Assembly: GCA_020062545.1 (NCBI GenBank)
Contig: JAGUWD010000005.1
Location: 1-64,000, forward strand
Length of the DNA stretch: 64,000 nucleotides
Direction of reading: 5' to 3'
Origin: Thermodesulfovibrionales bacterium
GTDB taxonomy: Bacteria > Nitrospirota > Thermodesulfovibrionia > Thermodesulfovibrionales > Dissulfurispiraceae
Shown: in pieces, positions 1 to 64,000 of the stretch
How the letters are laid out: each line of letters opens with the position of its first letter
Position numbering within the stretch: the first letter of the stretch is position 1
Program-made: the position numbers and the translations under genes
The notes under the pieces: model-generated
What the model saw: only the letters and a program-made list of their open reading frames with translations
Told to the model about the DNA's origin: nothing
Database searches by the model: none

Positions 1-68
1 AAGCAATCTCGCTTTATAAAAATCAATGCGTTATAGATTGCTTCGTCGCTTTTGCTCCTCGCAATGAC
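1..68. repeat. Dispersed palindromic intergenic repeat (partial)
   Basis: The sequence AAGCAATCT at the window edge is echoed inversely by AGATTGCTT at about 36-44, followed by CGTCGCTTTTGCTCCTCGC and AATGACA. This is the familiar form of an intergenic palindromic repeat ('ATTGCGAGGAGCGAAGCGACGAAGCAAT' type) seen in many bacterial genomes. The left part may continue beyond the window. It has no coding potential. Confidence 0.6.
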
Positions 69-124
69 AGCAATGTTAGGGGTTTTTCAGGAGTCTCAAC
101 TGAATTACGCAATGTATGCAGGTC

Positions 125-373
125 TTAAGAATTTTGTTCTTTCAGTTTTTTCATCAGCCTTTCATACTTCTCGGCACCGACACATTCTTTAGCTGCAGGA
201 CACCACTGAAGGCATGATGGCTTCATATCCCTTGTTATAGTTTTCCCACATCCCTTGCATACAGTATCAGGCTCATCTGTCCATATCTCGTTTTTATGCA
301 TGCAATATGCACAGATTAACTCTTCGGGATACGGGTTTCTTATCTCTTTGCTTCCTGGACAACTCTCTTTCAT
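125..373 (-). CDS. Small Cys-rich zinc-ribbon-like protein
   Basis: 82 aa with eight cysteines. Two CxxC pairs (CAYC near residue 21 and CKGC near residue 39) look like a structural zinc ribbon, followed by a PSCLQWCPAAKECVG segment typical of small uncharacterised proteins in anaerobic bacteria. No enzyme motif, signal peptide or membrane segment is seen. It lies 52 bp downstream of ubiX on the same strand and could be co-transcribed, though a TAAAAT hexamer 6 nt before its ATG (380-385, minus) could be its own -10 box. Real gene likely; function unknown. Confidence 0.7.
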   Translation of the reverse strand: MKESCPGSKEIRNPYPEELICAYCMHKNEIWTDEPDTVCKGCGKTITRDMKPSCLQWCPAAKECVGAEKYERLMKKLKEQNS

Positions 374-425
374 AATACTATTTTAGCAGATACAGGATGT
401 TAGCAATATGAGATAAATCATATGC

Positions 426-1025
426 TTAACTTCCCCATCTCTTAAATAGGCCATGCTCAATCCCGAAACTATCCAGTATCTTTCCTACAATGAAATTTAC
501 AATGTCGTCCAGATTTTTTGGCTGATGATAAAAGGCAGGAACAGGTGGCGCTATCTTTACGCCGAGCCGGGCAAGTTTCAGCATGTTTTCGAGGTGTATT
601 GCGCTGAATGGCATTTCACGGGGAGAAAGCAAAAGAGGTCTCCCTTCTTTTATCACAACATCGGCAGCCCTTTCAATGAGATTGTTTGCATATCCATTGG
701 CAATGCCTGAAAGGGTTTTCATGGAGCATGGCACAACAAGCATTCCGTCTGTCTTAAACGAGCCGCTTGCTATTGGCGACTCCATGTATTTATCCTCGTA
801 AAAAAAGAGTCTCTTTGTTTGAAAGTGTTTACTCATGATGTTTTCTGTTTTTTTTGACTGTTGACTTTCTGTTGTCCAGTCTATTCCTGTCTCATCTTTA
901 ATTATTGAGAAGGTATTTGACGATATTACGAGATGAACTTCTGAAACTTTGAGCAGCTCTTCAAGTAGCCTTACGCCGAATATCGAGCCGCTTGCACCTG
1001 TTATGGCAAGGATAAACCTTTTCAT
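426..1025 (-). CDS. ubiX: Flavin prenyltransferase UbiX/Pad1 family
   Basis: 199 aa. UbiX makes prenylated FMN from FMN and dimethylallyl phosphate, the cofactor of UbiD-type decarboxylases. Seen: N-terminal nucleotide-binding ITGASGSIFGVRLLEEL, the IASGSF motif, VVPCSMKTLSGIANG, the catalytic-region segment EGRPLLLSPREMPFS, and the C-terminal PPVPAFYHQPKNLDDIVNF. The stretch between DETGIDW and IASGSF is about 15 residues longer than in E. coli UbiX, and this extra part coincides with a short tandem-repeat-like DNA segment (854-874). No UbiD is in the window. A TATACT box (1032-1037, minus) lies 6 nt before the ATG. Confidence 0.93.
   Translation of the reverse strand: MKRFILAITGASGSIFGVRLLEELLKVSEVHLVISSNTFSIIKDETGIDWTTESQQSKKTENIMSKHFQTKRLFFYEDKYMESPIASGSFKTDGMLVVPCSMKTLSGIANGYANNLIERAADVVIKEGRPLLLSPREMPFSAIHLENMLKLARLGVKIAPPVPAFYHQPKNLDDIVNFIVGKILDSFGIEHGLFKRWGS
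854..874. repeat. Short heptamer-like tandem repeat inside ubiX
   Basis: TTGACTG (854-860) is followed by TTGACTT (861-867) and the related TCTGTTG (868-874). It encodes the TTESQQSKK insertion relative to typical UbiX proteins. Only about two clear copies, so the weakest of the in-gene arrays in this window. Confidence 0.4.
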
Positions 1026-1047
1026 AGGATTAGTATACTAAAAATAG

Positions 1048-1061
1048 TTGAATATTTTTCA
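1048..1061. promoter_or_regulatory. Putative ArsR/SmtB operator
   Basis: Dyad TTGAA-n5-TTCA lies between divergent ubiX and the arsR-like gene. It resembles the TGAA...TTCA operators of the SmtB/CzrA group, and an equivalent dyad (6024-6039) precedes the second arsR-like gene. It sits upstream of the ubiX -10 box and next to a TATAAA (1069-1074) before the regulator. Confidence 0.45.
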
Positions 1062-1083
1062 CCTATCCTATAAAATGGAAATC

Positions 1084-1443
1084 ATGAAAAAGGCGGAAAT
1101 GAAGTATTATAAAACTGCCCGCATCGATAAAGAAAAAATATCTTCTGTCAGAAAGAAGATGAAATCCGACCGCACCATGCAGGAAATTGTTAAGATATTC
1201 CAAGTTATCGGTGGGCCTACAAAAGCAGACATTATATCTGCTCTATGTTTCGACGAGATGTGCGCACCCGAGATAGCGGCTGTTATAAATACAACACGGT
1301 CCAATGTTGCCCATCAGGTGAAAACACTGATAGAACTTGGGCTTGTCAAATCCAGGAGAAAGGGAAAATATGTCTTTTATTCCCTTGACGCTAAAGGCAT
1401 AAAATGGGTGTTTGACGAATTCTTAAAGCGTATAAGAAAATGA
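1084..1443 (+). CDS. ArsR/SmtB-type winged-helix regulator with altered metal site
   Basis: About 119 aa from the ATG at 1084; the ATG at 1075 is an alternative. I chose 1084 because it aligns with the start of the paralogue at 6050. The winged-helix core is clear: VKIFQVIGGPTKADIISAL, recognition helix NTTRSNVAHQVKTLIELGL and wing SRRKGKYVFYSLD. The paralogue carries ELCVCD, the alpha3N CxC metal site of CadC/CmtR-like sensors; here the same position reads EMCAPE, so one cysteine is lost. It may sense a different ligand or a metal through other residues. Likely autoregulated through the dyad at 1048-1061. Confidence 0.85.
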   Translation: MKKAEMKYYKTARIDKEKISSVRKKMKSDRTMQEIVKIFQVIGGPTKADIISALCFDEMCAPEIAAVINTTRSNVAHQVKTLIELGLVKSRRKGKYVFYSLDAKGIKWVFDEFLKRIRK

Positions 1444-1465
1444 CTGAACATAGCAATTCGTACCC

Positions 1466-1494
1466 TTGAAACCCTTTATTCCATTGTGTAATAT
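1466..1494 (+). promoter_or_regulatory. Sigma70-type promoter
   Basis: TTGAAA (1466-1471), 17-bp spacer, TAATAT (1489-1494). The predicted start point falls at or next to the ATG at 1501, so the transcript may be leaderless. Confidence 0.55.
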
Positions 1495-1500
1495 TAAGAC

Positions 1501-1890
1501 ATGTTTTTGCATCTAAAGCGGTTTAAATTATCATATCTCCTGTTAGCTTTCATTTTGTTGACTGCTTCCGTGATATTCCCCATAATCCATATTCATGCAC
1601 ATGACGAAATATCACACAGATTTAACGCCTCGGAATACTGCACAATCGGACATGAAGGACATGACAGCAGCCATCATGAAAATCATCCCCATCTAATATC
1701 AGAGTCGAGACCCATAAGCAGGCAAAGCAATTTATTCGAACACTTTATTGCCCCTGCAAATGCGACAATTGCGGATATCCTGTTTTTCACAGGGAAGCCC
1801 TTAAAGACACTCCAATTTCAAAGAAGCCGGGTATGTTCCAATAACGGCTTCCTTGCAGCATTCTCAGGCCTCTCACCTCCCTTAAATTAA
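1501..1890 (+). CDS. His-rich secreted/anchored protein
   Basis: 129 aa. A hydrophobic segment at about residues 10-30 (LSYLLLAFILLTASVIFPII) acts as signal or anchor. It is followed by a His-rich stretch, IHIHAHD then GHEGHDSSHHENHPH (residues ~30-65), that could bind Zn, Ni or Cu in the periplasm. The C-terminal half has no recognisable domain. No Shine-Dalgarno precedes the ATG, which sits 6 nt after a good -10 box. It lies between a metal-type ArsR and the spermidine-synthase-like pair. A role in metal buffering is inferred from composition and context only. Confidence 0.7.
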   Translation: MFLHLKRFKLSYLLLAFILLTASVIFPIIHIHAHDEISHRFNASEYCTIGHEGHDSSHHENHPHLISESRPISRQSNLFEHFIAPANATIADILFFTGKPLKTLQFQRSRVCSNNGFLAAFSGLSPPLN

Positions 1891-1937
1891 GAAAACAATT
1901 TTCAGTAGACAGAAAAATCACATTAATGGGAGGGTAT

Positions 1938-2843
1938 ATGTTGAAAATCATAATTGCAGTGCTGTCTTTTTTAATAATGCCTCTGGATAATGCCCTCGGA
2001 GCAGAAAAAATTATTTACCAGAAGGATTCCCTTTACCAGCACATTGTTGTACTTGAAGATCCAGCCAAAAGAGAGAGGGTTTACTACAGTAACAAAAGGG
2101 AAGGGATTCAGGGTGGAATCTATACGGACGCACCTGAAAAACTCCTTTTTGAATATGCCGGAATAGCCTTCGTTTCTTTAACCTTTCTTGACAGGGAGCC
2201 CAAAGATGTGCTTTTTATCGGCCTCGGATCGGGATCGATGCCGCAGTACTTTAATAGATACTATCCAGAGGCAAATATCGATATTGTCGAGTTAGACCCT
2301 GAAATTGTGGATATAGCGAAAAGATACTTTTATTTTAAAGAAAGCAGGAATATGAAAATTCATACTGCCGACGGAAGGGTATTTATTAAAAGAACACCCA
2401 AAAGATACGATATGATTTTCCTTGATGCTTATCAGGGCGGCGATATACCTTTTCACCTCACTACAATTGAATTTTTTAAGGAAGTAAAAGGCAGATTGAA
2501 GGAAGGAGGAGTTATTGTCTCAAATATTCTGTCCCAGTTCAGAAATAGGTTTTTTGATTCCATGGTTGCGACATACGATAAGGCATTCCCACACCTTTAT
2601 ATATTTAAGGGCAGAAAGTCCAATAATTTCATCTTCATAGCCACTAAGAGCAGTGTTATGAAAGGAAAGGAAGAAATATATCAAAGGGCCAGAAAAATTC
2701 AGGTGTCCAGAAAAATGGATATAGATTTGCAAGGTATCAGCTGGACATGCGAATACTGTGATGAATACAGGACAGATGCTAAAGTCCTGACCGATGACTT
2801 TGCCCCTGTGAATTTATACAGGCACATGAAAGTTTATGATTAG
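1938..2843 (+). CDS. Secreted/anchored spermidine-synthase-fold protein
   Basis: 301 aa from the ATG at 1938, preceded by GGGAGGG; an in-frame ATG at 1926 overlaps that ribosome site. It has an N-terminal hydrophobic signal (LKIIIAVLSFLIMPLDNALG). The Rossmann core is that of the spermidine synthase/SAM-methyltransferase superfamily: FIGLGSGSMPQYF, DIVELDPEIVDIA, TADGRVFI and DMIFLDAYQGG. Fused MFS/spermidine-synthase-like proteins carry this domain C-terminal to a membrane domain. Here the membrane part is a separate downstream gene 15 bp away, so the order is reversed. A signal peptide would place the domain outside the cytoplasm, so true polyamine synthesis is doubtful. Substrate unknown. 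Confidence 0.8.
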   Translation: MLKIIIAVLSFLIMPLDNALGAEKIIYQKDSLYQHIVVLEDPAKRERVYYSNKREGIQGGIYTDAPEKLLFEYAGIAFVSLTFLDREPKDVLFIGLGSGSMPQYFNRYYPEANIDIVELDPEIVDIAKRYFYFKESRNMKIHTADGRVFIKRTPKRYDMIFLDAYQGGDIPFHLTTIEFFKEVKGRLKEGGVIVSNILSQFRNRFFDSMVATYDKAFPHLYIFKGRKSNNFIFIATKSSVMKGKEEIYQRARKIQVSRKMDIDLQGISWTCEYCDEYRTDAKVLTDDFAPVNLYRHMKVYD

Positions 2844-2858
2844 GCATGGGAGGAATTT

Positions 2859-3458
2859 ATGCTCATAAAAATAATCGTTTTTATTTGCGGTGCAGTTGTG
2901 ATGTCCTTTGAGATCCTTGGAAGCAGGGTGCTCGCTCCGAATTTCGGCAATTCTGTCTTTGTATGGGGCAGCCTTATAAGTACCTTTCTGGCAGGCCTTT
3001 CAGCAGGGTATTATTGGGGCGGGAAGATTGCAGACCTGAATCCCTCAATCAGGAAGCTGGGTTTGATTATCATTGTTCCAGGCTTGCTTTTGGTTGCATT
3101 CCCTTTATATGGCACAGCAGTATCGGATTTTGTATTCACGAAAGACCCCGGGATAAGATTGGGCCCTCTGCTTGCCTCTATAATACTCTTTTTCGTCCCT
3201 TCTGTTTTCCTTGGAGCCGTCAGCCCATATACCACAAAGCTCACGATCTGCAGCCTCCACACATCTGGTAGAACCATTGGAACTCTTTATGCCCTTTCCA
3301 CCTTTGGAAGCATTGTGGGAACGCTGCTGACCTCATTCTATCTTATTACCATAGCAGGGGTTAAGACCTTGATAATGGCCCAGGGAATCCTGCTGCTTAT
3401 CGTCTCGATTCCTCTGTTGTTTATGAAATTGGCTTGCAGGCAGGTGGATTCTGCTTGA
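2859..3458 (+). CDS. Membrane partner of spermidine-synthase-like protein (MFS-like half)
   Basis: 199 aa with about six hydrophobic segments. The opening GAVVMSFEILGSRVLAPNFGNSVFVWGS and the GAVSPYTTKL / GTLYALSTFGSIVGTL segments match the membrane domain of 'fused MFS/spermidine synthase' proteins. It has its own Shine-Dalgarno (GGGAGG, 2848-2853) and follows the soluble half by 15 bp, so the two are probably co-translated and interact. No transport substrate is known for the family. Confidence 0.82.
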   Translation: MLIKIIVFICGAVVMSFEILGSRVLAPNFGNSVFVWGSLISTFLAGLSAGYYWGGKIADLNPSIRKLGLIIIVPGLLLVAFPLYGTAVSDFVFTKDPGIRLGPLLASIILFFVPSVFLGAVSPYTTKLTICSLHTSGRTIGTLYALSTFGSIVGTLLTSFYLITIAGVKTLIMAQGILLLIVSIPLLFMKLACRQVDSA

Positions 3459-3506
3459 CTCAAAAGTTCCACGTCTGCTATTTAAAAGTGACTTTTTGTT
3501 TTATGA

Positions 3507-3851
3507 ATGAGATATAATTTAAAAATGCAGATAAGTATTGCAAGGATTTGCGCCTTTATAGTTCTGTTTGTAGTGATTCTGGTATTTGTTGGTCCAACAA
3601 CATCTGTTTTTGCTTCATCTCAAGAGAATACTGAAAAATCCTGTTGCGATGAATGCAGCAAAACAGAAGGTCAAAATACTGATCATTGCTCCACACCGGA
3701 CTGTCCCATGCTTCTCTGCCTTTCAGCTAATACAGTTTCACAATTTATGCCAGTCACCCTTTTAGGAAGTATTTATATACATCAACTCGTTGAAAAATTG
3801 CATTTCAAATCTCCAGTAAATTCAATCTTCCATCCTCCTACAATTAGTTAA
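3507..3851 (+). CDS. Small secreted Cys-rich protein
   Basis: 114 aa; the start could also be the ATG at 3525. A signal peptide or anchor (about residues 8-36, ending FVGPTTSVFAS) precedes a cluster of seven cysteines: KSCCDECSK, DHCSTPDCPMLLC. The pattern suggests metal or disulfide chemistry in the periplasm and resembles small proteins beside metal-efflux genes, but no family is recognised. The rest is a weakly hydrophobic segment and a short tail. Confidence 0.6.
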   Translation: MRYNLKMQISIARICAFIVLFVVILVFVGPTTSVFASSQENTEKSCCDECSKTEGQNTDHCSTPDCPMLLCLSANTVSQFMPVTLLGSIYIHQLVEKLHFKSPVNSIFHPPTIS

Positions 3852-3890
3852 TTCTATAAGAACAACTGTTTACCTAAAACTACGTCCATT

Positions 3891-3917
3891 GTCATTCCTG
3901 CGGAAGCAGGAATCCAG
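3891..3917. repeat. Dispersed 'GTCATTCCTGC' palindromic repeat
   Basis: TTCCTGC (3895-3901), GGAA loop, GCAGGAA (3906-3912), inside the common intergenic repeat form that starts GTCATTCCTGC and ends GGAATCCAG. It lies directly upstream of the decayed ABC operon. Confidence 0.65.
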
Positions 3918-3949
3918 AAAAATGCCAACCCGAACCATGTACTGACGCC

Positions 3950-4003
3950 ATGACAGGCTTGTTTCAAGGTCTCAAGAAGTTCGGCTGGCAGGTGGATGAA
4001 TAG
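3950..4003 (+). pseudogene. Possible 3' remnant of an unidentified gene
   Basis: A 17-codon open stretch (MTGLFQGLKKFGWQVDE, then TAG) reads like the amphipathic C-terminal end of a protein with its body missing. It sits between the dispersed repeat and the collapsed ABC operon, so a deletion scar is plausible. I do not recognise the parent. Confidence 0.25.
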
Positions 4004-4032
4004 CAGAATCTTAACTACTCAGGAGGATTATT

Positions 4033-4191
4033 ATGAAAAAATATATTATCGCTTTTGCGGTAATCATTCTTATAGCAGCAACTGGCTTTATCAGCCTTAG
4101 CAATGGAAAAACTAAAACAATAAAGGAAGGCGGAGTGTTAAGTGTCAATGACATTCAGGCAGCCACAACCCCGGGGATGGGAGATGGATAA
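4033..4191 (+). pseudogene. 5' fragment of an ABC-operon signal-peptide protein
   Basis: ATG at 4033 after a good Shine-Dalgarno (AGGAGGA, 4021-4027). 52 codons: signal peptide (KKYIIAFAVIILIAATGFIS) then the start of a mature domain ending SVNDIQA, followed by a few unrelated codons and TAA. The N-terminus resembles small exported proteins encoded upstream of FtsX/LolD-type ABC genes. The body appears deleted, and the 3' part overlaps the next, chimeric reading frame in another phase. Confidence 0.55.
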
Positions 4192-4957
4192 AGGTGATTA
4201 TTTTGCGTCACAGGATGAGGATTCCATTGTCATAGGCTTTGGAATTGCACAACAGTTTAAGTTAAACCTTATGGATGAACTCACAATAAGAGGCAGGCAG
4301 TTTCCTGTAAAGGGGATACTCAAAGAGACAGGGGGCAAGGATGATGTTGCTGTGTTCATGCCCATTTCAGTTGCACGATGTGTTTTTTCATGCATCATCG
4401 GGCCATCAGGTCATGGTAAAAGCACCCTCATGCATTTGATTGGAGGGCTTGACAGGCCAACAGAAGGCCGTGTCTTTATCGATGGGTCAGATATTACAGG
4501 ACTCAGCAACAGTGAGCTTGCAGCATTAAGGGCAAGAATGATTGGCTTTGTCTTTCAATTCTTCAATCTTCTGCCAAATCTCACTGCTGAAGAGAATGTG
4601 GAGACTGCAATGATGTTTTCAGGAAACCGTGATAGGATGCAGAAAGGAAAGGCGAGGGAACTCCTGTCACTGGTGGGACTCTCAGAAAAGCTCAATGCAA
4701 AACCCTCTGAGCTTTCGGGAGGCCAGCAACAGAGGGTTGCAATTGCAAGGGCGCTGGCAAACGATCCTGAGATTTTATTGATGGATGAGCCTACAGGTAA
4801 TCTTGATTCAGAATCAGAGGCAGAGGTGCTAAATGCCATATTTAAACTTCACAAAGAAAGAAAGACTGTCGTTATCGTCACTCACAACAACGAAATAGCG
4901 AAAAAGGCTGAGATAGTTTTTGAGATAAGGGACGGCAGGCTTAAGTCTTCTTCTTGA
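4142..4957 (+). pseudogene. Chimeric remnant: MacB-like permease fragment fused to LolD-type ATPase
   Basis: 271 codons from a GTG. Residues ~10-80 match the periplasmic core of FtsX/MacB permeases (DEDSIVIGFGIAQQFKLN, FPVKGILKETGGKDD, VFMPISVA). At about residue 82 the frame passes directly into an ABC ATPase. That part has Walker A GPSGHGKST, Q-loop FVFQFFNLLPN, signature LSGGQQQR, Walker B ILLMDEPTGNLD and the H-loop VIVTHN. The ATPase lacks its first ~35-40 residues (beta1-beta2, A-loop); the permease lacks both ends and all membrane helices. Deletions seem to have collapsed a three-gene operon in place. The ATPase half may still be expressed, but a working transporter is unlikely. Confidence 0.75.
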
Positions 4958-4985
4958 CCTTCTGTCCAGATGGAAGGTTTATAAT
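4954..4985 (+). promoter_or_regulatory. MerR-type promoter/operator for the merR gene
   Basis: TTGACC (4954-4959) and TATAAT (4980-4985) are separated by 20 bp, the overlong spacing typical of MerR-activated promoters. The spacer holds the dyad CCTTC...GGAAGG, the CueR-like half-site form. The -10 box ends 5 nt before the merR ATG, so the message may be leaderless. Confidence 0.8.
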
Positions 4986-4990
4986 TAAGC

Positions 4991-5398
4991 ATGAAAAGAT
5001 TTTTTATCGGAGATATAGCTAAAAGATTCGGCCTTAATCCACGGACCATCAGGTACTACGAGACTATTGGAATTCTGCCAAAGGCAAGGAGGATAGAGAG
5101 CGGATATAGAGTTTATGATGATAAAACAATTGAAAGATTAGAATTCATCCTTAAGGCAAAAGCCCTCGGTCTTAAGCTTGATGAGATCAAAGAGATATTA
5201 CTGCTCCATGAGAAAGGCGAAGTGCCATGTGAATGCACAAGGGAGTTTATCAGAAATAAAATCTCAGAAATTGAAGAAAAGATTACAAACCTGACAGAAT
5301 TGAAAATAAGACTCACCGAACTCCTTAAAATCAAAAAATATAAAGTTGCCATTAAGTCCATCTGCCCCATAATAACAGAATCAAAAAAAACCTCTTGA
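4991..5398 (+). CDS. MerR-family heavy-metal-responsive regulator
   Basis: 135 aa. N-terminal MerR helix-turn-helix (IGDIAKRFGLNPRTIRYYETIGILPKA) and wing (RRIESGYRVYDD), then the dimerisation helix and a C-terminal metal loop. Cysteines are C80 and C82 (VPCECTREF) and C125 (KSICPII), an arrangement like the MerR/ZntR/PbrR metal-sensing branch; the middle cysteine of MerR (C117) is absent. The gene has its own MerR-type promoter, and a second one (5395-5426) follows immediately, driving the Cys-rich micropeptide. The metal cannot be assigned; the operator halves look CueR-like. Confidence 0.9.
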   Translation: MKRFFIGDIAKRFGLNPRTIRYYETIGILPKARRIESGYRVYDDKTIERLEFILKAKALGLKLDEIKEILLLHEKGEVPCECTREFIRNKISEIEEKITNLTELKIRLTELLKIKKYKVAIKSICPIITESKKTS

Positions 5399-5426
5399 CT
5401 CTCCATCCGACTGGATAGTTTAAGAT
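5395..5426 (+). promoter_or_regulatory. Second MerR-type promoter/operator
   Basis: TTGACT (5395-5400) and TAAGAT (5421-5426) with a 20-bp spacer containing the dyad ATCC-GACT-GGAT. It overlaps the 3' end of the merR gene and points at the small gene at 5451. A strong Shine-Dalgarno (GGGAGGTG, 5437-5444) follows. Confidence 0.75.
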
Positions 5427-5450
5427 GTAATCAGAAGGGAGGTGAAGGGC

Positions 5451-5582
5451 ATGAAAAAGTTATTATTTGCACTTGCGCTGATAGCTGCGCTCACCACAAG
5501 TTCGTTAGGTTTAGCAGCTGACAATCCACAGCAGGGGACTCCACAGTGCCCATGCCCGTGCTGTCAGCAATCAGCAAAGTAG
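5451..5582 (+). CDS. 43-aa secreted Cys-rich micropeptide (metallothionein-like?)
   Basis: Starts ATG after GGGAGGTG and ends TAG at 5580-5582. The first 23 residues form a textbook signal peptide (KKLLFALALIAAL core, cleavage after GLAA). The mature part is only about 20 residues, DNPQQGTPQCPCPCCQQSAK, with four cysteines in CPCPCC. It is the first gene behind a MerR-type promoter and precedes a CPLC redox protein, so periplasmic metal binding is the natural inference. I recognise no named family. It falls below usual ORF length cut-offs and is easily missed. Confidence 0.75.
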   Translation: MKKLLFALALIAALTTSSLGLAADNPQQGTPQCPCPCCQQSAK

Positions 5583-5615
5583 CAGTCTCTAAATGCTGAC
5601 GACTTTAAGAGGTTC

Positions 5616-5640
5616 GTGGGGGAACTTAGTTTCCCCCCAC
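5616..5640 (+). other. G/C-rich hairpin upstream of the CPLC protein
   Basis: GTGGGGGAA (5616-5624) pairs with TTCCCCCCAC (5631-5640) around a 6-nt loop. No T-run follows; the ribosome site of the next gene starts 5 nt downstream. It could be an attenuator, an mRNA processing or stability element, or a translation modulator separating the micropeptide from the redox protein. Confidence 0.5.
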
Positions 5641-5660
5641 GCTCAAAGGAGGTGATGGAG

Positions 5661-5924
5661 ATGTCAAAAAAGAGAAAGGTAGAGGTTTTCACAGGTGGAT
5701 GCCCGCTCTGTGATGAGACAGTGAAGCTTGTAAAGGAGCTTGCCTGTCCGAGTTGTGAAGTGACGGTCTACGACCTGAGAAATGAAGGGATGGATAAGGC
5801 AAAGAAGTATGGTGTTAATTCTGTTCCAAATGTAGTCGTTGATGGGAAAATCCTTGAGTGTTGCAAAAGAAGAAAGATAACTGCAAAAGACTTGAAGGAG
5901 GCAGGTATCGGTATCCCTCTTTAA
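5661..5924 (+). CDS. Glutaredoxin/thioredoxin-like small protein (CPLC)
   Basis: 87 aa from the ATG at 5661, 8 nt after AAGGAGGT; the ATG at 5655 is too close to that site. Thioredoxin-like fold: VEVFTGGCPLCDETVKLV with the active-site pair C14-x-x-C17, a second CPSC pair, the cis-Pro region NSVPNVVVDGKIL and a late CC. Such small proteins occur in metal (Hg/As/Cu) operons. It shares an operon with the Cys-rich micropeptide under the MerR-type promoter. Thiol-disulfide exchange or metal trafficking is inferred. Cytoplasmic: no signal peptide. Confidence 0.82.
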   Translation: MSKKRKVEVFTGGCPLCDETVKLVKELACPSCEVTVYDLRNEGMDKAKKYGVNSVPNVVVDGKILECCKRRKITAKDLKEAGIGIPL

Positions 5925-5949
5925 AGGCTCGGCTTTATTGCCGAGCCTT
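5924..5949 (+). terminator. Stem-loop terminator after the MerR operon
   Basis: AAGGCTCGGC (5924-5933), loop TTTATT, GCCGAGCCTT (5940-5949): a perfect 10-bp stem overlapping the stop of the redox gene. The following sequence is only mildly T-rich (ATCATTCT). Confidence 0.75.
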
Positions 5950-5980
5950 ATCATTCTGACAACGCAGTCTAAAATTATTC

Positions 5981-6039
5981 TTGACACATTCATTTTTTAT
6001 CTGGCAGTATTAAGTAAATATATTTGAATGGTTGTTCAA
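5981..6039 (+). promoter_or_regulatory. Promoter region and ArsR-type operator of the arsR/P-type ATPase operon
   Basis: A consensus TTGACA lies at 5981-5986; the matching -10 is less clear (TATTAA at 6009-6014 is too distant, so the pairing is uncertain). The dyad TTGAA-n6-TTCAA at 6024-6039 fits an SmtB/ArsR operator and matches the one before the paralogous regulator at 1048-1061. Confidence 0.5.
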
Positions 6040-6049
6040 CTATTATAAT

Positions 6050-6421
6050 ATGAAAAGAACCAGAACAGAAATCTGCGAAATAACTTACATTGACAGAAAG
6101 AAGGTTTCATCTGTCATGAAAAAGATGAAGCCTGAAACCACTATGCAGCAACTCGCTGAGACCTTCAAAGTCCTCGGCGACCCCACAAGGACAAAAATAA
6201 TTTTTGCATTATCACAAGAGGAACTCTGTGTATGTGACATTGCCAATCTCTTGGGTGCAACAAAGTCTGCAGTATCCCACCAGTTGAGGATACTGCGAAA
6301 CATGAGGCTTGTGAAATACAGGAAAGAAGGGAAGATGGTCTTTTATTCCCTTGATGATGAACATATAAAGAACCTGTTCAATGAATGTTTAAGACATGTC
6401 GAAGAAGAAGGACGTGTTTGA
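6050..6421 (+). CDS. ArsR/SmtB-family metal-responsive repressor
   Basis: 123 aa from the ATG at 6050. Core TFKVLGDPTRTKIIFAL, the metal site ELCVCDIANLL (CxC in helix alpha3, as in CadC/CmtR/ArsR sensors), recognition helix GATKSAVSHQLRILRNMRL and wing YRKEGKMVFYSLDDEHI. It precedes the metal ATPase by 2 bp, so it most likely represses its own operon and is released by metal binding. Paralogue of the gene at 1084, which keeps only one cysteine of the CxC. Confidence 0.92.
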   Translation: MKRTRTEICEITYIDRKKVSSVMKKMKPETTMQQLAETFKVLGDPTRTKIIFALSQEELCVCDIANLLGATKSAVSHQLRILRNMRLVKYRKEGKMVFYSLDDEHIKNLFNECLRHVEEEGRV

Positions 6422-6423
6422 AA

Positions 6424-8514
6424 ATGACTAAGCATGATAACATAAAGACACTTAGTCTTACCGTAAAAGGCCTTGACTGTGCTACATGCGCAGAGAAGAT
6501 AGAAAAGGCATTAATGCGGCATGAAGGCATTAAAGGGATCACGGTATACCTTGGTGTCGAAAAGGCAGATATTCAGTTTGACCCTACAATAATAAAGGAA
6601 AAATCTATTATAGACACAATTAATAATCTTGGATATAAGGTCGTAACAGGAAAGGAAGAAGCCCCAAAGATTTTTTTCTTAAAAGGTGAGTGGACATTTG
6701 ATATATTGAGGATAGGGATTGTATTTCTCCTGATTGTCCTGAGCCTTACCGGAATAACAAAGAGGCTTTCGCCAATCGATATTTTTTCAATAATCGCCAT
6801 TGTAGTCGGAGGTTATCCCCTTATAAAGCATGCATACATAGACCTGAGAGAAAAGGCTATCACTGCCGATGTCTTTATGGCTCTGGGCGTTGTTGCTGCA
6901 TCAGCCATAGGAGAATTCCGCTCTGCTGCAATAATAGCCTTTTTCATGCTTATATCCGAATTCATTGATTCCTTTACCATGGAGAAATCAAGAAAGGCCA
7001 TAAAGGATCTAATCGACATGGCGCCCAAAACAGCGAGGGTGAAGAGGGGTGATACAGAAATAGAAATTCCTGTTGAAGAAGTAAAGAAAGGCGATATTGT
7101 TGTTGTTAAGCCTGGAGAAAAAATCCCGGTTGAAGGTGTAATCGTCTCTGGAAGTGGATCTGTAAATCAAGCGCCAATTACAGGAGAATCCATTCCTGTG
7201 GGAAAAAAGGAAGGGGACATTGTGTATGCAGCAACTATCAATCAACTTGGTGTTTTATTTATAAAGGTTACCCATACTGGGCAGGATACAACCTATGCGA
7301 GGATTATAAAGCTCGTTGAGGAGGCAGAGGCATCAAAGGCGCCTGTACAGAGGATAGCCGACAGATTTGCAGCATACTTTACACCAGCAATATTAGCCAT
7401 CGCAATCATCACATTTTTAATTACATTGAAGATAACAAATGCCATTGCTGTTATTGTTGTGGCATGTCCCTGTACTGTTGCCATAGCAACACCCCTTGCA
7501 GTGGTAGCGAGTATGGGCAAGGCTGCAAAGAAGGGCATTATCATAAAGGGAGGACGCTATCTTGAAGCACTTGCAAAAGTAGATGCCATAGTTATGGACA
7601 AAACAGGGACGGTCACTATTGGAGACCCTGTAGTAACAGACATAAAGGGCTTTGCAGAGCATGATGATAAAGAGATAATCTCATGCGCTGCCGGAGTGGA
7701 GCGGTATTCAGAGCATCCACTTGCAAAGGCAATAATTAAAAAGGCGATGGAAATGGGGACGGCTGTCCCGGAACCCGATGAATACAGAATTGTTCCCGGG
7801 ATGGGTATAGAGGCCGTTATAAACGGCAAAAGGATGCTCCTCGGAAGCAGGGAGATGTTGAAAATTTCTGATATAACCCTTCCAGGAGAGACCGAAAGAT
7901 ATATAAAGCAGAAGGAAGAAGAAGGAAAGACAGCCCTGCTTTTATCCCACGACAATATAATCTGCGGTGTTATCTGTGTGGCAGATATTATCAGAGAGGG
8001 AAGTATTGAAGCCATAAACTTTTTAAAGAACCTCGGTTTTGATGAACCGATTATGCTTACAGGAGACAATCCACGAACAGCCAATGCCATTGCTTCATCT
8101 TTAGGAATTAAAAATGTTAAGGCACAACTACTGCCCGAAGACAAGCTTAATGTCATAAAAGAATTAGAGTCGAGCGGTAGAAAAGTTCTGATGGTAGGAG
8201 ACGGTATAAACGATGCGCCTGCCCTTGCACAGGCGCATGTGGGCATAGCAATGGGAGCAGTTGGCTCTGATGCGGCAATTGAGGCATCGGATGTTGCATT
8301 GATGAGAGATGAGTGGAAGCAAATACCAGAGGCGGTGATGATCGGAAGAAAGACCTTTAGCATCATAAAGCAAAACCTTGCAGTTGGAATAATCTTTAAT
8401 TTAGTCGGCATCACCCTTGCCTCAACAGGCATCCTCTCGCCTGCAATGGCAGCAGTGGCCCATGTGATGCCCGATGTTCTTGTTTTTTTGAATTCATCGA
8501 GGTTATTGAAATAA
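6424..8514 (+). CDS. Heavy-metal P1B-type ATPase (CPC)
   Basis: 696 aa from the ATG at 6424. Order: HMA metal-binding domain (GLDCATC, C19/C22), membrane helices, A-domain TGES, CPC motif C348-P-C350, phosphorylation site DKTGT with D392, and MVGDGINDAPAL, then two C-terminal helices. It pumps soft metal ions out of the cytoplasm. The last helix reads AHVMPDVLVFLNSSRLL: the position holding Asp in ZntA-like and Met in CopA-like pumps is His here, so the metal cannot be set by simple rules. The operon arsR-ATPase-response regulator-kinase has essentially no gaps. Confidence 0.95.
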   Translation: MTKHDNIKTLSLTVKGLDCATCAEKIEKALMRHEGIKGITVYLGVEKADIQFDPTIIKEKSIIDTINNLGYKVVTGKEEAPKIFFLKGEWTFDILRIGIVFLLIVLSLTGITKRLSPIDIFSIIAIVVGGYPLIKHAYIDLREKAITADVFMALGVVAASAIGEFRSAAIIAFFMLISEFIDSFTMEKSRKAIKDLIDMAPKTARVKRGDTEIEIPVEEVKKGDIVVVKPGEKIPVEGVIVSGSGSVNQAPITGESIPVGKKEGDIVYAATINQLGVLFIKVTHTGQDTTYARIIKLVEEAEASKAPVQRIADRFAAYFTPAILAIAIITFLITLKITNAIAVIVVACPCTVAIATPLAVVASMGKAAKKGIIIKGGRYLEALAKVDAIVMDKTGTVTIGDPVVTDIKGFAEHDDKEIISCAAGVERYSEHPLAKAIIKKAMEMGTAVPEPDEYRIVPGMGIEAVINGKRMLLGSREMLKISDITLPGETERYIKQKEEEGKTALLLSHDNIICGVICVADIIREGSIEAINFLKNLGFDEPIMLTGDNPRTANAIASSLGIKNVKAQLLPEDKLNVIKELESSGRKVLMVGDGINDAPALAQAHVGIAMGAVGSDAAIEASDVALMRDEWKQIPEAVMIGRKTFSIIKQNLAVGIIFNLVGITLASTGILSPAMAAVAHVMPDVLVFLNSSRLLK

Positions 8515-9216
8515 ATGATTCAGCCGATTTTTGTAGTAGAAGACGATAAAAAAATGGCTCGTGTTGTAAAGGCATACCTCGAAGGTGCAGGCTACAGGGT
8601 GCTGCATTTCGAAAGAGGAAAAGATGCTGTAGAATCCGCCTTGAAGGAGATCCCGCTTCTTGCAATACTCGATTTGATGCTGCCTGATATGAGCGGCGAA
8701 GAAGTGTTTCAGGAGCTTAAAGAGATCGGCGACTTCCCTATAATTATGCTTACAGCAAAATCCTCGGAAGAGGAAAGGGTTGCAGGCTTTGCCCTTGGAG
8801 CGGATGATTATGTTGTTAAACCCTTCAGCCCGAGGGAATTAGTTTATAGGGTAAAAGCACTTTTAAAGAGGGCGCAGAAGAAAGATCTGGGCGATACAGA
8901 ACCTATGAGTTTTAACAATGGACTTCTAATAATAGATGGACAGAGCTATCAGGTTAAAAAGAAAGGTAAGTTGGTAAATCTTACGCCGACCGAATTCAAA
9001 ATCCTTTTCATCCTTGCATCTACGCCCAATAAGGTCTTTACAAGGGATGAACTTGTTGAAAAGGCTCTCGGCTATCAGTTTGAAGGCTATGAAAGAAGCA
9101 TCGATGCGCACATCAAGAATATAAGACAAAAGATTGAAGATGACCCTAAAAATCCCGAATTCATACTTACCATCTACGGCGTAGGGTATAGATTTATTGC
9201 CAAAAAAGACGGATAA
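8515..9216 (+). CDS. OmpR/PhoB-family response regulator
   Basis: 233 aa; ATG directly abuts the ATPase stop codon. Receiver domain with acidic cluster VVEDDKK, phospho-acceptor D53 (AILDLMLPDMSG), conserved T (IIMLTAKS) and K (DYVVKPFSPREL). The C-terminal winged helix has LTPTEFKILFILAS and GYERSIDAHIKNIRQKIE...YGVGYRF. It pairs with the kinase 4 bp downstream. A 31-bp sequence with 10-bp direct repeats before the ZraP-like gene (10570-10600) and before the SHOCT gene (16323-16353) is a candidate binding site. Confidence 0.95.
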   Translation: MIQPIFVVEDDKKMARVVKAYLEGAGYRVLHFERGKDAVESALKEIPLLAILDLMLPDMSGEEVFQELKEIGDFPIIMLTAKSSEEERVAGFALGADDYVVKPFSPRELVYRVKALLKRAQKKDLGDTEPMSFNNGLLIIDGQSYQVKKKGKLVNLTPTEFKILFILASTPNKVFTRDELVEKALGYQFEGYERSIDAHIKNIRQKIEDDPKNPEFILTIYGVGYRFIAKKDG

Positions 9217-9220
9217 AGGG

Positions 9221-10588
9221 ATGCCTAAAAGCCTCTATATAAAATTTCTCGTATTGCTTCTATCTGTTTCTATAATTGCCCTTTCTGCGGCTCTATTCCT
9301 CAGAGAATTAATGATTAAAGATTTCCGCGAATATCTGGAGGGAGAGCTTGAAGACAGGGTTTATTGGGTTATGGCAGACCTTGAAGGCACATATGAAAAG
9401 TATTCTGGCTGGAACAAAGAAGTAATCGGTGAGGATGCGATATGGGCGTTGATGCTGGGTTTTGAGATAAGAATTTTTGATATTGACGGCAGTTTGGTAA
9501 TGAACACGGAAAAAGCTCTCGGCACGCTGTCTCCTCTGGTAAAAAAACGTGTGATGCCAATCTCTGAATTGAGGGCAGTGGAAAAGGGCAGCAGGTTTCT
9601 GCCTTATCCCTTATTTTTGAGAGGCAAGGAAATCGGCAGTCTCGAAGTGAGATTTCTTAAACCCAGAAAAGAGAATATCTTTATCGAGAGATCGAATAGA
9701 TTCCTTTTGTTCTCTCTTTTTGGATTAGGCGGTTTGGCTGTCTTGCTGAGCGTCATATTTTCGAGGAAACTGACATATCCCATAAAGAGACTCGCATCCG
9801 CTGCAAAGGCTATAAGCGAGGGGAATCTCAAAAGCAGGGTTAATATTTCAGGAAATGATGAGATAAGCGAACTGTCAGCTACATTTAATAAAATGTCAAA
9901 GACCCTTGAGATGCAGGAATCTCTCAGGAAAAAACTTATTTCCAATACTGCCCACGAACTCAGGACGCCTCTGGGAGCGATGAGGGGAGAACTTGAAGGA
10001 ATGATAGACGGCTTTATTCCTATGGATAAGGAACATCTTCAGTCTTTATACGAGGAGACAGGAAGGCTTAAAAATATCCTCGAAGGGATCGAGGAACTTT
10101 CACAGGCTCAGGCAAGCGCGCTTTCTTTAAGAAAACAGCAGATAGAATTAAAGCCGTTTTTGGAAAGTATCCTTGATAGGTTCAACAAACTTTTTTTTGA
10201 TAAAGGCATTTCTGCCGAACTTAGATGCAGAGAGAAATTAATGATATATGCCGATCCCGACAGACTCAGCCAGATTGTGGTTAATCTTCTAAGTAATGCA
10301 TTAAAAGCAACAGATAAAGGCGGAAAGGTTTGGATAAGCGCAGGCATTAAAAATTCAGAGGTATTTATAGAAATTGGCGATACAGGACATGGAATAAAGG
10401 AGAAAGACCTGCCGTTTATTTTTGAAAGATTTTACAAGATCTCCGAAGGTGGCCTTGGTCTTGGACTCGCCATTGTAAAAGAGTTGGTAGATGCTCATGG
10501 GGGAAGGATAGAAGTGAAGAGCGGATATGGGAAAGGCGCTGTCTTTACAGTCTATATGCCATCAGACTATCTTTACAATTCTTCATAA
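9221..10588 (+). CDS. Membrane sensor histidine kinase
   Basis: 455 aa from the ATG at 9221 (a TTG at 9197 would overlap the regulator). Helix 1 (~10-28), periplasmic sensor of ~135 residues, helix 2 (~160-180), HAMP (YPIKRLASAAKAISEGNLKSRV), HisKA with H245 (SNTAHELRTPLG), and a HATPase with N box (IVVNLLSNALKA), G1 box (DTGHGIKEKDLPFIFERFYK) and G2 box (GGLGLGLAIVKELVDAHGG). CpxA/BaeS-like layout. Next to a metal pump and a ZraP/Spy-like protein, it probably senses metal or envelope stress. Its last codons overlap a regulatory repeat. Confidence 0.94.
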   Translation: MPKSLYIKFLVLLLSVSIIALSAALFLRELMIKDFREYLEGELEDRVYWVMADLEGTYEKYSGWNKEVIGEDAIWALMLGFEIRIFDIDGSLVMNTEKALGTLSPLVKKRVMPISELRAVEKGSRFLPYPLFLRGKEIGSLEVRFLKPRKENIFIERSNRFLLFSLFGLGGLAVLLSVIFSRKLTYPIKRLASAAKAISEGNLKSRVNISGNDEISELSATFNKMSKTLEMQESLRKKLISNTAHELRTPLGAMRGELEGMIDGFIPMDKEHLQSLYEETGRLKNILEGIEELSQAQASALSLRKQQIELKPFLESILDRFNKLFFDKGISAELRCREKLMIYADPDRLSQIVVNLLSNALKATDKGGKVWISAGIKNSEVFIEIGDTGHGIKEKDLPFIFERFYKISEGGLGLGLAIVKELVDAHGGRIEVKSGYGKGAVFTVYMPSDYLYNSS

Positions 10589-10600
10589 TTCCTTCGCTGT
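10570..10600 (+). promoter_or_regulatory. 31-bp regulatory repeat, copy 1
   Basis: Begins TCTTTACAATTCTTC and contains 10-bp direct repeats ACAATTCTTC (10575-10584) and ATAATTCCTT (10585-10594). It matches 16323-16353 at 30 of 31 positions. It overlaps the end of the kinase gene and lies about 60 bp upstream of the ZraP-like gene. Tandem half-sites at helical spacing fit binding by an OmpR-type regulator. Confidence 0.6.
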
Positions 10601-10661
10601 CTCTTCAAATCTCTTTGATAAGCTGTAAGCATAAAATCAAAGAAAAAGGAGGAAGAAGGAA

Positions 10662-11069
10662 ATGAAAAGAAGCACAGTAGTAACAGTTTTGGTAGCGGTA
10701 TTAGGGTTGTTTATTGCAGGCGGAGCGTACGCATGGTGGGGCGGAGGCTATGGAATGGGCTATGGGACAGGCACAAATGTAGAGACAATGAAGAAATTTC
10801 AGTCCGAGACCCTGAGTTTAAGGGATGCGATTATGACAAAAAATCTTGAACTTCAGAATGAGTATAACAAACCTGCCCCTGATGCTAACCGCATTGCTGC
10901 GCTCCAGAAGGAGATTATAGACCTTCAGGCAAAGATTCAGACAGTTGCCGAAAAACACGGCATTACTGCAGGCGGCGCTATGGGCGGCCACATGGGCGGT
11001 ATGATGATGAGCCGCGGCATGATGGGTTCTGGTATGATGATGGACATGTGCCCTATGATGGGCTGGTAG
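10662..11069 (+). CDS. ZraP/Spy/CpxP-like periplasmic metal-binding protein
   Basis: 135 aa with a strong Shine-Dalgarno (AAGGAGGAAG). Signal peptide ends GGAYA; then the WWGGGYGMGYGTG segment, a helical hairpin (METMKKFQSETLSLRDAIMTKN... IIDLQAKIQTVAEKHGI) as in ZraP/Spy, and a Met/Gly/His tail (GGHMGGMMMSRGMMGSG, MMMDMCPMMGW) suited to Cu(I)/Zn binding. Encoded directly after the two-component system and probably its target: the regulatory repeat 10570-10600 lies upstream. Acts in the periplasm as a metal-binding chaperone or stress buffer. Confidence 0.88.
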   Translation: MKRSTVVTVLVAVLGLFIAGGAYAWWGGGYGMGYGTGTNVETMKKFQSETLSLRDAIMTKNLELQNEYNKPAPDANRIAALQKEIIDLQAKIQTVAEKHGITAGGAMGGHMGGMMMSRGMMGSGMMMDMCPMMGW

Positions 11070-11090
11070 TAGTAATAACACTCTAACATT

Positions 11091-11112
11091 CAGGAGGCCT
11101 AAAGGCCTCCTG
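11091..11112 (+). terminator. Hairpin after the ZraP-like gene
   Basis: CAGGAGGCC-TAAA-GGCCTCCTG: perfect 9-bp stem. An A-rich, not T-rich, tract follows, so it may be a stability element or partial terminator. Confidence 0.55.
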
Positions 11113-11140
11113 AAAATAAAAACTAAAAAATTTGCAGATA

Positions 11141-11464
11141 ATGAAAAAATTATTGTTATTAACAATCCTTCTTACAACTTTTGTTTTACCCGATTCCTAT
11201 GCCGATGCAATGAATGGATGGTGGGAAGGGCCTTATGGGGATTATTGCCCTATGTGGGGATCTTACGGCGCAAGAAAACCGGTCAGGACAGCTAACGAAG
11301 CAAAAAAGATTCTGCAAGAGTATTTTGCACCATATGATGTAAAGATAGGTAAGATTAAAGAAAGAGAATGGTTTTTTGAGGCTGATATTAAAGGTAAAAA
11401 CAACAATTTGTTAGATATAGTTATCGTTGATAAAAGGACCGGCAGAATAAGATCAATATATTAG
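11141..11464 (+). CDS. Small secreted PepSY-like protein
   Basis: 107 aa from the ATG at 11141. Signal peptide (KKLLLLTILLTTFVLPDSYA), then MNGWWEGPYGDYCPMWGSYGARKPV followed by an alpha/beta segment (TANEAKKILQEYFAPYDVKIGKIKEREWFFEADI...LLDIVIVDKRTGRIRSIY) resembling a single PepSY-type domain. The aromatic/Met/Cys-rich N-terminal part echoes the neighbouring ZraP-like and SHOCT proteins. Often found beside such metal-response genes; function unknown. No clear ribosome site. Confidence 0.72.
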   Translation: MKKLLLLTILLTTFVLPDSYADAMNGWWEGPYGDYCPMWGSYGARKPVRTANEAKKILQEYFAPYDVKIGKIKEREWFFEADIKGKNNNLLDIVIVDKRTGRIRSIY

Positions 11465-11520
11465 TGCGAATGACTTATTTATATTCCCTGCACCGTAAAG
11501 AAGTGAAATAAGATGTTTTA

Positions 11521-11625
11521 ATGTTTATCCATGAACAGTCGATAAGTATTGAGGAATATGTTTTTAAGAATAGAACCAAGTTCCTGCTTTTAAAAAAATC
11601 AAAGCACCATTTGAAAGAAGGCTGA
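11521..11625 (+). CDS. Possible 34-aa leader ORF coupled to the CBM48 gene
   Basis: An ATG at 11521 opens 34 codons (MFIHEQSISIEEYVFKNR...HHLKEG) whose TGA overlaps the ATG of the next gene (TGATG at 11623-11627). It has no clear ribosome site and no recognised family. The stop-start overlap suggests translational coupling, but chance is possible. Confidence 0.3.
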   Translation: MFIHEQSISIEEYVFKNRTKFLLLKKSKHHLKEG

Positions 11626-12038
11626 TGAATTTGTCAGATGTAAATTTAAAAGTTCATAAAGAATTGCAATTTATATTGTGGAGATCTCAACTTATTGTCA
11701 GGCTTGCAGTATTAATAGCCTTTTTGTATCTTCCTGCTTGTTCCACTCTGCAACACTTAGGCCCCACGGTCACTGACAGTGGGGTTGTCTTCATGCTTAA
11801 GGCTCCTGAAGCAAGACGGGTTGCCGTTGTGGGGAGCTTTAATCAATGGGATAAAGATAGAGACGTCCTTTCCGGCCCTGATAGCGATGGCATATGGAAG
11901 ATAACCCTTCCCCTGTCAGATGGCCGATACGAATATATTTTTTTAATAGACGGAGAAAAATGGCTGCTCGACCCTGCTGTTCCTTCCGTTGATGACGGGC
12001 TGGGTGGAAGAAATTCAGTCATTCACATTAAAAAATAA
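11625..12038 (+). CDS. Lipoprotein with CBM48/AMPK-type glycogen-binding domain
   Basis: 137 aa. A hydrophobic segment (LAVLIAFLYLPAC) ends in a lipobox-like LPAC with Cys at about 40; a TTG at 11676 would give a more usual signal length. The rest (residues ~50-137) is a single CBM48/isoamylase-N-type beta-sandwich: VVFMLKAPEARRVAVVGSFNQWDKD, DGIWKITLPLSDGRYEYIFLIDGEKWLLDP, NSVIHIKK. The paired Trp/Phe residues of starch-binding E-set domains are present. The same fold recurs as the periplasmic part of the anti-sigma factor two genes downstream. Predicted membrane-anchored in the periplasm; ligand unproven. Confidence 0.85.
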   Translation: MNLSDVNLKVHKELQFILWRSQLIVRLAVLIAFLYLPACSTLQHLGPTVTDSGVVFMLKAPEARRVAVVGSFNQWDKDRDVLSGPDSDGIWKITLPLSDGRYEYIFLIDGEKWLLDPAVPSVDDGLGGRNSVIHIKK

Positions 12039-12085
12039 TCTTAGTCTGTAACCTTTTGGATTTTAATTCGTCTTATATACAGAAA

Positions 12086-12649
12086 ATGAACGATGATATG
12101 CGATCAGAGGAATATTCAATTATTAAACAATGCATGGACGGCAATGCAGAAATATATGCAGTTTTGGTAGAAAGGTATAAAAATATGGTTTATAACATAG
12201 CATATAGAATGCTTGGAGATGACGAGGCAGCAAACGACATGGCTCAGGAAAGCTTTATCTCAGCATATGTTGCTTTAAAAGATTTTAAAAAGGGTGCGAA
12301 ATTCTCCTCATGGCTCTGCAGTATAGCCATTAATAAATGCAGGGACTATCTGAGAAGCAAAAAGGATAATATTTCTATTGATGAAATAGCCGAGGTATCT
12401 ACCTCTAAAATAGCGACTCCAGAAAACGTTTTGTATGAAAAGCAGGCCGAGCAAAACATACAGGCGGCCCTTAGTGCATTGCCAGGGGACTACCGTGAAG
12501 CGATTGTCTTAAAACACATAGAAGGATTGGATTACAGGGAAATGGAAAATATATTGGGTGTCAGTGAAAATGTCCTTAAAGTAAGGGCACATAGAGGCAG
12601 GGAGATGCTTAAAAGACTCCTGAAGGAAAGGGGGATTATTAATGAATAG
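12086..12649 (+). CDS. ECF-type RNA polymerase sigma factor
   Basis: 187 aa from the ATG at 12086. Region 2: YKNMVYNIAYRMLGDDEAANDMAQESFISAYVALKDFKKGAKFSSWLCSIAINKCRDYLR. Region 4: AALSALPGDYREAIVLKHIEGLDYREMENILGVSENVLKVRAHRGREMLKRLL. RpoE-like group. The downstream gene overlaps by 8 bp and encodes its presumed anti-sigma factor. It most likely drives this operon of surface proteins. I found no certain ECF promoter; a GAACC near 11573 is a weak -35 candidate. Confidence 0.92.
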   Translation: MNDDMRSEEYSIIKQCMDGNAEIYAVLVERYKNMVYNIAYRMLGDDEAANDMAQESFISAYVALKDFKKGAKFSSWLCSIAINKCRDYLRSKKDNISIDEIAEVSTSKIATPENVLYEKQAEQNIQAALSALPGDYREAIVLKHIEGLDYREMENILGVSENVLKVRAHRGREMLKRLLKERGIINE

Positions 12650-13295
12650 TGACATGGAAATAATACACAGGCTTCTTGACGGGGAAGTATCTGACGAGGA
12701 GAAAAGAGAAATTTTGAACAAAATAAACTCTGACCCTGTCCTGAAAGATGAGTTTAACAGGATTGATAAAGTTATCCGAATGGTTGAAAACAGCGAAAGG
12801 TTAATTGCTCCAGCATCTTTTACAGCAGATGTGATGAAAAAATTACCGGCACGCAGGAATTCTTATATAAAAGAGATATGGGATTTTCTTTTTAAAGGCA
12901 GGGTCTTGAGATGGAATATGGCTACAGCAATTGTAGTCGCGGGATTTTTTGTAGTGGTCATTACAGGGATATTTGAATTCCAGAAAAAAAATAATTTAGT
13001 CCAATATGCAAGCACATCAGGAGAATCAAGTATCACAGTCAGAATCAATTTTTATGCGCCAGAGGCGAAAAAGGTCGCTATTGCAGGAGATTTTAATAAA
13101 TGGAAGGTTAATGAGAACATTCTGAACAAGCAGGACAATGGTATCTGGACAATAGAGATACCTTTAAAACCAGGGACATATAACTATATGTTTGTTGTAG
13201 ACGGCAAGGTATGGGTGACGGACCCGAAGGCTGAATCCTACAGGGATGACGGGTTCGGTTATAAGAATGCTGTATTAAATGTTACTAAATTATGA
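12642..13295 (+). CDS. Transmembrane anti-sigma factor with periplasmic CBM48 sensor
   Basis: 217 aa. Residues 1-85: a helical anti-sigma-like cytoplasmic domain (MEIIHRLLDGEVSDEEKREI...DEFNRIDKVIRMVENSE) without the zinc-binding HxxxCxxC. One membrane helix (~92-113, ATAIVVAGFFVVVITGIF). Residues ~125-217: a CBM48/AMPK-type glycogen-binding domain (INFYAPEAKKVAIAGDFNKWK, NGIWTIEIPLKPGTYNYMFVVDGKVWVTDP). Position and 8-bp overlap with the sigma gene identify it as the anti-sigma. A carbohydrate-binding sensor on an anti-sigma suggests polysaccharide or envelope sensing; this is inference. Confidence 0.85.
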   Translation: MNSDMEIIHRLLDGEVSDEEKREILNKINSDPVLKDEFNRIDKVIRMVENSERLIAPASFTADVMKKLPARRNSYIKEIWDFLFKGRVLRWNMATAIVVAGFFVVVITGIFEFQKKNNLVQYASTSGESSITVRINFYAPEAKKVAIAGDFNKWKVNENILNKQDNGIWTIEIPLKPGTYNYMFVVDGKVWVTDPKAESYRDDGFGYKNAVLNVTKL

Positions 13296-13306
13296 GGGCG
13301 AAGAAA

Positions 13307-14236
13307 ATGAGAAGGATTATTCTGTTTGTAACAATAATCACTCTTATGGTTTATGGAATGGCGATGGCTGATACTGAAAAAGCCATTGATGGGATAAGGC
13401 TTTCCATAGAGAGGTCTGCAATGCCACAAGAAGCAAAGGCATCTCTTTTCAAAAAGGCATCGGATGCTGTGAATGCAGGCATTCAGTCAGATGACATAGC
13501 AATCATTATCAACAGGGGTCTCAATCGGGGAGTGGATAGTAAGACCATTGAGGGATTTATTGATATTGCCGTAAAGATAAAGATACAGAACCTGCCTGTC
13601 AGGCCTGTTTTAGATAGGGTGCAGCAGGGTCTGTCAAAGGGAGTTCCTCCTAAAAGGATTCTTGGTGCTGCAAACAACTTAGCAGAAAAACTGGGCGGTG
13701 CCAATACTATCCTAAACAATCTCGTTAAAGAGGGCCAAAAGGTAAGTAATCCCAAAGAGAGGGAAGAGGCTGTACTTACTGTTGCACGGGCATTGGAAAG
13801 GTCAATTCCTGAAATTGTTATCACACAGACAGGGATAAGGGTGAAAAAACATAATTATCCCATCTCGATGTTTGACAGGGCTATTGAGACCCTCACCAAT
13901 CTTGTGGAAGGTGGCATGCGTGTGGAACAGGCTTCAAAACTGGTTAACAAGGCAATGGATAAGGGGTATTCTGAAAAGGATATGCTAAAGATGGAGAGGG
14001 GAATATTCAGTGAGCTTAAAGAAGGAAAGAGAATGGAGGATGCAGCAAGAGGGATGGAAACAGCCATAGAGCGTGGTGGTTTTGACAGAGGTCACAGGGG
14101 AATGGAGGGCGGACAGATGCGCGGGACAGGCTCAGGAATGGGCGGTTCAGGTATGGATGGTTCAGGCATTGGTAGTGGTTCAAATAGAGGCAGCGTCCCT
14201 AACTGGCCCGGGGGTTCAGGGATGCAGAGGAGGTGA
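13307..14236 (+). CDS. Secreted helical-repeat protein with Gly/Met-rich tail (A)
   Basis: 309 aa from the ATG at 13307, 8 nt after GAGGG; an ATG at 13292 overlaps the previous stop and is an alternative. Signal peptide ends MAMADT. The body (~25-260) is alpha-helical with recurring motifs 'G(V/I/M)...A..L(V/N)..(L/M)..G' (INRGLNRGVDSKTIEGF, LVEGGMRVEQASKLVNKAMDKGYSEKDM), ending in a low-complexity Gly/Ser/Met tail. Paralogous in layout to the next gene. No known family recognised. Probably exported to the periplasm or surface with the downstream beta-barrel. Confidence 0.75.
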   Translation: MRRIILFVTIITLMVYGMAMADTEKAIDGIRLSIERSAMPQEAKASLFKKASDAVNAGIQSDDIAIIINRGLNRGVDSKTIEGFIDIAVKIKIQNLPVRPVLDRVQQGLSKGVPPKRILGAANNLAEKLGGANTILNNLVKEGQKVSNPKEREEAVLTVARALERSIPEIVITQTGIRVKKHNYPISMFDRAIETLTNLVEGGMRVEQASKLVNKAMDKGYSEKDMLKMERGIFSELKEGKRMEDAARGMETAIERGGFDRGHRGMEGGQMRGTGSGMGGSGMDGSGIGSGSNRGSVPNWPGGSGMQRR

Positions 14237-14314
14237 TTGCATATAAAAAGGTCAATAGAAACGGAATGTAGAAAGAATTTATTCGGCAAAAAAATTAAAA
14301 GAAGGAGGATCACA

Positions 14315-15031
14315 ATGTTAAGGAAAATCTCATTACTATCAGTAGTAGTAAGCTTGCTGACATTCGGCGGTATCGCAAATGCAATAACCCTCGATGAGGC
14401 TAAGGCAAAGGTTGAAAAACAGGCCACTGAAAGGAATTTGACTTCAGCGGATAGGTCTGAGGCAGTTACAACCCTACAGGGACTTGTGGAAAAAGGAGTT
14501 CCTGTGGAACATGCTTATAATGTTGTAGATGCATGCATTAATCAGGGTATTAAAGGCAAGGAGCTTGCTGAGATTGCAAAATCCATAGAATCTGCAAAGC
14601 CCGAAGCAAGGGATGAGGCAGCGTCTGTTGCCACACATGCAATCCAAAAGAAATATAAAGCAAAGGAAACTGTACAGATGGTGAATAAGTTTAACCAGAC
14701 TGTGGGACAGGGAGCTCCATCTGAGAAAACTGCAGAGGTAATGACAAGAAACATGGATAGAGGTGTTAGCAGTAAGCAGGTAATAAGTGCTACGGAAAGA
14801 TTTGGCAGTGATATGAAGTCTGGCATGTCTTCTGAAAAAGCAATGGAGCGTTCCATGTCTATGGATAAGGATAAGGTTAGGGACATGGACAGGATGGGCG
14901 GCTCCAATATGGGCCGCAATCCCGGCATGATCGATACTGGTATAGGTCGGGGAGCAGATATGGGTGGCTTTGGAATGGGACACGGTTCGGGTAAAGGTAT
15001 GGGAGGTGGCTCTATGGGCGGCCGCAGATAA
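14315..15031 (+). CDS. Secreted helical-repeat protein with Gly/Met-rich tail (B)
   Basis: 238 aa from the ATG at 14315, preceded by AAGGAGG; upstream codons in frame are not credible coding. Signal peptide (LRKISLLSVVVSLLTFGGIANA), helical repeats (LVEKGVPVEHAYNVVDACINQGIKGKEL, MDRGVSSKQVISATERFGSDMKSGMSSEKAMERS) and a Gly/Met/Arg tail (DMGGFGMGHGSGKGMGGG). Same architecture as the preceding gene, and the repeat motif 'VEKGVP.E.A' is shared, so the two likely arose by duplication. No known family; export is clear, function is not. Confidence 0.78.
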   Translation: MLRKISLLSVVVSLLTFGGIANAITLDEAKAKVEKQATERNLTSADRSEAVTTLQGLVEKGVPVEHAYNVVDACINQGIKGKELAEIAKSIESAKPEARDEAASVATHAIQKKYKAKETVQMVNKFNQTVGQGAPSEKTAEVMTRNMDRGVSSKQVISATERFGSDMKSGMSSEKAMERSMSMDKDKVRDMDRMGGSNMGRNPGMIDTGIGRGADMGGFGMGHGSGKGMGGGSMGGRR

Positions 15032-15067
15032 ATATCTGCGTCTTTCAGTGTCTTGCCTGCTGGAACA

Positions 15068-15100
15068 CAGGGAGGCGTATGCCTCCCTGCAAATATTTTT
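15068..15100 (+). terminator. Intra-operon hairpin with T-tract
   Basis: CAGGGAGGC-GTAT-GCCTCCCTG followed by CAAATATTTTTT. It may partly terminate or process transcripts between helical protein B and the beta-barrel gene. Its sequence resembles the hairpin at 11091-11112. Confidence 0.65.
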
Positions 15101-15117
15101 TAAAAGGAGAAGGAACG

Positions 15118-15897
15118 ATGCAGTCCAACAGGGTGTTAAATTTGGCGATGTGCATGGTTGTAGTGTTGCTGTCGGGTCTTGTTTTTACATCAAAGGCATG
15201 GAGCGGGTTAATCCTTGATGCCGGGGTCAAGGGTATTTATGAGGACAACATCAATGGTTCTCCATCTGATGCTGATAAAAAAGGTGATTTCTATACCGTG
15301 TTATCAGCTTCGGTGGGCGGGTATACAAAGGCTACAGATACTACCTATCTATTTCTAAGAGGCGATGCTGCAAACTACTTATACAGCAAGTATGATGACT
15401 TAAACGCTACCATTGCAGGTATTAGTGCCGGGGTATATAAGGAACTTGGTGATGTATTATCAGCCCAGATAGCACTGAAAGGTAAGATAAAAGATTTTAA
15501 AGGGGGGCCACGCGACAGCAATGCCTATGGCGGAACCTTTGAGCTCAAACAGCAGATTACGCGCAAGTTCTGGATAAAAGAAGGATACGAGTATGAGAAA
15601 AACGATGCAGACTCCAATCTTTTCAGCTACAAAGGGCACTCGGTTGGCATATGGTCAGGATATATGATTAACCCTCAGACCATGCTTAATCTTGGGTACA
15701 GCTATCTTACCCGCAAGTATGAAGACGCTTCTAATTTCAGGACAAAGTCCCATACAGTCTCGGTTGGTGCGGCAAGGGAAATCATTAAAAAAGTCTATGT
15801 CAATATCGGCTATGATAGGCAGTTTAATGACTCAAATGTGCCTGATACAGACTACAAAAATAATATTTACACCATTGGTGTAACATATAGCTTTTAA
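15118..15897 (+). CDS. Outer-membrane beta-barrel protein
   Basis: 259 aa from the ATG at 15118, after AAAGGAGAAGG. A signal peptide (MCMVVVLLSGLVFTSKAWS) is followed by alternating amphipathic strands (TVLSASVGGYTKATDTTYLFLRGDAANY, HSVGIWSGYMINPQTMLNLGYSYL, VYVNIGYDRQF) and a C-terminal strand ending in Phe (IYTIGVTYSF), the BAM recognition signature. Probably a 10-14-strand barrel. It is the only outer-membrane component of the ECF operon and may display or export the Gly-rich and helical secreted proteins. Confidence 0.85.
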   Translation: MQSNRVLNLAMCMVVVLLSGLVFTSKAWSGLILDAGVKGIYEDNINGSPSDADKKGDFYTVLSASVGGYTKATDTTYLFLRGDAANYLYSKYDDLNATIAGISAGVYKELGDVLSAQIALKGKIKDFKGGPRDSNAYGGTFELKQQITRKFWIKEGYEYEKNDADSNLFSYKGHSVGIWSGYMINPQTMLNLGYSYLTRKYEDASNFRTKSHTVSVGAAREIIKKVYVNIGYDRQFNDSNVPDTDYKNNIYTIGVTYSF

Positions 15898-15909
15898 AGG
15901 AGGACTATC

Positions 15910-16257
15910 ATGCGTAAATTAATAACAGTATTTGTTTGTGTGTTAGCAGTGACTGTGCTCTCTACGGGTATTGCACTGGCCCAAGATGATATGGCGCAGA
16001 AGAGCAAGGAAAATATAATTAAAGAGCGCATTATGGGTTTTGGAAGCGGCACCGGGTTTGGAAGCGGAGGAGTATTTGGAAGCGGCAGCAGAGCAGTAGA
16101 TGGTTTTGGAGGCTCAATGAGTTCAAGAGGTTCGGTTAATACAGGATATGGTTTTGGTGCTGGATTTAAATCCGATACTCGCAGTGGACCCATGAGCAGT
16201 GGGGATGCATGGTCAACTGGAAGTACAAATATACCACAGGGTGGATGGAGAAGATAA
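15910..16257 (+). CDS. Secreted Gly/Ser-rich low-complexity protein
   Basis: 115 aa with Shine-Dalgarno AAGGAGGAC. Signal peptide ends ALAQ. The mature part is dominated by GFGSG/GSG repeats (GFGSGTGFGSGGVFGSGS, GYGFGAGFKSDTRSG), ends GGWRR and lacks cysteine. It resembles a flexible surface or matrix peptide. Last gene of the ECF operon, 12 bp after the barrel gene and followed by a strong terminator. No family recognised. Confidence 0.7.
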   Translation: MRKLITVFVCVLAVTVLSTGIALAQDDMAQKSKENIIKERIMGFGSGTGFGSGGVFGSGSRAVDGFGGSMSSRGSVNTGYGFGAGFKSDTRSGPMSSGDAWSTGSTNIPQGGWRR

Positions 16258-16263
16258 AATTTT

Positions 16264-16300
16264 CAGGATGGGCAATGCATGCATTGTCCATCCTGTTTTT
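16264..16300 (+). terminator. Rho-independent terminator of the ECF operon
   Basis: CAGGATGGGCAATGC pairs with GCATTGTCCATCCTG (one G-T pair), followed by TTTTT. A long, near-perfect stem. Confidence 0.92.
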
Positions 16301-16322
16301 AGAGTAACAAAGCGCTTAATAA

Positions 16323-16353
16323 TCTTTACAATTCTTCATAATTCCTTCTCTGT
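16323..16353 (+). promoter_or_regulatory. 31-bp regulatory repeat, copy 2
   Basis: Matches 10570-10600 at 30 of 31 positions, including the 10-bp direct repeats ACAATTCTTC/ATAATTCCTT; similarity fades after the TTCAAA that follows both. It lies ~110 bp before the SHOCT gene, just past the operon terminator, so it is not explained by shared coding sequence. Confidence 0.6.
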
Positions 16354-16403
16354 CCATTCAAAATCCTTTATTATAGTGTAATTGTAAACCCTCACAACAA
16401 CCT

Positions 16404-16435
16404 CCTTACCCTTCTTCTCCCAGAGGAAGGATAAG
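16404..16435. repeat. Inverted repeat before the SHOCT gene
   Basis: CCTTACCCTTC (16404-16414) pairs with GAAGGATAAGG (16425-16435) with one mismatch, loop of 10 nt. It may structure the 5' leader of the SHOCT gene. Confidence 0.4.
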
Positions 16436-16462
16436 GTCGATATATTAGCATAGGAGGCAGGT

Positions 16463-16714
16463 ATGATGCGTAACTGGATGTGGGGAGATTGGATGCATGG
16501 ATACGGCATGGGATGGGGATGGTTTGGATTTATCCTTATGATAGCCTTCTGGGTGCTGGTAATTTTAGGGATTGTCTATCTTGTGAAGGCAATTGCCGGC
16601 AGAGGCGCATCTTCTAAAGAAGAGACGCCACTTGATATCCTGAAAAAAAGATATGCAAGGGGAGAAATTGATGCAGAGGAATTTGCAAGAAAGAAAAAAG
16701 ATTTAGAGTCCTGA
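16463..16714 (+). CDS. Small membrane SHOCT-domain protein
   Basis: 83 aa after AGGAGGCAGGT; the ATG at 16466 is equally possible. Met/Trp/Gly-rich N-terminus (MMRNWMWGDWMHGYGMGWGWFG), one membrane helix (~23-45), then a C-terminal SHOCT motif (TPLDILKKRYARGEIDAEEFARKKKDLES). Common beside copper/metal resistance genes. A copy of the regulatory repeat upstream suggests control by the two-component system at 8515-10588. Confidence 0.85.
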   Translation: MMRNWMWGDWMHGYGMGWGWFGFILMIAFWVLVILGIVYLVKAIAGRGASSKEETPLDILKKRYARGEIDAEEFARKKKDLES

Positions 16715-16823
16715 TTATGGTGCAATGGATAAAAATAACTCTGGTTTCCCATGGTTTTTATGAATCTAACCTGCAGGTTTGAAGATTATCAGTACAAACA
16801 GGTAAAAGAGATGGAAATAACAG

Positions 16824-17924
16824 ATGTCCAAAAATATTAATCACAACTATTATAACCAGGTCAGATATGGTGTTATGGCCGCACTTCTCTCCGCTGCTCT
16901 TTTTGGCACGGGCACTCCCATTGCAAAGCTCTTGCTTGGAGAGGTACCCCCGCTATTATTAGCCGGTCTTTTGTATCTGGGAAGCGGAGCTGGACTTTCC
17001 CTTTTAGCTGTAATGCGCCGTCTTACACCGGGAGGCCATACATTACATAATGAACCAGACCTGGGAGGGTCTGATTATCTCTATCTCTCCGCAGCTATAT
17101 TTTGCGGTGGAATTGCCGCCCCTGTTCTTCTTATTTATGGTCTCTCTAAAACATCGGCATCTACGGCCTCTCTGTTATTGAATATGGAAGGCCTGCTCAC
17201 CACATTGATCGCATCGTTAATCTTCAAGGAATCTGTTGGAAGGCGTATATGGCTGGCAGCATTCCTTATGCTCGCTGCAAGTTTGTCCCTCACTTATATG
17301 CCTGATTCCGGAGGATGGTCACTGCAGTCAGGCTCAATCCTTGTTATGCTGGCATGTCTTATGTGGGCATTCGACAACAATATCACACGGCATCTTTCAC
17401 ACAGAGACCCCTTTGCTATAGCAAGATATAAAGGGCTTGTAGCAGGCTTTACGACCCTGCTTGCAGCCTTTGTAATTGGAAATCAGATGCCATCCATTTT
17501 ACTATCCACTGGTGCATTTATCCTTGGAGCATTAAGTTATGGCGCAAGCCTTGTCCTTTTTGTCTATGCCCTGAGAAATCTTGGCACATCCCGCACCAGC
17601 GTCTATTTTGGGGCAGCCCCTTTTATCGGTGCAATTGTCTCTGTGACTCTACTTGATGAACAAATTACCATTCAATTATTTGCGGCTATGTTTTTAATGT
17701 TATCAGGTATTGCATTGATCTTTAAAGAATACCATGAACACGAACATCTGCATGAGGAGTCATGTCACGAGCACAGACATATCCACGATGAGCACCATAA
17801 TCATGAACACGAAGATGTTTGTTCTGAGCCACACTGCCATGAGCATGAACATGGCCTTTTAACACATTCACATGCACATGTCCCAGACATTCATCACTAC
17901 CATGGGCATGGCAGTAAAGTTTAA
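16824..17924 (+). CDS. DMT/EamA-family permease with His-rich cytoplasmic tail
   Basis: 366 aa. Ten membrane helices in two EamA repeats (ALFGTGTPIAKLLLGEVPPLLLAGLLYL; SYGASLVLFVYALRNLGTSRTSVYFGAAPFIGAIVSV). After ~residue 300 comes a His/Glu tail with about 28 histidines (HEHEHLHEESCHEH, HDEHHNHEHED, HSHAHVPDIHHYHGHG) plus cysteines. Members of this superfamily export metabolites; the tail implies divalent metal (Ni, Co, Zn) binding, as in CDF, NikR-linked or RcnA-like exporters. Metal export is inferred from the tail and neighbours. Confidence 0.85.
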   Translation: MSKNINHNYYNQVRYGVMAALLSAALFGTGTPIAKLLLGEVPPLLLAGLLYLGSGAGLSLLAVMRRLTPGGHTLHNEPDLGGSDYLYLSAAIFCGGIAAPVLLIYGLSKTSASTASLLLNMEGLLTTLIASLIFKESVGRRIWLAAFLMLAASLSLTYMPDSGGWSLQSGSILVMLACLMWAFDNNITRHLSHRDPFAIARYKGLVAGFTTLLAAFVIGNQMPSILLSTGAFILGALSYGASLVLFVYALRNLGTSRTSVYFGAAPFIGAIVSVTLLDEQITIQLFAAMFLMLSGIALIFKEYHEHEHLHEESCHEHRHIHDEHHNHEHEDVCSEPHCHEHEHGLLTHSHAHVPDIHHYHGHGSKV

Positions 17925-17986
17925 AAAGAATATGAAGTATTCTTGAATTGGAAATAGCTTAAATAAATATCTTTAATCAAAATCCT

Positions 17987-18010
17987 TCAGGCAGGATTTG
18001 CTCTGCCTGA
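17987..18010 (+). terminator. Stem-loop downstream of the DMT gene
   Basis: TCAGGCAG-GATTTGCT-CTGCCTGA: perfect 8-bp stem; no strong T-run follows. A smaller hairpin AAGAATA/TATTCTT lies at 17927-17944 right after the stop codon. The remaining bases before 18050 hold nothing else I recognise. Confidence 0.5.
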
Positions 18011-18049
18011 TGTCCTAATTCCTCCTGCCTGTGCCTTAAATACAAATCT

Positions 18050-18078
18050 TTGCATTTTATCTGCCAATTTGAGATAAT
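18050..18078 (+). promoter_or_regulatory. Sigma70-type promoter of the PEP carboxykinase operon
   Basis: TTGCAT (18050-18055), 17-bp spacer, GATAAT (18073-18078), 42 bp before the ATG at 18121; GAAAGGAAG precedes that start. Confidence 0.55.
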
Positions 18079-18120
18079 AACAAATTGAGTTGATATTTCA
18101 TATGAAAGGAAGACAAACCC

Positions 18121-19782
18121 ATGGCAACCATCCATAGACTCCCGCGCTCTCCATGGAGGGCAATGATAGAAAGCGCATTTTATGCAAACTCCGTAAGAAA
18201 GACGACAATGTCTGAACTGTATAAGCTGTCACTTAAACAACCCGAGGTGGTGGCAACATCGCACCCGTTTTATAAACCGGAGCAGTTCGGGCTTCCAAAG
18301 GATGCAAAGATCCTCATATCCAATGACGGCGGCATTGTGGGGCGCACTGCAAGGGCAAGAAGACTGGTTAGGGAGATGGGAAAAGACAGGGATAAATATC
18401 TGAGGATACTTGGGGAAGCAGTATATCAGTTCAACAGGCGTGAAGGATTATGGCTTGAGGCAATAGTGGGTCTCCATTCAGATTTCATGATAAAGGCGCA
18501 TTTATTAAGCCCTGTTTCAGATGCAAAGAATATGCTCGATTGGGGAATTAATTTTACGCCATGGATGAAGCCGTGGAGCGATTCATACAAAAAATCACGG
18601 CAGTTAAACGAGCCCGATATCTTTGTATTTGCCGATCCCGAATGGTCTGATCCTGATTTTCCCAACGGTCTTGTGATAATCGATGAGGACGAAAACTGCA
18701 TTGCAATACTCGGACTGAGGTATTTCGGCGAAAGAAAAAAAGGAACATTGACTCTCGCATGGACTATGGGTGTAAGGCATAACATGGTTGCATGCCATGG
18801 AGGAATAAAAACTATCGGCAGTCATGCGCCCGTGGCTGTTTTTGGCCTTTCAGGCTCTGGCAAATCCTCCATTACAAACAGCCATGATCATGCAGGCACA
18901 TTGAAGAAAAATGAAAAGGTCACGGTTATCCACGACGATGCATTCTTAATAGACCTTGATAATGATATTACAGTTGCACTCGAACCGAGCCTTTTTGATA
19001 AGACAGATGCTGTTACATTTCAGGATCCTGATATCAAGTATTTCTACTCAGCACAGAATGTTGCTGTAACGGAGCCTGAACCAGGTAAAAGGTTTATTGT
19101 TGCAGAAGACATAAGGAATGAAAACGGCCGCTGCATTAAATCCCGCGACATGTTCAATCATGCGGATTCGTGCAAAAAACCGGGAAAGGTTATCTGGCTA
19201 CAAAAAGACGCTTCTTTGCCCCCTGTCTGCAAGATTTCCGATACAGGTCTTGCTGTTGCAATGGGCGCTTCCCTCAGCACGAGGAGGGCAAAGGGAGTGG
19301 AGAATGTCCCCAGAGAAGAGCTTGGAAAGCTTGTAATAGAGCCATTTGCCAATCCATTCAGAGTTCATCCCCTTACTGTTGACTGTCAGCAATTCAGGAA
19401 GCTTTTTAAGAGCGGGACAGAATGCTATATTATGAATACCCATGCCTTTGGATTGCCCGGACAGGAGATCGATATCCCGAAGGAGCTATCCTTAAGGATA
19501 GTTACAGAGATGGCGAGGAACAATATAGAATGGAGGGAATGGAAGGTATTCCCCGGGCTTATGATTCCTAAAAATGGGAACGAGCTTTTTGGCCAGGACT
19601 TCGATAAAAATTACAAGCCATCGAGGGATGTGGAATATCTCCAGTTTCTGAGGAACAGGATGCAGGACCGAATAACATATCTATCAAATAAGAGAGATAT
19701 AGACCAAGATATGGAAAGTTCATTTATCGACCCTCTGGTTGCAGCGAGATTGGTGATAGACAAGATATTGAATCCTATCTAA
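18121..19782 (+). CDS. ATP-dependent PEP carboxykinase-like protein
   Basis: 553 aa. PEP carboxykinase interconverts oxaloacetate + ATP with PEP + CO2 + ADP. Seen: the segment YFGERKKGTLTLAWTMGVRHNMVACHGG (metal/Lys-His region), kinase-1a P-loop GLSGSGKSS (K248), and the acidic kinase-2 stretch VIHDDAFLID. Later come an R-containing VAEDIRNENGRC and a C-terminal lid-like region. The P-loop differs from the classical GLSGTGKTT, and the N-terminal ~80 residues and spacing differ from E. coli PckA, so it belongs to a divergent branch. Catalysis is likely, but activity and substrate should be treated as inferred. First gene of an operon with an M50 protease, trpS and surE. Confidence 0.75.
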   Translation: MATIHRLPRSPWRAMIESAFYANSVRKTTMSELYKLSLKQPEVVATSHPFYKPEQFGLPKDAKILISNDGGIVGRTARARRLVREMGKDRDKYLRILGEAVYQFNRREGLWLEAIVGLHSDFMIKAHLLSPVSDAKNMLDWGINFTPWMKPWSDSYKKSRQLNEPDIFVFADPEWSDPDFPNGLVIIDEDENCIAILGLRYFGERKKGTLTLAWTMGVRHNMVACHGGIKTIGSHAPVAVFGLSGSGKSSITNSHDHAGTLKKNEKVTVIHDDAFLIDLDNDITVALEPSLFDKTDAVTFQDPDIKYFYSAQNVAVTEPEPGKRFIVAEDIRNENGRCIKSRDMFNHADSCKKPGKVIWLQKDASLPPVCKISDTGLAVAMGASLSTRRAKGVENVPREELGKLVIEPFANPFRVHPLTVDCQQFRKLFKSGTECYIMNTHAFGLPGQEIDIPKELSLRIVTEMARNNIEWREWKVFPGLMIPKNGNELFGQDFDKNYKPSRDVEYLQFLRNRMQDRITYLSNKRDIDQDMESSFIDPLVAARLVIDKILNPI

Positions 19783-19803
19783 TACTTTTGCCGGAGCACA
19801 GAC

Positions 19804-20472
19804 TTGGATTTCACACATATAATAAGACAGATTGCGATTACTGCCGTTCCTATTCTCATAGCCATCATACTGCATGAGGTTGCCCACGGCTTTATAGCCA
19901 ATAAGCTGGGAGACCCTACTGCAAAGATGCTGGGAAGGCTGACGCTGAATCCAATAGCCCATATTGATATGTTCGGCACTATCTTAATGCCATTGTTGTT
20001 ATTTATATTTACCAACGGCCAGTTCCTATTCGGCTATGCAAAACCTGTCCCGATAAATCCTTATAATTTCAAAAATCCAAAGCGTGATATGGCAATATCG
20101 GCAGCAGGAGGGCCTGCCATAAACATATTGCTGGCAATTCTAAGCGTCCTGTTGATTAAATACGCAGTAGTCCCTGCATCGGCCTTTGTGTCCGATGATG
20201 TAATAGCAAAGGTGATAAAACCTCTGGTAATGATGCTTACTGCAAGTGTAACAATAAATGTAATACTGGCTTCTTTTAATCTGATACCAATTCCGCCTCT
20301 GGACGGAGGAAGGGTTCTTATGGGATTGCTGCCCCACAGACAGGCAAATGCACTTGGAAGGCTTGAGCCTTTCGGAATGATTATAGTATTGATACTTGTG
20401 ATGACAGGTATTGCAGGTTATATAATAATGCCTTTGATAAGATTGTTTCTTGGCCTGATTGATATGGTTTAA
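19804..20472 (+). CDS. M50-type site-2 protease family membrane protein
   Basis: 222 aa from a TTG start at 19804. Metal motif HEVAHG in the first helix region (IAIILHEVAHGFIANKLGDPTA) and the second motif NLIPIPPLDGGRVL with the third zinc ligand. About five to six membrane helices. Short YwhC/Rip-like form without PDZ domain, common in anaerobes. Substrate unknown. Sits 21 bp after the PEPCK-like gene and 11 bp before trpS. Confidence 0.88.
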   Translation: MDFTHIIRQIAITAVPILIAIILHEVAHGFIANKLGDPTAKMLGRLTLNPIAHIDMFGTILMPLLLFIFTNGQFLFGYAKPVPINPYNFKNPKRDMAISAAGGPAINILLAILSVLLIKYAVVPASAFVSDDVIAKVIKPLVMMLTASVTINVILASFNLIPIPPLDGGRVLMGLLPHRQANALGRLEPFGMIIVLILVMTGIAGYIIMPLIRLFLGLIDMV

Positions 20473-20483
20473 CGGAGGGAATC

Positions 20484-21494
20484 ATGGATAGAGAGCGAGT
20501 GCTTAGCGGAATGCAGGCGAGCGGAAAGCTTCATCTTGGAAATCTTGTAGGGGCTCTCAAAAATTGGGTAGACCTCCAGAATAACAGGCAGGACAAATAC
20601 GACTGTTTCTATTTTGTTGCTGACTGGCATGCACTCACAACAGGATATGCAAATCCATCCACTATAAAGGAGAGCACGCAGGACCTCCTGATAAACTTCA
20701 TTGCTGCTGGTTTAGACCCTGACAAATCAACAATCTTCATTCAATCAATGGTTCCGCAGCATGCAGAACTGCACCTTCTTTTATCGATGATTACGCCCCT
20801 CGGCTGGCTTGAGAGGGTTCCTACTTACAAAGAAAAACAGGAGCAGTTAAAGGACAGAGACCTCTCTACTTACGGTTTTCTGGGCTATCCTGTTTTGCAA
20901 ACCGCTGACATAATTATTTACCGCGCCAAGCATGTGCCTGTTGGCATTGACCAGTTCCCTCATCTCGAGATATCGAGGGAGATTGCGAGGAGGTTTAATT
21001 ATCTTTACAACAGAGATGTATTTCCTGAGCCTGAGGGACTGCTCACAGAATTTCCTAAAGTTCCGGGACTTGACGGAAGGAAAATGTCAAAGAGTTATGA
21101 TAATGCAATTTATTTAAGCGACTCCCCCGAGATTGTAGAACAAAAAATAAGGACAATGATGACAGACCCTGCAAGGAAAAGGAAGACGGATAAGGGAGAG
21201 CCTGAATTGTCACCTGTTTACCACCTGCACAAGATATTTTCTTCAAAGGAAGAACTTGACATCGTGGCGCATGGATGTAGGACAGCGGAGATCGGCTGCA
21301 TAGACTGCAAAAAAATTCTCATTAAAAATATCTTTGCTTATCTAACACCCATATGGAAAAAGAGAAACGAGCTTATTTCAAATCCGGATATGGTTCTGGA
21401 AATTGCCAGAAAGGGTTCGCAAAAGGCAGGGAATGTGGCTGAGGAGACAATGAAGCTCGTAAGAGAAGCAATGGGATTGTCTTGCAGAGTGTGA
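20484..21494 (+). CDS. trpS: Tryptophanyl-tRNA synthetase
   Basis: 336 aa with GGAGGG ribosome site. Charges tRNA-Trp. Class I signatures: HIGH-equivalent LHLGNLVGAL near residue 16 and GRKMSKSYDN near residue 200. Trp-pocket region PVGIDQFPHLEISREIARRFN. Length normal for bacterial TrpRS. Confidence 0.97.
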   Translation: MDRERVLSGMQASGKLHLGNLVGALKNWVDLQNNRQDKYDCFYFVADWHALTTGYANPSTIKESTQDLLINFIAAGLDPDKSTIFIQSMVPQHAELHLLLSMITPLGWLERVPTYKEKQEQLKDRDLSTYGFLGYPVLQTADIIIYRAKHVPVGIDQFPHLEISREIARRFNYLYNRDVFPEPEGLLTEFPKVPGLDGRKMSKSYDNAIYLSDSPEIVEQKIRTMMTDPARKRKTDKGEPELSPVYHLHKIFSSKEELDIVAHGCRTAEIGCIDCKKILIKNIFAYLTPIWKKRNELISNPDMVLEIARKGSQKAGNVAEETMKLVREAMGLSCRV

Positions 21495-21506
21495 TAAACT
21501 TTACTC

Positions 21507-22259
21507 ATGACTCCCCTTATCCTTGTTACAAACGATGACGGTGTCCATTCTCCGGGGATAATCGCGCTTTTTAAGGCGATGAAGGAGATAGGGGACGCAT
21601 ATATCGTTGCCCCTGATAGGGAAAGGAGTGCGGTTGGCCATGCACTCACGCTTCACAGGCCTTTAAAAGTAGAGGAGCTTCGTGAAAATGTCTTTAGCGT
21701 AAACGGCACTCCTACTGATTGCGTTGCCCTTGCCATCCACAAGGTACTTCCGAGGAGGCCTGACCTTGTTGCATCAGGAATAAACAGGGGTGCAAATCTT
21801 GGAGATGACATAACATATTCAGGCACTGTTTCTGCTGCAATAGAGGGCACTATTCTCAGTGTTCCGTCATTTGCCATTTCACTTGTTGGAGACAAGCCAT
21901 TCCATTACGAAACCGCTGTTCCTTTTGCCATCGAGGTTGCAAAATACATACTTGATAAATCATTGCCTTACGATACCCTTCTCAACGTGAATGTTCCCAA
22001 TGTACAGAGGAAGGATATGCTCAAAGGAATGAAGATCACAAGACAGGGCAAAAGGGTGTATGATAGTGCCATACAGGATATATATTCTCCGTGGGGCGAT
22101 AAACATTACTGGATTGGCGGAGGAAAGCCTTACTGGGAGCATGGAGAGGATATGGATATTCAGGCAGTGCTGGACAATTATGTATCTATAACGCCGGTCC
22201 ATCTTGATTTAACGAATTATGAGGCACTGGAGTATTTGAAAAAGACATGGAAGGGTTAA
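21507..22259 (+). CDS. surE: 5'/3'-nucleotidase SurE
   Basis: 250 aa. Metal-dependent nucleoside monophosphatase. Signature LVTNDDGVHSPGI at the N-terminus, VAPDRERSAVGHALTLHRPL, NGTPTDCVALAI, SGINRGANLGDDITYSGTVSAAIEG, and NVNVPN near residue 160. Follows trpS by 12 bp. Typical length. Confidence 0.96.
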   Translation: MTPLILVTNDDGVHSPGIIALFKAMKEIGDAYIVAPDRERSAVGHALTLHRPLKVEELRENVFSVNGTPTDCVALAIHKVLPRRPDLVASGINRGANLGDDITYSGTVSAAIEGTILSVPSFAISLVGDKPFHYETAVPFAIEVAKYILDKSLPYDTLLNVNVPNVQRKDMLKGMKITRQGKRVYDSAIQDIYSPWGDKHYWIGGGKPYWEHGEDMDIQAVLDNYVSITPVHLDLTNYEALEYLKKTWKG

Positions 22260-22276
22260 TAGAAAATTTATCTATA

Positions 22277-22402
22277 GGAAGGACAAGGCATTTCCGCTTC
22301 ATTCTCGAATGGCATCCAGCCATTCTCCGAAGCAAAGGCAGCCCGCTTGAGCATCCATGCCACGCTTGGGCTGCCCAAGTCGCTTCAATGCCTTACCCTT
22401 CC
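22277..22402. ncRNA. Strongly structured 126-nt intergenic element (three-way junction)
   Basis: The outer stem joins 22277-22292 (GGAAGGACAAGGCATT) to 22387-22402 (AATGCCTTACCCTTCC): 14 of 16 pairs. Inside are two hairpins: GAATGGC/GCCATTC (22307-22313/22319-22325), extended by GCTTC/GAAGC (22296-22300/22329-22333); and GGCAGCCC/GGGCTGCC (22337-22344/22368-22375). No known riboswitch consensus is recognised, and strand cannot be decided from the near-symmetric dyads. It could be a dispersed palindromic repeat, a small RNA or a leader element. It ends 18 bp before the flavoprotein ATG. Confidence 0.5.
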
Positions 22403-22420
22403 TGCAATACCTAAGAGTTT

Positions 22421-23809
22421 ATGAAATATGATGTCATTATAGTCGGTGCAGGTCCTGCTGGAATATTCTCTGCTCTGGAGCTTTTGGAGAAAGCACCAGA
22501 GCTAAAGATTCTAATTGTCGAGAAGGGAAAAGACATCGACAAAAGGCAATGCCCTATGGATACACAGGGCGTGCCGTGCATGTCATGCCCTGAATGTGAT
22601 CTCGTGAGCGGCTGGGGCGGTGCCGGTGCATTCAGTGATGGAAAGCTCAATCTCTCTCCGGAAATAGGTGGATTCCTTTCGAGATATGTTGATATGGCAA
22701 CCCTTCAGTCGTTGATAGATTATGTGGATGGCATATATGTAAAACATGGCGCTCCTGATAGGCTTTACGGAGGCGATGAAAAAGAGATTTCAAGGATAAA
22801 GGACATTGCTGCAAAGAATGACCTCACATTTGTTCCTTCAAAGATTAGACATATAGGCACGGACAGGTGCAGGGATGTGCTGAAAAGGATGAGGGAGGCT
22901 GTCAATGGAAAGGTTTCAGCAGTATTTGAGACAGATGTACAGCATATACTTGTGGAAAAGAAGAAGGCTGTGGGAATAAAACTGAAAGACGGACAGGAAA
23001 TATTCTCGGATTATGTTATCCTTGCGCCGGGGAGGGCATCGTCCAGGTGGCTTGAAACAGAGTCCAGAAGACTCAAGCTTACATTGCTTAAAAACCCTGT
23101 GGACATTGGAGTGAGGGTGGAGGTGCCTGCTCCTGTTCTTGAACCGCTTACAAGTATTACTTACGAGCCAAAGCTGATATTTTATTCAAAGAAGTTTGAT
23201 GACAAGGTAAGGACATTCTGCGTTAATCCATATGGAGAGGTAGTGAAGGAGCATATAAAGGACATATGGACTGTGAACGGCCACAGTTATGCAGAGAGGA
23301 GAACAAACAATACCAATTTTGCAATCCTCGTAAGCACTTTTTTTACAGAGCCATTTGATGAGCCCATATCATACGGCACATATATAGCAAGGCTTGCCAA
23401 TTTCCTCGGAGGAGGCGTTATTGTCCAGAGGCTTGGTGATCTCATAAAGGGAAGGCGTTCAACGCATGAGAGGATATCAAAAGGGATAGTAGAGCCTACA
23501 TTAAAGGATGCAACTCCGGGAGATCTGAGTTTTGTTCTTCCATACCGTTATCTTTCAGACATCATGGAGATGCTTGAGGCTTTGGACAAAGTTGCTCCGG
23601 GCATTAATTCAAGGCATACGCTTCTTTACGGCGTGGAGGTGAAGTTTTATTCGATGCAGATCAAGCTTACTGATGGTCTTGAAACAGAGATAAAAAATCT
23701 CTTTGCTATTGGTGATGGTGCCGGTGTGAGCAGGGGACTCATTCAGGCATCGGCTTCAGGAGTAATAGCAGCAAGGGACATTATTTTAAAGAGGCATGGA
23801 CGACTATAA
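22421..23809 (+). CDS. FAD-dependent oxidoreductase (uncharacterised dehydrogenase family)
   Basis: 462 aa. N-terminal FAD-binding dinucleotide motif [20 protein letters not shown], then a Cys cluster ([18 protein letters not shown]) directly before [16 protein letters not shown], and a C-terminal FAD motif [25 protein letters not shown]. This is the widespread 'FAD-dependent dehydrogenase' group (COG2509-like), of unknown substrate. The downstream pcm gene overlaps by 14 bp, suggesting coupled expression. Confidence 0.88.
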
Positions 23810-24440
23810 GCGACTCAGGGATATGATGGTTGATTATCAATTAATCCCGAGGGGGATAAAGGACGAGCGCGTTCTTGCTGCAATGAGGAAGGTTCCACGC
23901 CATTTATTCGTGCCCGATTTTATAAGGCACAGCGCATATGACGATATGGCGCTTCCAATTGGCGATGACCAGACAATATCCCAGCCATATATGGTTGCAG
24001 TGATGACAGAGTTGCTGGAACTGAGGGGAGATGAAAAGGTGCTGGAGATCGGGACAGGCTCTGGCTATCAGGCAGCAGTATTGGCGGAATTGGCAAGAGA
24101 GGTTTATACAGTAGAAAGGATTTCCACTCTTGCAGATGGAGCAAGAAGGAGACTGACAGAGCTCGGATACGAAAATGTTTATGTAATAGTTAGCGACGGT
24201 ACAAAGGGTCTGGAGGATAAGGCACCTTTTGACAGGATTATAGTTACTGCTGCTGCTCCAAAAATCCCCGAACCTCTGATAAATCAACTGAAGGATGGCG
24301 GGATTATCGTAGCGCCTGTTGGAGAGAGGTTTTCTCAGATATTGATAAAGGGTAAAAAAGAAAAGGGCATACTCATCGAAGAGTACCATACTCCATGCGT
24401 CTTTGTTCCGCTTGTGGGAGAATATGGATGGAAGGGATGA
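23796..24440 (+). CDS. pcm: Protein-L-isoaspartate O-methyltransferase
   Basis: 214 aa. Repairs isoaspartyl residues in aged proteins using SAM. Seen: [42 protein letters not shown] (substrate/active-site region), SAM motif [26 protein letters not shown], and [27 protein letters not shown]. Normal length. Confidence 0.96.
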
Positions 24441-24473
24441 GGAGAGTTATCTGGTTTCTTAATAAAAAAGTTC

Positions 24474-24502
24474 TTGACCTTTTGTTTTTAAAGCAATAAA
24501 AT
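24474..24502 (+). promoter_or_regulatory. Sigma70-type promoter of the arsR-like gene
   Basis: TTGACC (24474-24479), 17-bp spacer, TAAAAT (24497-24502). The start codon at 24511 lies only 8 nt after the -10 box, implying a leaderless or nearly leaderless mRNA. Confidence 0.65.
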
Positions 24503-24510
24503 GTTTATGT

Positions 24511-24843
24511 ATGAGAAGAGAAAAATCAATATATGAGCTGCAAGCAGAAATCTGTAAGATACTCTCCAGCCCCAAGAGAATAGAGATAATCAGCGCATTG
24601 AAGGATGGGGAAAAGACTGTTACGGAGCTTGTGGATATTCTGGGAACCCCGAAGGCCAATGTATCCCAGCATCTTGCTGTAATGAGGCTCAAGGGCATCC
24701 TGAAGAGCAGAAGGAATGGTGTGAATATCTATTACAGCATAGCCAACCCTAAAGTAGTTCAGGCATGCTCCCTCATGAGGGAAGTGCTCAATGAACTGTT
24801 GATGGAGAGAAGCAGGATGGCTGAACTGGTAAGAAAGGGCTAA
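24511..24843 (+). CDS. ArsR-family winged-helix regulator
   Basis: 110 aa. YELQAEICKILSSPKRIEIISALKDGEKTVTELVDIL, recognition helix GTPKANVSQHLAVMRLKGI, wing KSRRNGVNIYYSIAN. No CxC metal site in helix 3; C13 and a Cys near residue 86 are the only thiols, so it could be a redox/sulfide (BigR-like) or non-metal sensor. It lies directly upstream of rnfCDGEAB in the same direction and might control it. Inferred from position only. Confidence 0.85.
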   Translation: MRREKSIYELQAEICKILSSPKRIEIISALKDGEKTVTELVDILGTPKANVSQHLAVMRLKGILKSRRNGVNIYYSIANPKVVQACSLMREVLNELLMERSRMAELVRKG

Positions 24844-24897
24844 TCAATCCCGCCTTAATTCCTCCTTAAAAAAACTTATTTGGTCTAAATTTCAGGC

Positions 24898-24926
24898 TTG
24901 ACATATTTTATTATCTCGTGTTATTA
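24898..24926 (+). promoter_or_regulatory. rnfC: Promoter of the rnf operon
   Basis: TTGACA (24898-24903), 17-bp spacer, TTATTA (24921-24926), about 80 bp before rnfC. Between promoter and start lie an inverted pair CGTTAT/ATAACG (24954-24959 and 24984-24989) and a T-run; they may be a regulator site. Confidence 0.6.
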
Positions 24927-25008
24927 CTTATAGGCTTTTTTTTAGCCCCAAAACGTTATAGGATTCAGCATTGTACTGTAACGCATAACGCAAATGGAGG
25001 AACCTTCA

Positions 25009-26316
25009 ATGGCCATTGCAACATTTAAAGGAGGAATTCATCCGCCTGACAAGAAGGAGCTTTCCAAAGGCAAGAATATCTCCCCGACAAAGCCACCCAA
25101 GAGAGTTGTTATCCCGCTTGTTCAGCATATAGGCGCACCGTGTAAATTGGCTGTCGGTGTTGGACAGGAGGTCAAGAAGGGTGAGGTTATCGGTACTCCA
25201 GAGGGATTTGTTTCTGCACCTGTTCATTCATCTGTTTCCGGGAAAGTGATTGCCATTGGAGATTTTCCCCTTGCCACCGGCAGGATGGTTACATCTGTTG
25301 TAATCGAAAACGACGGCAAGGAGGAGTGGACATCATTAAAGGACAATCCCGATTATATGAAGCTCTCCCCTGACGAATTAAAGGGGAAAGTAAAGGATGC
25401 AGGAATAGTAGGAATGGGAGGGGCAGCATTTCCTGCCCATGTCAAACTGTCGCCTCCAAAGGAAAAGCCTGTGGATGTGGTTATACTCAATGGCGCAGAG
25501 TGCGAGCCTTATCTTACAGCCGACTACAGACTCATGCTTGAAAGACCTCAGGATGTCGTGGAGGGTTTAAAGATATTAATGAGAATCCTCGGAGTTAAAA
25601 AAGGATTCATAGGGATTGAAAATAACAAGCCTGATGCTGTTGAGGCCGTAAAAAAGGCTGCATCGGGAGAGCCGGGTATCCAGGTGTATGCCCTTGAAGT
25701 GAAATATCCGCAGGGTGCAGAGAAGATGCTTATAAAGGCAATTGCCGGCAGAGAAGTACCGCCGAGAGGCCTTCCCATGGATGTTGGTGTTGTTGTGCAG
25801 AATATCGGTACGGCAGTGGCGATTTATGAAGCAGCAAGGTATGGCAAGCCCCTTATCGAGAGGGTTGTTACCGTAACCGGAGAGGGAATAAAAGAGCCGA
25901 AAAATCTTATGGTGAAAATCGGCACGATTGTGTCGGATTTAATAGAGGAATGCGGAGGATTCAAGTCAGAGACAGCAAAGGTCATATCAGGAGGCCCGAT
26001 GATGGGCTTTGCAATGTATTCATTGGATGTACCCGTAACCAAAGGTACATCAGGGGTCCTTGTCCTTCCCGAAGAGGATGTTGTCCATGCCGAAGGTTTT
26101 GGTCCGTGCATAAGATGCGGAAGGTGCATCGATATATGCCCCATGGGATTAATGCCATCAATGCTCAGTGTGCTTTCTGAAAAGGGCTTTTACGAAGAGA
26201 CAAAGGACTACAATCTCTTTGACTGTTTTGAATGCGGCTCATGCACCTATGTGTGCCCGTCGAAAAGGCCAATAGTACAATTTATAAGACTTGCCAAATC
26301 ATTGGTTAAACCTTAA
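25009..26316 (+). CDS. rnfC: Rnf complex subunit RnfC
   Basis: 435 aa from the ATG at 25009 (GGAGG 8 nt before). Peripheral NADH/FMN- and Fe-S-binding subunit of the ferredoxin:NAD+ oxidoreductase that couples electron flow to ion transport. Seen: the barrel-sandwich N-terminus (FKGGIHPPDKKELSKGK), FMN/NADH region GMGGAAFPAHVKLSPPKEKPVDVVILNGAECEPYLTADYRLM, and two [4Fe-4S] motifs CIRCGRCIDICPMGLMP and CFECGSCTYVCPSKRPI. Lacks the long Ala-rich C-terminal tail of enterobacterial RsxC. Confidence 0.96.
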   Translation: MAIATFKGGIHPPDKKELSKGKNISPTKPPKRVVIPLVQHIGAPCKLAVGVGQEVKKGEVIGTPEGFVSAPVHSSVSGKVIAIGDFPLATGRMVTSVVIENDGKEEWTSLKDNPDYMKLSPDELKGKVKDAGIVGMGGAAFPAHVKLSPPKEKPVDVVILNGAECEPYLTADYRLMLERPQDVVEGLKILMRILGVKKGFIGIENNKPDAVEAVKKAASGEPGIQVYALEVKYPQGAEKMLIKAIAGREVPPRGLPMDVGVVVQNIGTAVAIYEAARYGKPLIERVVTVTGEGIKEPKNLMVKIGTIVSDLIEECGGFKSETAKVISGGPMMGFAMYSLDVPVTKGTSGVLVLPEEDVVHAEGFGPCIRCGRCIDICPMGLMPSMLSVLSEKGFYEETKDYNLFDCFECGSCTYVCPSKRPIVQFIRLAKSLVKP

Positions 26317-26328
26317 TTGGAGGTTAAA

Positions 26329-27348
26329 TTGGCAGAAGCAAAAAAGGAACATCAATTAATAGTATCTGTAAGTCCCCACATAAAGAGTGAAGAGACCACA
26401 AGCAGGATTATGTGGAGCGTGAATGCCTCGCTCCTTCCTGCAATCGTAATGGGAGCTTATTTTTTTGGTCCGAGGGCGGTTATCACTGTAGCCATTTCAA
26501 TAATAGCTGCTGTGCTTTCCGAGTATATATTCCAGAAGGCTCTCAAAAGAAAGGTTACTGTAACAGACGGGAGCGTATTCCTTACGGGATTGCTTTTGGG
26601 AATGAATCTGCCGCCATCTGTTCCTTTTTACATCCCTATAATAGGCTCTTTTGTGGCCGTAGTCATCACAAAGCAGTTGTTCGGGGGACTGGGTTTTAAT
26701 GTTTTTAATCCAGCATTAATAGGAAGGGCATTTCTCCTTATATCGTTTCCGAGGCTTATGACGATATGGAAGGAACCCTCTGCAGCATTTTTACATCTCG
26801 ATGCAAAAACTACAGCTACACCCCTCGGCATACTGAAAGAAGAGGGAGTAGCAAAGCTGATGGAGGTCTTCGGAGACAAGATTAACCTCTATACACAGCT
26901 TTTTGTGGGACACAGGGCAGGATCCATTGGAGAGACATCTGCAATAGCCCTTTTAATAGGTGCTGTGTTTCTCTTATACAGAGGATATATTTCCTGGCAT
27001 ATACCCGTTTCATTTCTCGGTACTGCCGCCATAATTGCATGGATATTTGGTGGAAAAGGTGCATTGTTCGCTGGAGACCCCATTGTCCATCTTTTGAGTG
27101 GTGGTATGCTCCTCGGTGCATTCTTCATGGCAACGGATTATGTGACATGTCCATCGGTTAAAAAAGGGCAGATACTTTTCGGAATAGGATGCGGATTTCT
27201 CACCATGCTTATAAGATTGAAGGGAGGCTATCCCGAAGGCGTCATGTTTGCAATACTTATAATGAACTGCTTTTCGCCCCTCATTGACCGCGGCTTTAAG
27301 ACAAAGGTCTTCGGAGCAATTAAACGGACAAAGGAGATCAAGAAATGA
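26329..27348 (+). CDS. rnfD: Rnf complex subunit RnfD
   Basis: 339 aa from a TTG at 26329, 5 nt after GGAGG (26319-26323); an in-frame TTG at 26317 would overlap that site. Integral membrane flavin-bearing subunit. Seen: VSPHIKSEETTSRIMW N-terminus, multiple helices, and the covalent FMN region (DAKTTATPLGIL, flavin on the Thr), FNPALIGRAFLLISFP, and DYVTCPSVKKGQILFGIGCGFLTMLIRLKGGYPEGVMFAILIMN. Overlaps rnfG by 4 bp. Confidence 0.96.
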   Translation: MAEAKKEHQLIVSVSPHIKSEETTSRIMWSVNASLLPAIVMGAYFFGPRAVITVAISIIAAVLSEYIFQKALKRKVTVTDGSVFLTGLLLGMNLPPSVPFYIPIIGSFVAVVITKQLFGGLGFNVFNPALIGRAFLLISFPRLMTIWKEPSAAFLHLDAKTTATPLGILKEEGVAKLMEVFGDKINLYTQLFVGHRAGSIGETSAIALLIGAVFLLYRGYISWHIPVSFLGTAAIIAWIFGGKGALFAGDPIVHLLSGGMLLGAFFMATDYVTCPSVKKGQILFGIGCGFLTMLIRLKGGYPEGVMFAILIMNCFSPLIDRGFKTKVFGAIKRTKEIKK

Positions 27349-27938
27349 CAGGCAAGGACATTATAAAGATAACCCTGAATCTCGTTATCGTATATCTCAT
27401 CGGGGGGGCAATTCTTGCAGCAGTTTATGCAAAGACCTCGCCCATAATGTTTAAAAACAATGAAGAGGCAAAGAAACAGGCGCTCAAGGCCCTTATGCCC
27501 GATGCGGACGATATAAAAAAGATGGGTGATTGGACAATACACGAAAAGCATGCGGAATATTTTGTAGCCAAAAAGGGAAATGACATTATCGGCTATGTTG
27601 TTCAGTCCTTTGGAAAGGGTTATTCGAGTTACATCGATACCCTTATTGCTGTGGACAAGGATTTTAAAGTACAGAAGATAAACGTCCTTCATCATGCGGA
27701 AACCCCCGGACTGGGAGACGAGATAGAGACGGAGTCCTTTAAAGGACAGTTTAAAGACAAGGATTTTGGACATTTAAAGGTCGTGAAAACAGAAACAACA
27801 GAATATATTCAGGCGATATCCGGAGCAACCATTTCGAGCAGGGCGGTTACAGAGGATGCTGTAAAGAATGGTGTGGACTTCCTCATGAAGACCATAAAGG
27901 GAGGTGCAGCAAATGGCAGCGCAGACAGGAAAGGTTAA
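27345..27938 (+). CDS. rnfG: Rnf complex subunit RnfG (FMN-binding)
   Basis: 197 aa. One N-terminal membrane helix (ITLNLVIVYLIGGAILAAVYA) and a periplasmic FMN-binding domain. The covalent flavinylation site is SGATISS with T162. Also GYSSYIDTLIAVDKDFKVQKINVLHHAETPGLGDEI. ATGA overlap with rnfD; its end overlaps rnfE by 26 bp. Confidence 0.96.
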   Translation: MTGKDIIKITLNLVIVYLIGGAILAAVYAKTSPIMFKNNEEAKKQALKALMPDADDIKKMGDWTIHEKHAEYFVAKKGNDIIGYVVQSFGKGYSSYIDTLIAVDKDFKVQKINVLHHAETPGLGDEIETESFKGQFKDKDFGHLKVVKTETTEYIQAISGATISSRAVTEDAVKNGVDFLMKTIKGGAANGSADRKG

Positions 27939-28545
27939 TTACATTGAGCTTATAACAAATGGAATCATAAAAGAAAACACCATATTCAAACTTGCATTGA
28001 GCCTCTGCCCCTCTATTGCAGTGACGAACAACCTGAAGAATGGCGTGTTGATGGGAGTGGCTGTTTTATTTGTTCAGGTCATGGTTAATATAACAATTTC
28101 GTTGATGAGGAAAATAATACATCCGAGGATAAGACTTCCGATCTTCATGCTCGTTATATCGGGCTGGGTTACGATCACTGATATGAGCATGGCAGCAGCA
28201 GTTCCGGATGTATATAAGCAGATGGGGCTTTACATTCAGCTTATCGTCGCTTTTGCATCCATTCTCGCAAGGGCAGAGATGTTTGCAAGCAAGAACAGGA
28301 TTGCACCATCCATGGCAGACGGCATAGGAATGGGAATCGGATTTTTGTTTGCACTTACAGTCATAAGTTTCTTCAGGGAGTTGATAGGCAAGGGCTCGGT
28401 ATGGGGTATGCCCATAGTGCATACTAAACCCCTCTTGATAATGATTTTGCCGGCAGGCGGTTTTTTTGCAGTGGGAATACTGATGGCCTTTTTCAACTGG
28501 ATAGACGTAAAGTTCTTTAAAAAGGGCGCATCAGCGCACCACTGA
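27913..28545 (+). CDS. rnfE: Rnf complex subunit RnfE
   Basis: 210 aa from the ATG at 27913 (GGGAGGTG 8 nt before). Integral membrane subunit with about six helices: NPXF-like start ENTIFKLALSLCPSIAVTNNLKNGVLMG, MLVISGWVTITDMSMAAAVPDVYKQMGLYIQLIV, RAEMFASKNRIAPSMADGIGMGIGFLFALTVISFFRELIGKG. Conserved membrane Cys that, with RnfA, holds an intramembrane [2Fe-2S] cluster in the family. Confidence 0.96.
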   Translation: MAAQTGKVNYIELITNGIIKENTIFKLALSLCPSIAVTNNLKNGVLMGVAVLFVQVMVNITISLMRKIIHPRIRLPIFMLVISGWVTITDMSMAAAVPDVYKQMGLYIQLIVAFASILARAEMFASKNRIAPSMADGIGMGIGFLFALTVISFFRELIGKGSVWGMPIVHTKPLLIMILPAGGFFAVGILMAFFNWIDVKFFKKGASAHH

Positions 28546-28560
28546 GAGAGGAGGAGATAA

Positions 28561-29154
28561 ATGAGCAGCGAATTCACAAAACTTTTTGAGTTGATTGTAT
28601 CGGCATCGCTGATAAATAACTTTGTCTTCACGAGATTCCTCGGTCTCTGCATATTCTTTGGCGTTTCCAAAAAGATGGAGACCGCTGTAGGCATGAGCAT
28701 TACCTTTACAGCGGTTATGATGATAAGCGCATCATTAAGCTGGCTCATCTTCAATTATGTGATGGTTCCTTTGGATATCACATTTTTAAAGATTATCGTT
28801 TTCATCGGAATCGTTGCAGGACTGGTGCAGGCATCCGATACCATCATGAGAAAGGTTGCACCGGGGCTTTACTATAAGCTCGGCATCTACCTTGCACTTA
28901 TTTCGACAAACTGTATCATCCTTGCAGTTCCTTTGATTAATGCAGGAGAGAAATACAGCTTTATACAGAGTCTTGCCTTCGGTCTCGGTTCTGGTCTCGG
29001 CTTTGCCCTTGCATTGATAATAATGGCGAGCATTAGAGAGAAACTGGAGCTTGCAGAAGTCCCTGCACCTTTTAAGGGTCTGCCGATGGCATTTGTTGTT
29101 ACAGGCCTGATTGCCCTTGCATTCACGGGTTTTTCAGGATTGATTACGCTTTGA
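28561..29154 (+). CDS. rnfA: Rnf complex subunit RnfA
   Basis: 197 aa after GAGAGGAGGAG. Six-helix membrane subunit, inverted-topology partner of RnfE: NNFVFTRFLGLCIFFGVSKKMETAVGMSI, VIFIGIVAGLVQASDTIM-like central segment, YLALISTNCIILAVPLINAGE with the conserved Cys, and SIREKLELAEVPAPFKGLPMAFVVTGLIALAFTGFSGL. Confidence 0.97.
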   Translation: MSSEFTKLFELIVSASLINNFVFTRFLGLCIFFGVSKKMETAVGMSITFTAVMMISASLSWLIFNYVMVPLDITFLKIIVFIGIVAGLVQASDTIMRKVAPGLYYKLGIYLALISTNCIILAVPLINAGEKYSFIQSLAFGLGSGLGFALALIIMASIREKLELAEVPAPFKGLPMAFVVTGLIALAFTGFSGLITL

Positions 29155-29199
29155 CATAAAAAAGTAAGCTACGACTATAAGGAAGGAGCAACGATAACA

Positions 29200-30360
29200 A
29201 TGATCGATACTTCGGCAATAAAAAAAGCAACTTTGTTTGCTGTAGTGATACTATTGCTCTGTTCTTCTGCCCTTTATGCAGGTGTCGGCGGAGGGGTCGA
29301 GGCAAAAGAGCATGTTGAACTGATGCCTCTTATGAAATTTACATTGATTTTTCTTGCAGGCATAGGAGCAATATTCGGTCTCGGTCTTGCATTTGCTGCA
29401 AAGAGATTTTCTGTTAAGATCGATCCGAGAGTGGAGCAGGTAAAAGAAGTTCTTGCACATGCGCATTGTGGTGCATGCGGCTATGCAGGATGCGAACAGT
29501 ACGCAGAGGCTGTTGTTAATAATCCCGATGTGTCGCCAAATCTCTGCATACCAGCAGGAGCAAAGGGCGCTGAGGCTGTTGCGTTGATTACCGGCAAAAA
29601 GGCTGAGGCGAGAGAGCCCATATTCGCAAGGATAATGTGTCAGGGAGGCTGGAGCAAGTCGATAAAGAGATTCAAATATGAAGGAGTCGAAGACTGCAGG
29701 GCAGCGGTTCTGGCAGGAGGAGGCGACAAGTCGTGTATATACGGTTGCCTTGGCTATGGAACATGCGCAAGGGTCTGTCCATTTGGAGCAATAACTATGA
29801 ATGATGACCATCTCCCTGTGGTTGATATAACAAAATGCACTGGATGCAGAAAGTGCGAGGCAGCATGCCCCAAGAAGGTTATAGAGGTGCTGCCTGCTTC
29901 AAAGGCTGTCCTTGTTGCCTGCCATTCAAAGGATAAAGGGATAGATGTAAGAAAGCACTGTCAGGTTGGATGCATCGCATGTGGCAAGTGTGTGAAGGTC
30001 TGTCCATTTGATGCACCTTCCATTTCCAACAACCTTTCACGGATTGATATTAACAAATGCAGGGTGTGCAGCTTATGTGTTGGGGCATGTCCCACAAACG
30101 CCATTGTGGATTTTATACCACAGAGGCCAAAGGCATTCATTACTGATAAATGCATAGGGTGCCAGATATGCATGAAGGTATGCCCTGTAAATGCAGCGAG
30201 CGGAGAGCCAAAGAAAATGCATTCCATAGACTCCAATAAATGCATTGGCTGCGGGATATGTACTGCAAAGTGTCCTGTGCAGGCAATTGACGGCACTTTT
30301 AATGCAGCAGAGGTCTTTGCAGCCGCTGCAGCAAAGAAAAAAAAGGCAGAGGCAGCCTGA
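29200..30360 (+). CDS. rnfB: Rnf complex subunit RnfB, polyferredoxin form
   Basis: 386 aa. N-terminal signal-like helix and membrane anchor (MKFTLIFLAGIGAIFGLGLAFA), a Fes [4Fe-4S] domain (HCGACGYAGCEQYAEAVV...NLC), then six further ferredoxin-type Cys motifs: CLGYGTCARVCPFGAI, CTGCRKCEAACPKKVI, CIACGKCVKVCPFDAP, CRVCSLCVGACPTNAI, CIGCQICMKVCPVNAA and CIGCGICTAKCPVQAI. E. coli RsxB has far fewer. Entry point for low-potential ferredoxin electrons. Ala/Lys tail. Last gene of the operon. Confidence 0.95.
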   Translation: MIDTSAIKKATLFAVVILLLCSSALYAGVGGGVEAKEHVELMPLMKFTLIFLAGIGAIFGLGLAFAAKRFSVKIDPRVEQVKEVLAHAHCGACGYAGCEQYAEAVVNNPDVSPNLCIPAGAKGAEAVALITGKKAEAREPIFARIMCQGGWSKSIKRFKYEGVEDCRAAVLAGGGDKSCIYGCLGYGTCARVCPFGAITMNDDHLPVVDITKCTGCRKCEAACPKKVIEVLPASKAVLVACHSKDKGIDVRKHCQVGCIACGKCVKVCPFDAPSISNNLSRIDINKCRVCSLCVGACPTNAIVDFIPQRPKAFITDKCIGCQICMKVCPVNAASGEPKKMHSIDSNKCIGCGICTAKCPVQAIDGTFNAAEVFAAAAAKKKKAEAA

Positions 30361-30375
30361 AAGTAAAGAAAATCC

Positions 30376-30404
30376 TTGACATTTTGGGCGAGATAGGTTA
30401 CAAA
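30376..30404 (+). promoter_or_regulatory. Promoter of the mltD-like gene
   Basis: TTGACA (30376-30381), 17-bp spacer, TACAAA (30399-30404); ATG at 30414 lies 9 nt after the -10 box, with no ribosome site. Confidence 0.5.
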
Positions 30405-30413
30405 TATACCTGT

Positions 30414-31838
30414 ATGAAATGGGTCAGCATTATTATTTCTCTCTTCTTTTTTCTTGTTGTTCCGGCTTATGCTGATATAACTAACGGCGGTGCCGACTCA
30501 AATCAGAATTCTGAACTAAAAGCCCAGAAGCCCGCCCCAGTATATGCCAAAACAGATGTCCAAATAAATGATAATCCCTTAATTACAGCAGCAGACCTGC
30601 CATTATCTGCTCAGGAAAGCACCGAATCGTCAGAGAAGATTAGTCAGCCTAAAACCGATAAATCACAAGGTAATGCCGAAGAAGGACAGACTTCACTGAT
30701 ACTGTCCAATGCAAATTCCCCTCTTGGCATATCATACAAATCCAATGAGACGGCAATAAAGGCAATAGAGAAGAATATCGCTTTATTTAAAGACAGGATT
30801 AAAAAGAGATTCTCTGTCTGGCTCGAAAGGTCAGCAAAGTATATAGAAATAATGCAGGATGTACTGAAGGAAAAGGGTATGCCGGAGGAGCTGGTATTCC
30901 TTCCCATAGTGGAAAGCGGATTTAATCTGAATGCCTATTCGCCTGCACGGGCAGTTGGGCCATGGCAGTTTATTGCCTCCACAGCCAAGAGATACGGTCT
31001 TGTGATTGACTGGTGGAGGGATGAGCGGAAAGACCCTGTGAAATCCACGCACGCAGCAGCAGAGTATCTCAAGGACCTGTACCAGATGTTCGGCTCATGG
31101 AAGCTCGCCCTTGCTGCATATAATGCGGGTGAGGGAAGGATCATGAAGGCTCTTAAAAGGACGGGTGCAGAGGATTATTGGGCACTTCTCAACACAAAAC
31201 AGATAAGGAATGAGACAAAGGAGTATGTCCCGAGATATATTGCTGCATCTATGATAGCATCTACACCGGAGGAATACGGATTCCGGGATCTTGTATATCA
31301 CGAACCGCTGGAATACGATGAGATTGCCCTCAATTCACCTGTTGATATAGAGATAATAGCAGAATGTGCTGAGGCCACTGTTGAGGAGATCAGGGAGTTA
31401 AATCCCGAACTGAGGAGATGGAGCACACCGCCGAATGTCCAGAATTATACTATCAGGATACCTTATGGGAGAAAGGACATCTTTATTGAAAATCTCAATG
31501 AGATCCCTGAGAAAGAGAGATTTAGCATAGATACATATAGGGTCAAAAAGGGGGACAATCTGAAGAAGATAGCGAAAAAAGCAGGCGTCCCTGTTCATGT
31601 TATTATCGCAATGAATTCCATGGCAGGCATAGAAGCCCTAAATACAGGGGAAGAGATAAAGATACCACCGAAAGGGAAGTATTATGCTGATATGGATGAT
31701 AAAATATCTGCCAGAAAGGTTTCTTATACTAAGAAAATATCCGGGAAAAAGTCCGGCAAGTCAAACAAAAAATCTGCAAAAAAAGTCAGCAGAGCAAAGA
31801 ATAAAACAAAGAATAAAACAAAGACTAAAAAGATTTAA
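30414..31838 (+). CDS. MltD-like lytic transglycosylase with LysM domain
   Basis: 474 aa from the ATG at 30414. Signal peptide (MKWVSIIISLFFFLVVPAYA), a Ser/Gln-rich linker (~20-90), GH23 transglycosylase domain with catalytic Glu in PIVESGFNLNAYSPARAVGPWQF and the AAYNAGEGRIMKALKR motif, then one LysM (YRVKKGDNLKKIAKKAGVPVHVIIAMNSM) and a Lys-rich tail made of a 12-bp triplicate (31796-31831; KNKT units). Cleaves peptidoglycan glycan strands in the periplasm. Unlike E. coli MltD no lipobox is evident. Confidence 0.93.
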   Translation: MKWVSIIISLFFFLVVPAYADITNGGADSNQNSELKAQKPAPVYAKTDVQINDNPLITAADLPLSAQESTESSEKISQPKTDKSQGNAEEGQTSLILSNANSPLGISYKSNETAIKAIEKNIALFKDRIKKRFSVWLERSAKYIEIMQDVLKEKGMPEELVFLPIVESGFNLNAYSPARAVGPWQFIASTAKRYGLVIDWWRDERKDPVKSTHAAAEYLKDLYQMFGSWKLALAAYNAGEGRIMKALKRTGAEDYWALLNTKQIRNETKEYVPRYIAASMIASTPEEYGFRDLVYHEPLEYDEIALNSPVDIEIIAECAEATVEEIRELNPELRRWSTPPNVQNYTIRIPYGRKDIFIENLNEIPEKERFSIDTYRVKKGDNLKKIAKKAGVPVHVIIAMNSMAGIEALNTGEEIKIPPKGKYYADMDDKISARKVSYTKKISGKKSGKSNKKSAKKVSRAKNKTKNKTKTKKI

Positions 31839-31839
31839 T

Positions 31840-32526
31840 CTATTTCTCTCCCAACCTTGTTTTTGCCTCGTTCAGTAAAGCCGATTTCGGGAATTTATTG
31901 ATTAGTTCTCTATATTTATTTTTTGCGTCCTCTGTTTTTCCTGATAGTTCGAGTATTTTCCCAGTTTCCAGCAATGCCATATCCTGAAGGGGAATGTCTT
32001 TGATGTTTAGAATGTTTTTCAGGGAAGTAAGTGCGTTATCCATATCACCTTTTTTTACATATGACATGGCCATTTTGTAATAGGAAAGGGAAATAACCTT
32101 TGGGTCTGAGAACCGGCTGTTAAGCTCTTTCAATGTCTTTATTGCTTCATCGTAGCTTCCCAACTCATACTGGCAGTTTGCAATATACAGGAGGACATCG
32201 GGTCTTTTCCGTGTTGCATAGGATTTTTTGAACATCTCCAGTGCCTGTTTGTACCTTTCCGCAGGCGGGATAAGCATGGCCTGGTAATCACCGTAAAATA
32301 ATCTGTACCCCTCGATCTCAAGCTCAAGTGCTTTGTTTGAAGATGTCTTTTCATATACAGCAAATCCTCCAATTGATATTGCCAGTACAATGAAAACAGT
32401 CACTGCATAAACCAAAGTACGCTGTTTTTCCTTTAATCGCTGCCTTATATCGACAACAGTCTCTCTCAGGTCTTCTTCTGTAGTGATGCCCTTTTTCTCG
32501 GTGCGCCTTTTTATTGCCTTTGGCAT
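31840..32526 (-). CDS. Membrane-anchored TPR protein (YfgM-like)
   Basis: 228 aa. Cytoplasmic basic N-terminus (MPKAIKRRTEKKGITTEED), one membrane helix (~40-60, VYAVTVFIVLAISIGGFAVY), then TPR repeats (LLYIANCQYELGSYDEAIKTLKEL, SYYKMAMSYVKKGDMDNALTSLKNI, LETGKILELSGKTEDAKNKYRELINKFPKS). Resembles the YfgM/AncB-type tetratricopeptide anchor. Converges on the transglycosylase gene with 1 bp between them. Role in envelope protein assembly is inferred. Confidence 0.82.
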   Translation of the reverse strand: MPKAIKRRTEKKGITTEEDLRETVVDIRQRLKEKQRTLVYAVTVFIVLAISIGGFAVYEKTSSNKALELEIEGYRLFYGDYQAMLIPPAERYKQALEMFKKSYATRKRPDVLLYIANCQYELGSYDEAIKTLKELNSRFSDPKVISLSYYKMAMSYVKKGDMDNALTSLKNILNIKDIPLQDMALLETGKILELSGKTEDAKNKYRELINKFPKSALLNEAKTRLGEK

Positions 32527-32529
32527 TTA

Positions 32530-33183
32530 TCAACCTCCAAGTGCTTTTTTTACAAGTTTTTCCGCATGTTGGAATATAGAGTCTATTGCTTTATCCTCGA
32601 TGCCTGCAGACAGGAGTATCTGTCTTGCAAAATGCTTTGTAATGAGGTCAGACGGAGAGTGGGCATCGGTGTTCATTGTTAACGGTATGCCGAGATTAGA
32701 TGCTTGTTTTGCTACATGGCCATTGGAAAGGCTGTGCCCTTTGCGCGCAGTTATCTCAAGGGTTAACCCCTTTTCTTTTGCAAACAAAAGGTCAGCATTG
32801 GTGATCAATCCAGGATGTGCAAGTATATCTGCATCTGCTTCAATGGCTGCCCTATTTGTGCCTTCGGCAACCGGCTCTACAATGGACTCGCCATGCACTA
32901 CGACTATTTTAGCGCCAAGCCTTCTTGCCTCTTTTACCATATCAGGTATTAACGAAGGCGGGACATGGGTGATTTCTGCTCCGGGGATTATCTCAATAGA
33001 GACGTGGTTCTTTAATGCAGTCACTGCCCTGACAATCCTTGGAATTATCAGGTCTATGTTTGACTGGTCAATGTGGTCTGTAATTGCAATGGCCCTATAT
33101 CCTATTGCAAAAGCCCTTCTTACAAGCTCCGCAGGGATGAGTTCTCCGTCGCTGAATATGCTGTGGGTGTGCAGGTCAATCAT
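32530..33183 (-). CDS. PHP-domain phosphoesterase
   Basis: 217 aa. Metal motifs of the PHP superfamily: MIDLHTHSIFSDGELIPAEL, IAITDHIDQSN, GAEITHVPP, VVHGESIVEPV, ILAHPGLI and MNTDAHSPSDL. Histidinol-phosphatase/PolX-PHP-like hydrolase acting on phosphoesters; substrate unknown. The TPR gene follows after 3 bp, so both are co-transcribed. Confidence 0.88.
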   Translation of the reverse strand: MIDLHTHSIFSDGELIPAELVRRAFAIGYRAIAITDHIDQSNIDLIIPRIVRAVTALKNHVSIEIIPGAEITHVPPSLIPDMVKEARRLGAKIVVVHGESIVEPVAEGTNRAAIEADADILAHPGLITNADLLFAKEKGLTLEITARKGHSLSNGHVAKQASNLGIPLTMNTDAHSPSDLITKHFARQILLSAGIEDKAIDSIFQHAEKLVKKALGG

Positions 33184-33297
33184 AATTGTAATTTAAAAGA
33201 ATACAGGAAAAATCGATAAAAAGTAAAGACAATGATTCTAATAGGCAAAGATATTATTTGATATAATAACCTTAAATAATATAGATTATAGGTGGTA

Positions 33298-35229
33298 ATG
33301 AAGGATAAGTCCCTCAGAAAAATTTTTACCTCTAAGGTCATATCGGTCTCTCCTGAAACTCCTGTTTCAGAAGCTGTCTCCTTAATGGAGAAAAATAAGA
33401 TAAGCTGTCTTGTGGTTGTCCGGGATAAAAAACCTGTGGGCATTTTTACAGAACGCGATTTTGTTATTGCGGTGCATCGCCAGAACCGTCTTGACAGCCT
33501 TGAGATTAAGGAATTGATGACCAAACAGCCGATCACTGCCAATATCGATACAAATATATATGAGGCGTATAGTCTGCTGGAGACAAACAGGATAAGACAT
33601 CTAATTATAGTGGACTCAAGCGGCGACCTCTCCGGAGTAATTACACAATCGGATATTATGAAAAATCTTGGATTGGAGTATTTTGTCGAGATCAAGAACA
33701 TATCAAAGATCATGACAAAGAATGTGGTGACAGCCGGTAAGGACTTCCTGCTCAGGGATGCCATATCGAGGATGGCTGAGTACTCCATCAGCTGCATAGT
33801 TATTGAAGATGACAGACGTCCTGCGGGCATATTGACCGAACGTGATGTGGTGCGCCTGTTTAAGGCAGGGGTCGATATGGACAGCTTAAAGATAGAGGAA
33901 GTAATGGCACATCCTGTCAGGATTATATCTTCGAATGCACCTGTTCATGAGGCAGTACGAGTCATGAATAAGGAAAAGATTCGCAGGCTGGTGGTTGTGG
34001 ACAAGGAGGGCAGGATAGCAGGACTTATTACACAATCAGACATCATAAAGAGAATCGAGGAACGGTATATAGAATTTCTCAAGGAGATTATAAGGGGAAA
34101 GGAAGAGGTACTGCAGGAGACACGGAAAATGCTCAGCGAGAAGACAGTCCTCGAAAACATACTCCGCTCCTCCACCTCTATGGCTATTGTAGCAATGGAT
34201 CATGATTTCCGCATCGTGTATTACAACCCTGTGGCAGAAAAGATATTCGGATACAGGGCAGATAAGGTCATCGGGCGAACGGCTATGGATATGCATTTAG
34301 AGAGAAAGGCGAATCCATCCCTTTTTGAAAAGGCAGTGGAGACGGTCAGGCACAACGGGTCGTATAAGTATACATTTGAACAAAAGAGGGAGGGTGAAAT
34401 CCGGTTTATCGAGGCGACTGTGTCCGGCATATGGGAGGGAAATAATAATCTGGCAGGATTTGTTTTAATGGCACGGGATATTACCGAGCACAAGAGACTG
34501 GAAGAAGAGCTTTTGAAGGCACAGAAGCTCGAGTCCATCGGGGTGCTTGCCGGCGGAATTGCACACGACTTCAATAATCTGCTGACAGGCATTCTTAACT
34601 GCATTACCCTTTCAAAATCCTCTGTAAAACCCGAAGATAAGGTATTCGAGAGTCTGACTATGGCAGAGAAGGCAGCCAGGCTTGCAAAGGACTTGACTCA
34701 TCAATTGTTTACTTTTGCAAAAATCGGAGAGCCTGTTAAAAAAGTGGCATCTATAGCTGAAATTATAAAGGATGCCGCCGACCTTATCCCAGCCGATTTC
34801 AATGCAAAGTGCGAGATTTCCATACCCGATGACCTATGGCTTGTAAAGGTTGATAAAGGACAGATGAGCCGTGTATTCCATAATCTGATTATAAATGCAA
34901 AGGAGGCCATGCCACGCGGCGGTGCAATCAAGATTAATGCCGTGAATATAGACATCAGCACGAGAGAAGGTCTTCCTCTAAAGGAAGGAAGATATATAAA
35001 AGTTTCCATAGAGGATCAGGGGCACGGCATACCGAAGGGAAATTTGCAGAAGATATTTGATCCCTATTTCACGACTAAACAGAGGGGAAGCAAAAAAGGC
35101 ATGGGTCTTGGTCTTGCCATATGTTATTCGATAGTTAAAAACCACGACGGCCACATCACCGTATCATCAGAAGAAGGAGCAGGGACAACCTTCTATATTT
35201 ATCTCCCTGTCTCACCAACATTGTTCTAA
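33298..35229 (+). CDS. Soluble histidine kinase with four CBS domains and PAS
   Basis: 643 aa from the ATG at 33298 (AGGTGG before it). Two CBS pairs (~1-125 and ~135-260; repeats of VSEAVSLMEKNKISCLVVVRDKKPVGIFTERDF and ITQSDIMK), a coiled-coil linker, PAS (~295-400, AIVAMDHDFRIVYYNPVAEKIFGY), HisKA with H423 (GGIAHDFNNLLTGIL), and HATPase (VFHNLIINAKEAM, DQGHGIPKGNLQKIFDPYFTTK, GMGLGLAICYSIVKNHDG). No receiver or membrane helix; no cognate regulator adjacent. CBS pairs often bind adenine nucleotides or SAM, so it probably senses energy state. Confidence 0.93.
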   Translation: MKDKSLRKIFTSKVISVSPETPVSEAVSLMEKNKISCLVVVRDKKPVGIFTERDFVIAVHRQNRLDSLEIKELMTKQPITANIDTNIYEAYSLLETNRIRHLIIVDSSGDLSGVITQSDIMKNLGLEYFVEIKNISKIMTKNVVTAGKDFLLRDAISRMAEYSISCIVIEDDRRPAGILTERDVVRLFKAGVDMDSLKIEEVMAHPVRIISSNAPVHEAVRVMNKEKIRRLVVVDKEGRIAGLITQSDIIKRIEERYIEFLKEIIRGKEEVLQETRKMLSEKTVLENILRSSTSMAIVAMDHDFRIVYYNPVAEKIFGYRADKVIGRTAMDMHLERKANPSLFEKAVETVRHNGSYKYTFEQKREGEIRFIEATVSGIWEGNNNLAGFVLMARDITEHKRLEEELLKAQKLESIGVLAGGIAHDFNNLLTGILNCITLSKSSVKPEDKVFESLTMAEKAARLAKDLTHQLFTFAKIGEPVKKVASIAEIIKDAADLIPADFNAKCEISIPDDLWLVKVDKGQMSRVFHNLIINAKEAMPRGGAIKINAVNIDISTREGLPLKEGRYIKVSIEDQGHGIPKGNLQKIFDPYFTTKQRGSKKGMGLGLAICYSIVKNHDGHITVSSEEGAGTTFYIYLPVSPTLF

Positions 35230-35239
35230 ATATCGTGCA

Positions 35240-36535
35240 TCAGCTTTTAAATACCCTGCCGAATATATAATCCACATTCCTCAGGTAGTAGTGCAGGTCA
35301 AATATTTCTTCTATTTCCTTATGCGAGAGATATTTTGTTATTTCACTGTCCTTCTGGAGGAGTTTCATAAAACTCACACCCTCTTTCCAGCTTTCCATTG
35401 CATTCCTTTGCACCAATGTATATGCATCTTCACGGGTTATGCCCTTCTCGGTAAGGGCGAGCAGAACCCTCTGGGAATTATAAAGGCCGTAACTCCTGTC
35501 CATATTTGTCTTCATTCTTTCGGGGTACACATGCATGTCTTTAAGTATTCCCTTTAATCTGTTCAACATGTAGTCAACAAGTATTGTGCTGTCCGGGATG
35601 ATTACTCTTTCCACGGACGAATGGGATATATCCCTCTCATGCCATAGGGCGATGTTTTCCAGCGAAGCTATGGCATTGGAACGGACAACCCTTGCAAGAC
35701 CAGAAAGGTTTTCACACCCAACAGGATTTCTCTTATGAGGCATTGCAGATGAGCCTTTCTGTCCTGCGCTGAAAGGCTCTTCAGCCTCAAGCACCTCTGT
35801 CCTCTGGAGGTGTCTTATTTCAACAGCGATCTTTTCGATGCATGCTGCAATAAGGGCAAGGGTTGTCATGTATTCAGCGTGTCTGTCTCTCTGGACAACC
35901 TGGGTTGCTACAGGCTCTGGTTTAAGGCCGAGTTTGTTGCACACCATATCTTCCAGTTCGGTTGGGATATTTGAGAATGTTCCAACTGCACCGGAGAGCT
36001 TTCCGATACTTATAACATCCTTTGCAGTCTCCATCCTTCTAAGACTTCTTTTTGCATCTTCATACCAGAGGGCGAATTTAAGTCCAAAGGTCATGGGCTC
36101 TGCATGAACTCCGTGGCTTCTGCCGATGCAGGGGACATCCTTATATTTGAATGCCTGTTCTTTTAAAACAGCCATCAACTCTTTAATGTCTTTTATGATA
36201 ATGTCTGATGCCTCTCTCATGAGGAGGGAGAGGGCTGTGTCAACCACATCGGATGACGTGAGCCCTTTATGTATGAACCGCGACTCAGGGCCTACAAACT
36301 CTGAAACGGATGTGAGAAATGCAATGACATCATGCTTTACTGTCCTTTCAACCTCGTCAATCCTTGCTATATCGAATTTTGCTTTTTCCTTTATCACCTT
36401 GAGGGCATCCTCCGGGATTTCACCCAATTCTGCCCATGCCTCGCATACGGCTATCTCCACATCGAGCCATTTCTGAAACCTGTTTTCAGGCTCCCAGAGT
36501 CTTCCCATTTCAGTGCGTGTATATCTCGGTATCAT
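35240..36535 (-). CDS. purB: Adenylosuccinate lyase
   Basis: 431 aa. Catalyses two fumarate-releasing steps of purine synthesis. Fumarase/aspartase superfamily signature SSAMPHKRNPVGCENLSGLARVVRS, catalytic region HKGLTSSDVVDTAL, GRSHGVHAEPMTFGLK, and a C-terminal domain ending YIFGRVFK. Last gene of the trpB1-trpA-accD-folC-lptD-truB-purB operon. Confidence 0.97.
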   Translation of the reverse strand: MIPRYTRTEMGRLWEPENRFQKWLDVEIAVCEAWAELGEIPEDALKVIKEKAKFDIARIDEVERTVKHDVIAFLTSVSEFVGPESRFIHKGLTSSDVVDTALSLLMREASDIIIKDIKELMAVLKEQAFKYKDVPCIGRSHGVHAEPMTFGLKFALWYEDAKRSLRRMETAKDVISIGKLSGAVGTFSNIPTELEDMVCNKLGLKPEPVATQVVQRDRHAEYMTTLALIAACIEKIAVEIRHLQRTEVLEAEEPFSAGQKGSSAMPHKRNPVGCENLSGLARVVRSNAIASLENIALWHERDISHSSVERVIIPDSTILVDYMLNRLKGILKDMHVYPERMKTNMDRSYGLYNSQRVLLALTEKGITREDAYTLVQRNAMESWKEGVSFMKLLQKDSEITKYLSHKEIEEIFDLHYYLRNVDYIFGRVFKS

Positions 36536-36548
36536 AATGCCTCCCTCT

Positions 36549-37430
36549 TTATAGTTTAAGCAACCTCTCTATCTTAATCGAACCCTTCGAAACTTTTCCA
36601 ATTCCGAAGAGCCTTCCTTCAGTGTCCTTAAGCCTGATAAATGAGGAATGGGTGGATGGATGAATAGGTGAATCCGGCGTATAAGTGATCGGGTTTCCGT
36701 TTTTAGCCCTCTTCAAACTATCACCCTCCAATATTATCTCTGACAGATGCTTTAATGCAGAGTCTATGGGATATAAAGATACAGTCTTATGAGGTAGTTC
36801 GCTTATCTTTGCGGAGTTTTCTAAGGAGAACTGTCCTATTCTCGTGCGAACAAGTTCCACCATATGTGCCCCTACACCAAGGGCATTGCCTATGTCATTG
36901 CATAATGAGCGCATATATGTGCCTTTTGAACATGAGACCCTTAATGTAAGCAAGGGTGATTCAAAGCTCAATATTTCGATGGAATCGATAATCACTTTTC
37001 GGGGCTTCCTTTCAATCTCGATGCCCTTTCTGGCTAACTTGTAAAGGGGCTCCCCGGAAACCTTGATTGCCGAATACATGGGAGGTACCTGTTCGATTTC
37101 GCCTGTGAATCTCTGGATTATCTCTTTTATTTCTTCAATTTGAAATTTGAAATTTGAAATTTGAAATTTTTTGATTACCCTGCCTTCGGAATCATATGTA
37201 TCGGTACTTTCACCCAGTTTTGCGGTCATGATATATTCCTTGTCGATGTCAGAAAGAAGGGATGAAATCTTTGTAGCCTCGTTCAGACAGATTAGGAGAA
37301 TCCCTGTTGCAATAGGGTCGAGTGTTCCTGCATGACCGGCCTTTCTGACCTTAAAGATTTTTTTTACAGCAGTAACGGCATCGTGTGAAGTAATGCCGTA
37401 ATCTTTATTGAGGTTTATGATGATGTTCAT
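36549..37430 (-). CDS. truB: tRNA pseudouridine(55) synthase
   Basis: 293 aa. Converts U55 of the tRNA T-arm to pseudouridine. Catalytic Asp in GHAGTLDPIATGIL (near residue 38), GESTDTYDSEGRV, QVPPMYSAIKVSGEPLYKLARKG, and CSKGTYMRSLCNDIG. Two short tandem arrays lie inside the gene: 37137-37169 encodes KKFQISNFKFQI after GRV, and 36651-36674 encodes a Pro/Ser/His stretch in the C-terminal domain. The reading frame is intact. Confidence 0.96.
   Translation of the reverse strand: MNIIINLNKDYGITSHDAVTAVKKIFKVRKAGHAGTLDPIATGILLICLNEATKISSLLSDIDKEYIMTAKLGESTDTYDSEGRVIKKFQISNFKFQIEEIKEIIQRFTGEIEQVPPMYSAIKVSGEPLYKLARKGIEIERKPRKVIIDSIEILSFESPLLTLRVSCSKGTYMRSLCNDIGNALGVGAHMVELVRTRIGQFSLENSAKISELPHKTVSLYPIDSALKHLSEIILEGDSLKRAKNGNPITYTPDSPIHPSTHSSFIRLKDTEGRLFGIGKVSKGSIKIERLLKL
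36651..36674. repeat. 8-bp degenerate tandem array in truB
   Basis: Three 8-bp units GGTGGATG, GATGAATA, GGTGAATC; encodes part of the SPIHPSTHSS stretch. Confidence 0.45.
37137..37169. repeat. Heptamer tandem array in truB
   Basis: AATTTGA repeated four times (37137-37164) plus a partial unit. Encodes FQISNFKFQI in a variable loop of TruB. Confidence 0.85.
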
Positions 37431-37459
37431 TCGAATCGATGCCCTTTATTATAAATCAG

Positions 37460-39475
37460 TTAGCTGCTTGGTGTGGAATGGGTCTGGTATTGATATAGTC
37501 TGATTGGCTGTCCAACTCCTTTTAGTTCAATGAATATCATGAATCCATACTCAGCAGGCCTCTTATTGTCACCCGGTCTTCTTATTGCTGATATATTGAC
37601 TGCCCAGCATTGTTCTGTATATATGACATTTGCAGAGGAATCTCTCAGACCTGCCTGTGAATCATATCCTATATTTGCCTTTACAGACCATTTTTTAGAG
37701 ATTACTGAATCGACTCCAAATGTGTAGTAATATCTTTCGTCTGCATTAGTATATCTTTCTCCGAAGCTTACTGAAGTTTTTTCTATTAAAGTAAAACTTA
37801 CAGAGGAATTGACTGTTTCTGCTCTTCCTTTATTGGGGTCATATGACATATCAAAGTTTAGGCTAAAAGGACCACTCAGGGATGCGTTTAATGCAGTGAG
37901 CGAAAGGGGTCTGTCCCCTGCATTGAAATTTAAAGACTGGGCTACCGTTGCAGCTAATAAGAAGTTTTTAAATGCAAGACTATTATATAAAGAGAAACTT
38001 GCTACCGAGGTCTTATCGAAAAGTTCTGTTGAATCAAAAAGGGGCAATGGATGGGTCTCCGGAATAAAAGTATAAGACAGAGAAGGCTCTATGACATGTG
38101 TGAATGATTCAAAACGTTTAATAAATCTTGTCAATGCGTTTGCCCTGTATTCAAAAGTTTCTCTGTGGGGTGCTGACTTGTAGGATGGCGCATTTTTGAG
38201 ATTATATGCTGTTTCCCTTATGGAAAGTGACTGGAATATGGGCACTGTCTCACCAAAGGAATAGGATAAGGTAGGATTAATGTCTATGCGCTGACCCATC
38301 GGCTCCCTTTGCCGGTAAAAATTGGCAAGACCCGAGTTCATAGTGAACATAAGCGGTCCTATGTTTGTAGGATTAACCACGTACCCAAATTCAGGCAATC
38401 GTTTGGGTACGGCAGTGTGTCCTTCTTTAAGGTCTATCCACTGCTGACCTAAAAGATAAAGCCTTGAATTTTGAAGAGGCATGGTAACTTCTCCTGTGGA
38501 CTGGAGGAACCTCTGTATCCTCTGGTCTCTTTTGTAGCCGTACTCTTTATAAAAGTCTTCACGGTTCACATAATTGATATCCATATATCCCCTGATGTCT
38601 CCAAGCCTGTGGTCATGCATGCCCTTAAACTCGTAAAAATCTTTTTTAAGCTCCCTGTCTTTCAAGTGATAGATATACCACCTTCCCCTGTCATCAAAAT
38701 CGAGATATCTGTATTCAACTCCCTTTCCGATGCCTCGTTTACTGTAATAATCAAGATAGAAGGTTGCATCCTTATTTTCATCTATTGCCCAGAAGAATGT
38801 GGGGCTGAATTGAAATCCCTTTGTTGAACTGTTGCCAATGACCGGGAACAAAAAACCTGTCTCGCGCTCTGTCTTCACAGGTGCCCACATGTATGGAGAA
38901 TACAGGACAGGCATCCCCTTAATTCTGTACGTTACATTCTGCGCAGTAAACTTTTTCCCTACTATTATGTCAACATTACTTCCCTTAAAACACCAATCAG
39001 CTTTTGAAGGAGATTCGGAATCGCATGTAGTAAAGGTTGCTGTATCCGCATAGTAGTGGTCTTCTTTTATTTTCGATACATTATCTCCGTTAACCCAGTA
39101 ATTGCCTTTTTTAAAAAAAATAAGCGCATTATAGAGCTTGCCTGTTTTGGTTTTCAGGTTTAGTTCTGCACTTTCGGTGTTTATGAAGGTTTCATTGTCC
39201 TCATAAATTACATTCCCCATTGCCTCGGCATTTGATGTCTTTTGATAGAGAACAGCCCTGTCTGCAATCAATACAGAACCTTCCTCCTCTATTCTCACGT
39301 TGCCTGTTGCCACATATTTATCTTCATCTTTGAAATGTTCCAGATGGTCTGCTGTTATTGTGGTAGCCCAACTTGAGGCAGGCAATAGGCAATAGGCAAT
39401 AGGCAATAGGATAAAGATGAGGAACAGTAAATAATCCCCTATAGTCTCTCGCCTATAGCCTCTCGCCTGTTTCAT
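37460..39475 (-). CDS. lptD: LPS assembly protein LptD
   Basis: 671 aa. Inserts LPS into the outer leaflet with LptE. Signal peptide, N-terminal OstA/LptA-like beta-jellyroll (~30-190, TITADHLEHFKDEDKYVATGNVRIEEEGSVLIADRAVLY) and a large C-terminal barrel (RETGFLFPVIGNSSTKGFQFSPTFFWAIDENKDATFYLDYYSKRG). A single Cys pair region near DSESPSKADWCFKGS. The signal's hydrophobic core (PIAYCLLPIAY-like) is encoded by a heptamer array (39381-39410), and the first codons by a 14-bp duplication. Overlaps folC by 4 bp. Confidence 0.94.
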   Translation of the reverse strand: MKQARGYRRETIGDYLLFLIFILLPIAYCLLPASSWATTITADHLEHFKDEDKYVATGNVRIEEEGSVLIADRAVLYQKTSNAEAMGNVIYEDNETFINTESAELNLKTKTGKLYNALIFFKKGNYWVNGDNVSKIKEDHYYADTATFTTCDSESPSKADWCFKGSNVDIIVGKKFTAQNVTYRIKGMPVLYSPYMWAPVKTERETGFLFPVIGNSSTKGFQFSPTFFWAIDENKDATFYLDYYSKRGIGKGVEYRYLDFDDRGRWYIYHLKDRELKKDFYEFKGMHDHRLGDIRGYMDINYVNREDFYKEYGYKRDQRIQRFLQSTGEVTMPLQNSRLYLLGQQWIDLKEGHTAVPKRLPEFGYVVNPTNIGPLMFTMNSGLANFYRQREPMGQRIDINPTLSYSFGETVPIFQSLSIRETAYNLKNAPSYKSAPHRETFEYRANALTRFIKRFESFTHVIEPSLSYTFIPETHPLPLFDSTELFDKTSVASFSLYNSLAFKNFLLAATVAQSLNFNAGDRPLSLTALNASLSGPFSLNFDMSYDPNKGRAETVNSSVSFTLIEKTSVSFGERYTNADERYYYTFGVDSVISKKWSVKANIGYDSQAGLRDSSANVIYTEQCWAVNISAIRRPGDNKRPAEYGFMIFIELKGVGQPIRLYQYQTHSTPSS
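39381..39410. repeat. Heptamer array in the lptD signal peptide
   Basis: GGCAATA repeated four times (39381-39408). Read on the coding strand the unit is TTGCCTA, the same heptamer as in the array at 63456-63476 between pal and ybgF. Confidence 0.88.
39439..39466. repeat. 14-bp duplication at the lptD start
   Basis: CTATAGTCTCTCGC (39439-39452) directly followed by CTATAGCCTCTCGC (39453-39466); 13 of 14 identical. Encodes residues of QARGYRRETIG. Confidence 0.8.
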
Positions 39476-40839
39476 ATCGTTTCCCTCAATGTCCCGAGGA
39501 CGGCCTTTTTGCCCAGCATCTCCATAGCTTCTCCTATAGTGTAGAAAGAACCGGTAATTAAAATAAGTGATGGAGTAATGGAGTGATGGAGTGATGAGCT
39601 AAGATTTTTTGCCATCTCGATAGCATCTCTTACAGAATTTGCAATCCTTGAAGGAAAACCCATGTGCAATGCGATCTCTGCAAGTTTTTGAGGCGATGCT
39701 GCCCTGCCGTAATCAGGCGCGGTAAATATTATTTCAGAGGCAACAGGCAAAAGGGGTGACATGATTCCATGAATGTTTTTATCGGCCATTATGCCCAGAA
39801 TGAGAATGATCCTGTAATCATTGAGATGTTTTTTTATGAATTCTGATAATGCCTTTGCTGCATCAGGGTTATGCGCACCATCAATCATAATCATGGGATT
39901 ATTGCTTACTATTTCGAGCCGTCCATGCCACTGCGTGCTGGAGAGACCTTCTCGCAGAGCAGAGGTGCTAAAGGGTAAGAGAATTGCTCTGCTGCTCTGC
40001 TGCTCTGCTGCTCTGTTTAATGCAACCATTGCTGCCTTTGTTGCCATGCAGGCATTGAATATCTGGTGCTCTCCTGCCAGAGGTGTGTGCAAATCTGTAA
40101 TTGTACATGAATCATCGAAGTAGTCAAATGTAATTCCTTCAATGTCTGATAATCTCAGTTCTCCGCTAAAGTCCCTTCCGTATATAAAGAGAGGAGACGA
40201 TCTTTCTTTTACTGTTGCAGCAATCACTTCCCCTGCTTCTTTGTCCTGATGCGCAGAAACAACCGGGATTCCCTTTTTTATAATCCCTGCCTTTTCGTAT
40301 GCAATATCCGCTAAGGTCTCTCCCAAAAATTCTTTATGGTCATAACTTATTTTTGTAATAACAGATACTTCGGGTGTGATTATATTTGTTGCATCCAGCC
40401 TTCCTCCCATGCCTGTCTCTATAACTGCCCAATCCACACAGACCCTCGAGAAATACAAAAAGGCCATCGCAGTAACAAATTCAAAGAATGTAGGTTCGGG
40501 GATCTGAGATTTTAGATCTGAGATTTTAGATCTGATTTCTTCTGTCAGGCTTACCACGTCCGATTCTGAAATCTGTTCGTTATTAATCCTTATCCTTTCT
40601 GTAAAACTGACAAGATGCGGAGAGGTGAATAAGCCGACCTTGAAGCCGTGGACCATCAAAACCGATGCAGTCATTGCAGATACAGACCCTTTCCCGTTTG
40701 TGCCGGCAACATGGATAGAGAGGAAGTCCTTGTGGGGATTTCCTAATCGCGATAATATGATTCCGGTCTTTTCGAGGCCGAGTTTGATGCCGTATTTCTG
40801 AAGGCCGTATAAATAATTAATTGCTTCAGGATAGCTCAT
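39472..40839 (-). CDS. folC: Folylpolyglutamate/dihydrofolate synthase
   Basis: 455 aa. Adds glutamate to (dihydro)folates with ATP. P-loop VAGTNGKGSVSAM, omega-loop and ligase motifs TSPHLVSFTERIRIN, ETGMGGRLDATNII, ITKISYDHKEFLGETLADIAYEKAGIIK, and DGAHNPDAAKALSEFI. Three tandem arrays interrupt low-conservation loops: 40501-40538 (IRSKISDLKSQI), 39985-40016 (AAEQQSSRA) and 39567-39597 (SLHHSITPSL). Frame intact. Start overlaps accD by 14 bp. Confidence 0.96.
   Translation of the reverse strand: MSYPEAINYLYGLQKYGIKLGLEKTGIILSRLGNPHKDFLSIHVAGTNGKGSVSAMTASVLMVHGFKVGLFTSPHLVSFTERIRINNEQISESDVVSLTEEIRSKISDLKSQIPEPTFFEFVTAMAFLYFSRVCVDWAVIETGMGGRLDATNIITPEVSVITKISYDHKEFLGETLADIAYEKAGIIKKGIPVVSAHQDKEAGEVIAATVKERSSPLFIYGRDFSGELRLSDIEGITFDYFDDSCTITDLHTPLAGEHQIFNACMATKAAMVALNRAAEQQSSRAILLPFSTSALREGLSSTQWHGRLEIVSNNPMIMIDGAHNPDAAKALSEFIKKHLNDYRIILILGIMADKNIHGIMSPLLPVASEIIFTAPDYGRAASPQKLAEIALHMGFPSRIANSVRDAIEMAKNLSSSLHHSITPSLILITGSFYTIGEAMEMLGKKAVLGTLRETI
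39567..39597. repeat. 8-bp tandem array in folC (C-terminal)
   Basis: GTGATGGA, GTAATGGA, GTGATGGA, GTGATGA: nearly four copies. Confidence 0.85.
39985..40016. repeat. 8-bp tandem array in folC (middle)
   Basis: TGCTCTGC repeated four times (last copy ends T). Encodes RAAEQQSSRA. Confidence 0.88.
40501..40538. repeat. 14-bp tandem array in folC (N-terminal third)
   Basis: GATCTGAGATTTTA twice (40501-40528) plus GATCTGATTT. Encodes IRSKISDLKSQ. Confidence 0.88.
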
Positions 40840-41683
40840 TGGAGGGTTGGGACATAAAATGCTCGATTAACTTGTAAACAGTGTTCTTGAGTTCCTTTCT
40901 CTCGACCACGATGTCTATCATCCCGTGTTCAAGAAGAAACTCTGCCCTCTGGAAATTTTCAGGAAGCTGCTGTTTTATAGTCTGCTCGATTACCCTTGGG
41001 CCTGCAAACCCTATGAGGCTTTTGGGCTCGGCTATAATTATATCTCCGAGCATTGCGAAACTTGCAGTAACACCTCCGAATGTGGGGTCTGCAAGTATGG
41101 TGATATAGAGGACGCCTGCCTCTTTTAGCTTTGCAATGGCTGCTGATACCTTTGCCATCTGCATGAGTGAGAACATGCCTTCCTGCATCCTTGCACCGCC
41201 CGAAGATGATATAACTATCAATGGTATCTTCTTCTCCAAAGCCCTCTCAGCAGCCCTCGCAATCTTTTCTCCTACAACAGAGCCCATGCTGCCGCCCATA
41301 AATGAAAAGTCCATAATGGCAAGGACAACATGCCTCTGATTTATTGCAGCATCCCCGTATATGGCAGCCTCTTTCAATCCGGTTTTCTTTTTGTTTTCCT
41401 TAAGTCTGTCTTTGTATGGCAGTGTGTCCTTAAAATCCAACGGATCGGTGGTAGAGAGTTCGGCATCTATTTCCACAAAGCTGCCCTCGTCGGCTATGAG
41501 ATTAATGCGCTCTGAAGCGCTGATCCTGAAGTGGTAGTTACATTTCGGACATACCTGAAGGTTCTTTTCTATCTCTTTTTTATAAATAATCTCCTTGCAG
41601 CTGTCGCATTTTACCCACAGCCCTTCAGGTATCTTTACCTTCTTCTCTGCCTTTACTTCCCTTGTTTTTTTAAACCAGGCCAC
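40826..41683 (-). CDS. accD: Acetyl-CoA carboxylase carboxyltransferase subunit beta
   Basis: 285 aa. With AccA forms the carboxyltransferase making malonyl-CoA. Four-Cys zinc ribbon C26xxC29...C45xxC48 at the N-terminus, crotonase-type core with VISSSGGARMQEGMFSLMQMAKVSAAI and TFGGVTASFAMLGDIIIAEPKSLIGFAGPRVIEQT. 3 bp after trpA. AccA is not in the window. Confidence 0.97.
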   Translation of the reverse strand: MAWFKKTREVKAEKKVKIPEGLWVKCDSCKEIIYKKEIEKNLQVCPKCNYHFRISASERINLIADEGSFVEIDAELSTTDPLDFKDTLPYKDRLKENKKKTGLKEAAIYGDAAINQRHVVLAIMDFSFMGGSMGSVVGEKIARAAERALEKKIPLIVISSSGGARMQEGMFSLMQMAKVSAAIAKLKEAGVLYITILADPTFGGVTASFAMLGDIIIAEPKSLIGFAGPRVIEQTIKQQLPENFQRAEFLLEHGMIDIVVERKELKNTVYKLIEHFMSQPSNELS

Positions 41684-41685
41684 CT

Positions 41686-42462
41686 CTACCCGATCGCCTC
41701 CCTTAGTTTTTCTATAAACTCCATCGCACCTACAGGGTGCTCGTAGAACTTTTTTACTATTGCACTTCCCACAATTACGCCGTCGGCAATCTGTGAAACC
41801 CTCTTTGCATCTTCTGGCGTTGAAACCCCGAAGCCAACAGCTATAGGTTTATCAGTCGATTTTTTTACAGAAGCGATACGGCTTTTGAATGTCTCCTCAA
41901 GCGTTAGTTTTGAGCCTGTTATTCCAGTTATGGAGACATAATACACAAAGCCACTGCATGCAGATACTATTTGTCTTATCCTCTCTTTTGTTGATGTGGG
42001 TGCGATTAAGAATATGGTGCTGAAGTTGGCATCCCTGGACAGTTTAATGAAATCCTCACCTTCTTCAGGCGGCAGGTCAGGGATTATCACACCATCAATG
42101 CCTGCATCCACGGAATCTTTTATAAAGGCATCTTCTCCATACTTAAATACAGGATTGTAGTATGTCATCAAAACTATCGGCACCTGTGTATGCTGTCTGA
42201 GTTTTTTGACAAAGGGGATTATTTTTTTTAGCGTAACACCGGCCTTCAATGCCCTTTCCGCAGCCCTCTGTATTGTTGGTCCGTCTGCAAGGGGATCAGA
42301 AAAAGGCACTCCAAGTTCTATAATGTCAGCGCCGCACTCCGCTAATAGCATGACATGTTCCATGGTCTTTTCGAGATCGGGATCTCCTGCCATGATGTAT
42401 GGTATGAATGCCTTTTTGTTTTCGGCCTTCAGGCGCTTAAAAGTGTCTTCTATCCTGTTCAA
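41686..42462 (-). CDS. trpA: Tryptophan synthase alpha chain
   Basis: 258 aa. Cleaves indole-3-glycerol phosphate and passes indole to TrpB. FIPYIMAGDPDLEKT with general acid Glu in ELGVPFSDPLADGPTIQ, the second catalytic Asp in PDLPPEE, and phosphate-binding GFGVSTPEDA and DGVIVGSAIV. 10 bp after trpB1. Confidence 0.97.
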   Translation of the reverse strand: MNRIEDTFKRLKAENKKAFIPYIMAGDPDLEKTMEHVMLLAECGADIIELGVPFSDPLADGPTIQRAAERALKAGVTLKKIIPFVKKLRQHTQVPIVLMTYYNPVFKYGEDAFIKDSVDAGIDGVIIPDLPPEEGEDFIKLSRDANFSTIFLIAPTSTKERIRQIVSACSGFVYYVSITGITGSKLTLEETFKSRIASVKKSTDKPIAVGFGVSTPEDAKRVSQIADGVIVGSAIVKKFYEHPVGAMEFIEKLREAIG

Positions 42463-42472
42463 AGATACTCCT

Positions 42473-43678
42473 CTATAATTCTATTCCCTTAATCCTTGCC
42501 ACCTGCTGCACATCCTTATCTCCGCGGCCTGAGAGGTTGATCATGATGATTTTATTTTTAGACAGCTTTGGTGCAAGTTTAACAGCCTCTGCAATAGCAT
42601 GGGCTGACTCAAGGGCAGGTATTATGCCCTCTGTTTCTGAAAGGAGTTCGAAGGCTGATAATGCCTCGCTGTCTGTGGCATATGTGTATCGAACCCTTTT
42701 CATGTCCCTTAAATACGGATGTTCCGGGCCTATGGATGCATAATCCAGTCCTGCCGATACAGAATGTGTACCTAAAACATTGCCGTCATCATCCTGAAGC
42801 AGATAGCTTTTGCATCCCTGAAAAACGCCAATGGAGCCTCCCGCAAACCTTGCTGCATGTTCCCCTGTCTCGATTCCCCTGCCTCCTGCCTCTACCCCTA
42901 CCATTTTCACGGCATCATTGAGGAATTCATAAAACAATCCTATGGCATTGCTGCCGCCGCCAACACATGCTATGAGATAATCGGGCAGTTTGCCTTCTGC
43001 TTTAATAATCTGCTTCTTTGCCTCCCTGCCTATTATAGACTGGAAGTCCCTTACCAGTATTGGAAAGGGATGTGGACCGAATACTGTCCCCATTACGTAA
43101 TGTGTAGTTCTCACGTTTGTTGTCCAATCCCTCAATGCCTCGTTTATAGCATCCTTCAATGTCCTTGAGCCTATAGTAACCTCATTAACTTTTGCACCGA
43201 GCAATTTCATCCTGAATACATTCAACGACTGCCTCTGCACATCCTCGGAGCCCATGTATATCTCGCACTCAAGCCCAACAAGGGAGGCACCTGTTGCTGT
43301 GGCAACTCCATGTTGTCCTGCGCCTGTTTCTGCGATCAATCTTTTTTTACCCATCTTTTTTGCGAGGAGTGCCTGTCCAAGTGCGTTGTTTATTTTATGC
43401 GCGCCTGTATGTGCCAAATCCTCGCGCTTTAAATATATCTTTGCCCCTCCAAGATGCTTTGTAAGCCTCTTTGCAAAATAAAGGGGGGTAGGTCTTCCAA
43501 TGTATGCTGCCTGAAGGTGTTTCAGTTCCATTTGGAATGATTTGTCCTTTTGGGCCTTTGAATATGCAGCCTCAAGCTCCTGAAGGGCAGGCATTAGCGT
43601 TTCAGGGACAAACCTTCCGCCGTACTGTCCGAAGTATCCCTTTTTGTCAGGTTGTTTTTTAATCGTAATCCTCCACAT
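42473..43678 (-). CDS. trpB: Tryptophan synthase beta chain (TrpB1)
   Basis: 401 aa. PLP enzyme joining indole and serine. [20 protein letters not shown] lysine in [36 protein letters not shown], phosphate loop [20 protein letters not shown], and [19 protein letters not shown]. The short TrpB1 type, paired with trpA. A GGAGG lies inside codons 2-4, so the true start is uncertain by a few codons. A TATAAT (43697-43702, minus) is the likely -10. Confidence 0.96.
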
Positions 43679-43745
43679 AATGTTTCGGGATTTGGTATTA
43701 TATCACATCTCATTAATGCGAGTTGCGCATGGTTAAGGAGGAAAA

Positions 43746-45098
43746 ATGCAAGAGACAAAGATTATTCTTTCTGAAAAAGAGATACCGAGGCAGTGGTATA
43801 ACATCATGGCTGACATGCCCAATCTTCCAAAGCCGTCTCTACATCCCGCAACAAGGCAACCTGTAGTACCTGACGATTTGAGTGCTATCTTTCCCATGTC
43901 ATTGATAGAGCAGGAAGTGACCATGGATAGATGGATAGATATCCCTGAAGATATTCTTGATATATATACCCTGTGGAGACCATCGCCCCTTTACAGGGCA
44001 AGGAGGTTGGAAGCTGCATTAAAGACACCTGCAAGAATTTATTACAAATACGAAGGCGTAAGTCCAGCAGGGAGCCATAAGCCCAACACTGCAATACCGC
44101 AGGCTTATTACAATAAAAAAGCCGGAATCAAAAGGATCGCTACCGAAACAGGAGCCGGGCAGTGGGGTTCGTCCATGGCCCTTGCAGGAAGTATGTTTGG
44201 CATAGAAGTCACTGTTTACATGGTGAAGGTGAGCTATAATCAGAAGCCTTACAGAAGGATTGCCATGGAGACATGGGGGGCGACAGTCCACCCAAGTCCT
44301 TCAACAGTTACCAATGCAGGCAGGAAGGCACTTGAAGCAGACCCTGATAGTCCGGGAAGCCTTGGGCTCGCCATATCAGAGGCTGTTGAAGACGCTGCAA
44401 CCCACAAGAATACAAATTATGCCCTCGGCTCTGTCCTGAATCATGTTTTATTACATCAGACCGTCATCGGACTCGAAGCGAAAAAACAATTGGAACTCGC
44501 TGGAGAGTATCCTGATATTGTCATCGGCTGTTGCGGAGGAGGCAGTAACTTCGGAGGGATCAGCTTCCCCTTTATCTATGATAAAATTCATGGCAGGAAT
44601 GTCAGGGCAATTGCTGTCGAGCCTATATCATGCCCGACCCTTACAAAGGGGCAGTTCAGATACGACTTTGGCGACATTGCCGGGCTCACGCCTTTACTAA
44701 TGATGTATACCCTTGGTCATGACTTCATGCCTCCGGGGATTCATGCCGGGGGATTGCGCTATCATGGTGATTCTTCGCTTGTCTCTCAGTTGTATCACGA
44801 CGGGATCATTGAGGCAAAGGCATACGGACAGATTGCATGTTTTGAGGCTGCTGTTACATTCTCAAAAACAGAAGGAATAATACCAGCGCCTGAGAGTTCT
44901 CACGCGATTAGGGCGGTTATAGACGAGGCCATTCTGTGCAAAGAAGAAGGCAGGGAGAAGTGTATACTGTTCAATCTGAGCGGTCATGGATACCTTGACC
45001 TTGCCGCATATTCTGATTATCTGTCTGGCAAGCTTGTGGATTATGAATATCCTGAAGAAAAGATAAAGGATTCGCTGGCAAAACTTCCCGTGATATAA
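43746..45098 (+). CDS. TrpB2-type tryptophan synthase beta-like enzyme
   Basis: 450 aa after AAGGAGG. The longer TrpB2 group: [22 protein letters not shown]-terminus, [15 protein letters not shown] lysine in [48 protein letters not shown], and [18 protein letters not shown]. TrpB2 enzymes do not rely on TrpA and are proposed indole-salvage or serine-deaminase forms. Divergent from the trpB1 operon, 67 bp apart, and followed by trpF. Confidence 0.93.
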
Positions 45099-45109
45099 TT
45101 AAATTAAAT

Positions 45110-45733
45110 ATGGTTAGGGTTAAGATATGTGGTATAACAAATATCGAGGATGCGCTGGCTGCAGTGGACTACGGCGCTGATGCCCTCGGATTTATCTTTT
45201 ATGAAAAAAGCCCCAGGTGTATCTCTCCTGAAAAGGCGAGGGAGATAATATCCTATCTGCCCCCATTTGTCACAACCACCGGTGTATTTGTGAATGAAGA
45301 TGCAGAGAAGATAAGGGAGACGATGAATTTCACAGGGATTAATGTCCTTCAACTGCATGGAGACGAATTGCCGGAGTCCTGCCGCATCTGGCACAGGGTT
45401 ATAAAGGCATTCAGGTTAAGGGATTTTACGGATTTAAAACCCCTCGAAAAATACAGATGCTCTGCGTTCCTTCTTGATACCTATTCTCCTGAATCCTTTG
45501 GAGGCACAGGACAGATATTCAACTGGGACATTGCAGTGGAGGCAAAGAGATTTGGAAGGATCATACTTTCAGGCGGGCTTAATCCCGATAATATAGAGAA
45601 GGCTGTAATATATGTAAGGCCTTATGCCGTGGATGTGAGCAGCGGAATAGAGGAAGAAAAGGGCAAGAAGGATTTAAAGAAGATGAGGGAGTTCATTGAG
45701 AAAGCTAAGGCTGTTCTGAAGCAACACGGATAA
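45110..45733 (+). CDS. trpF: Phosphoribosylanthranilate isomerase
   Basis: 207 aa. Third step of tryptophan synthesis from anthranilate. [36 protein letters not shown] with catalytic Cys7-region, [40 protein letters not shown] and [15 protein letters not shown]. Follows trpB2 by 11 bp. Its last 29 bp overlap the end of the convergent queF gene. Confidence 0.96.
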
Positions 45734-46073
45734 CGGTTTTCACATTTCCACGCGGGTTGAAATCCCCGACTACTTCAAGGAATCTCGGCTTTAAAGCCTT
45801 TTTTAGTTCCGAATATATTTTGTTTGTTATCTCCTCGTGGGATATATGCATATCCCTGAATGAATTCAGATATAGCTTTAGTGCCTTTAATTCGATTATT
45901 TTTTTGTCAGGGATGTAATTTATCCTTATGGTTGCAAAGTCAGGATAGCCCGACCTCGGACAAAGACAGGTGAATTCAGGGAATGTGATGTTAATCTCGT
46001 AATCCCTCTCAGGGCTCGGATTGTCCCATACCTCGAGTTTTGCCTTCTTTATTGCCTTCTCGCCGTAACGCAT
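45705..46073 (-). CDS. queF: NADPH-dependent 7-cyano-7-deazaguanine reductase (type I)
   Basis: 122 aa. Reduces preQ0 to preQ1 in queuosine synthesis. Catalytic Cys38 in [17 protein letters not shown], the QueF motif [21 protein letters not shown] (E(S/L)K(S/A)LK type) and C-terminal [13 protein letters not shown]. Normal unimodular length. Coding ends converge with trpF; the overlap is tail-to-tail. Confidence 0.95.
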
Positions 46074-46089
46074 GTATTTAAAGTAACAT

Positions 46090-47106
46090 TTAGATTAAAA
46101 GTTTTTCTACTGCATCTAAAACTGCCTGGACACTGATATTTTCCGCCTGTTTGCGTTCACCCTGAAGAATTATATGTTTTACACCCCATGGCCTCCATAT
46201 CGCAGGATTCGTGGAGCCCCATATGGTCACAATTGGTTTGCCCAATGCTGCTGCGATATGCATTGCCCCTCCGTCGCAGCAAACAACGATATCTGTAAGA
46301 CTCAGGGCTGCGATGAGTTCCATCAGTTGTGTTGTTTTGCAGGCAATAATGCCCGTCTTTATTGAGTTTATGATAGCCTCTGCCTTTTCATCGTCACCCG
46401 GGTGGTACGGATTTTTTTCGCTTCCGGGAGACCATAAAAGCAGTATGTTCGCATCATAATGGCTGATAATGAGCCTTGCAAGCTCTGTGAATTTATCAAC
46501 AGGCCATCTGTTTTCATGGCGCCTGCTGCTTATGTGGAAGGCAATAAGTGGTTTCCCATTCTTAATACCAGCAGAGTTTAGAAAGTCTCTGATCTTTTGT
46601 ATCTCTTTTCCTGCAGGGAAACCCCTCATCTGAGGCGGTACGCCATTTATTCCAAGTGGTGATAATAAGTAAAAAGTCCTTTCAACTTCATGCAGTATTT
46701 CCCCCGGGTCTGATATAGGCATATTGTAAAATTTGGACTTATTGGCATTTTTCGGTAGATAGCCTATCCTCATCGTTGCGCCCGTCATATAGGTATATCT
46801 TGCGAGCCTTGTGGAGTATGAGCCACAGCCGATTGCAATATCGTATCGTTCTTTCCTTATTTTTAGAAGGACTTTAGAGTTATCCCACCATACGGAAAGC
46901 TTATTTTTATCCGGGACATGCTTTGCCTTCTCATAGACGTATATCTCGTTTATATCCGGATTGTTCCTTACCGCATCCGCATTATATGTATTTACCAGTA
47001 TTCCAATTTTTGCATCTGGATATTTTTCTCTCACTGCATGAATCGCAGGCGTGGTGCAAATGAGGTCACCGATGTTGTCCCGGCGAATGAAGAGGATTTT
47101 TTTCAT
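46090..47106 (-). CDS. GT9 heptosyltransferase-like enzyme
   Basis: 338 aa. ADP-heptose:LPS heptosyltransferase superfamily: [57 protein letters not shown], and [38 protein letters not shown]. Last gene of the LPS operon, overlapping the ligase gene by 4 bp. Cytoplasmic face of the inner membrane; exact sugar unknown. Confidence 0.9.
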
Positions 47107-48425
47107 TGGCTTTGTTTTAGAAACTTGCCTTCCCTTGGAAGTCTGTGCATAACAGCCATGCCTATGCCAAGCAGCATCATAAAGAGCAGCTTTGAATCAT
47201 CTCCATCGAAGCTTCCAAAGAAATTATTGACCCAGTATCCAAGCATCATTGTGAACAGAGACGCAGACAGGTATCGGCTGATGCTGCTATCTTGAGATTT
47301 ACGCCAGTATCTCCAGCAAACCCACGTGAATGTTCCTATCATCCATAAAAAGATTATTAACCCTTGAATACCGAGTTCAAAGGCTATACCGATAAAGGTA
47401 TTATGAATTTGGGGGTAAATAAAATCTTCATTTCTCTCGGTTGTCATAATGCTTTTTTTGAAGAGAAATCTTCCATAGCCATGCGGATAAAAGGGGTTTT
47501 CAGATATTTTATCGATCGCGATTTTCCACATTGCCAGCCGTTGTCTCATAGAGGTTGGAGATGTTCCTGCTATATCTTCAGGCGACATCTTCATATATTC
47601 TTGCAATGTAGGTATTCTTTCTGTATGCATTTCCCGGAACATTTTGTTTTCTATATAGACAAAACTTACCAGAATAAAAACACCTGTAATAATAAAGCTC
47701 CAGAGCCATCGTCTTTCAAACATCAGCAAGCCAATTATTAGAATTACTTGGATACCTAATGCAAGCATACCTGCACGGACAAAAGTTATATGGAATGCTA
47801 AAAGATTGATTACCAATAAGACAGCTAATAGAAAACGCTGCCAGTTATTTTTCAGATAAAATAATCCCCAAAAAATAAACGGGATAACCATTGTATGATA
47901 TATCGCTGCTACTTCTCCTCCGCCAGGATCCCTTAATCCACCTGCCTTATATGTTGTAGAAAACCATGTACCACTGTGTTTGTAAAAGTCGTAAAAAGAA
48001 TAAAGGCTAAATATGAGGCTTCCTAAAAAGAGGATTTTTAGTAATAATAATCCATCAGTCTCTTTTTTTATTGCAAAATAGGCCATATAAAAAAGCAGTA
48101 TTGGTGTGAGCAACTCGCCCCATATTTCTTTTAGACTCTCGTAAAAATTTACAGAAGTCGGCAGAGATGCTACTGCAGTTAAAAAAAATGCAAAAAAAGG
48201 CCATTCAAAAGATGTTTTAACCCATGTGAAATCCTTTGTAAGGTAGTATCGCATTATAAGCAAAAATACTGGCGTAAAAAGGGCAAAGGATCGAATAGTC
48301 GCTGTATGGGCAATGGGAAGGATAAAGATCAAGATACCCATGCAGAATAGGATGGCGTGATCTATATATATAATTTTCTTGACATATTCCTTTGTTGCCA
48401 TATTTTCTGTTTTTACTGTATTCAT
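47103..48425 (-). CDS. O-antigen ligase/polymerase family membrane protein
   Basis: 440 aa from the ATG at 48425; an upstream ATG at 48473 would overlap rmlB by 23 bp. About ten to twelve hydrophobic helices and a Wzy_C-like periplasmic loop region (DKISENPFYPHGYGRFLFKK...IHNTFIGIAFELGIQGLIIFLWMIG) with the conserved HNTFI motif. WaaL-like ligase joining O-antigen to lipid A-core, or Wzy polymerase; the lack of other Wzx/Wzy genes here leaves this open. Confidence 0.85.
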   Translation of the reverse strand: MNTVKTENMATKEYVKKIIYIDHAILFCMGILIFILPIAHTATIRSFALFTPVFLLIMRYYLTKDFTWVKTSFEWPFFAFFLTAVASLPTSVNFYESLKEIWGELLTPILLFYMAYFAIKKETDGLLLLKILFLGSLIFSLYSFYDFYKHSGTWFSTTYKAGGLRDPGGGEVAAIYHTMVIPFIFWGLFYLKNNWQRFLLAVLLVINLLAFHITFVRAGMLALGIQVILIIGLLMFERRWLWSFIITGVFILVSFVYIENKMFREMHTERIPTLQEYMKMSPEDIAGTSPTSMRQRLAMWKIAIDKISENPFYPHGYGRFLFKKSIMTTERNEDFIYPQIHNTFIGIAFELGIQGLIIFLWMIGTFTWVCWRYWRKSQDSSISRYLSASLFTMMLGYWVNNFFGSFDGDDSKLLFMMLLGIGMAVMHRLPREGKFLKQSQ

Positions 48426-48450
48426 TTGTTTAGCACTTATAAAATGTATT

Positions 48451-49425
48451 TCAATATTTGCTCGGATAAGCAAGCCTACTACTTGCCCATAATGTATTCT
48501 CTATGTACCACTTTACAGTTTTTTCTATACCTTCGAGGAAGGATGTCTCAGCTTTCCAGCCGATTTGCTCTTTTATTTTGTCTGAGTTCAAGGAATACCT
48601 GTAATCATGACCTGGTCTGTCTTTTGTAAATTCTATTAAATCTTCTGATTTTTTTAAAAGCCTCAAAATCGTTTTAACTACTTCGATGTTTCGTTTTTCT
48701 TCTCTGCTGCCTATATTATATATTTCTCCAATTATACCCTTTTCCAATATTTTGAAGACAGCGTCTGCACAGTCGGATACAAATAGCCATTCCCTTATAT
48801 TTTGTCCGGTACCATAAACCGGTATGCTCTCATTATTCATTGCCTTTAATATTGTAACTGGAATGAGTTTCTCCGGATACTGCCAATGACCATAATTATT
48901 GGATGGTCTCACTGTTATTACAGGCACTCCATACGTCCTGTAATATGCCCTTCCGAGCATATCGGCAGATGCTTTGCTGACCGAATAAGGAGAACTCGGA
49001 TTTAAAGGTGTTGTTTCATAAAACTGTCCTTCTTCTTTAAGCTCACCATATACCTCGTCAGTGGATATATTAATAAATGTTCCAACTCCACAATTCTTTG
49101 CAACATCTAACAGGACATGGGTTCCTCTTACATTTGTATCTAAAAAGGGGGATGCATCCAGTATGCTTCTGTCAACATGGCTTTCTGCTGCCCAGTGGAC
49201 AACAGCATCAGGCTTTTCTTTTTTAAAGATGTCTTCAATAGATTTTTTGTCTGTTATGTCTGTATTGTAAAAAGTAATCTCTCTTTCAATCTCTTTTATT
49301 CTCGCCATATCTCCTGCATATGTAAGCTTGTCAACCAGTGCTGTTTTATATCCCTTTTTTACTCCTTGTCTGACAAATTCGCTTCCGATAAAACCGGCTC
49401 CGCCTGTAACCAAGAGCTTTTTCAT
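48451..49425 (-). CDS. rmlB: dTDP-glucose 4,6-dehydratase
   Basis: 324 aa. Second step of dTDP-L-rhamnose synthesis. NAD-binding GGAGFIGSEFVRQG, HWAAESHVDRSI, ISTDEVYGEL, catalytic YSVSKASAD (Tyr/Lys), RPSNNYGHWQYPEKLIP and KDRPGHDYRYSLNSDKIKEQIGW. rmlA-C-D-B are consecutive here. Confidence 0.96.
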   Translation of the reverse strand: MKKLLVTGGAGFIGSEFVRQGVKKGYKTALVDKLTYAGDMARIKEIEREITFYNTDITDKKSIEDIFKKEKPDAVVHWAAESHVDRSILDASPFLDTNVRGTHVLLDVAKNCGVGTFINISTDEVYGELKEEGQFYETTPLNPSSPYSVSKASADMLGRAYYRTYGVPVITVRPSNNYGHWQYPEKLIPVTILKAMNNESIPVYGTGQNIREWLFVSDCADAVFKILEKGIIGEIYNIGSREEKRNIEVVKTILRLLKKSEDLIEFTKDRPGHDYRYSLNSDKIKEQIGWKAETSFLEGIEKTVKWYIENTLWASSRLAYPSKY

Positions 49426-50267
49426 CCCGTAATCCTTTTAATAAATCTGTTGATAGCATCTTTCCAGTGAGGCATAGAAAGTTTTAATGCCTCTGAGAGC
49501 TTTGCATTTGACATGGCAGAAAAATAAGGTCTTTTAGCCTTTTCCTGAAAATAGTCGGAGCCTACAGGAAGGATTAGATTATTAATGCCTATTTTTTCCA
49601 AATAATAGCGTGAGACCTCATATCTTGATGCATACCCGCTGTTTGTCAGGTGATATATTCCCCTGAGGCCTTCTTTTAGTGAGAGGAGCGTAAATTCTAC
49701 GATGTCTGCTGTATAAGTCGGCACAGAAATCTGGTCGCATACTATCTTCAGCACATTGTTTTTCTTTGTCCATTCAGATAATTTATGAAGAAAATTCTGC
49801 TTGCCTTCTCCAAATACCCAGCTAACCCTGAATAATAAAAAATTATCTATTTCTTCTATTAAGAACCTTTCACCCGATAATTTGCTTTCTCCATATTTAT
49901 TGATCGGATTTGGCTTATCATCCTCTACATAGAATTTCTCTTTTATACCGTCGAATACATAATCTGTACTGTAATGCACTAACAGGGCATTATGTTTTTT
50001 GCAGGCAATGGCCAGATTTTTAACACCGATGGCATTTGTCTTAAATGCCGCATTAAAATCTTCCTCAGCCTTATCTACTAAATTGTAAGCTGCACAGTTT
50101 AAGACAACATCCGGTCTGTAGTGCAGAAAAGTCTTTAAGACAGCATCTATATTTGATATATCCATCTGCCCTTTATTCAGGGCAACTATGTGGTGATTGC
50201 TGCAATTAAAGGATCTGATGAACTCACTTGCAAGCTGCCCATCTGCTCCGGTGACTAAAAACTTCAT
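49422..50267 (-). CDS. rmlD: dTDP-4-dehydrorhamnose reductase
   Basis: 281 aa. Final NAD(P)H-dependent reduction to dTDP-L-rhamnose. FLVTGADGQLASEFI, VVLNCAAYNLVDKAEEDF, HYSTDYVFDG, YGESKLSGE (catalytic Tyr/Lys) and FRVSWVFGEGKQNF. Overlaps rmlB and rmlC by 4 bp each. Confidence 0.96.
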   Translation of the reverse strand: MKFLVTGADGQLASEFIRSFNCSNHHIVALNKGQMDISNIDAVLKTFLHYRPDVVLNCAAYNLVDKAEEDFNAAFKTNAIGVKNLAIACKKHNALLVHYSTDYVFDGIKEKFYVEDDKPNPINKYGESKLSGERFLIEEIDNFLLFRVSWVFGEGKQNFLHKLSEWTKKNNVLKIVCDQISVPTYTADIVEFTLLSLKEGLRGIYHLTNSGYASRYEVSRYYLEKIGINNLILPVGSDYFQEKAKRPYFSAMSNAKLSEALKLSMPHWKDAINRFIKRITG

Positions 50268-50833
50268 GTCTCCCTCTGTGAGTATTCAAAATTATTGTCA
50301 GAGTGTTTCAGTGCTGGATATTTTTTGTCTCTATCTGAAAGAAAGGGACTTTTAGCAGGCCACTGGATTTTGATGTCAGGATCGTTCCATATTATACCCC
50401 TTTCATTTTCAGGGGAATATTCTGCGGTGCATTTGTAAACTGTTTCGGCATAGTCGCTCAAAACAACAAAACCATGGGCAAAGGCAGGAGGGATATAAAG
50501 CATAAGATTATTTTCTCCGGAAAGCTCGACACCAACCCACTGTCCATACGTCGGAGAACCTTTTCTTATATCTACTGCCACATCGAATATGTTCCCTCTC
50601 AGACATCGCACTAATTTCCCTTGTGCATATGGATCTTTCTGGTAATGAAGTCCTCTTAAGACATTTTTTACAGATCTGGAATAATTGTCCTGAACAAAGC
50701 GTTCTTTTATCCCAAAATTGGCAAAATCCGAATATTTGTAGGTTTCCATAAAGAAACCTCTTTCATCGCTATAGATTCGAGGAATTACAAGAATAACTTC
50801 AGGTATCGAAAGCCTCTTGAAATCGAAAGGCAT
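50264..50833 (-). CDS. rmlC: dTDP-4-dehydrorhamnose 3,5-epimerase
   Basis: 189 aa cupin. IPEVILVIPRIYSDERGFFMETYKYSDF, VQDNYSRSVKNVLRGLHYQ with catalytic His, KLVRCLRGNIFDVAVDIRKGSPTYGQW, and IPPAFAHGFVVLSDYAETVYKCTAEYSPENERGIIWNDP. Normal length. Confidence 0.97.
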   Translation of the reverse strand: MPFDFKRLSIPEVILVIPRIYSDERGFFMETYKYSDFANFGIKERFVQDNYSRSVKNVLRGLHYQKDPYAQGKLVRCLRGNIFDVAVDIRKGSPTYGQWVGVELSGENNLMLYIPPAFAHGFVVLSDYAETVYKCTAEYSPENERGIIWNDPDIKIQWPAKSPFLSDRDKKYPALKHSDNNFEYSQRET

Positions 50834-50851
50834 AATATTCTCCTTAATTTA

Positions 50852-51727
50852 TTACTTATTTGCCACTTTTGATAAGTATTGACCATACCCGTTATTTTTA
50901 AAAGAATCCGCAAGTTTTAACAGTTGTGTCTTATCAATGTATCCCAGGCAATATGCAATCTCTTCTATGCACGCAATTTTCAAACCCTGCCGTTTCTCTA
51001 TGGTCGATATAAACTCACCTGCATCTAAAAGACTATCATGTGTTCCTGTATCAAGCCATGCGTAGCCCCTACCAAGAAATTCGACTCGCAGCTTACCATT
51101 TTTTAGATATTCGGTGTTTACATCTGTTATCTCGAGTTCTCCCCTACGTGACGGCTTAATATTTTTGGCAATTTCTATGACATTGTTATCATAGAAATAT
51201 AGGCCAGTTACTGCATAATTTGATTTCGGAACCTTTGGTTTTTCCTCTATGGATAAGACTTTCCCATTTTCATCGAATTCAACAACCCCGTATCTTTCAG
51301 GGTTGTTTACACAATAACCAAAAATTGTGGCTCCACCTTTTGTTTCTATATCCACAACCGCTTTTTTGAGCAAGTCGGTTAACCCATGACCATAAAATAT
51401 ATTGTCTCCCAGAATGAGGCAGACATTATTGCTGTCTATAAAATCCTCACCTATTATAAACGCCTCTGCAATACCATTGGGATGCAATTGTTTTTTGTAA
51501 GAGAAATGAAGTCCAAGATGGGAGCCATCGCCTAATATGTCTTTGAACCTCGATAAATCCTGAGGCGTTGAGATTATTAAAATATCCCTTATACCAGCGA
51601 GCATAAGCACGGAAAGTGGATAATAAATCATGGGCTTATCATAAACAGGCAGTAACTGTTTACAGACAGCTATTGTTATGGGATATAGTCTCGTTCCGCT
51701 GCCGCCTGCTAATATGATCCCTTTCAT
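50852..51727 (-). CDS. rmlA: Glucose-1-phosphate thymidylyltransferase
   Basis: 291 aa. Makes dTDP-glucose. [83 protein letters not shown] and [18 protein letters not shown]. First of rmlACDB; overlaps the upstream glycosyltransferase by 4 bp. Confidence 0.97.
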
Positions 51728-52794
51728 TTTGTACCTGTTTCCTCTTTATAGATACTAAAACCAAGCGTATTTAGCATATCAGTCATTTTATTCTTATATG
51801 TACCAAAACTCAAAACTTTTTTATATCCATTAAATGCAATTCTTTCCCGTTCCTTATCGTTTTTAAGATAATACGATAATTTATCTTTTAATTCGCGAAT
51901 GTCTTTAAAAGTTTCAATTTCTTCTCCCGGCTTGAAATATTCCCTTATACTGTCTGAATCTTCGGTAACTAAAAAAGTGCCGCATGCCGGGATATCAAAT
52001 ATCCTCAGGTTTAGCCCTGATAAATTCGATGTATCCCACTGGGATATGTTTATTGCTATCTTTGTTTTATTATACAATTCCACAAGTCTTTCGCCCCAAA
52101 TGCCGTCGCTTTTTACCATCTTGCGTATCGCAAAATTTAATATATTTTTTCTTAACCATTTGGGACCGTAAATTGAAATGGGATAGTCTGTTAATTCTTC
52201 TATGATGTCCTGTCTTTTTTGTGTCCAGCTTCCTACAAACACAACATCATTGGCATATTGTTTATCAAAACCGGTATGGAGTGGCCTGTAAAGAATGTCA
52301 TCCAAGGCTATGGCAGGCAGATGCTCTATTTTGTCTTTAACAGTATACCCTTCTTTGTGGATGCAGAAAAAGTGGTCGTAGAATTTTGCCTCGGAAAGCA
52401 TGAGATCAAACCATTTAGGGCCCTTGACCCACCAGCCTACAATTTTCTTAATTCCATATCTCGTTTTCAGATATTGCAGATATTCTCCGTCAAATCCATG
52501 CCCCCTCAAAATGAAAAGCATGTCGGGCTTAAATCCGGCTACTGCATTTTCTAAAAGCCTCTGGCGGAATTTTTGATTGTAATTTTTTGATATGTCAATT
52601 TTTTTAAGACCAAGGTTCCAGAATATTTTATTCACAGGTTTAAAAAAATATTTCTCTAATGGACTGTTGATGCCGCTGTTAAAACAAAGCACTTCACAGT
52701 TGAGGGCCTGTAATGCTCTCGTGCACGATGCACCGAGCGGGATACTGTTAGATCCGAAAAAATAGCTTACAATTATTTTGGGGAAATTTCTCAT
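51724..52794 (-). CDS. CgeB-like glycosyltransferase
   Basis: 356 aa. N-terminal half is variable; C-terminal half shows the glycosyl-transferase family-1-like region ([85 protein letters not shown]-type motif). Such proteins sit in O-antigen and spore-coat polysaccharide clusters. Donor and acceptor unknown; adjacency to rmlA suggests a rhamnose-containing glycan. Confidence 0.82.
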
Positions 52795-52803
52795 TCGTGA
52801 TTT

Positions 52804-53910
52804 TTATTGTTTATATGCATTTGTCAGGAAATTATACAATTTTTCGCTTAAGACTCTGTAATCTCTTTGTTCCTTTACTATTTTTCTGCCTTTCATTCCC
52901 ATCGCAAATATTTTTTCTTTTGGTGTGTTTAAAATTTCTTTTACGGCTCTCTGGATATCCGTTTTTGTAAGGCTGCAAAAGAAAGCACTTTCATCATTGA
53001 AAAGGTGAGTATATTCCGGTAGATAATTTATCAGGGCAGGAACTCCGATACTGTAATACTCCAGTGTTTTTGTCGGCGAGGAGACATTGTACAGATCATT
53101 TTCAGGAATCAATCCGATACCAATATCATAGTCTGCTATCCGATTAAAAAGTTCTTTTCTTGAGATTGCAGGGTAAATGTGTATCCTTACATCACCCATA
53201 TTTTTTATTTTTCTGGTTGTTTCATTGCTGCTCTGTGTAAATATATCCAGGACAAATTCTTCTTTTAATTCTGAAATGGCTTCGATGATTATATCTGTCT
53301 TTCTGAGGTGATCCACAGTTCCGGTATAAATGAATTTTTTTAGCTGATCGCTATTCGGCTTGTATGATGGCAGGTTGTTAAAATAAACACCCATTGGAAG
53401 GGGCAAATAATTGATATCTATGTCCGGGTAAAATGTACTTTTAAACTCTTTCGACATGACAATAAGGAAGTCGCATTTTTTAACAAGGTTTTTTTCAAGA
53501 TAGGTTCTTATCTTGTATTCTATGACTTTCCTGAAGACAGCCCTATTCTCTTCCTTTGCCTCAAATAACCGCCTGAAGGTGTGGGGAAACGAGTGCCAGA
53601 AACCAACACGGTAATTGTATCGGGCTTTATTTTTTAAGACATCTCTTAGCACCGGGAAGAAATTTCTTGCGATAACGCTGTCTATCTGATTTAGGTCAAT
53701 GACTTTATTCAATTCCCAGGTTATATTTTTTCTCTTGTATGAATAAGGGATATAAATTTTATTTTCTTTTATGCGAATGCTGTCGGAGGTCCTGGTAAAA
53801 TAAACTATATACACTTTTTCGCACCACTCCTTAAGATATGTGCCGAAGATGCCTTCTATAGAAGAGTGATTTGAATCTTCAAACTGATCCGTTATGCATA
53901 AAATCTTCAT
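52804..53910 (-). CDS. Glycosyltransferase, GT4-like
   Basis: 368 aa from the ATG at 53910 (MKILCITDQFED); an ATG at 53931 is possible. GT-B fold: YIYTGTVDHLRKTDIIIEAISELKEEFVLDIFT-like donor domain start, YDIGIGLIPENDLYNVSSPTKTLEYYSIGVPALIN (EX7E-type region), and a C-terminal NAYKQ tail. Its start overlaps the preceding GT9 gene by 32 bp. Confidence 0.85.
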   Translation of the reverse strand: MKILCITDQFEDSNHSSIEGIFGTYLKEWCEKVYIVYFTRTSDSIRIKENKIYIPYSYKRKNITWELNKVIDLNQIDSVIARNFFPVLRDVLKNKARYNYRVGFWHSFPHTFRRLFEAKEENRAVFRKVIEYKIRTYLEKNLVKKCDFLIVMSKEFKSTFYPDIDINYLPLPMGVYFNNLPSYKPNSDQLKKFIYTGTVDHLRKTDIIIEAISELKEEFVLDIFTQSSNETTRKIKNMGDVRIHIYPAISRKELFNRIADYDIGIGLIPENDLYNVSSPTKTLEYYSIGVPALINYLPEYTHLFNDESAFFCSLTKTDIQRAVKEILNTPKEKIFAMGMKGRKIVKEQRDYRVLSEKLYNFLTNAYKQ

Positions 53911-54979
53911 ATTGGCTAAAGACCTCATCAACAGTTATAAGCCTCATGGCGCTGTCATCTCTTTTTTTCTTCGGCAAACCGGCTATGAATCTGCCATTTT
54001 TCTGAATAATTCTATGTATCTGATGATCCTGATACGCACCTGTAACCTTGCTGTCAGCTGCAGAGAAGAGAGAAATTGTTGGAACTTTTATCGCGATAGC
54101 AAGGTGCATCGGGCCTGTATCGCCTGTGATCAAAAGCTTGAAACTCTCTATTAGATAGGGCAATTCATCAATCCTGAATTTTCCGCAGCAGTTTATCACC
54201 CTTGTGCCGCAGGCTTTAACAATTTGTTCTCCCAATGCATATTCTTTTTTTACCCCTGTAATCACTATTCTGGTATCAGGATATAAGGATAATATTTTTT
54301 TTGCTAACTCTATGAAGTTCTCAATAGGCCACATATTATAAACATGGGATGCCCCGATTTGGAATCCGATAAGATTATTCTCATCGTTTAAAAAGCTCTT
54401 AACTTTCGCCTCTTTTGTTTTATCAGTCAAAGGAGGTATTTCCATGGTTTTATCAATAATTGTCCCCCCTATTTTTCTGACCAAGTCGAGCCTATCTTCA
54501 ATTGTGTGCTGGTATTTTTGCTCAAATTCAAATGACAGATATTTTCTGTGAGGACTCATGGTAGGATGCTTTAAGATGAGGTTTGCCCCGCTTAAAATTG
54601 AGAATGCAATATCCTGAGGACCATTCCCGTGAAATATTAAAGCAACCTCAGGCCTTTCCTCCCGGAGTGCGGCTATTGTTTTAAAAAATTTTTTATACCC
54701 TCCATGATACAGTACTATGTTATCTATATACGGGAAATCATCAAATAACGGAGCTATGTCTTTATGTATTAAGGCGGTTATTTTTGCTTCAGGAAAGGAC
54801 ATCCTGAGGCTTTTGATGGCTGGGGTGGAAAGAAAGGTATCCCCCAGCGCAGTAGAAGATATAACCAGAAAGCGATTTGGTTTGAAATTCAACTCGTCTA
54901 TTTTCTTTAGCTGTCCAGGATGTTTTTTAATATGCCTTTTTATGTAGGAGTCTAATAATTTATGAAAAAACCTATTCAC
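53879..54979 (-). CDS. GT9 heptosyltransferase-like enzyme
   Basis: 366 aa. NRFLVISSTALGDTFLSTPAIKSLRMSFPEAKITALI, IGFQIGASHVYNMWPIENFIELAKKI, and LLITGDTGPMHLAIAIKVPTISLFSAADSKVTGAYQD. ADP-heptose:LPS heptosyltransferase superfamily; second of three in this operon. Confidence 0.9.
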   Translation of the reverse strand: MNRFFHKLLDSYIKRHIKKHPGQLKKIDELNFKPNRFLVISSTALGDTFLSTPAIKSLRMSFPEAKITALIHKDIAPLFDDFPYIDNIVLYHGGYKKFFKTIAALREERPEVALIFHGNGPQDIAFSILSGANLILKHPTMSPHRKYLSFEFEQKYQHTIEDRLDLVRKIGGTIIDKTMEIPPLTDKTKEAKVKSFLNDENNLIGFQIGASHVYNMWPIENFIELAKKILSLYPDTRIVITGVKKEYALGEQIVKACGTRVINCCGKFRIDELPYLIESFKLLITGDTGPMHLAIAIKVPTISLFSAADSKVTGAYQDHQIHRIIQKNGRFIAGLPKKKRDDSAMRLITVDEVFSQYEDFMHNGSV

Positions 54980-55760
54980 TTTTCTTTATCTTGAGATAAA
55001 TCTTCGAAAGAATTGTATTTGTATATATTAACATCCTTTTTTTAAACCATGCAACGCTGTCTTTGACAACTATCCTCTTAATTGCAAAAGGATTTGAGTT
55101 TTGTTTTACAACCCCGTGTTTTGTTGTGAATATGGCTCTGTAATTTGCGGTCCTTGCTATTTCTACAGCGGTTTCATTGTGTTTGCCGTATGGCCAGCAG
55201 AGGTAGGGGCATGGTTTGTTTAGCTTCTCCTCAATAGTTTTTTTAGATTCCCCGAGTTCTTCCAGAAGTTCATTCTCTGATAAACCGTTACACCTTGCAT
55301 GACTTTTTGTATGGGAATAAAACTCCACAAGACTGCTGTCAGCCATCTCCTTTATGAGCTCCCAGTTAAGCACAACTCTATAATCCTCATTTTTCTCTAT
55401 GAGCAGTTTTGATTCATTATGAGTTGGAACGGAAGCAGGGATCACGGTCTTATTTTTAGAAGCCCTCTCTGTCCTGTCTGTAATTACAAAGATGGTCGCA
55501 TTGATTTTATATTTTTTAAGCACAGGAAAGGCATATATATAGTTATCCAGCCAACCATCGTCAAAGGTAACGACTACCGATTTTTCTTTAATGGTTAATT
55601 TCCCGTTTATAAAATCCAGCAATTCATTTATCTTTAATGTCCTGTATCCAGATTTATGCAAATACTCCATCTGCCCTTCGAAGACATCAGGGGTTACAGT
55701 GACCATGTCTCTTCTATGTGGATTGATGTGGTGATACATTAATACCGGAATAGGTTTCAC
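54972..55760 (-). CDS. Polysaccharide deacetylase family protein
   Basis: 262 aa. NodB-homology domain: VLMYHHINPHRRDMVTVTPDVFEGQMEYL, catalytic VVTFDDGWLDNYIYAFPVLKKY (Asp pair), HTKSHARCNGLSENEL (metal His) and CPYLCWPYGKHNETAVEIA. No signal peptide, so a cytoplasmic or peripheral enzyme acting on N-acetyl sugars of LPS precursors is possible. Confidence 0.92.
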   Translation of the reverse strand: MKPIPVLMYHHINPHRRDMVTVTPDVFEGQMEYLHKSGYRTLKINELLDFINGKLTIKEKSVVVTFDDGWLDNYIYAFPVLKKYKINATIFVITDRTERASKNKTVIPASVPTHNESKLLIEKNEDYRVVLNWELIKEMADSSLVEFYSHTKSHARCNGLSENELLEELGESKKTIEEKLNKPCPYLCWPYGKHNETAVEIARTANYRAIFTTKHGVVKQNSNPFAIKRIVVKDSVAWFKKRMLIYTNTILSKIYLKIKKSE

Positions 55761-56851
55761 GGGGCTTTATCCTTTAAAAGGGATGAATAAAGGGCATGCA
55801 TCTTCTCGCACATCTTTTCTACGGTATAATTTTGCTTAGCGATTTTTCTCCCTTCTATCCCCATGATACTCAGTTTCTCTTTATCCTGAAGCGCCATGAT
55901 GATTGCTTCTGCTAATGCATGGGGATTATCAGGTTCCACCAGATAGCCATTTATACCGTCTTTTATTACTTCGCCAACTCCACCTACATTTGTTCCTATG
56001 ACCGGCTTTTCCATTGCCATTGCCTCTATAAATGATGTCCCGAGTGCCTCCTGTAGGGTAGGGAGAACGAAGACATCTATGGATTTAAGAATATTTGGAA
56101 TATCCTTTCTAAGGCCGAGCATGAAGACTTTATCCGAGAGTCCGAGTTGTTCTATTTTGGTTATAATGTTTTCTTTTTGAGGACCGTCGCCTGCAAAGAC
56201 AAAAACAGCATCCGGAATTTTTTTTAGTATCAAAGGAATTGCCTCAAGCAGTATGCGATGTCCCTTCTTTTTTCTTAAAATTGCAATTGTTCCAATCAGC
56301 GGAATCTCTGGTTCCAGTCCCAATTCTTGTTTCAGTTTTCCATCGACCTTCTCTGGATCGAACCTGCTTGTATCAATGCCTGTTGGAATTGCGACCACCT
56401 TATCTGGAGATATGCCTTCATTTATCAAATACTGGCGCACATATTTGCTGACCGTGACAACCTTGTGTGGAAGCACACTATATGTAGTCTTTGATGTTAT
56501 GGGCAGTGCCAGGTGTCGTGTTCTGACTATTACTGGTTTTTTTCGTGAGAGCCTTCCTGCAATGCCTGCAAGGAGACTGTCCCTTCCACTATGGGTGCTT
56601 ATCACATCGATTTTTTCATTTTTTATCAGGTTAAGCATATATTTAATCGCAAAGAGGTCATAGCTTTTTCTCATTTTGCATGTACGCACTTCGATGCCTT
56701 CTGCACGAGCCCTTTTTGCAAGCACACTGTCAGGTTGACAAAGAATTATTACTCTAACGCCAAGTCTCTTCAGACCGATGGATTCCTGAAGTGTCCTGTT
56801 TTCCTGCCCTCCCCAGCCTGTGGACGATTCTGTATGGAGTATGGTGAGCAT
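55757..56851 (-). CDS. GT4 glycosyltransferase
   Basis: 364 aa. HTESSTGWGGQENRTLQESIGLKRLGVRVIILC, SRKKPVIVRTRHL, PTGIDTSRFDPEKV, IGTIAILRKKKGHRILLEAIPLI, and IDVFVLPTLQEALGTSFIEAMAMEKPVIGTNVGGVGEVIKDG (EX7E). RfaB/WaaG-like retaining enzyme of core synthesis. ATGA overlap with the deacetylase. Confidence 0.93.
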   Translation of the reverse strand: MLTILHTESSTGWGGQENRTLQESIGLKRLGVRVIILCQPDSVLAKRARAEGIEVRTCKMRKSYDLFAIKYMLNLIKNEKIDVISTHSGRDSLLAGIAGRLSRKKPVIVRTRHLALPITSKTTYSVLPHKVVTVSKYVRQYLINEGISPDKVVAIPTGIDTSRFDPEKVDGKLKQELGLEPEIPLIGTIAILRKKKGHRILLEAIPLILKKIPDAVFVFAGDGPQKENIITKIEQLGLSDKVFMLGLRKDIPNILKSIDVFVLPTLQEALGTSFIEAMAMEKPVIGTNVGGVGEVIKDGINGYLVEPDNPHALAEAIIMALQDKEKLSIMGIEGRKIAKQNYTVEKMCEKMHALYSSLLKDKAP

Positions 56852-57985
56852 CTATTTTTTTATGTCCCTTAGCTTTTTGTTCAAGATGGATATAATCTCT
56901 GCAGGCTTTATGTCTTCAAGACATCTGCTTATTTTACTTCCATTGCATCCGTCTTTTCCACAGGGGATGCATTCCCAATTCCTTTGAATAACAGTATGCA
57001 TTCCGAATGTTTGTATTCCATTCCTATTGGAGTAAGGGTTTCCAAGATTTGAGATTTTATTGTCCCACGGCCCCCAGTTGAATGCGCCGCTCGGGCCGAA
57101 CAGGGCAACAACAGGCGTTCCAACTGCCGCGGCAATATGCATGGGTGCAGAATCGACGCCGAAGAATAAATCAGAAATTTCCGATAGTGCGCCGACTTGT
57201 TTTATTGTTGTTTTTCCGCAGAGGTCTATTAACCGCAAATCGGGACTGTCTCCTACTAAAGATAGAATTCTCCTCGCCTTTTCCATTTCTCGCCTGTCAG
57301 GGGATGATGTGACTATTACTGCATTCCCACTATCAAGTAACCATCTTGTTATTTCCGCCATATACTCATCATTCCAGCACTTGAAGAGCCATCTTGAAGT
57401 TGGGTGAATATGTACAATGCCTGCATTTTTATCAACGCTGTTTTCTTTAAGGATGCTTTTTGCAAATGCCTTGTCCTCTTCAGGGATATAGAAATCCACG
57501 GACAGGTCTTCTGTATTTATTCCAAATCCTTTTACAACATCGAGGTTTTGCAATACCATGTGTCCGCTCCCGTCAGGCTCCGACAGGTGAGTATAGATTG
57601 ACTGTTTCCCTAAAAATCCCTTTTTAGATTTCCAGCCAAATCTATATTTTGCACCTGACACAAATGATAATATTGCAGCCCTGTCTCCACCAGTGAGGTC
57701 GACTGTCATATCAAAACCATTTGCTCTGATATTTTTGAGAAAGGCTATTTCTTTTGTATATCGCCTTATAGTCGGTAGTCTTTTTATGCTTCTGTCCATG
57801 GTGAGTATTTCATCTATCAGCGGGTTCCCTCTCAGGGCATCCTCTGTGCCGGAATTTACAAGGGCTGTTGTGTGCGCATCGGGAAATGTCTCCTTTAATG
57901 CCCTGAATACAGGAATAGCAAGAAGCACATCGCCGATATGTCTGAGTTTTATAACAAGTATTTTTTTTATGCCGGCGAAATTCAT
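56852..57985 (-). CDS. GT9 heptosyltransferase (RfaF/RfaC-like)
   Basis: 377 aa. ILVIKLRHIGDVLLAIPVFRALKETFPDAHTTALV, GIVHIHPTSRWLFKCWNDEYMAEI, DLFFGVDSAPMHIAAAVGTPVVALFGPSGAFNWGPWDN and a Cys-bearing C-terminal CIPCGKDGCNGSKISRCLEDI typical of heptosyltransferases. The clearest true LPS heptosyltransferase of the three. Confidence 0.93.
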   Translation of the reverse strand: MNFAGIKKILVIKLRHIGDVLLAIPVFRALKETFPDAHTTALVNSGTEDALRGNPLIDEILTMDRSIKRLPTIRRYTKEIAFLKNIRANGFDMTVDLTGGDRAAILSFVSGAKYRFGWKSKKGFLGKQSIYTHLSEPDGSGHMVLQNLDVVKGFGINTEDLSVDFYIPEEDKAFAKSILKENSVDKNAGIVHIHPTSRWLFKCWNDEYMAEITRWLLDSGNAVIVTSSPDRREMEKARRILSLVGDSPDLRLIDLCGKTTIKQVGALSEISDLFFGVDSAPMHIAAAVGTPVVALFGPSGAFNWGPWDNKISNLGNPYSNRNGIQTFGMHTVIQRNWECIPCGKDGCNGSKISRCLEDIKPAEIISILNKKLRDIKK

Positions 57986-59100
57986 TTTGCCACCAGTTGC
58001 ATTGCTCCCATAAACTTTCTCGCAGCCATTTCTATTGGAAATGCACAGGCCTTTTCCCTTGCCGTTTTACCCATGGATTCGAGATTTGCAAGCGAGAGAT
58101 TTATTTTATCAGCAAGTTCTCTTGCATCAAAGAGGCCGTCCATAACAAAGCCCTCATTTCCATTCTCTATCAGTTCTGCCACGCCGTTGTTTTTGGTTGT
58201 TATCACAGGTATTCCAGATGCCATTGCCTCTAATGTTGCATTGCTGAACGGGTCATAAAGGGTCGGCAGCACAAACAAATCTGATGCTGCGTAGAATTTT
58301 TCTATCTCTTTCTGTGTGCCGAGGAAAATAATTTTGTCATGGACTCCCAGCTTTTCTGCCAAAGTCTTGTATTTGTTAGTATCACCTTTGCCGACAATCA
58401 GGGTTTTTATATCCTCTTTTATTAATGACATGGCATGTATAAGGGTCTTAAGCCCCTTCCTTTCAAATCCAGAGCCCACAAAAAGCAGAACCTTTGAGCC
58501 CTTCGGTATGCTGAGGTTATTTCTTGTGTCATCGCGCCATTTCTCTTTATTTTCAGGAGAAAACCTCGCCAGATCCACTCCGTTGTAGATTATCATTATC
58601 CTGTCTTCAGGCACGGCATAGTGACTTATAATCTGCTTCTTTACCATTTTTGAATTGGCAATTATAAGTTTTGTATTTTCGAAGAGTTTTTTTTCGAGAT
58701 TAAGAAGCGTTATATGAAGCGGATTTATTTTGAAAGACAGTCTTTTATAAAGGGGTTCGACCCGGGACCTTATATTCAGCCATTCTGCATGGCATCCTTC
58801 GCCAGCCCTGTATATGTCCTGGCATGTCGTCCTCTCAAAACTTATAATACAGTCGTAAAATTGTGACCCGTGACCCGTGACCCGTGACCGAGTGTTCATA
58901 TTAAATGTCAGCGTGCTGAGAAAAGAGGTGAAGGGAATAATAGTAACCTTATGAAATGTTATCCCTTCTTCATCGACCCATTGATTTGCGAATACATGTA
59001 TTTCATGGCCTGAATTTTTGAGGTGTTTTATAAGAGTTTGCAGATACCTCTCTGCACCGCCATGGATAGAAAACCTTTTTTTTATGAATGCAAGCCTCAT
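57982..59100 (-). CDS. GT4 glycosyltransferase (RfaG-like)
   Basis: 372 aa from the ATG at 59100, which overlaps the upstream stop by 4 bp; an ATG at 59127 is possible. FIKKRFSIHGGAERYLQTLIKHLKN, YNGVDLARFSPENKEKWR, LLFVGSGFERKGLKTLIHAM, and SDLFVLPTLYDPFSNATLEAMASGIPVITTKNNGVAELIENG. WaaG-like. A heptamer array (58863-58890) encodes RSRVTGHGS near residue 70. Confidence 0.93.
   Translation of the reverse strand: MRLAFIKKRFSIHGGAERYLQTLIKHLKNSGHEIHVFANQWVDEEGITFHKVTIIPFTSFLSTLTFNMNTRSRVTGHGSQFYDCIISFERTTCQDIYRAGEGCHAEWLNIRSRVEPLYKRLSFKINPLHITLLNLEKKLFENTKLIIANSKMVKKQIISHYAVPEDRIMIIYNGVDLARFSPENKEKWRDDTRNNLSIPKGSKVLLFVGSGFERKGLKTLIHAMSLIKEDIKTLIVGKGDTNKYKTLAEKLGVHDKIIFLGTQKEIEKFYAASDLFVLPTLYDPFSNATLEAMASGIPVITTKNNGVAELIENGNEGFVMDGLFDARELADKINLSLANLESMGKTAREKACAFPIEMAARKFMGAMQLVAK
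58863..58890. repeat. Heptamer array in a GT4 gene
   Basis: GTGACCC three times plus GTGACCG. Same unit family as the degenerate array at 59553-59587 in the next gene upstream in the operon. Confidence 0.88.
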
Positions 59101-59873
59101 ATAGCCGTGAACTGATTCATTTCCCATGCCTTTGCATATTTTAAGAACGTGTAGAAGCTGTAAAGCACAGCAAGCATTAAGCCGTGCACTCCGTCTCTGA
59201 AGCCCTGCTTGAAGAAAAACATTTTTATAAAAGTGAAGACAGGGCTCATTATCATTTTGAGAGCCAGAAGAGCAGAAGAAGGGCGAGGATTTTTAGTGAG
59301 TATCTCTTTTGCAGAAAGAGATGAATAGTTTTGCATTTTTTTTATATAATCTGAAATTGTCCTGTATGTATAATGCTCAAGAGGGTTTTTCAAATAGTCC
59401 ACAGCACCATTGACGATTACCTTTTCGTGCACTTCTCTCAACTGCACATTTGATACACCCTTTTTAAAAAGTCTCAGCGTGTAATCAGGCCACCATCCGC
59501 TGTGTCTTATCCATTTGCCGAGAAAGAAATTCTTTCTCGGAACGAAAAAACCGTTAAGCGTAATCCGTGAGCCGTTATCCGTAAATAATTGAAAAATTTC
59601 TTTTGCTAACTCTGGTGTAATGCGCTCGTCAGCATCGAGGATTAGAACCCACGGCTTTTTTGCATAATCCACAGCCATTTGTTTCTGTTTTGCATATCCC
59701 TGCCATTCATGCTGAAATATCCTGCTGGTGTATTTTCTGCAAATCTCTACTGTTCTGTCCTCGCTGAAGGAGTCGACAATGACGATGTCCTCAAAATCCT
59801 TTACGCTTTCAAGGGCATCGCCTATGTTTTGCTCCTCGTTTTTTGTTATTATGGCAACAGAAACAGGTATCAA
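59097..59873 (-). CDS. GT2 glycosyltransferase (WaaE/KdtX-like)
   Basis: 258 aa from a TTG at 59873 after GGGGAAG. VSVAIITKNEEQNIGDALESVKDFEDIVIVDSFSEDRTVEICRKY, QGYAKQKQMAVDYAKKPWVLILDADERI (DAD metal motif), FVPRKNFFLGKWIRHSGWWPDYTLRLFKKG. The group adds beta-glucose to the inner LPS core in some bacteria. First gene of the LPS operon. Contains a degenerate heptamer array and a 23-bp perfect inverted repeat. Confidence 0.93.
   Translation of the reverse strand: MIPVSVAIITKNEEQNIGDALESVKDFEDIVIVDSFSEDRTVEICRKYTSRIFQHEWQGYAKQKQMAVDYAKKPWVLILDADERITPELAKEIFQLFTDNGSRITLNGFFVPRKNFFLGKWIRHSGWWPDYTLRLFKKGVSNVQLREVHEKVIVNGAVDYLKNPLEHYTYRTISDYIKKMQNYSSLSAKEILTKNPRPSSALLALKMIMSPVFTFIKMFFFKQGFRDGVHGLMLAVLYSFYTFLKYAKAWEMNQFTAI
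59518..59540. repeat. Perfect 11+1+11 inverted repeat inside the GT2 gene
   Basis: CCGAGAAAGAA, central A, TTCTTTCTCGG. It encodes RKNFFLG, a conserved stretch, so it may be coincidental; it lies 12 bp from the heptamer array. Confidence 0.5.
59553..59587. repeat. Degenerate heptamer array in the GT2 gene
   Basis: Units GTTAAGC, GTAATCC, GTGAGCC, GTTATCC, GTAAATA: consensus GTnAnCC at strict 7-bp period. Related to GTGACCC at 58863-58890. Encodes TDNGSRITLNG. Confidence 0.7.
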
Positions 59874-59912
59874 ATCTTCCCCTAATAGTGGATTTTAAAA
59901 TCTAATTTTTTT

Positions 59913-59940
59913 ATTATACTGAAGTTGAGCGATTTTGTAA
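59913..59940 (-). promoter_or_regulatory. Putative promoter of the LPS operon
   Basis: On the minus strand TTACAA (59935-59940), 16-bp spacer, TATAAT (59913-59918), about 40 bp before the TTG start of the GT2 gene. The -35 hexamer lies within the left inverted repeat of the 59931-60106 element. A palindrome GATTTTAAAATC (59891-59902) follows. Confidence 0.5.
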
Positions 59941-60106
59941 GCACAGGCACTGCTACAAGACTTTAAAAAGTCTCTGCTCATGTGCGCCTTCAAAATTATA
60001 ATCGCATCACTTAATAAGTGTCCAATGTTGTAGATGACAGGTACAAGATAAATGCTTGTGCAAGTGCTGAGTTTAAAGCTTTCCGCAGCACCTGTGCTTA
60101 CAAATC
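59931..60106. mobile_element. MITE-like element with 22-23-bp terminal inverted repeats
   Basis: Left end GATTTTGTAAGCACAGGC (59931-59948, continuing to 59953) matches the inverse of the right end (60085-60106; ACCTGTGCTTACAAATC) at about 20 of 22 positions. The 131-bp interior has no ORF but holds hairpins (AGACTTT/AAAGTCT at 59958-59973; CTTGTGCAAG near 60055). No clear target-site duplication. It could instead be a structured regulatory region between divergent genes. Confidence 0.45.
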
Positions 60107-60134
60107 TGAATATTAGCTTATATGGGGGTGTTGA

Positions 60135-61445
60135 ATGATAGAAGATTTTATTTCGGGGAACAGGAAAATAGCGGTTGTAGGACTTGGATATGTGGGACTC
60201 CCTCTTTGCGTTGGTTTTGGAAGGGTTTTTAAAGGAGTAATAGGCTTTGATATAAGCGAATCGAGGGTAAATGAACTAAAATCAGGCAATGATTGGACAC
60301 TCGAAGTCTCACCTGATGACATTAAAAAAACATCTGTTGAATTTACTGCCAATCCTCAGACGCTAAAAAATGCAAGTGTGATAATTATTGCAGTCCCCAC
60401 ACCCATAAACTCCCATAACATCCCTGACCTTAGACCCCTTGAATCTGCTTCGCAAATAGTCGGCAGTAATATGTCAAAAGGCGCTATAGTCGTATATGAA
60501 TCAACAGTATATCCCGGCGTGACAGAGGACATCTGCGGTCGTATCCTTGAAAAATATTCGGGCATGAAGGCAGGCATTGATTTTAAGCTGGGATACTCAC
60601 CAGAGAGGATAAACCCCGGAGACAAGATTCATACCCTCGAAAATATCGTGAAGGTTGTTGCCGGGCAGGACAATGAGACGACAGAACTTCTTTCCGAGAT
60701 ATATGGAAAGGTGGTAAAGGCAGGAATTTATAAGGCACAAAATATAAAGACAGCAGAGGCAGCAAAGGTTATCGAGAATATACAGCGAGACCTAAATATA
60801 GCGTTGATAAATGAGCTTTCCATAATCTTTCATAAGCTCGGCCTCGATACGAGGGAAGTGCTCGATGCTGCAAAAACAAAATGGAATTTTCTTCCTTTTG
60901 AGCCGGGCCTCGTGGGAGGCCACTGCATAGGTGTCGATCCTTACTATCTAACCTTTAAGGCGCAGGAGGTCGGCTATCATCCGGAGGTTATCCTTGCAGG
61001 CAGGCGGATAAACGATTACATGGGTAAGTATATTGCCGAACAGACAATAAAGGAGTTGATAAAGGCACAGGTTGCTGTCAAGGGAAGCAGGGTATTGATT
61101 ATGGGATTTACCTTTAAGGAGAATGTAAAGGATGTCAGAAATACAAGGGTGATTGATATATACAATGAACTTAAAGAGTACGGTGTCAGCCCGTTTGTCT
61201 ATGACCCTGAAGCCGACAGGGAAGAAGTGCGCTTAGAATACGGCATCGATATAATCGAAAGTCCTGAGAACTCCTCTCCTTATGACGGCATCATCGTGAC
61301 TGTAAAGCACGATGAATTCAAGGAATTTTCTGTTGAATATCTGCGTTCTCTGTATGGGAACAACAGTCCTGTTCTTATTGATGTAAAAGGATTTTTAAAC
61401 GGAGATATTTTAAAATCATCGGGTTTCAGGTACTGGAGGCTTTAA
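60135..61445 (+). CDS. Nucleotide sugar dehydrogenase (TviB/WbpO-type)
   Basis: 436 aa after GGGGGTG. Oxidises UDP-N-acetylhexosamine (probably UDP-GlcNAc/GalNAc) to the uronic acid with two NAD+. [49 protein letters not shown], catalytic Cys264 in [24 protein letters not shown], and [23 protein letters not shown]. Supplies acidic sugars for surface polysaccharide. Divergent from the LPS operon. Confidence 0.95.
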
Positions 61446-61447
61446 AA

Positions 61448-62434
61448 CTATCCGCCTATCTTCGACATGGGTTTCAGGTGTGTAAAGCACTTCTCATGGT
61501 TTATGGAGTGCCCTTCAGGCTTTATTTCGATAGAAAGCCTTAAGAGCCTCTCGATTTCTTCATCCGATGCACCGCATCGCAATGCTGATTTCAAATCGAT
61601 CTCTGTTTCAGAGAACAGACAAGGCCTGAGCTTTCCATCGGATGTTAATCTCAGCCGGTTGCATGAATTGCAGAAATGATGGGTTATAGGGCTTATGAAT
61701 CCTACAACTCCAGGCGCTCCCTCGAACCTGAAATATCTTGCAGGGCCGGATCTCCTGATTTTTACGGGAATCAGCGGCGCAATTTTTGACGCCCTCTCTT
61801 TTATTTCCTCTGTGGATATATATTTTTCGTGGTCCCAGATTTCCTTTGCACCTATTGGCATGAACTCTATGAATCTCACATTGTAGGAGGTCTTTAATGT
61901 CAGTCTCGCAAATTCCTCTATCTCATCGTCATTGAATCCTCTTATCGGAACCATGTTTATTTTTATAGGCAGAAGCCCGGCGTTTTCTGCCTCGTCGATT
62001 CCTTCCAGCACATCGTTTATATCCCCTCCCCTTGTTATCTCCCTGTATCTCTCCGGACGGAGGGAGTCGAGGCTCACATTGACCCTCCTTAATCCTGCTG
62101 ATGCAAGGGATCTGGCATATTTTTTAAGCAAAAGGCCGTTAGTTGTGAGGCTTATATCCTCGATGCCTCCTATGCTGTTTATGGATGAGACCAAATAGGG
62201 CAGGTCTTTTCTTATAAGAGGCTCTCCACCTGTGAGTCTTATCTTTCTTACGCCGAGACCTGCTGCAATTCTGACTATCCTTATAATTTCTTCATAGCCG
62301 AGGATATCTTTATGCTCGATCGGTTTTATACCTTCCGATGGCATGCAGTAGATGCATCTGAGATTGCACCGGTCAGTAATGGAAATACGCATGTAATCGA
62401 TAATACGCTGGTATTTATCTTTTATCAGGCTCAT
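61448..62434 (-). CDS. moaA: GTP 3',8-cyclase MoaA
   Basis: 328 aa. Radical-SAM enzyme starting molybdopterin synthesis. C23xxxC27xxC30 (DRCNLRCIYC), GGEPLIRKDL, and the C-terminal cluster CNSCNRLRLTSDGKLRPCLF, ending in the Gly-Gly tail (KIGG). Convergent with the dehydrogenase gene, 2 bp apart. Confidence 0.97.
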   Translation of the reverse strand: MSLIKDKYQRIIDYMRISITDRCNLRCIYCMPSEGIKPIEHKDILGYEEIIRIVRIAAGLGVRKIRLTGGEPLIRKDLPYLVSSINSIGGIEDISLTTNGLLLKKYARSLASAGLRRVNVSLDSLRPERYREITRGGDINDVLEGIDEAENAGLLPIKINMVPIRGFNDDEIEEFARLTLKTSYNVRFIEFMPIGAKEIWDHEKYISTEEIKERASKIAPLIPVKIRRSGPARYFRFEGAPGVVGFISPITHHFCNSCNRLRLTSDGKLRPCLFSETEIDLKSALRCGASDEEIERLLRLSIEIKPEGHSINHEKCFTHLKPMSKIGG

Positions 62435-62482
62435 TTACTCTGCAAGGGGGACTTTGTCCCCTTTGCGATAACCCCCTTATGC

Positions 62483-63439
<957 letters not shown>

Positions 63440-63455
63440 GTCTTTCCCATTTTGC

Positions 63456-63476
63456 TTGCCTATTGCCCATTGCCTC
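63456..63476. repeat. Heptamer array at the pal/ybgF junction
   Basis: TTGCCTA, TTGCCCA, TTGCCTC: three units in strict 7-bp register ending at the pal stop codon. The unit matches the lptD array (39381-39410, opposite reading). Confidence 0.8.
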
Positions 63477-64000
63477 ATTGACGTCCCCCTTCAACAAGTA
63501 CAAAGTGCGCCCTTCTGTTTTTTGCCCAGCACTCTTCTGTCTGTTCGGCACAAAGGGGTTTTTCTTCACCATAGCTTATTGTCTCGACCTTGCCGGAGGG
63601 AATGCCGAGGGACATCAGGTATTCCTTTGCAGAGTTTGCCCTTCTATCCCCGAGTCCGAGGTTGTATTCATTTGTGCCTCTTTCGTCACAGTGCCCTTCG
63701 ATAATTATCTTTATATTTTTATTTCCCGAAAGTATGGCTGACACCTCTTTCAATACAGGTTTTGCATCGTCCCTTATGTCATACCTGTCGTAATCAAAGT
63801 GAATATCCTGAATCCGTGACTGAAGTTCTTTGAACGTAGACTGAACGTCTGCTGGCTGTGCCTTTGACAACTGCTTTTCGGTGATGGATTCTTTGGGGAG
63901 TTCCTTTGCGGCAGTGGCATCGGCTGTTGTTTTTTTATCCTCTGTTTTCATTACTTCAGGCTGTGCAGGAGGCTGTTCCGATACCCCGGCTATTTTCCTC
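63475..64000 (-). CDS. pal: Peptidoglycan-associated lipoprotein Pal (5' end beyond window)
   Basis: The frame stays open to the window edge (…KIAGVSEQPPAQPEV before M at 63951), so the true start and lipobox lie outside. OmpA-C domain: IHFDYDRYDIRDDAKPVL, KIIIEGHCDERGTNEYNLGLGDRRANSAKEYL (peptidoglycan meso-DAP binding region) and ISYGEEKPLCAEQTEECWAKNRRAHFVL. Anchors the outer membrane to peptidoglycan. Confidence 0.96.
   Translation of the reverse strand, partial: RKIAGVSEQPPAQPEVMKTEDKKTTADATAAKELPKESITEKQLSKAQPADVQSTFKELQSRIQDIHFDYDRYDIRDDAKPVLKEVSAILSGNKNIKIIIEGHCDERGTNEYNLGLGDRRANSAKEYLMSLGIPSGKVETISYGEEKPLCAEQTEECWAKNRRAHFVLVEGGRQ

Follow-up and report, generated by a model that had tools for sequence, protein, structure and literature searches.

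What signal could be received by an ECF anti-sigma factor whose periplasmic half is a CBM48 domain, and which genes would the answer concern? This question is raised by positions 11625–16295 of the window, the whole 64,000-nucleotide stretch of Thermodesulfovibrionales contig JAGUWD010000005.1 that was analyzed.

Architecture of the block

The features of the block are as follows.

11625..12038, + strand: cbmLP, a CBM48/AMPK1_CBM lipoprotein (Pfam match and lipobox-like Cys), 5′ of the ECF promoter
12047..12077, + strand: ECF-type promoter TGTAACCTTTTGGATTTTAATTCGTCTTATA (GTAAC −35, CGTC −10), from motif scan and conservation
12098..12649, + strand: ECF sigma factor, 183 aa (Sigma70_r2 and r4_2; orthologue starts; alternative start ATG 12086)
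12642..13295, + strand: anti-sigma factor (RsiW match, AMPK1_CBM/CBM_48, AF2 model, Foldseek)
13032..13286, + strand: CBM48 domain of the anti-sigma factor; W154, W191, F205 and N209 correspond to AMPK-β W100, W133, L146 and N150
13292..14236, + strand: hel1, a secreted α-solenoid (12 helices) with a Gly/Met-rich disordered tail (AF2 model)
14315..15031, + strand: hel2, a secreted hel1 paralogue with a Gly/Met tail (mutual HMM matches with hel1; ATG with AGGAGG upstream)
15068..15089, + strand: intergenic hairpin in the hel2–omp gap with a poor T run (hairpin in the sequence), a possible attenuator or processing site
15118..15897, + strand: omp, an outer-membrane β-barrel (BBP2_2, Pfam 7.6e-11; EpsL/TIGR03016 similarity weak, NCBIfam 2e-8, below cut-off)
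15910..16257, + strand: gly, a Gly/Ser-rich secreted protein (from the sequence; orthologues in the closest relatives only)
16264..16295, + strand: intrinsic terminator (14 pairs and a T run; −22.8 kcal/mol, z −4.2)

A first-pass annotation had proposed this gene inventory, and each feature was found at or near the coordinates given there, including the strong terminator that closes the block. The overlaps described between sigma and anti-sigma genes (8 bp, 12642–12649) and between anti-sigma and hel1 genes (4 bp, 13292–13295) are both real, and the two secreted helical proteins with Gly/Met tails are hel1 and hel2. The description as one compact operon held for sigma through gly. It did not hold for cbmLP: a single co-directional operon including this gene is ruled out, in its simple form, by a conserved ECF promoter in the cbmLP–sigma gap. 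Because cbmLP sits 5′ of this sigma-operon promoter, the block probably comprises two transcription units. TTG 12056 falls within the promoter, and ATG 12098 (or 12086) is therefore most likely the sigma start. For hel2, ATG 14315 was taken instead of TTG 14237.

The sigma factor (183–197 aa) has only regions 2 and 4 (Pfam Sigma70_r2 1.5e-20, r4_2 3.6e-13), as in ECF (group IV) sigma factors, and matches NCBIfam sigma70-ECF at 8e-31, above cut-off. The anti-sigma factor is organized as a class I membrane anti-sigma, with a multi-helix N-terminal ASD (residues about 2–67), one TM helix (92–116) and a gene overlapping the ECF gene; a periplasmic CBM48 follows (about 131–215). Consistently, its AlphaFold model shows a four-helix N-terminus, the helix at 92–116 and a CBM48 sandwich with pLDDT of about 95. 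Residues 5–72 match the solved RsiW structure (5wuq, E 1.1e-5), in agreement with the RsiW-like, predicted sigma-binding end assigned earlier.

Both CBM48 domains scored above the curated Pfam cut-offs: CBM_48 5.1e-12 and AMPK1_CBM 9.6e-12 in cbmLP, AMPK1_CBM 3.4e-12 and CBM_48 4.1e-12 in the C-terminal half of the anti-sigma factor. The best PDB matches of the modeled anti-sigma domain were AMPK-β CBMs (Foldseek, E 4e-8), so the CBM48 claimed for the anti-sigma factor passed the fold check as well. The AF2 model of hel1 reached a mean pLDDT of 86.8, with the solenoid mostly >95. A known fold was rejected for it: no PDB structure matched at E≤0.001, and the best hits were designed helical repeats; no convincing family was found in Pfam, NCBIfam or PHROG.

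Distribution, promoter and predicted regulon

The system, at first taken to be singular, proved to be widespread. A full-length CBM48 anti-sigma factor is encoded in 59 of the 396 Nitrospirota genomes sampled, and the module extends to a second phylum that is probably Elusimicrobiota. Among the 36 genomes examined, free CBM48, sigma, anti-sigma and hel1 stand together in every Nitrospirota locus whose contig permits; the gene order is kept in relatives, confirming that the neighbors are conserved together. In the second phylum, sigma and CBM48 anti-sigma genes were present in all nine fetched loci with hel1/hel2-like genes adjoining, and this version has no adjacent free CBM48. hel1 adjoins every anti-sigma gene whose contig extends to it, in a divergent form in the second phylum. 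CBM48 matches in L049/L050 were rejected as anti-sigmas because no ECF gene adjoins these TM-CBM48 proteins. One module-bearing family is probably Nitrospiraceae, which include nitrifiers.

In the CBM48 tree, free and anti-sigma copies separate, the free copies lying on one side of a branch with 84/85 support. The lipobox-like signal Cys of cbmLP is kept in A2 and in nearly all orthologues Nitrospirota-wide (L087 is the exception). The earlier notion of a domain duplicated as a free lipoprotein needs correcting: this paralogue is old and has been maintained separately, and its gene is not part of the unit that sigma drives here.

The promoter, TGTAAC-N16-CGTCTTAT in the gap between cbmLP and the sigma gene (12047–12077), combines an AAC-type −35 with a CGTC-type −10 element before the sigma gene, as ECF-type promoters do; its use by the sigma factor is predicted. 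GTAACN{14,17}CGTCTTA matched once in the window against 0.01 expected, and the strict form once in the whole genome. Of 18 related loci that share this gene order, 17 carry the promoter at the same position and the 18th has a close variant. A generic two-block motif search 5′ of the first gene did no better than shuffled sequence, as the promoter lies in the cbmLP–sigma gap in this gene order. Since a conserved ECF promoter separates cbmLP from sigma, the genes from sigma through gly look autoregulated.

A scan of 24 module-bearing genomes returned 33 promoter matches versus 2 for the reversed control, and six same-family genomes chosen for absence of the module gave none. The extra sites lie 5′ of signal-peptide ORFs in 15/19 cases, against a background of 37% for positions upstream of ORFs or 15% for positions anywhere; p is 2.6e-4 against the stricter background in a crude test in which some of the 19 sites are mutual orthologues. 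Further copies in relatives precede genes for a secreted low-complexity protein, a DUF5666 protein or a lipoprotein, and in G009 one also precedes cbmLP. In the f29 family, a second site (GTTTAC-N16-CGTCTAA) lies ~4 kb upstream, where it precedes a barrel gene as well as lipoprotein/DUF5666/Gly-rich genes; transcription in this family would be expected to start just 3′ of CGTCTAATG at two places, ahead of sigma and ahead of the lipoprotein/DUF5666 unit. The extra copies suggest a surface-protein regulon, and this wider regulon rests on relatives because the only other match in this genome, C5:38383, looks spurious. Collectively, the conserved promoter before sigma and the copies before secreted-protein genes in relatives support the proposed circuit that controls its own surface products, with use by the sigma factor predicted.

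What the periplasmic CBM48 may sense

In AMPK-β, the glycan-binding residues are W100, W133, N150 and K126. In our alignment, the W100 equivalent is present in 24/24 anti-sigmas and 25/25 lipoproteins, that of W133 in 24/24 and 24/25, and that of N150 in 23/24 and 25/25. The Lys126 position is Met/Leu, and the L146 position Phe or Leu. The conserved Trp/Trp/Asn platform fits polysaccharide sensing, and glycan sensing by the periplasmic CBM48 is plausible on these residues. Against this reading, the Lys126 equivalent is lost, genes for glycan breakdown or synthesis do not accompany the module, and FNxW-type residues may be retained for fold alone.

We favor, with modest confidence, a transmembrane ECF switch that is dedicated to surface proteins and has CBM48 as its signal receiver, most likely for a poly- or oligosaccharide. 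The anti-sigma factor, which crosses the inner membrane once, would hold sigma through its RsiW-like N-terminal domain. The signal would be received on the Trp/Trp/Asn face, an α-glucan-type ligand or the cell's own exopolysaccharide being candidates. Sigma would then be released; the probable route is regulated proteolysis with an RseP-like M50 protease as its last step, and M50 proteases are encoded in this genome. Free sigma is predicted to transcribe its own operon from the conserved TGTAAC-N16-CGTCTTAT, so that hel1, hel2, the barrel and gly are made; additional secreted proteins may come under its control in relatives. cbmLP, which would be expressed here from a different promoter, probably binds a ligand of the same type and may present or buffer it.

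The main rival, which we consider rather unlikely, is that CBM48 is a protein–protein adaptor sensing hel1, the free lipoprotein or unassembled barrel, in a σE/RseA-like envelope check of export state. E-set domains often serve as such adaptors. In favor of this rival, no partner apart from sigma and anti-sigma is as constant as hel1. A barrel usually accompanies the module, but its family can differ: BBP2_2 in this gene order and Phenol_MetA_deg in f29. The neighbors in relatives include no conserved glycosidase or glycan synthase, and the K126 equivalent is lost. However, both paralogues retain the Asn and the sugar-stacking Trp pair throughout the phylum, and a pure adaptor would not need them.

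A metal- or envelope-stress operon, in which the Met-rich tails would serve as ligands for copper or a similar metal and the block would belong with neighboring heavy-metal genes, is very improbable. An HMA ATPase, an RR, an HK and a ZraP-like protein are indeed encoded at 6385–11069 of the window, and a CTTCATAATTCCTTC box flanks the block on both sides, with an equivalent before cbmLP in three relatives. These neighbors, however, are not conserved with the module, and a metal-resistance island was rejected on this ground. ATPases near the module in other families belong to the Cation_ATPase (Ca-type) family rather than HMA, and tails and secreted products in f29 and f25 are Arg/Asp/Gln-rich rather than Met-rich. 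Least probable is an ordinary ECF stress regulator with CBM48 as a passive folded plug and activation by site-1 protease only: site-1 cleavage is the main control of many membrane anti-sigmas (σE, σW), but here both the identity of the domain and its surface residues have survived very long divergence, the second phylum included.

The glycan-receiving switch can be extended, tentatively and with a good deal of doubt, to a periplasmic CBM48 that reads the cell's own or a neighbor's polysaccharide matrix and elicits a matching protein matrix in at least two phyla, with the independently expressed CBM48 lipoprotein as co-receptor or buffer. If true, this protein matrix would consist of α-solenoid, Gly/Met- or Arg/Asp-rich low-complexity proteins, DUF5666 proteins and outer-membrane barrels, and the module would be the first CBM48-based transcriptional sensor.

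Relation to known systems

No description of a CBM48/AMPK1_CBM or glycogen-binding anti-sigma factor was found in the literature, and a numbered ECF group may already cover the module; it is apparently an undescribed variant of ECF/anti-sigma signaling. It represents a signaling system that is widespread in Nitrospirota and probably shared by Elusimicrobiota. With its promoter defined and a surface-protein regulon predicted, it offers a testable entry to outer-surface or biofilm-matrix building in hardly cultivated bacteria.

Bacillus SigW/RsiW (5wuq) and class I ASDs (PMC7406223) resemble the module in sigma and ASD sequence, the four-helix domain and the single TM helix. RsiW has no periplasmic CBM48, however, and the Nitrospirota anti-sigmas lack the Hx3Cx2C zinc motif, such Cys pairs being kept in several second-phylum ones. 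AMPK-β/CBM48 glycogen-binding domains have the same fold, and most of their glycan-binding face recurs in the module (W100, W133 and N150, with L146 as Phe or Leu), whereas here K126 is replaced and the domain is extracytoplasmic, either fused to an anti-sigma factor or anchored as a lipoprotein. ECF signaling is likewise tied to carbohydrates or predicted carbohydrate-binding domains in Bacteroides ECF/anti-sigma glycan systems and in actinobacterial ECF52/53 (PMC10766802). The former use TonB-dependent receptors (SusC/FecR type), whereas Pfam found neither a FecR match in the anti-sigma factor nor a TonB receptor domain among the operon proteins; in the latter, the domains are fused to sigma itself, which is not the case here.

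The module works like SigI/RsgI of Clostridium thermocellum (PMC4711584, PMC12203970) but is not a member of that system. Both have a membrane anti-sigma with an extracytoplasmic carbohydrate-binding module and control a surface or secreted program together with their own operon. Here, however, sigma is a true ECF (r2 and r4_2) rather than SigI, and the N-terminal domain is RsiW-like rather than RsgI_N (no Pfam match up to E = 1). The extracytoplasmic module is CBM48, analogous to but not homologous with the CBM3 of RsgI proteins, which carry CBM3, CBM42, PA14 or GH domains. The module has no glycan-degrading enzymes; its constant partners are a free CBM48 lipoprotein and a secreted α-solenoid. 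It would extend the idea of a carbohydrate-binding anti-sigma factor from clostridial cellulosomes to Gram-negative ECF systems.

The gene block, its promoter and flanking boxes

The genome holding the window is a 2.62-Mb Nitrospirota assembly of 47 contigs. The first-pass annotation described one compact operon here; its genes, their order, the overlaps and the terminator were all recovered, whereas two start codons were revised. The sigma gene more likely begins at ATG 12098 or 12086, and the hel2 start was corrected to ATG 14315. The sigma and anti-sigma genes share 8 bp, and the anti-sigma and hel1 genes share 4 bp.

11625-16295, + strand: block, in the order cbmLP, ECF sigma, anti-sigma, hel1, hel2, omp, gly, intrinsic terminator
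First gene of block, + strand: cbmLP, CBM48 lipoprotein
12047-12077: ECF-type promoter, cbmLP–sigma gap
Between hel2 and gly, + strand: omp, outer-membrane barrel
Between omp and terminator, + strand: gly, Gly-rich secreted protein
3' end of block, + strand: strong intrinsic terminator

GTAAC-N15/16-CGTC, judged from sequence a classic ECF arrangement, occupies the cbmLP–sigma gap at 17 of 18 loci sharing the window's gene order, with a close variant in the eighteenth; the usual form is TGTAACnTTTT...CGTCTTAT. Its 12-base form occurs once in the 64-kb window (0.01 expected), and the strict form once in the whole genome. In family f29, probably Nitrospiraceae, most members carry GTTTAC-N16-CGTCTAATG upstream of sigma. 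Such a conserved promoter in front of sigma implies putative autoregulation from sigma to gly. Because the promoter lies 3' of cbmLP, that gene is not under it in the window, and the proposed single operon probably narrows to sigma through gly. The hel2–omp gap contains a perfect 9-pair, GC-rich hairpin (15068-15089) lacking a good T run, possibly an attenuator or processing site.

Identical CTTCATAATTCCTTC boxes (+ strand) lie on both sides of the block at 10581-10595 and 16334-16348, preceding a ZraP-like gene (10662) and a SHOCT-domain gene (16463). They are probably the site of the OmpR-type response regulator encoded at 8515-10588 with its kinase. The product of the first gene (10662-11069) is secreted, rich in Gly and Met and weakly similar to ZraP/Metal_resist; next to the gene lie this two-component system and, at 6385-8514, a heavy-metal ATPase. 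Upstream of cbmLP in relatives, loci L031 and L082 carry a box matching CTTCATAATTCCTTC and L034 a similar one; all three share with the window's boxes the form CTTCATA-N3/4-CTTC, suggestive of a response-regulator site. In genome G009, cbmLP has an ECF-type site of its own.

The anti-sigma factor and the CBM48 domains

The N-terminal 70 residues of the anti-sigma matched solved RsiW (5wuq, E 1.1e-5). Its AlphaFold model has N-terminal helices at 2-12, 18-30, 32-50 and 58-67 and a hydrophobic helix at 92-116, followed by a sandwich with pLDDT about 95, for which AMPK-beta carbohydrate modules were the best PDB matches in Foldseek; the CBM48 fold proposed for the C-terminal domain was thus borne out. 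The overall pTM is low (0.42), as expected since flexible parts join the domains, and confidence is therefore limited to the individual domains. The Nitrospirota anti-sigma sequences compared do not contain the Hx3Cx2C zinc motif.

Across 24 anti-sigmas and 25 free CBM48 copies, numbered after AMPK-beta, W100 is invariant, W133 is kept in 24/24 and 24/25, and N150 in 23/24 and 25/25, respectively. Position L146 is Phe or Leu with one exception, and K126 is Met or Leu almost throughout. By these residues, the AMPK-beta glycan face is kept in both copies, K126 apart. In the CBM48 tree, built from few columns, the free copies fall on one side of a branch (support 84/85), separate from the anti-sigma copies. 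The free lipoprotein is therefore an old, separately kept paralogue and not a recent duplicate.

Distribution and partners of the module

A full-length anti-sigma profile matched 59 of 396 sampled Nitrospirota genomes. The expected conservation of neighbours was observed: in the loci read from 36 genomes, sigma, anti-sigma, free CBM48 and hel1 occur together wherever the contig reaches. Families f1, f5, f13, f15 and f25 have the order cbm-sigma-anti-sigma-hel1-(hel2)-omp, although omp was not found at some loci; f29 has sigma-anti-sigma-cbm-hel1, with a barrel of another family, Phenol_MetA_deg, just upstream. After sigma and anti-sigma, hel1 is the most constant partner. It is predicted to fold as a solenoid of 12 helices (pLDDT mostly above 95) that carries a disordered tail of low complexity, and it had no PDB relative at E<=0.001 and no convincing match in family searches.

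Nine more loci with an ECF sigma and CBM48 anti-sigma were found in a second phylum, probably Elusimicrobiota. In all nine a divergent hel1/hel2-like gene adjoins the pair, no adjoining free CBM48 was seen, and several anti-sigmas keep Cys pairs of zinc-motif type. Short TM-CBM48 proteins with no ECF gene next to them also occur in this phylum (L098; L049, 7599-8210; L050, 3390-4016). Three genomes have 10–14 CBM48 matches clustered on one contig (G409:C2, G437:C2, G420:C109), including frames with several tandem copies and 700-900-aa frames with CBM48. In the same-order genomes that have no anti-sigma (L035-L040), CBM48 occurs in a lone protein about 120-135 aa long.

Regulon, proposed mechanism and known systems

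Scanning with GTAACNTTTN{11,13}CGTCWTA gave 33 matches in 24 module-bearing genomes; the reversed control pattern gave 2 there, and six same-family genomes selected for absence of the module gave none. By a crude test, 15 of the 19 sites other than the sigma promoter precede a signal-peptide ORF (background 37% upstream of ORFs and 15% anywhere; p = 2.6e-4 against 37%). Among the products are secreted proteins rich in Gly/Met, repeat proteins of the DQTRDQLRDGTG type, a lipoprotein with DUF5666, DUF2202 proteins, the free CBM48 and an HD-GYP protein. In f29 a further site lies about 4 kb upstream and leads a unit comprising a lipoprotein, a DUF5666 protein and a Gly/Arg/Asp-rich secreted protein, close to the barrel. 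The recurrence of like products in separate lineages is the best evidence for the cell surface as output, and with the conserved promoter it upholds the idea that the circuit controls its own surface products; in the window's own genome, the sole convincing target is the operon itself. At L164 (G009:C38:33986) an ECF-type motif lies 168 nt upstream of the HD-GYP gene, a possible link to cyclic-di-GMP.

The observed architecture, fold, synteny, promoter conservation and kind of products belong to a scheme that is probably as follows. The anti-sigma N-terminal domain would sequester sigma, the periplasmic CBM48 would receive a signal, and proteolysis would free sigma to transcribe surface-protein genes; the genome encodes M50 proteases, one RseP-sized. 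A glycan is the favoured ligand because the Trp/Trp/Asn face is conserved. The main alternative is a protein, namely hel1, the lipoprotein or the barrel, since no glycan enzyme accompanies the module and hel1 always does.

Consistent with the earlier impression of novelty, we found no published CBM48 anti-sigma in the literature searched, whose coverage did not extend to the principal paper reclassifying ECF factors. The ECF glycan systems already described work through FecR/TonB partners or through fused ECF52/53 proteins (PMC10766802). In its working the module resembles SigI/RsgI of C. thermocellum, in which the anti-sigmas display modules that bind polysaccharide on the outside of the cell (PMC4711584). 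It nevertheless does not belong to that system, because its sigma is ECF and its inhibitory domain RsiW-like. Class I anti-sigma groups are reported with group-specific C-terminal domains (PMC7406223), and the module is therefore a new variant inside this class, not a new class.
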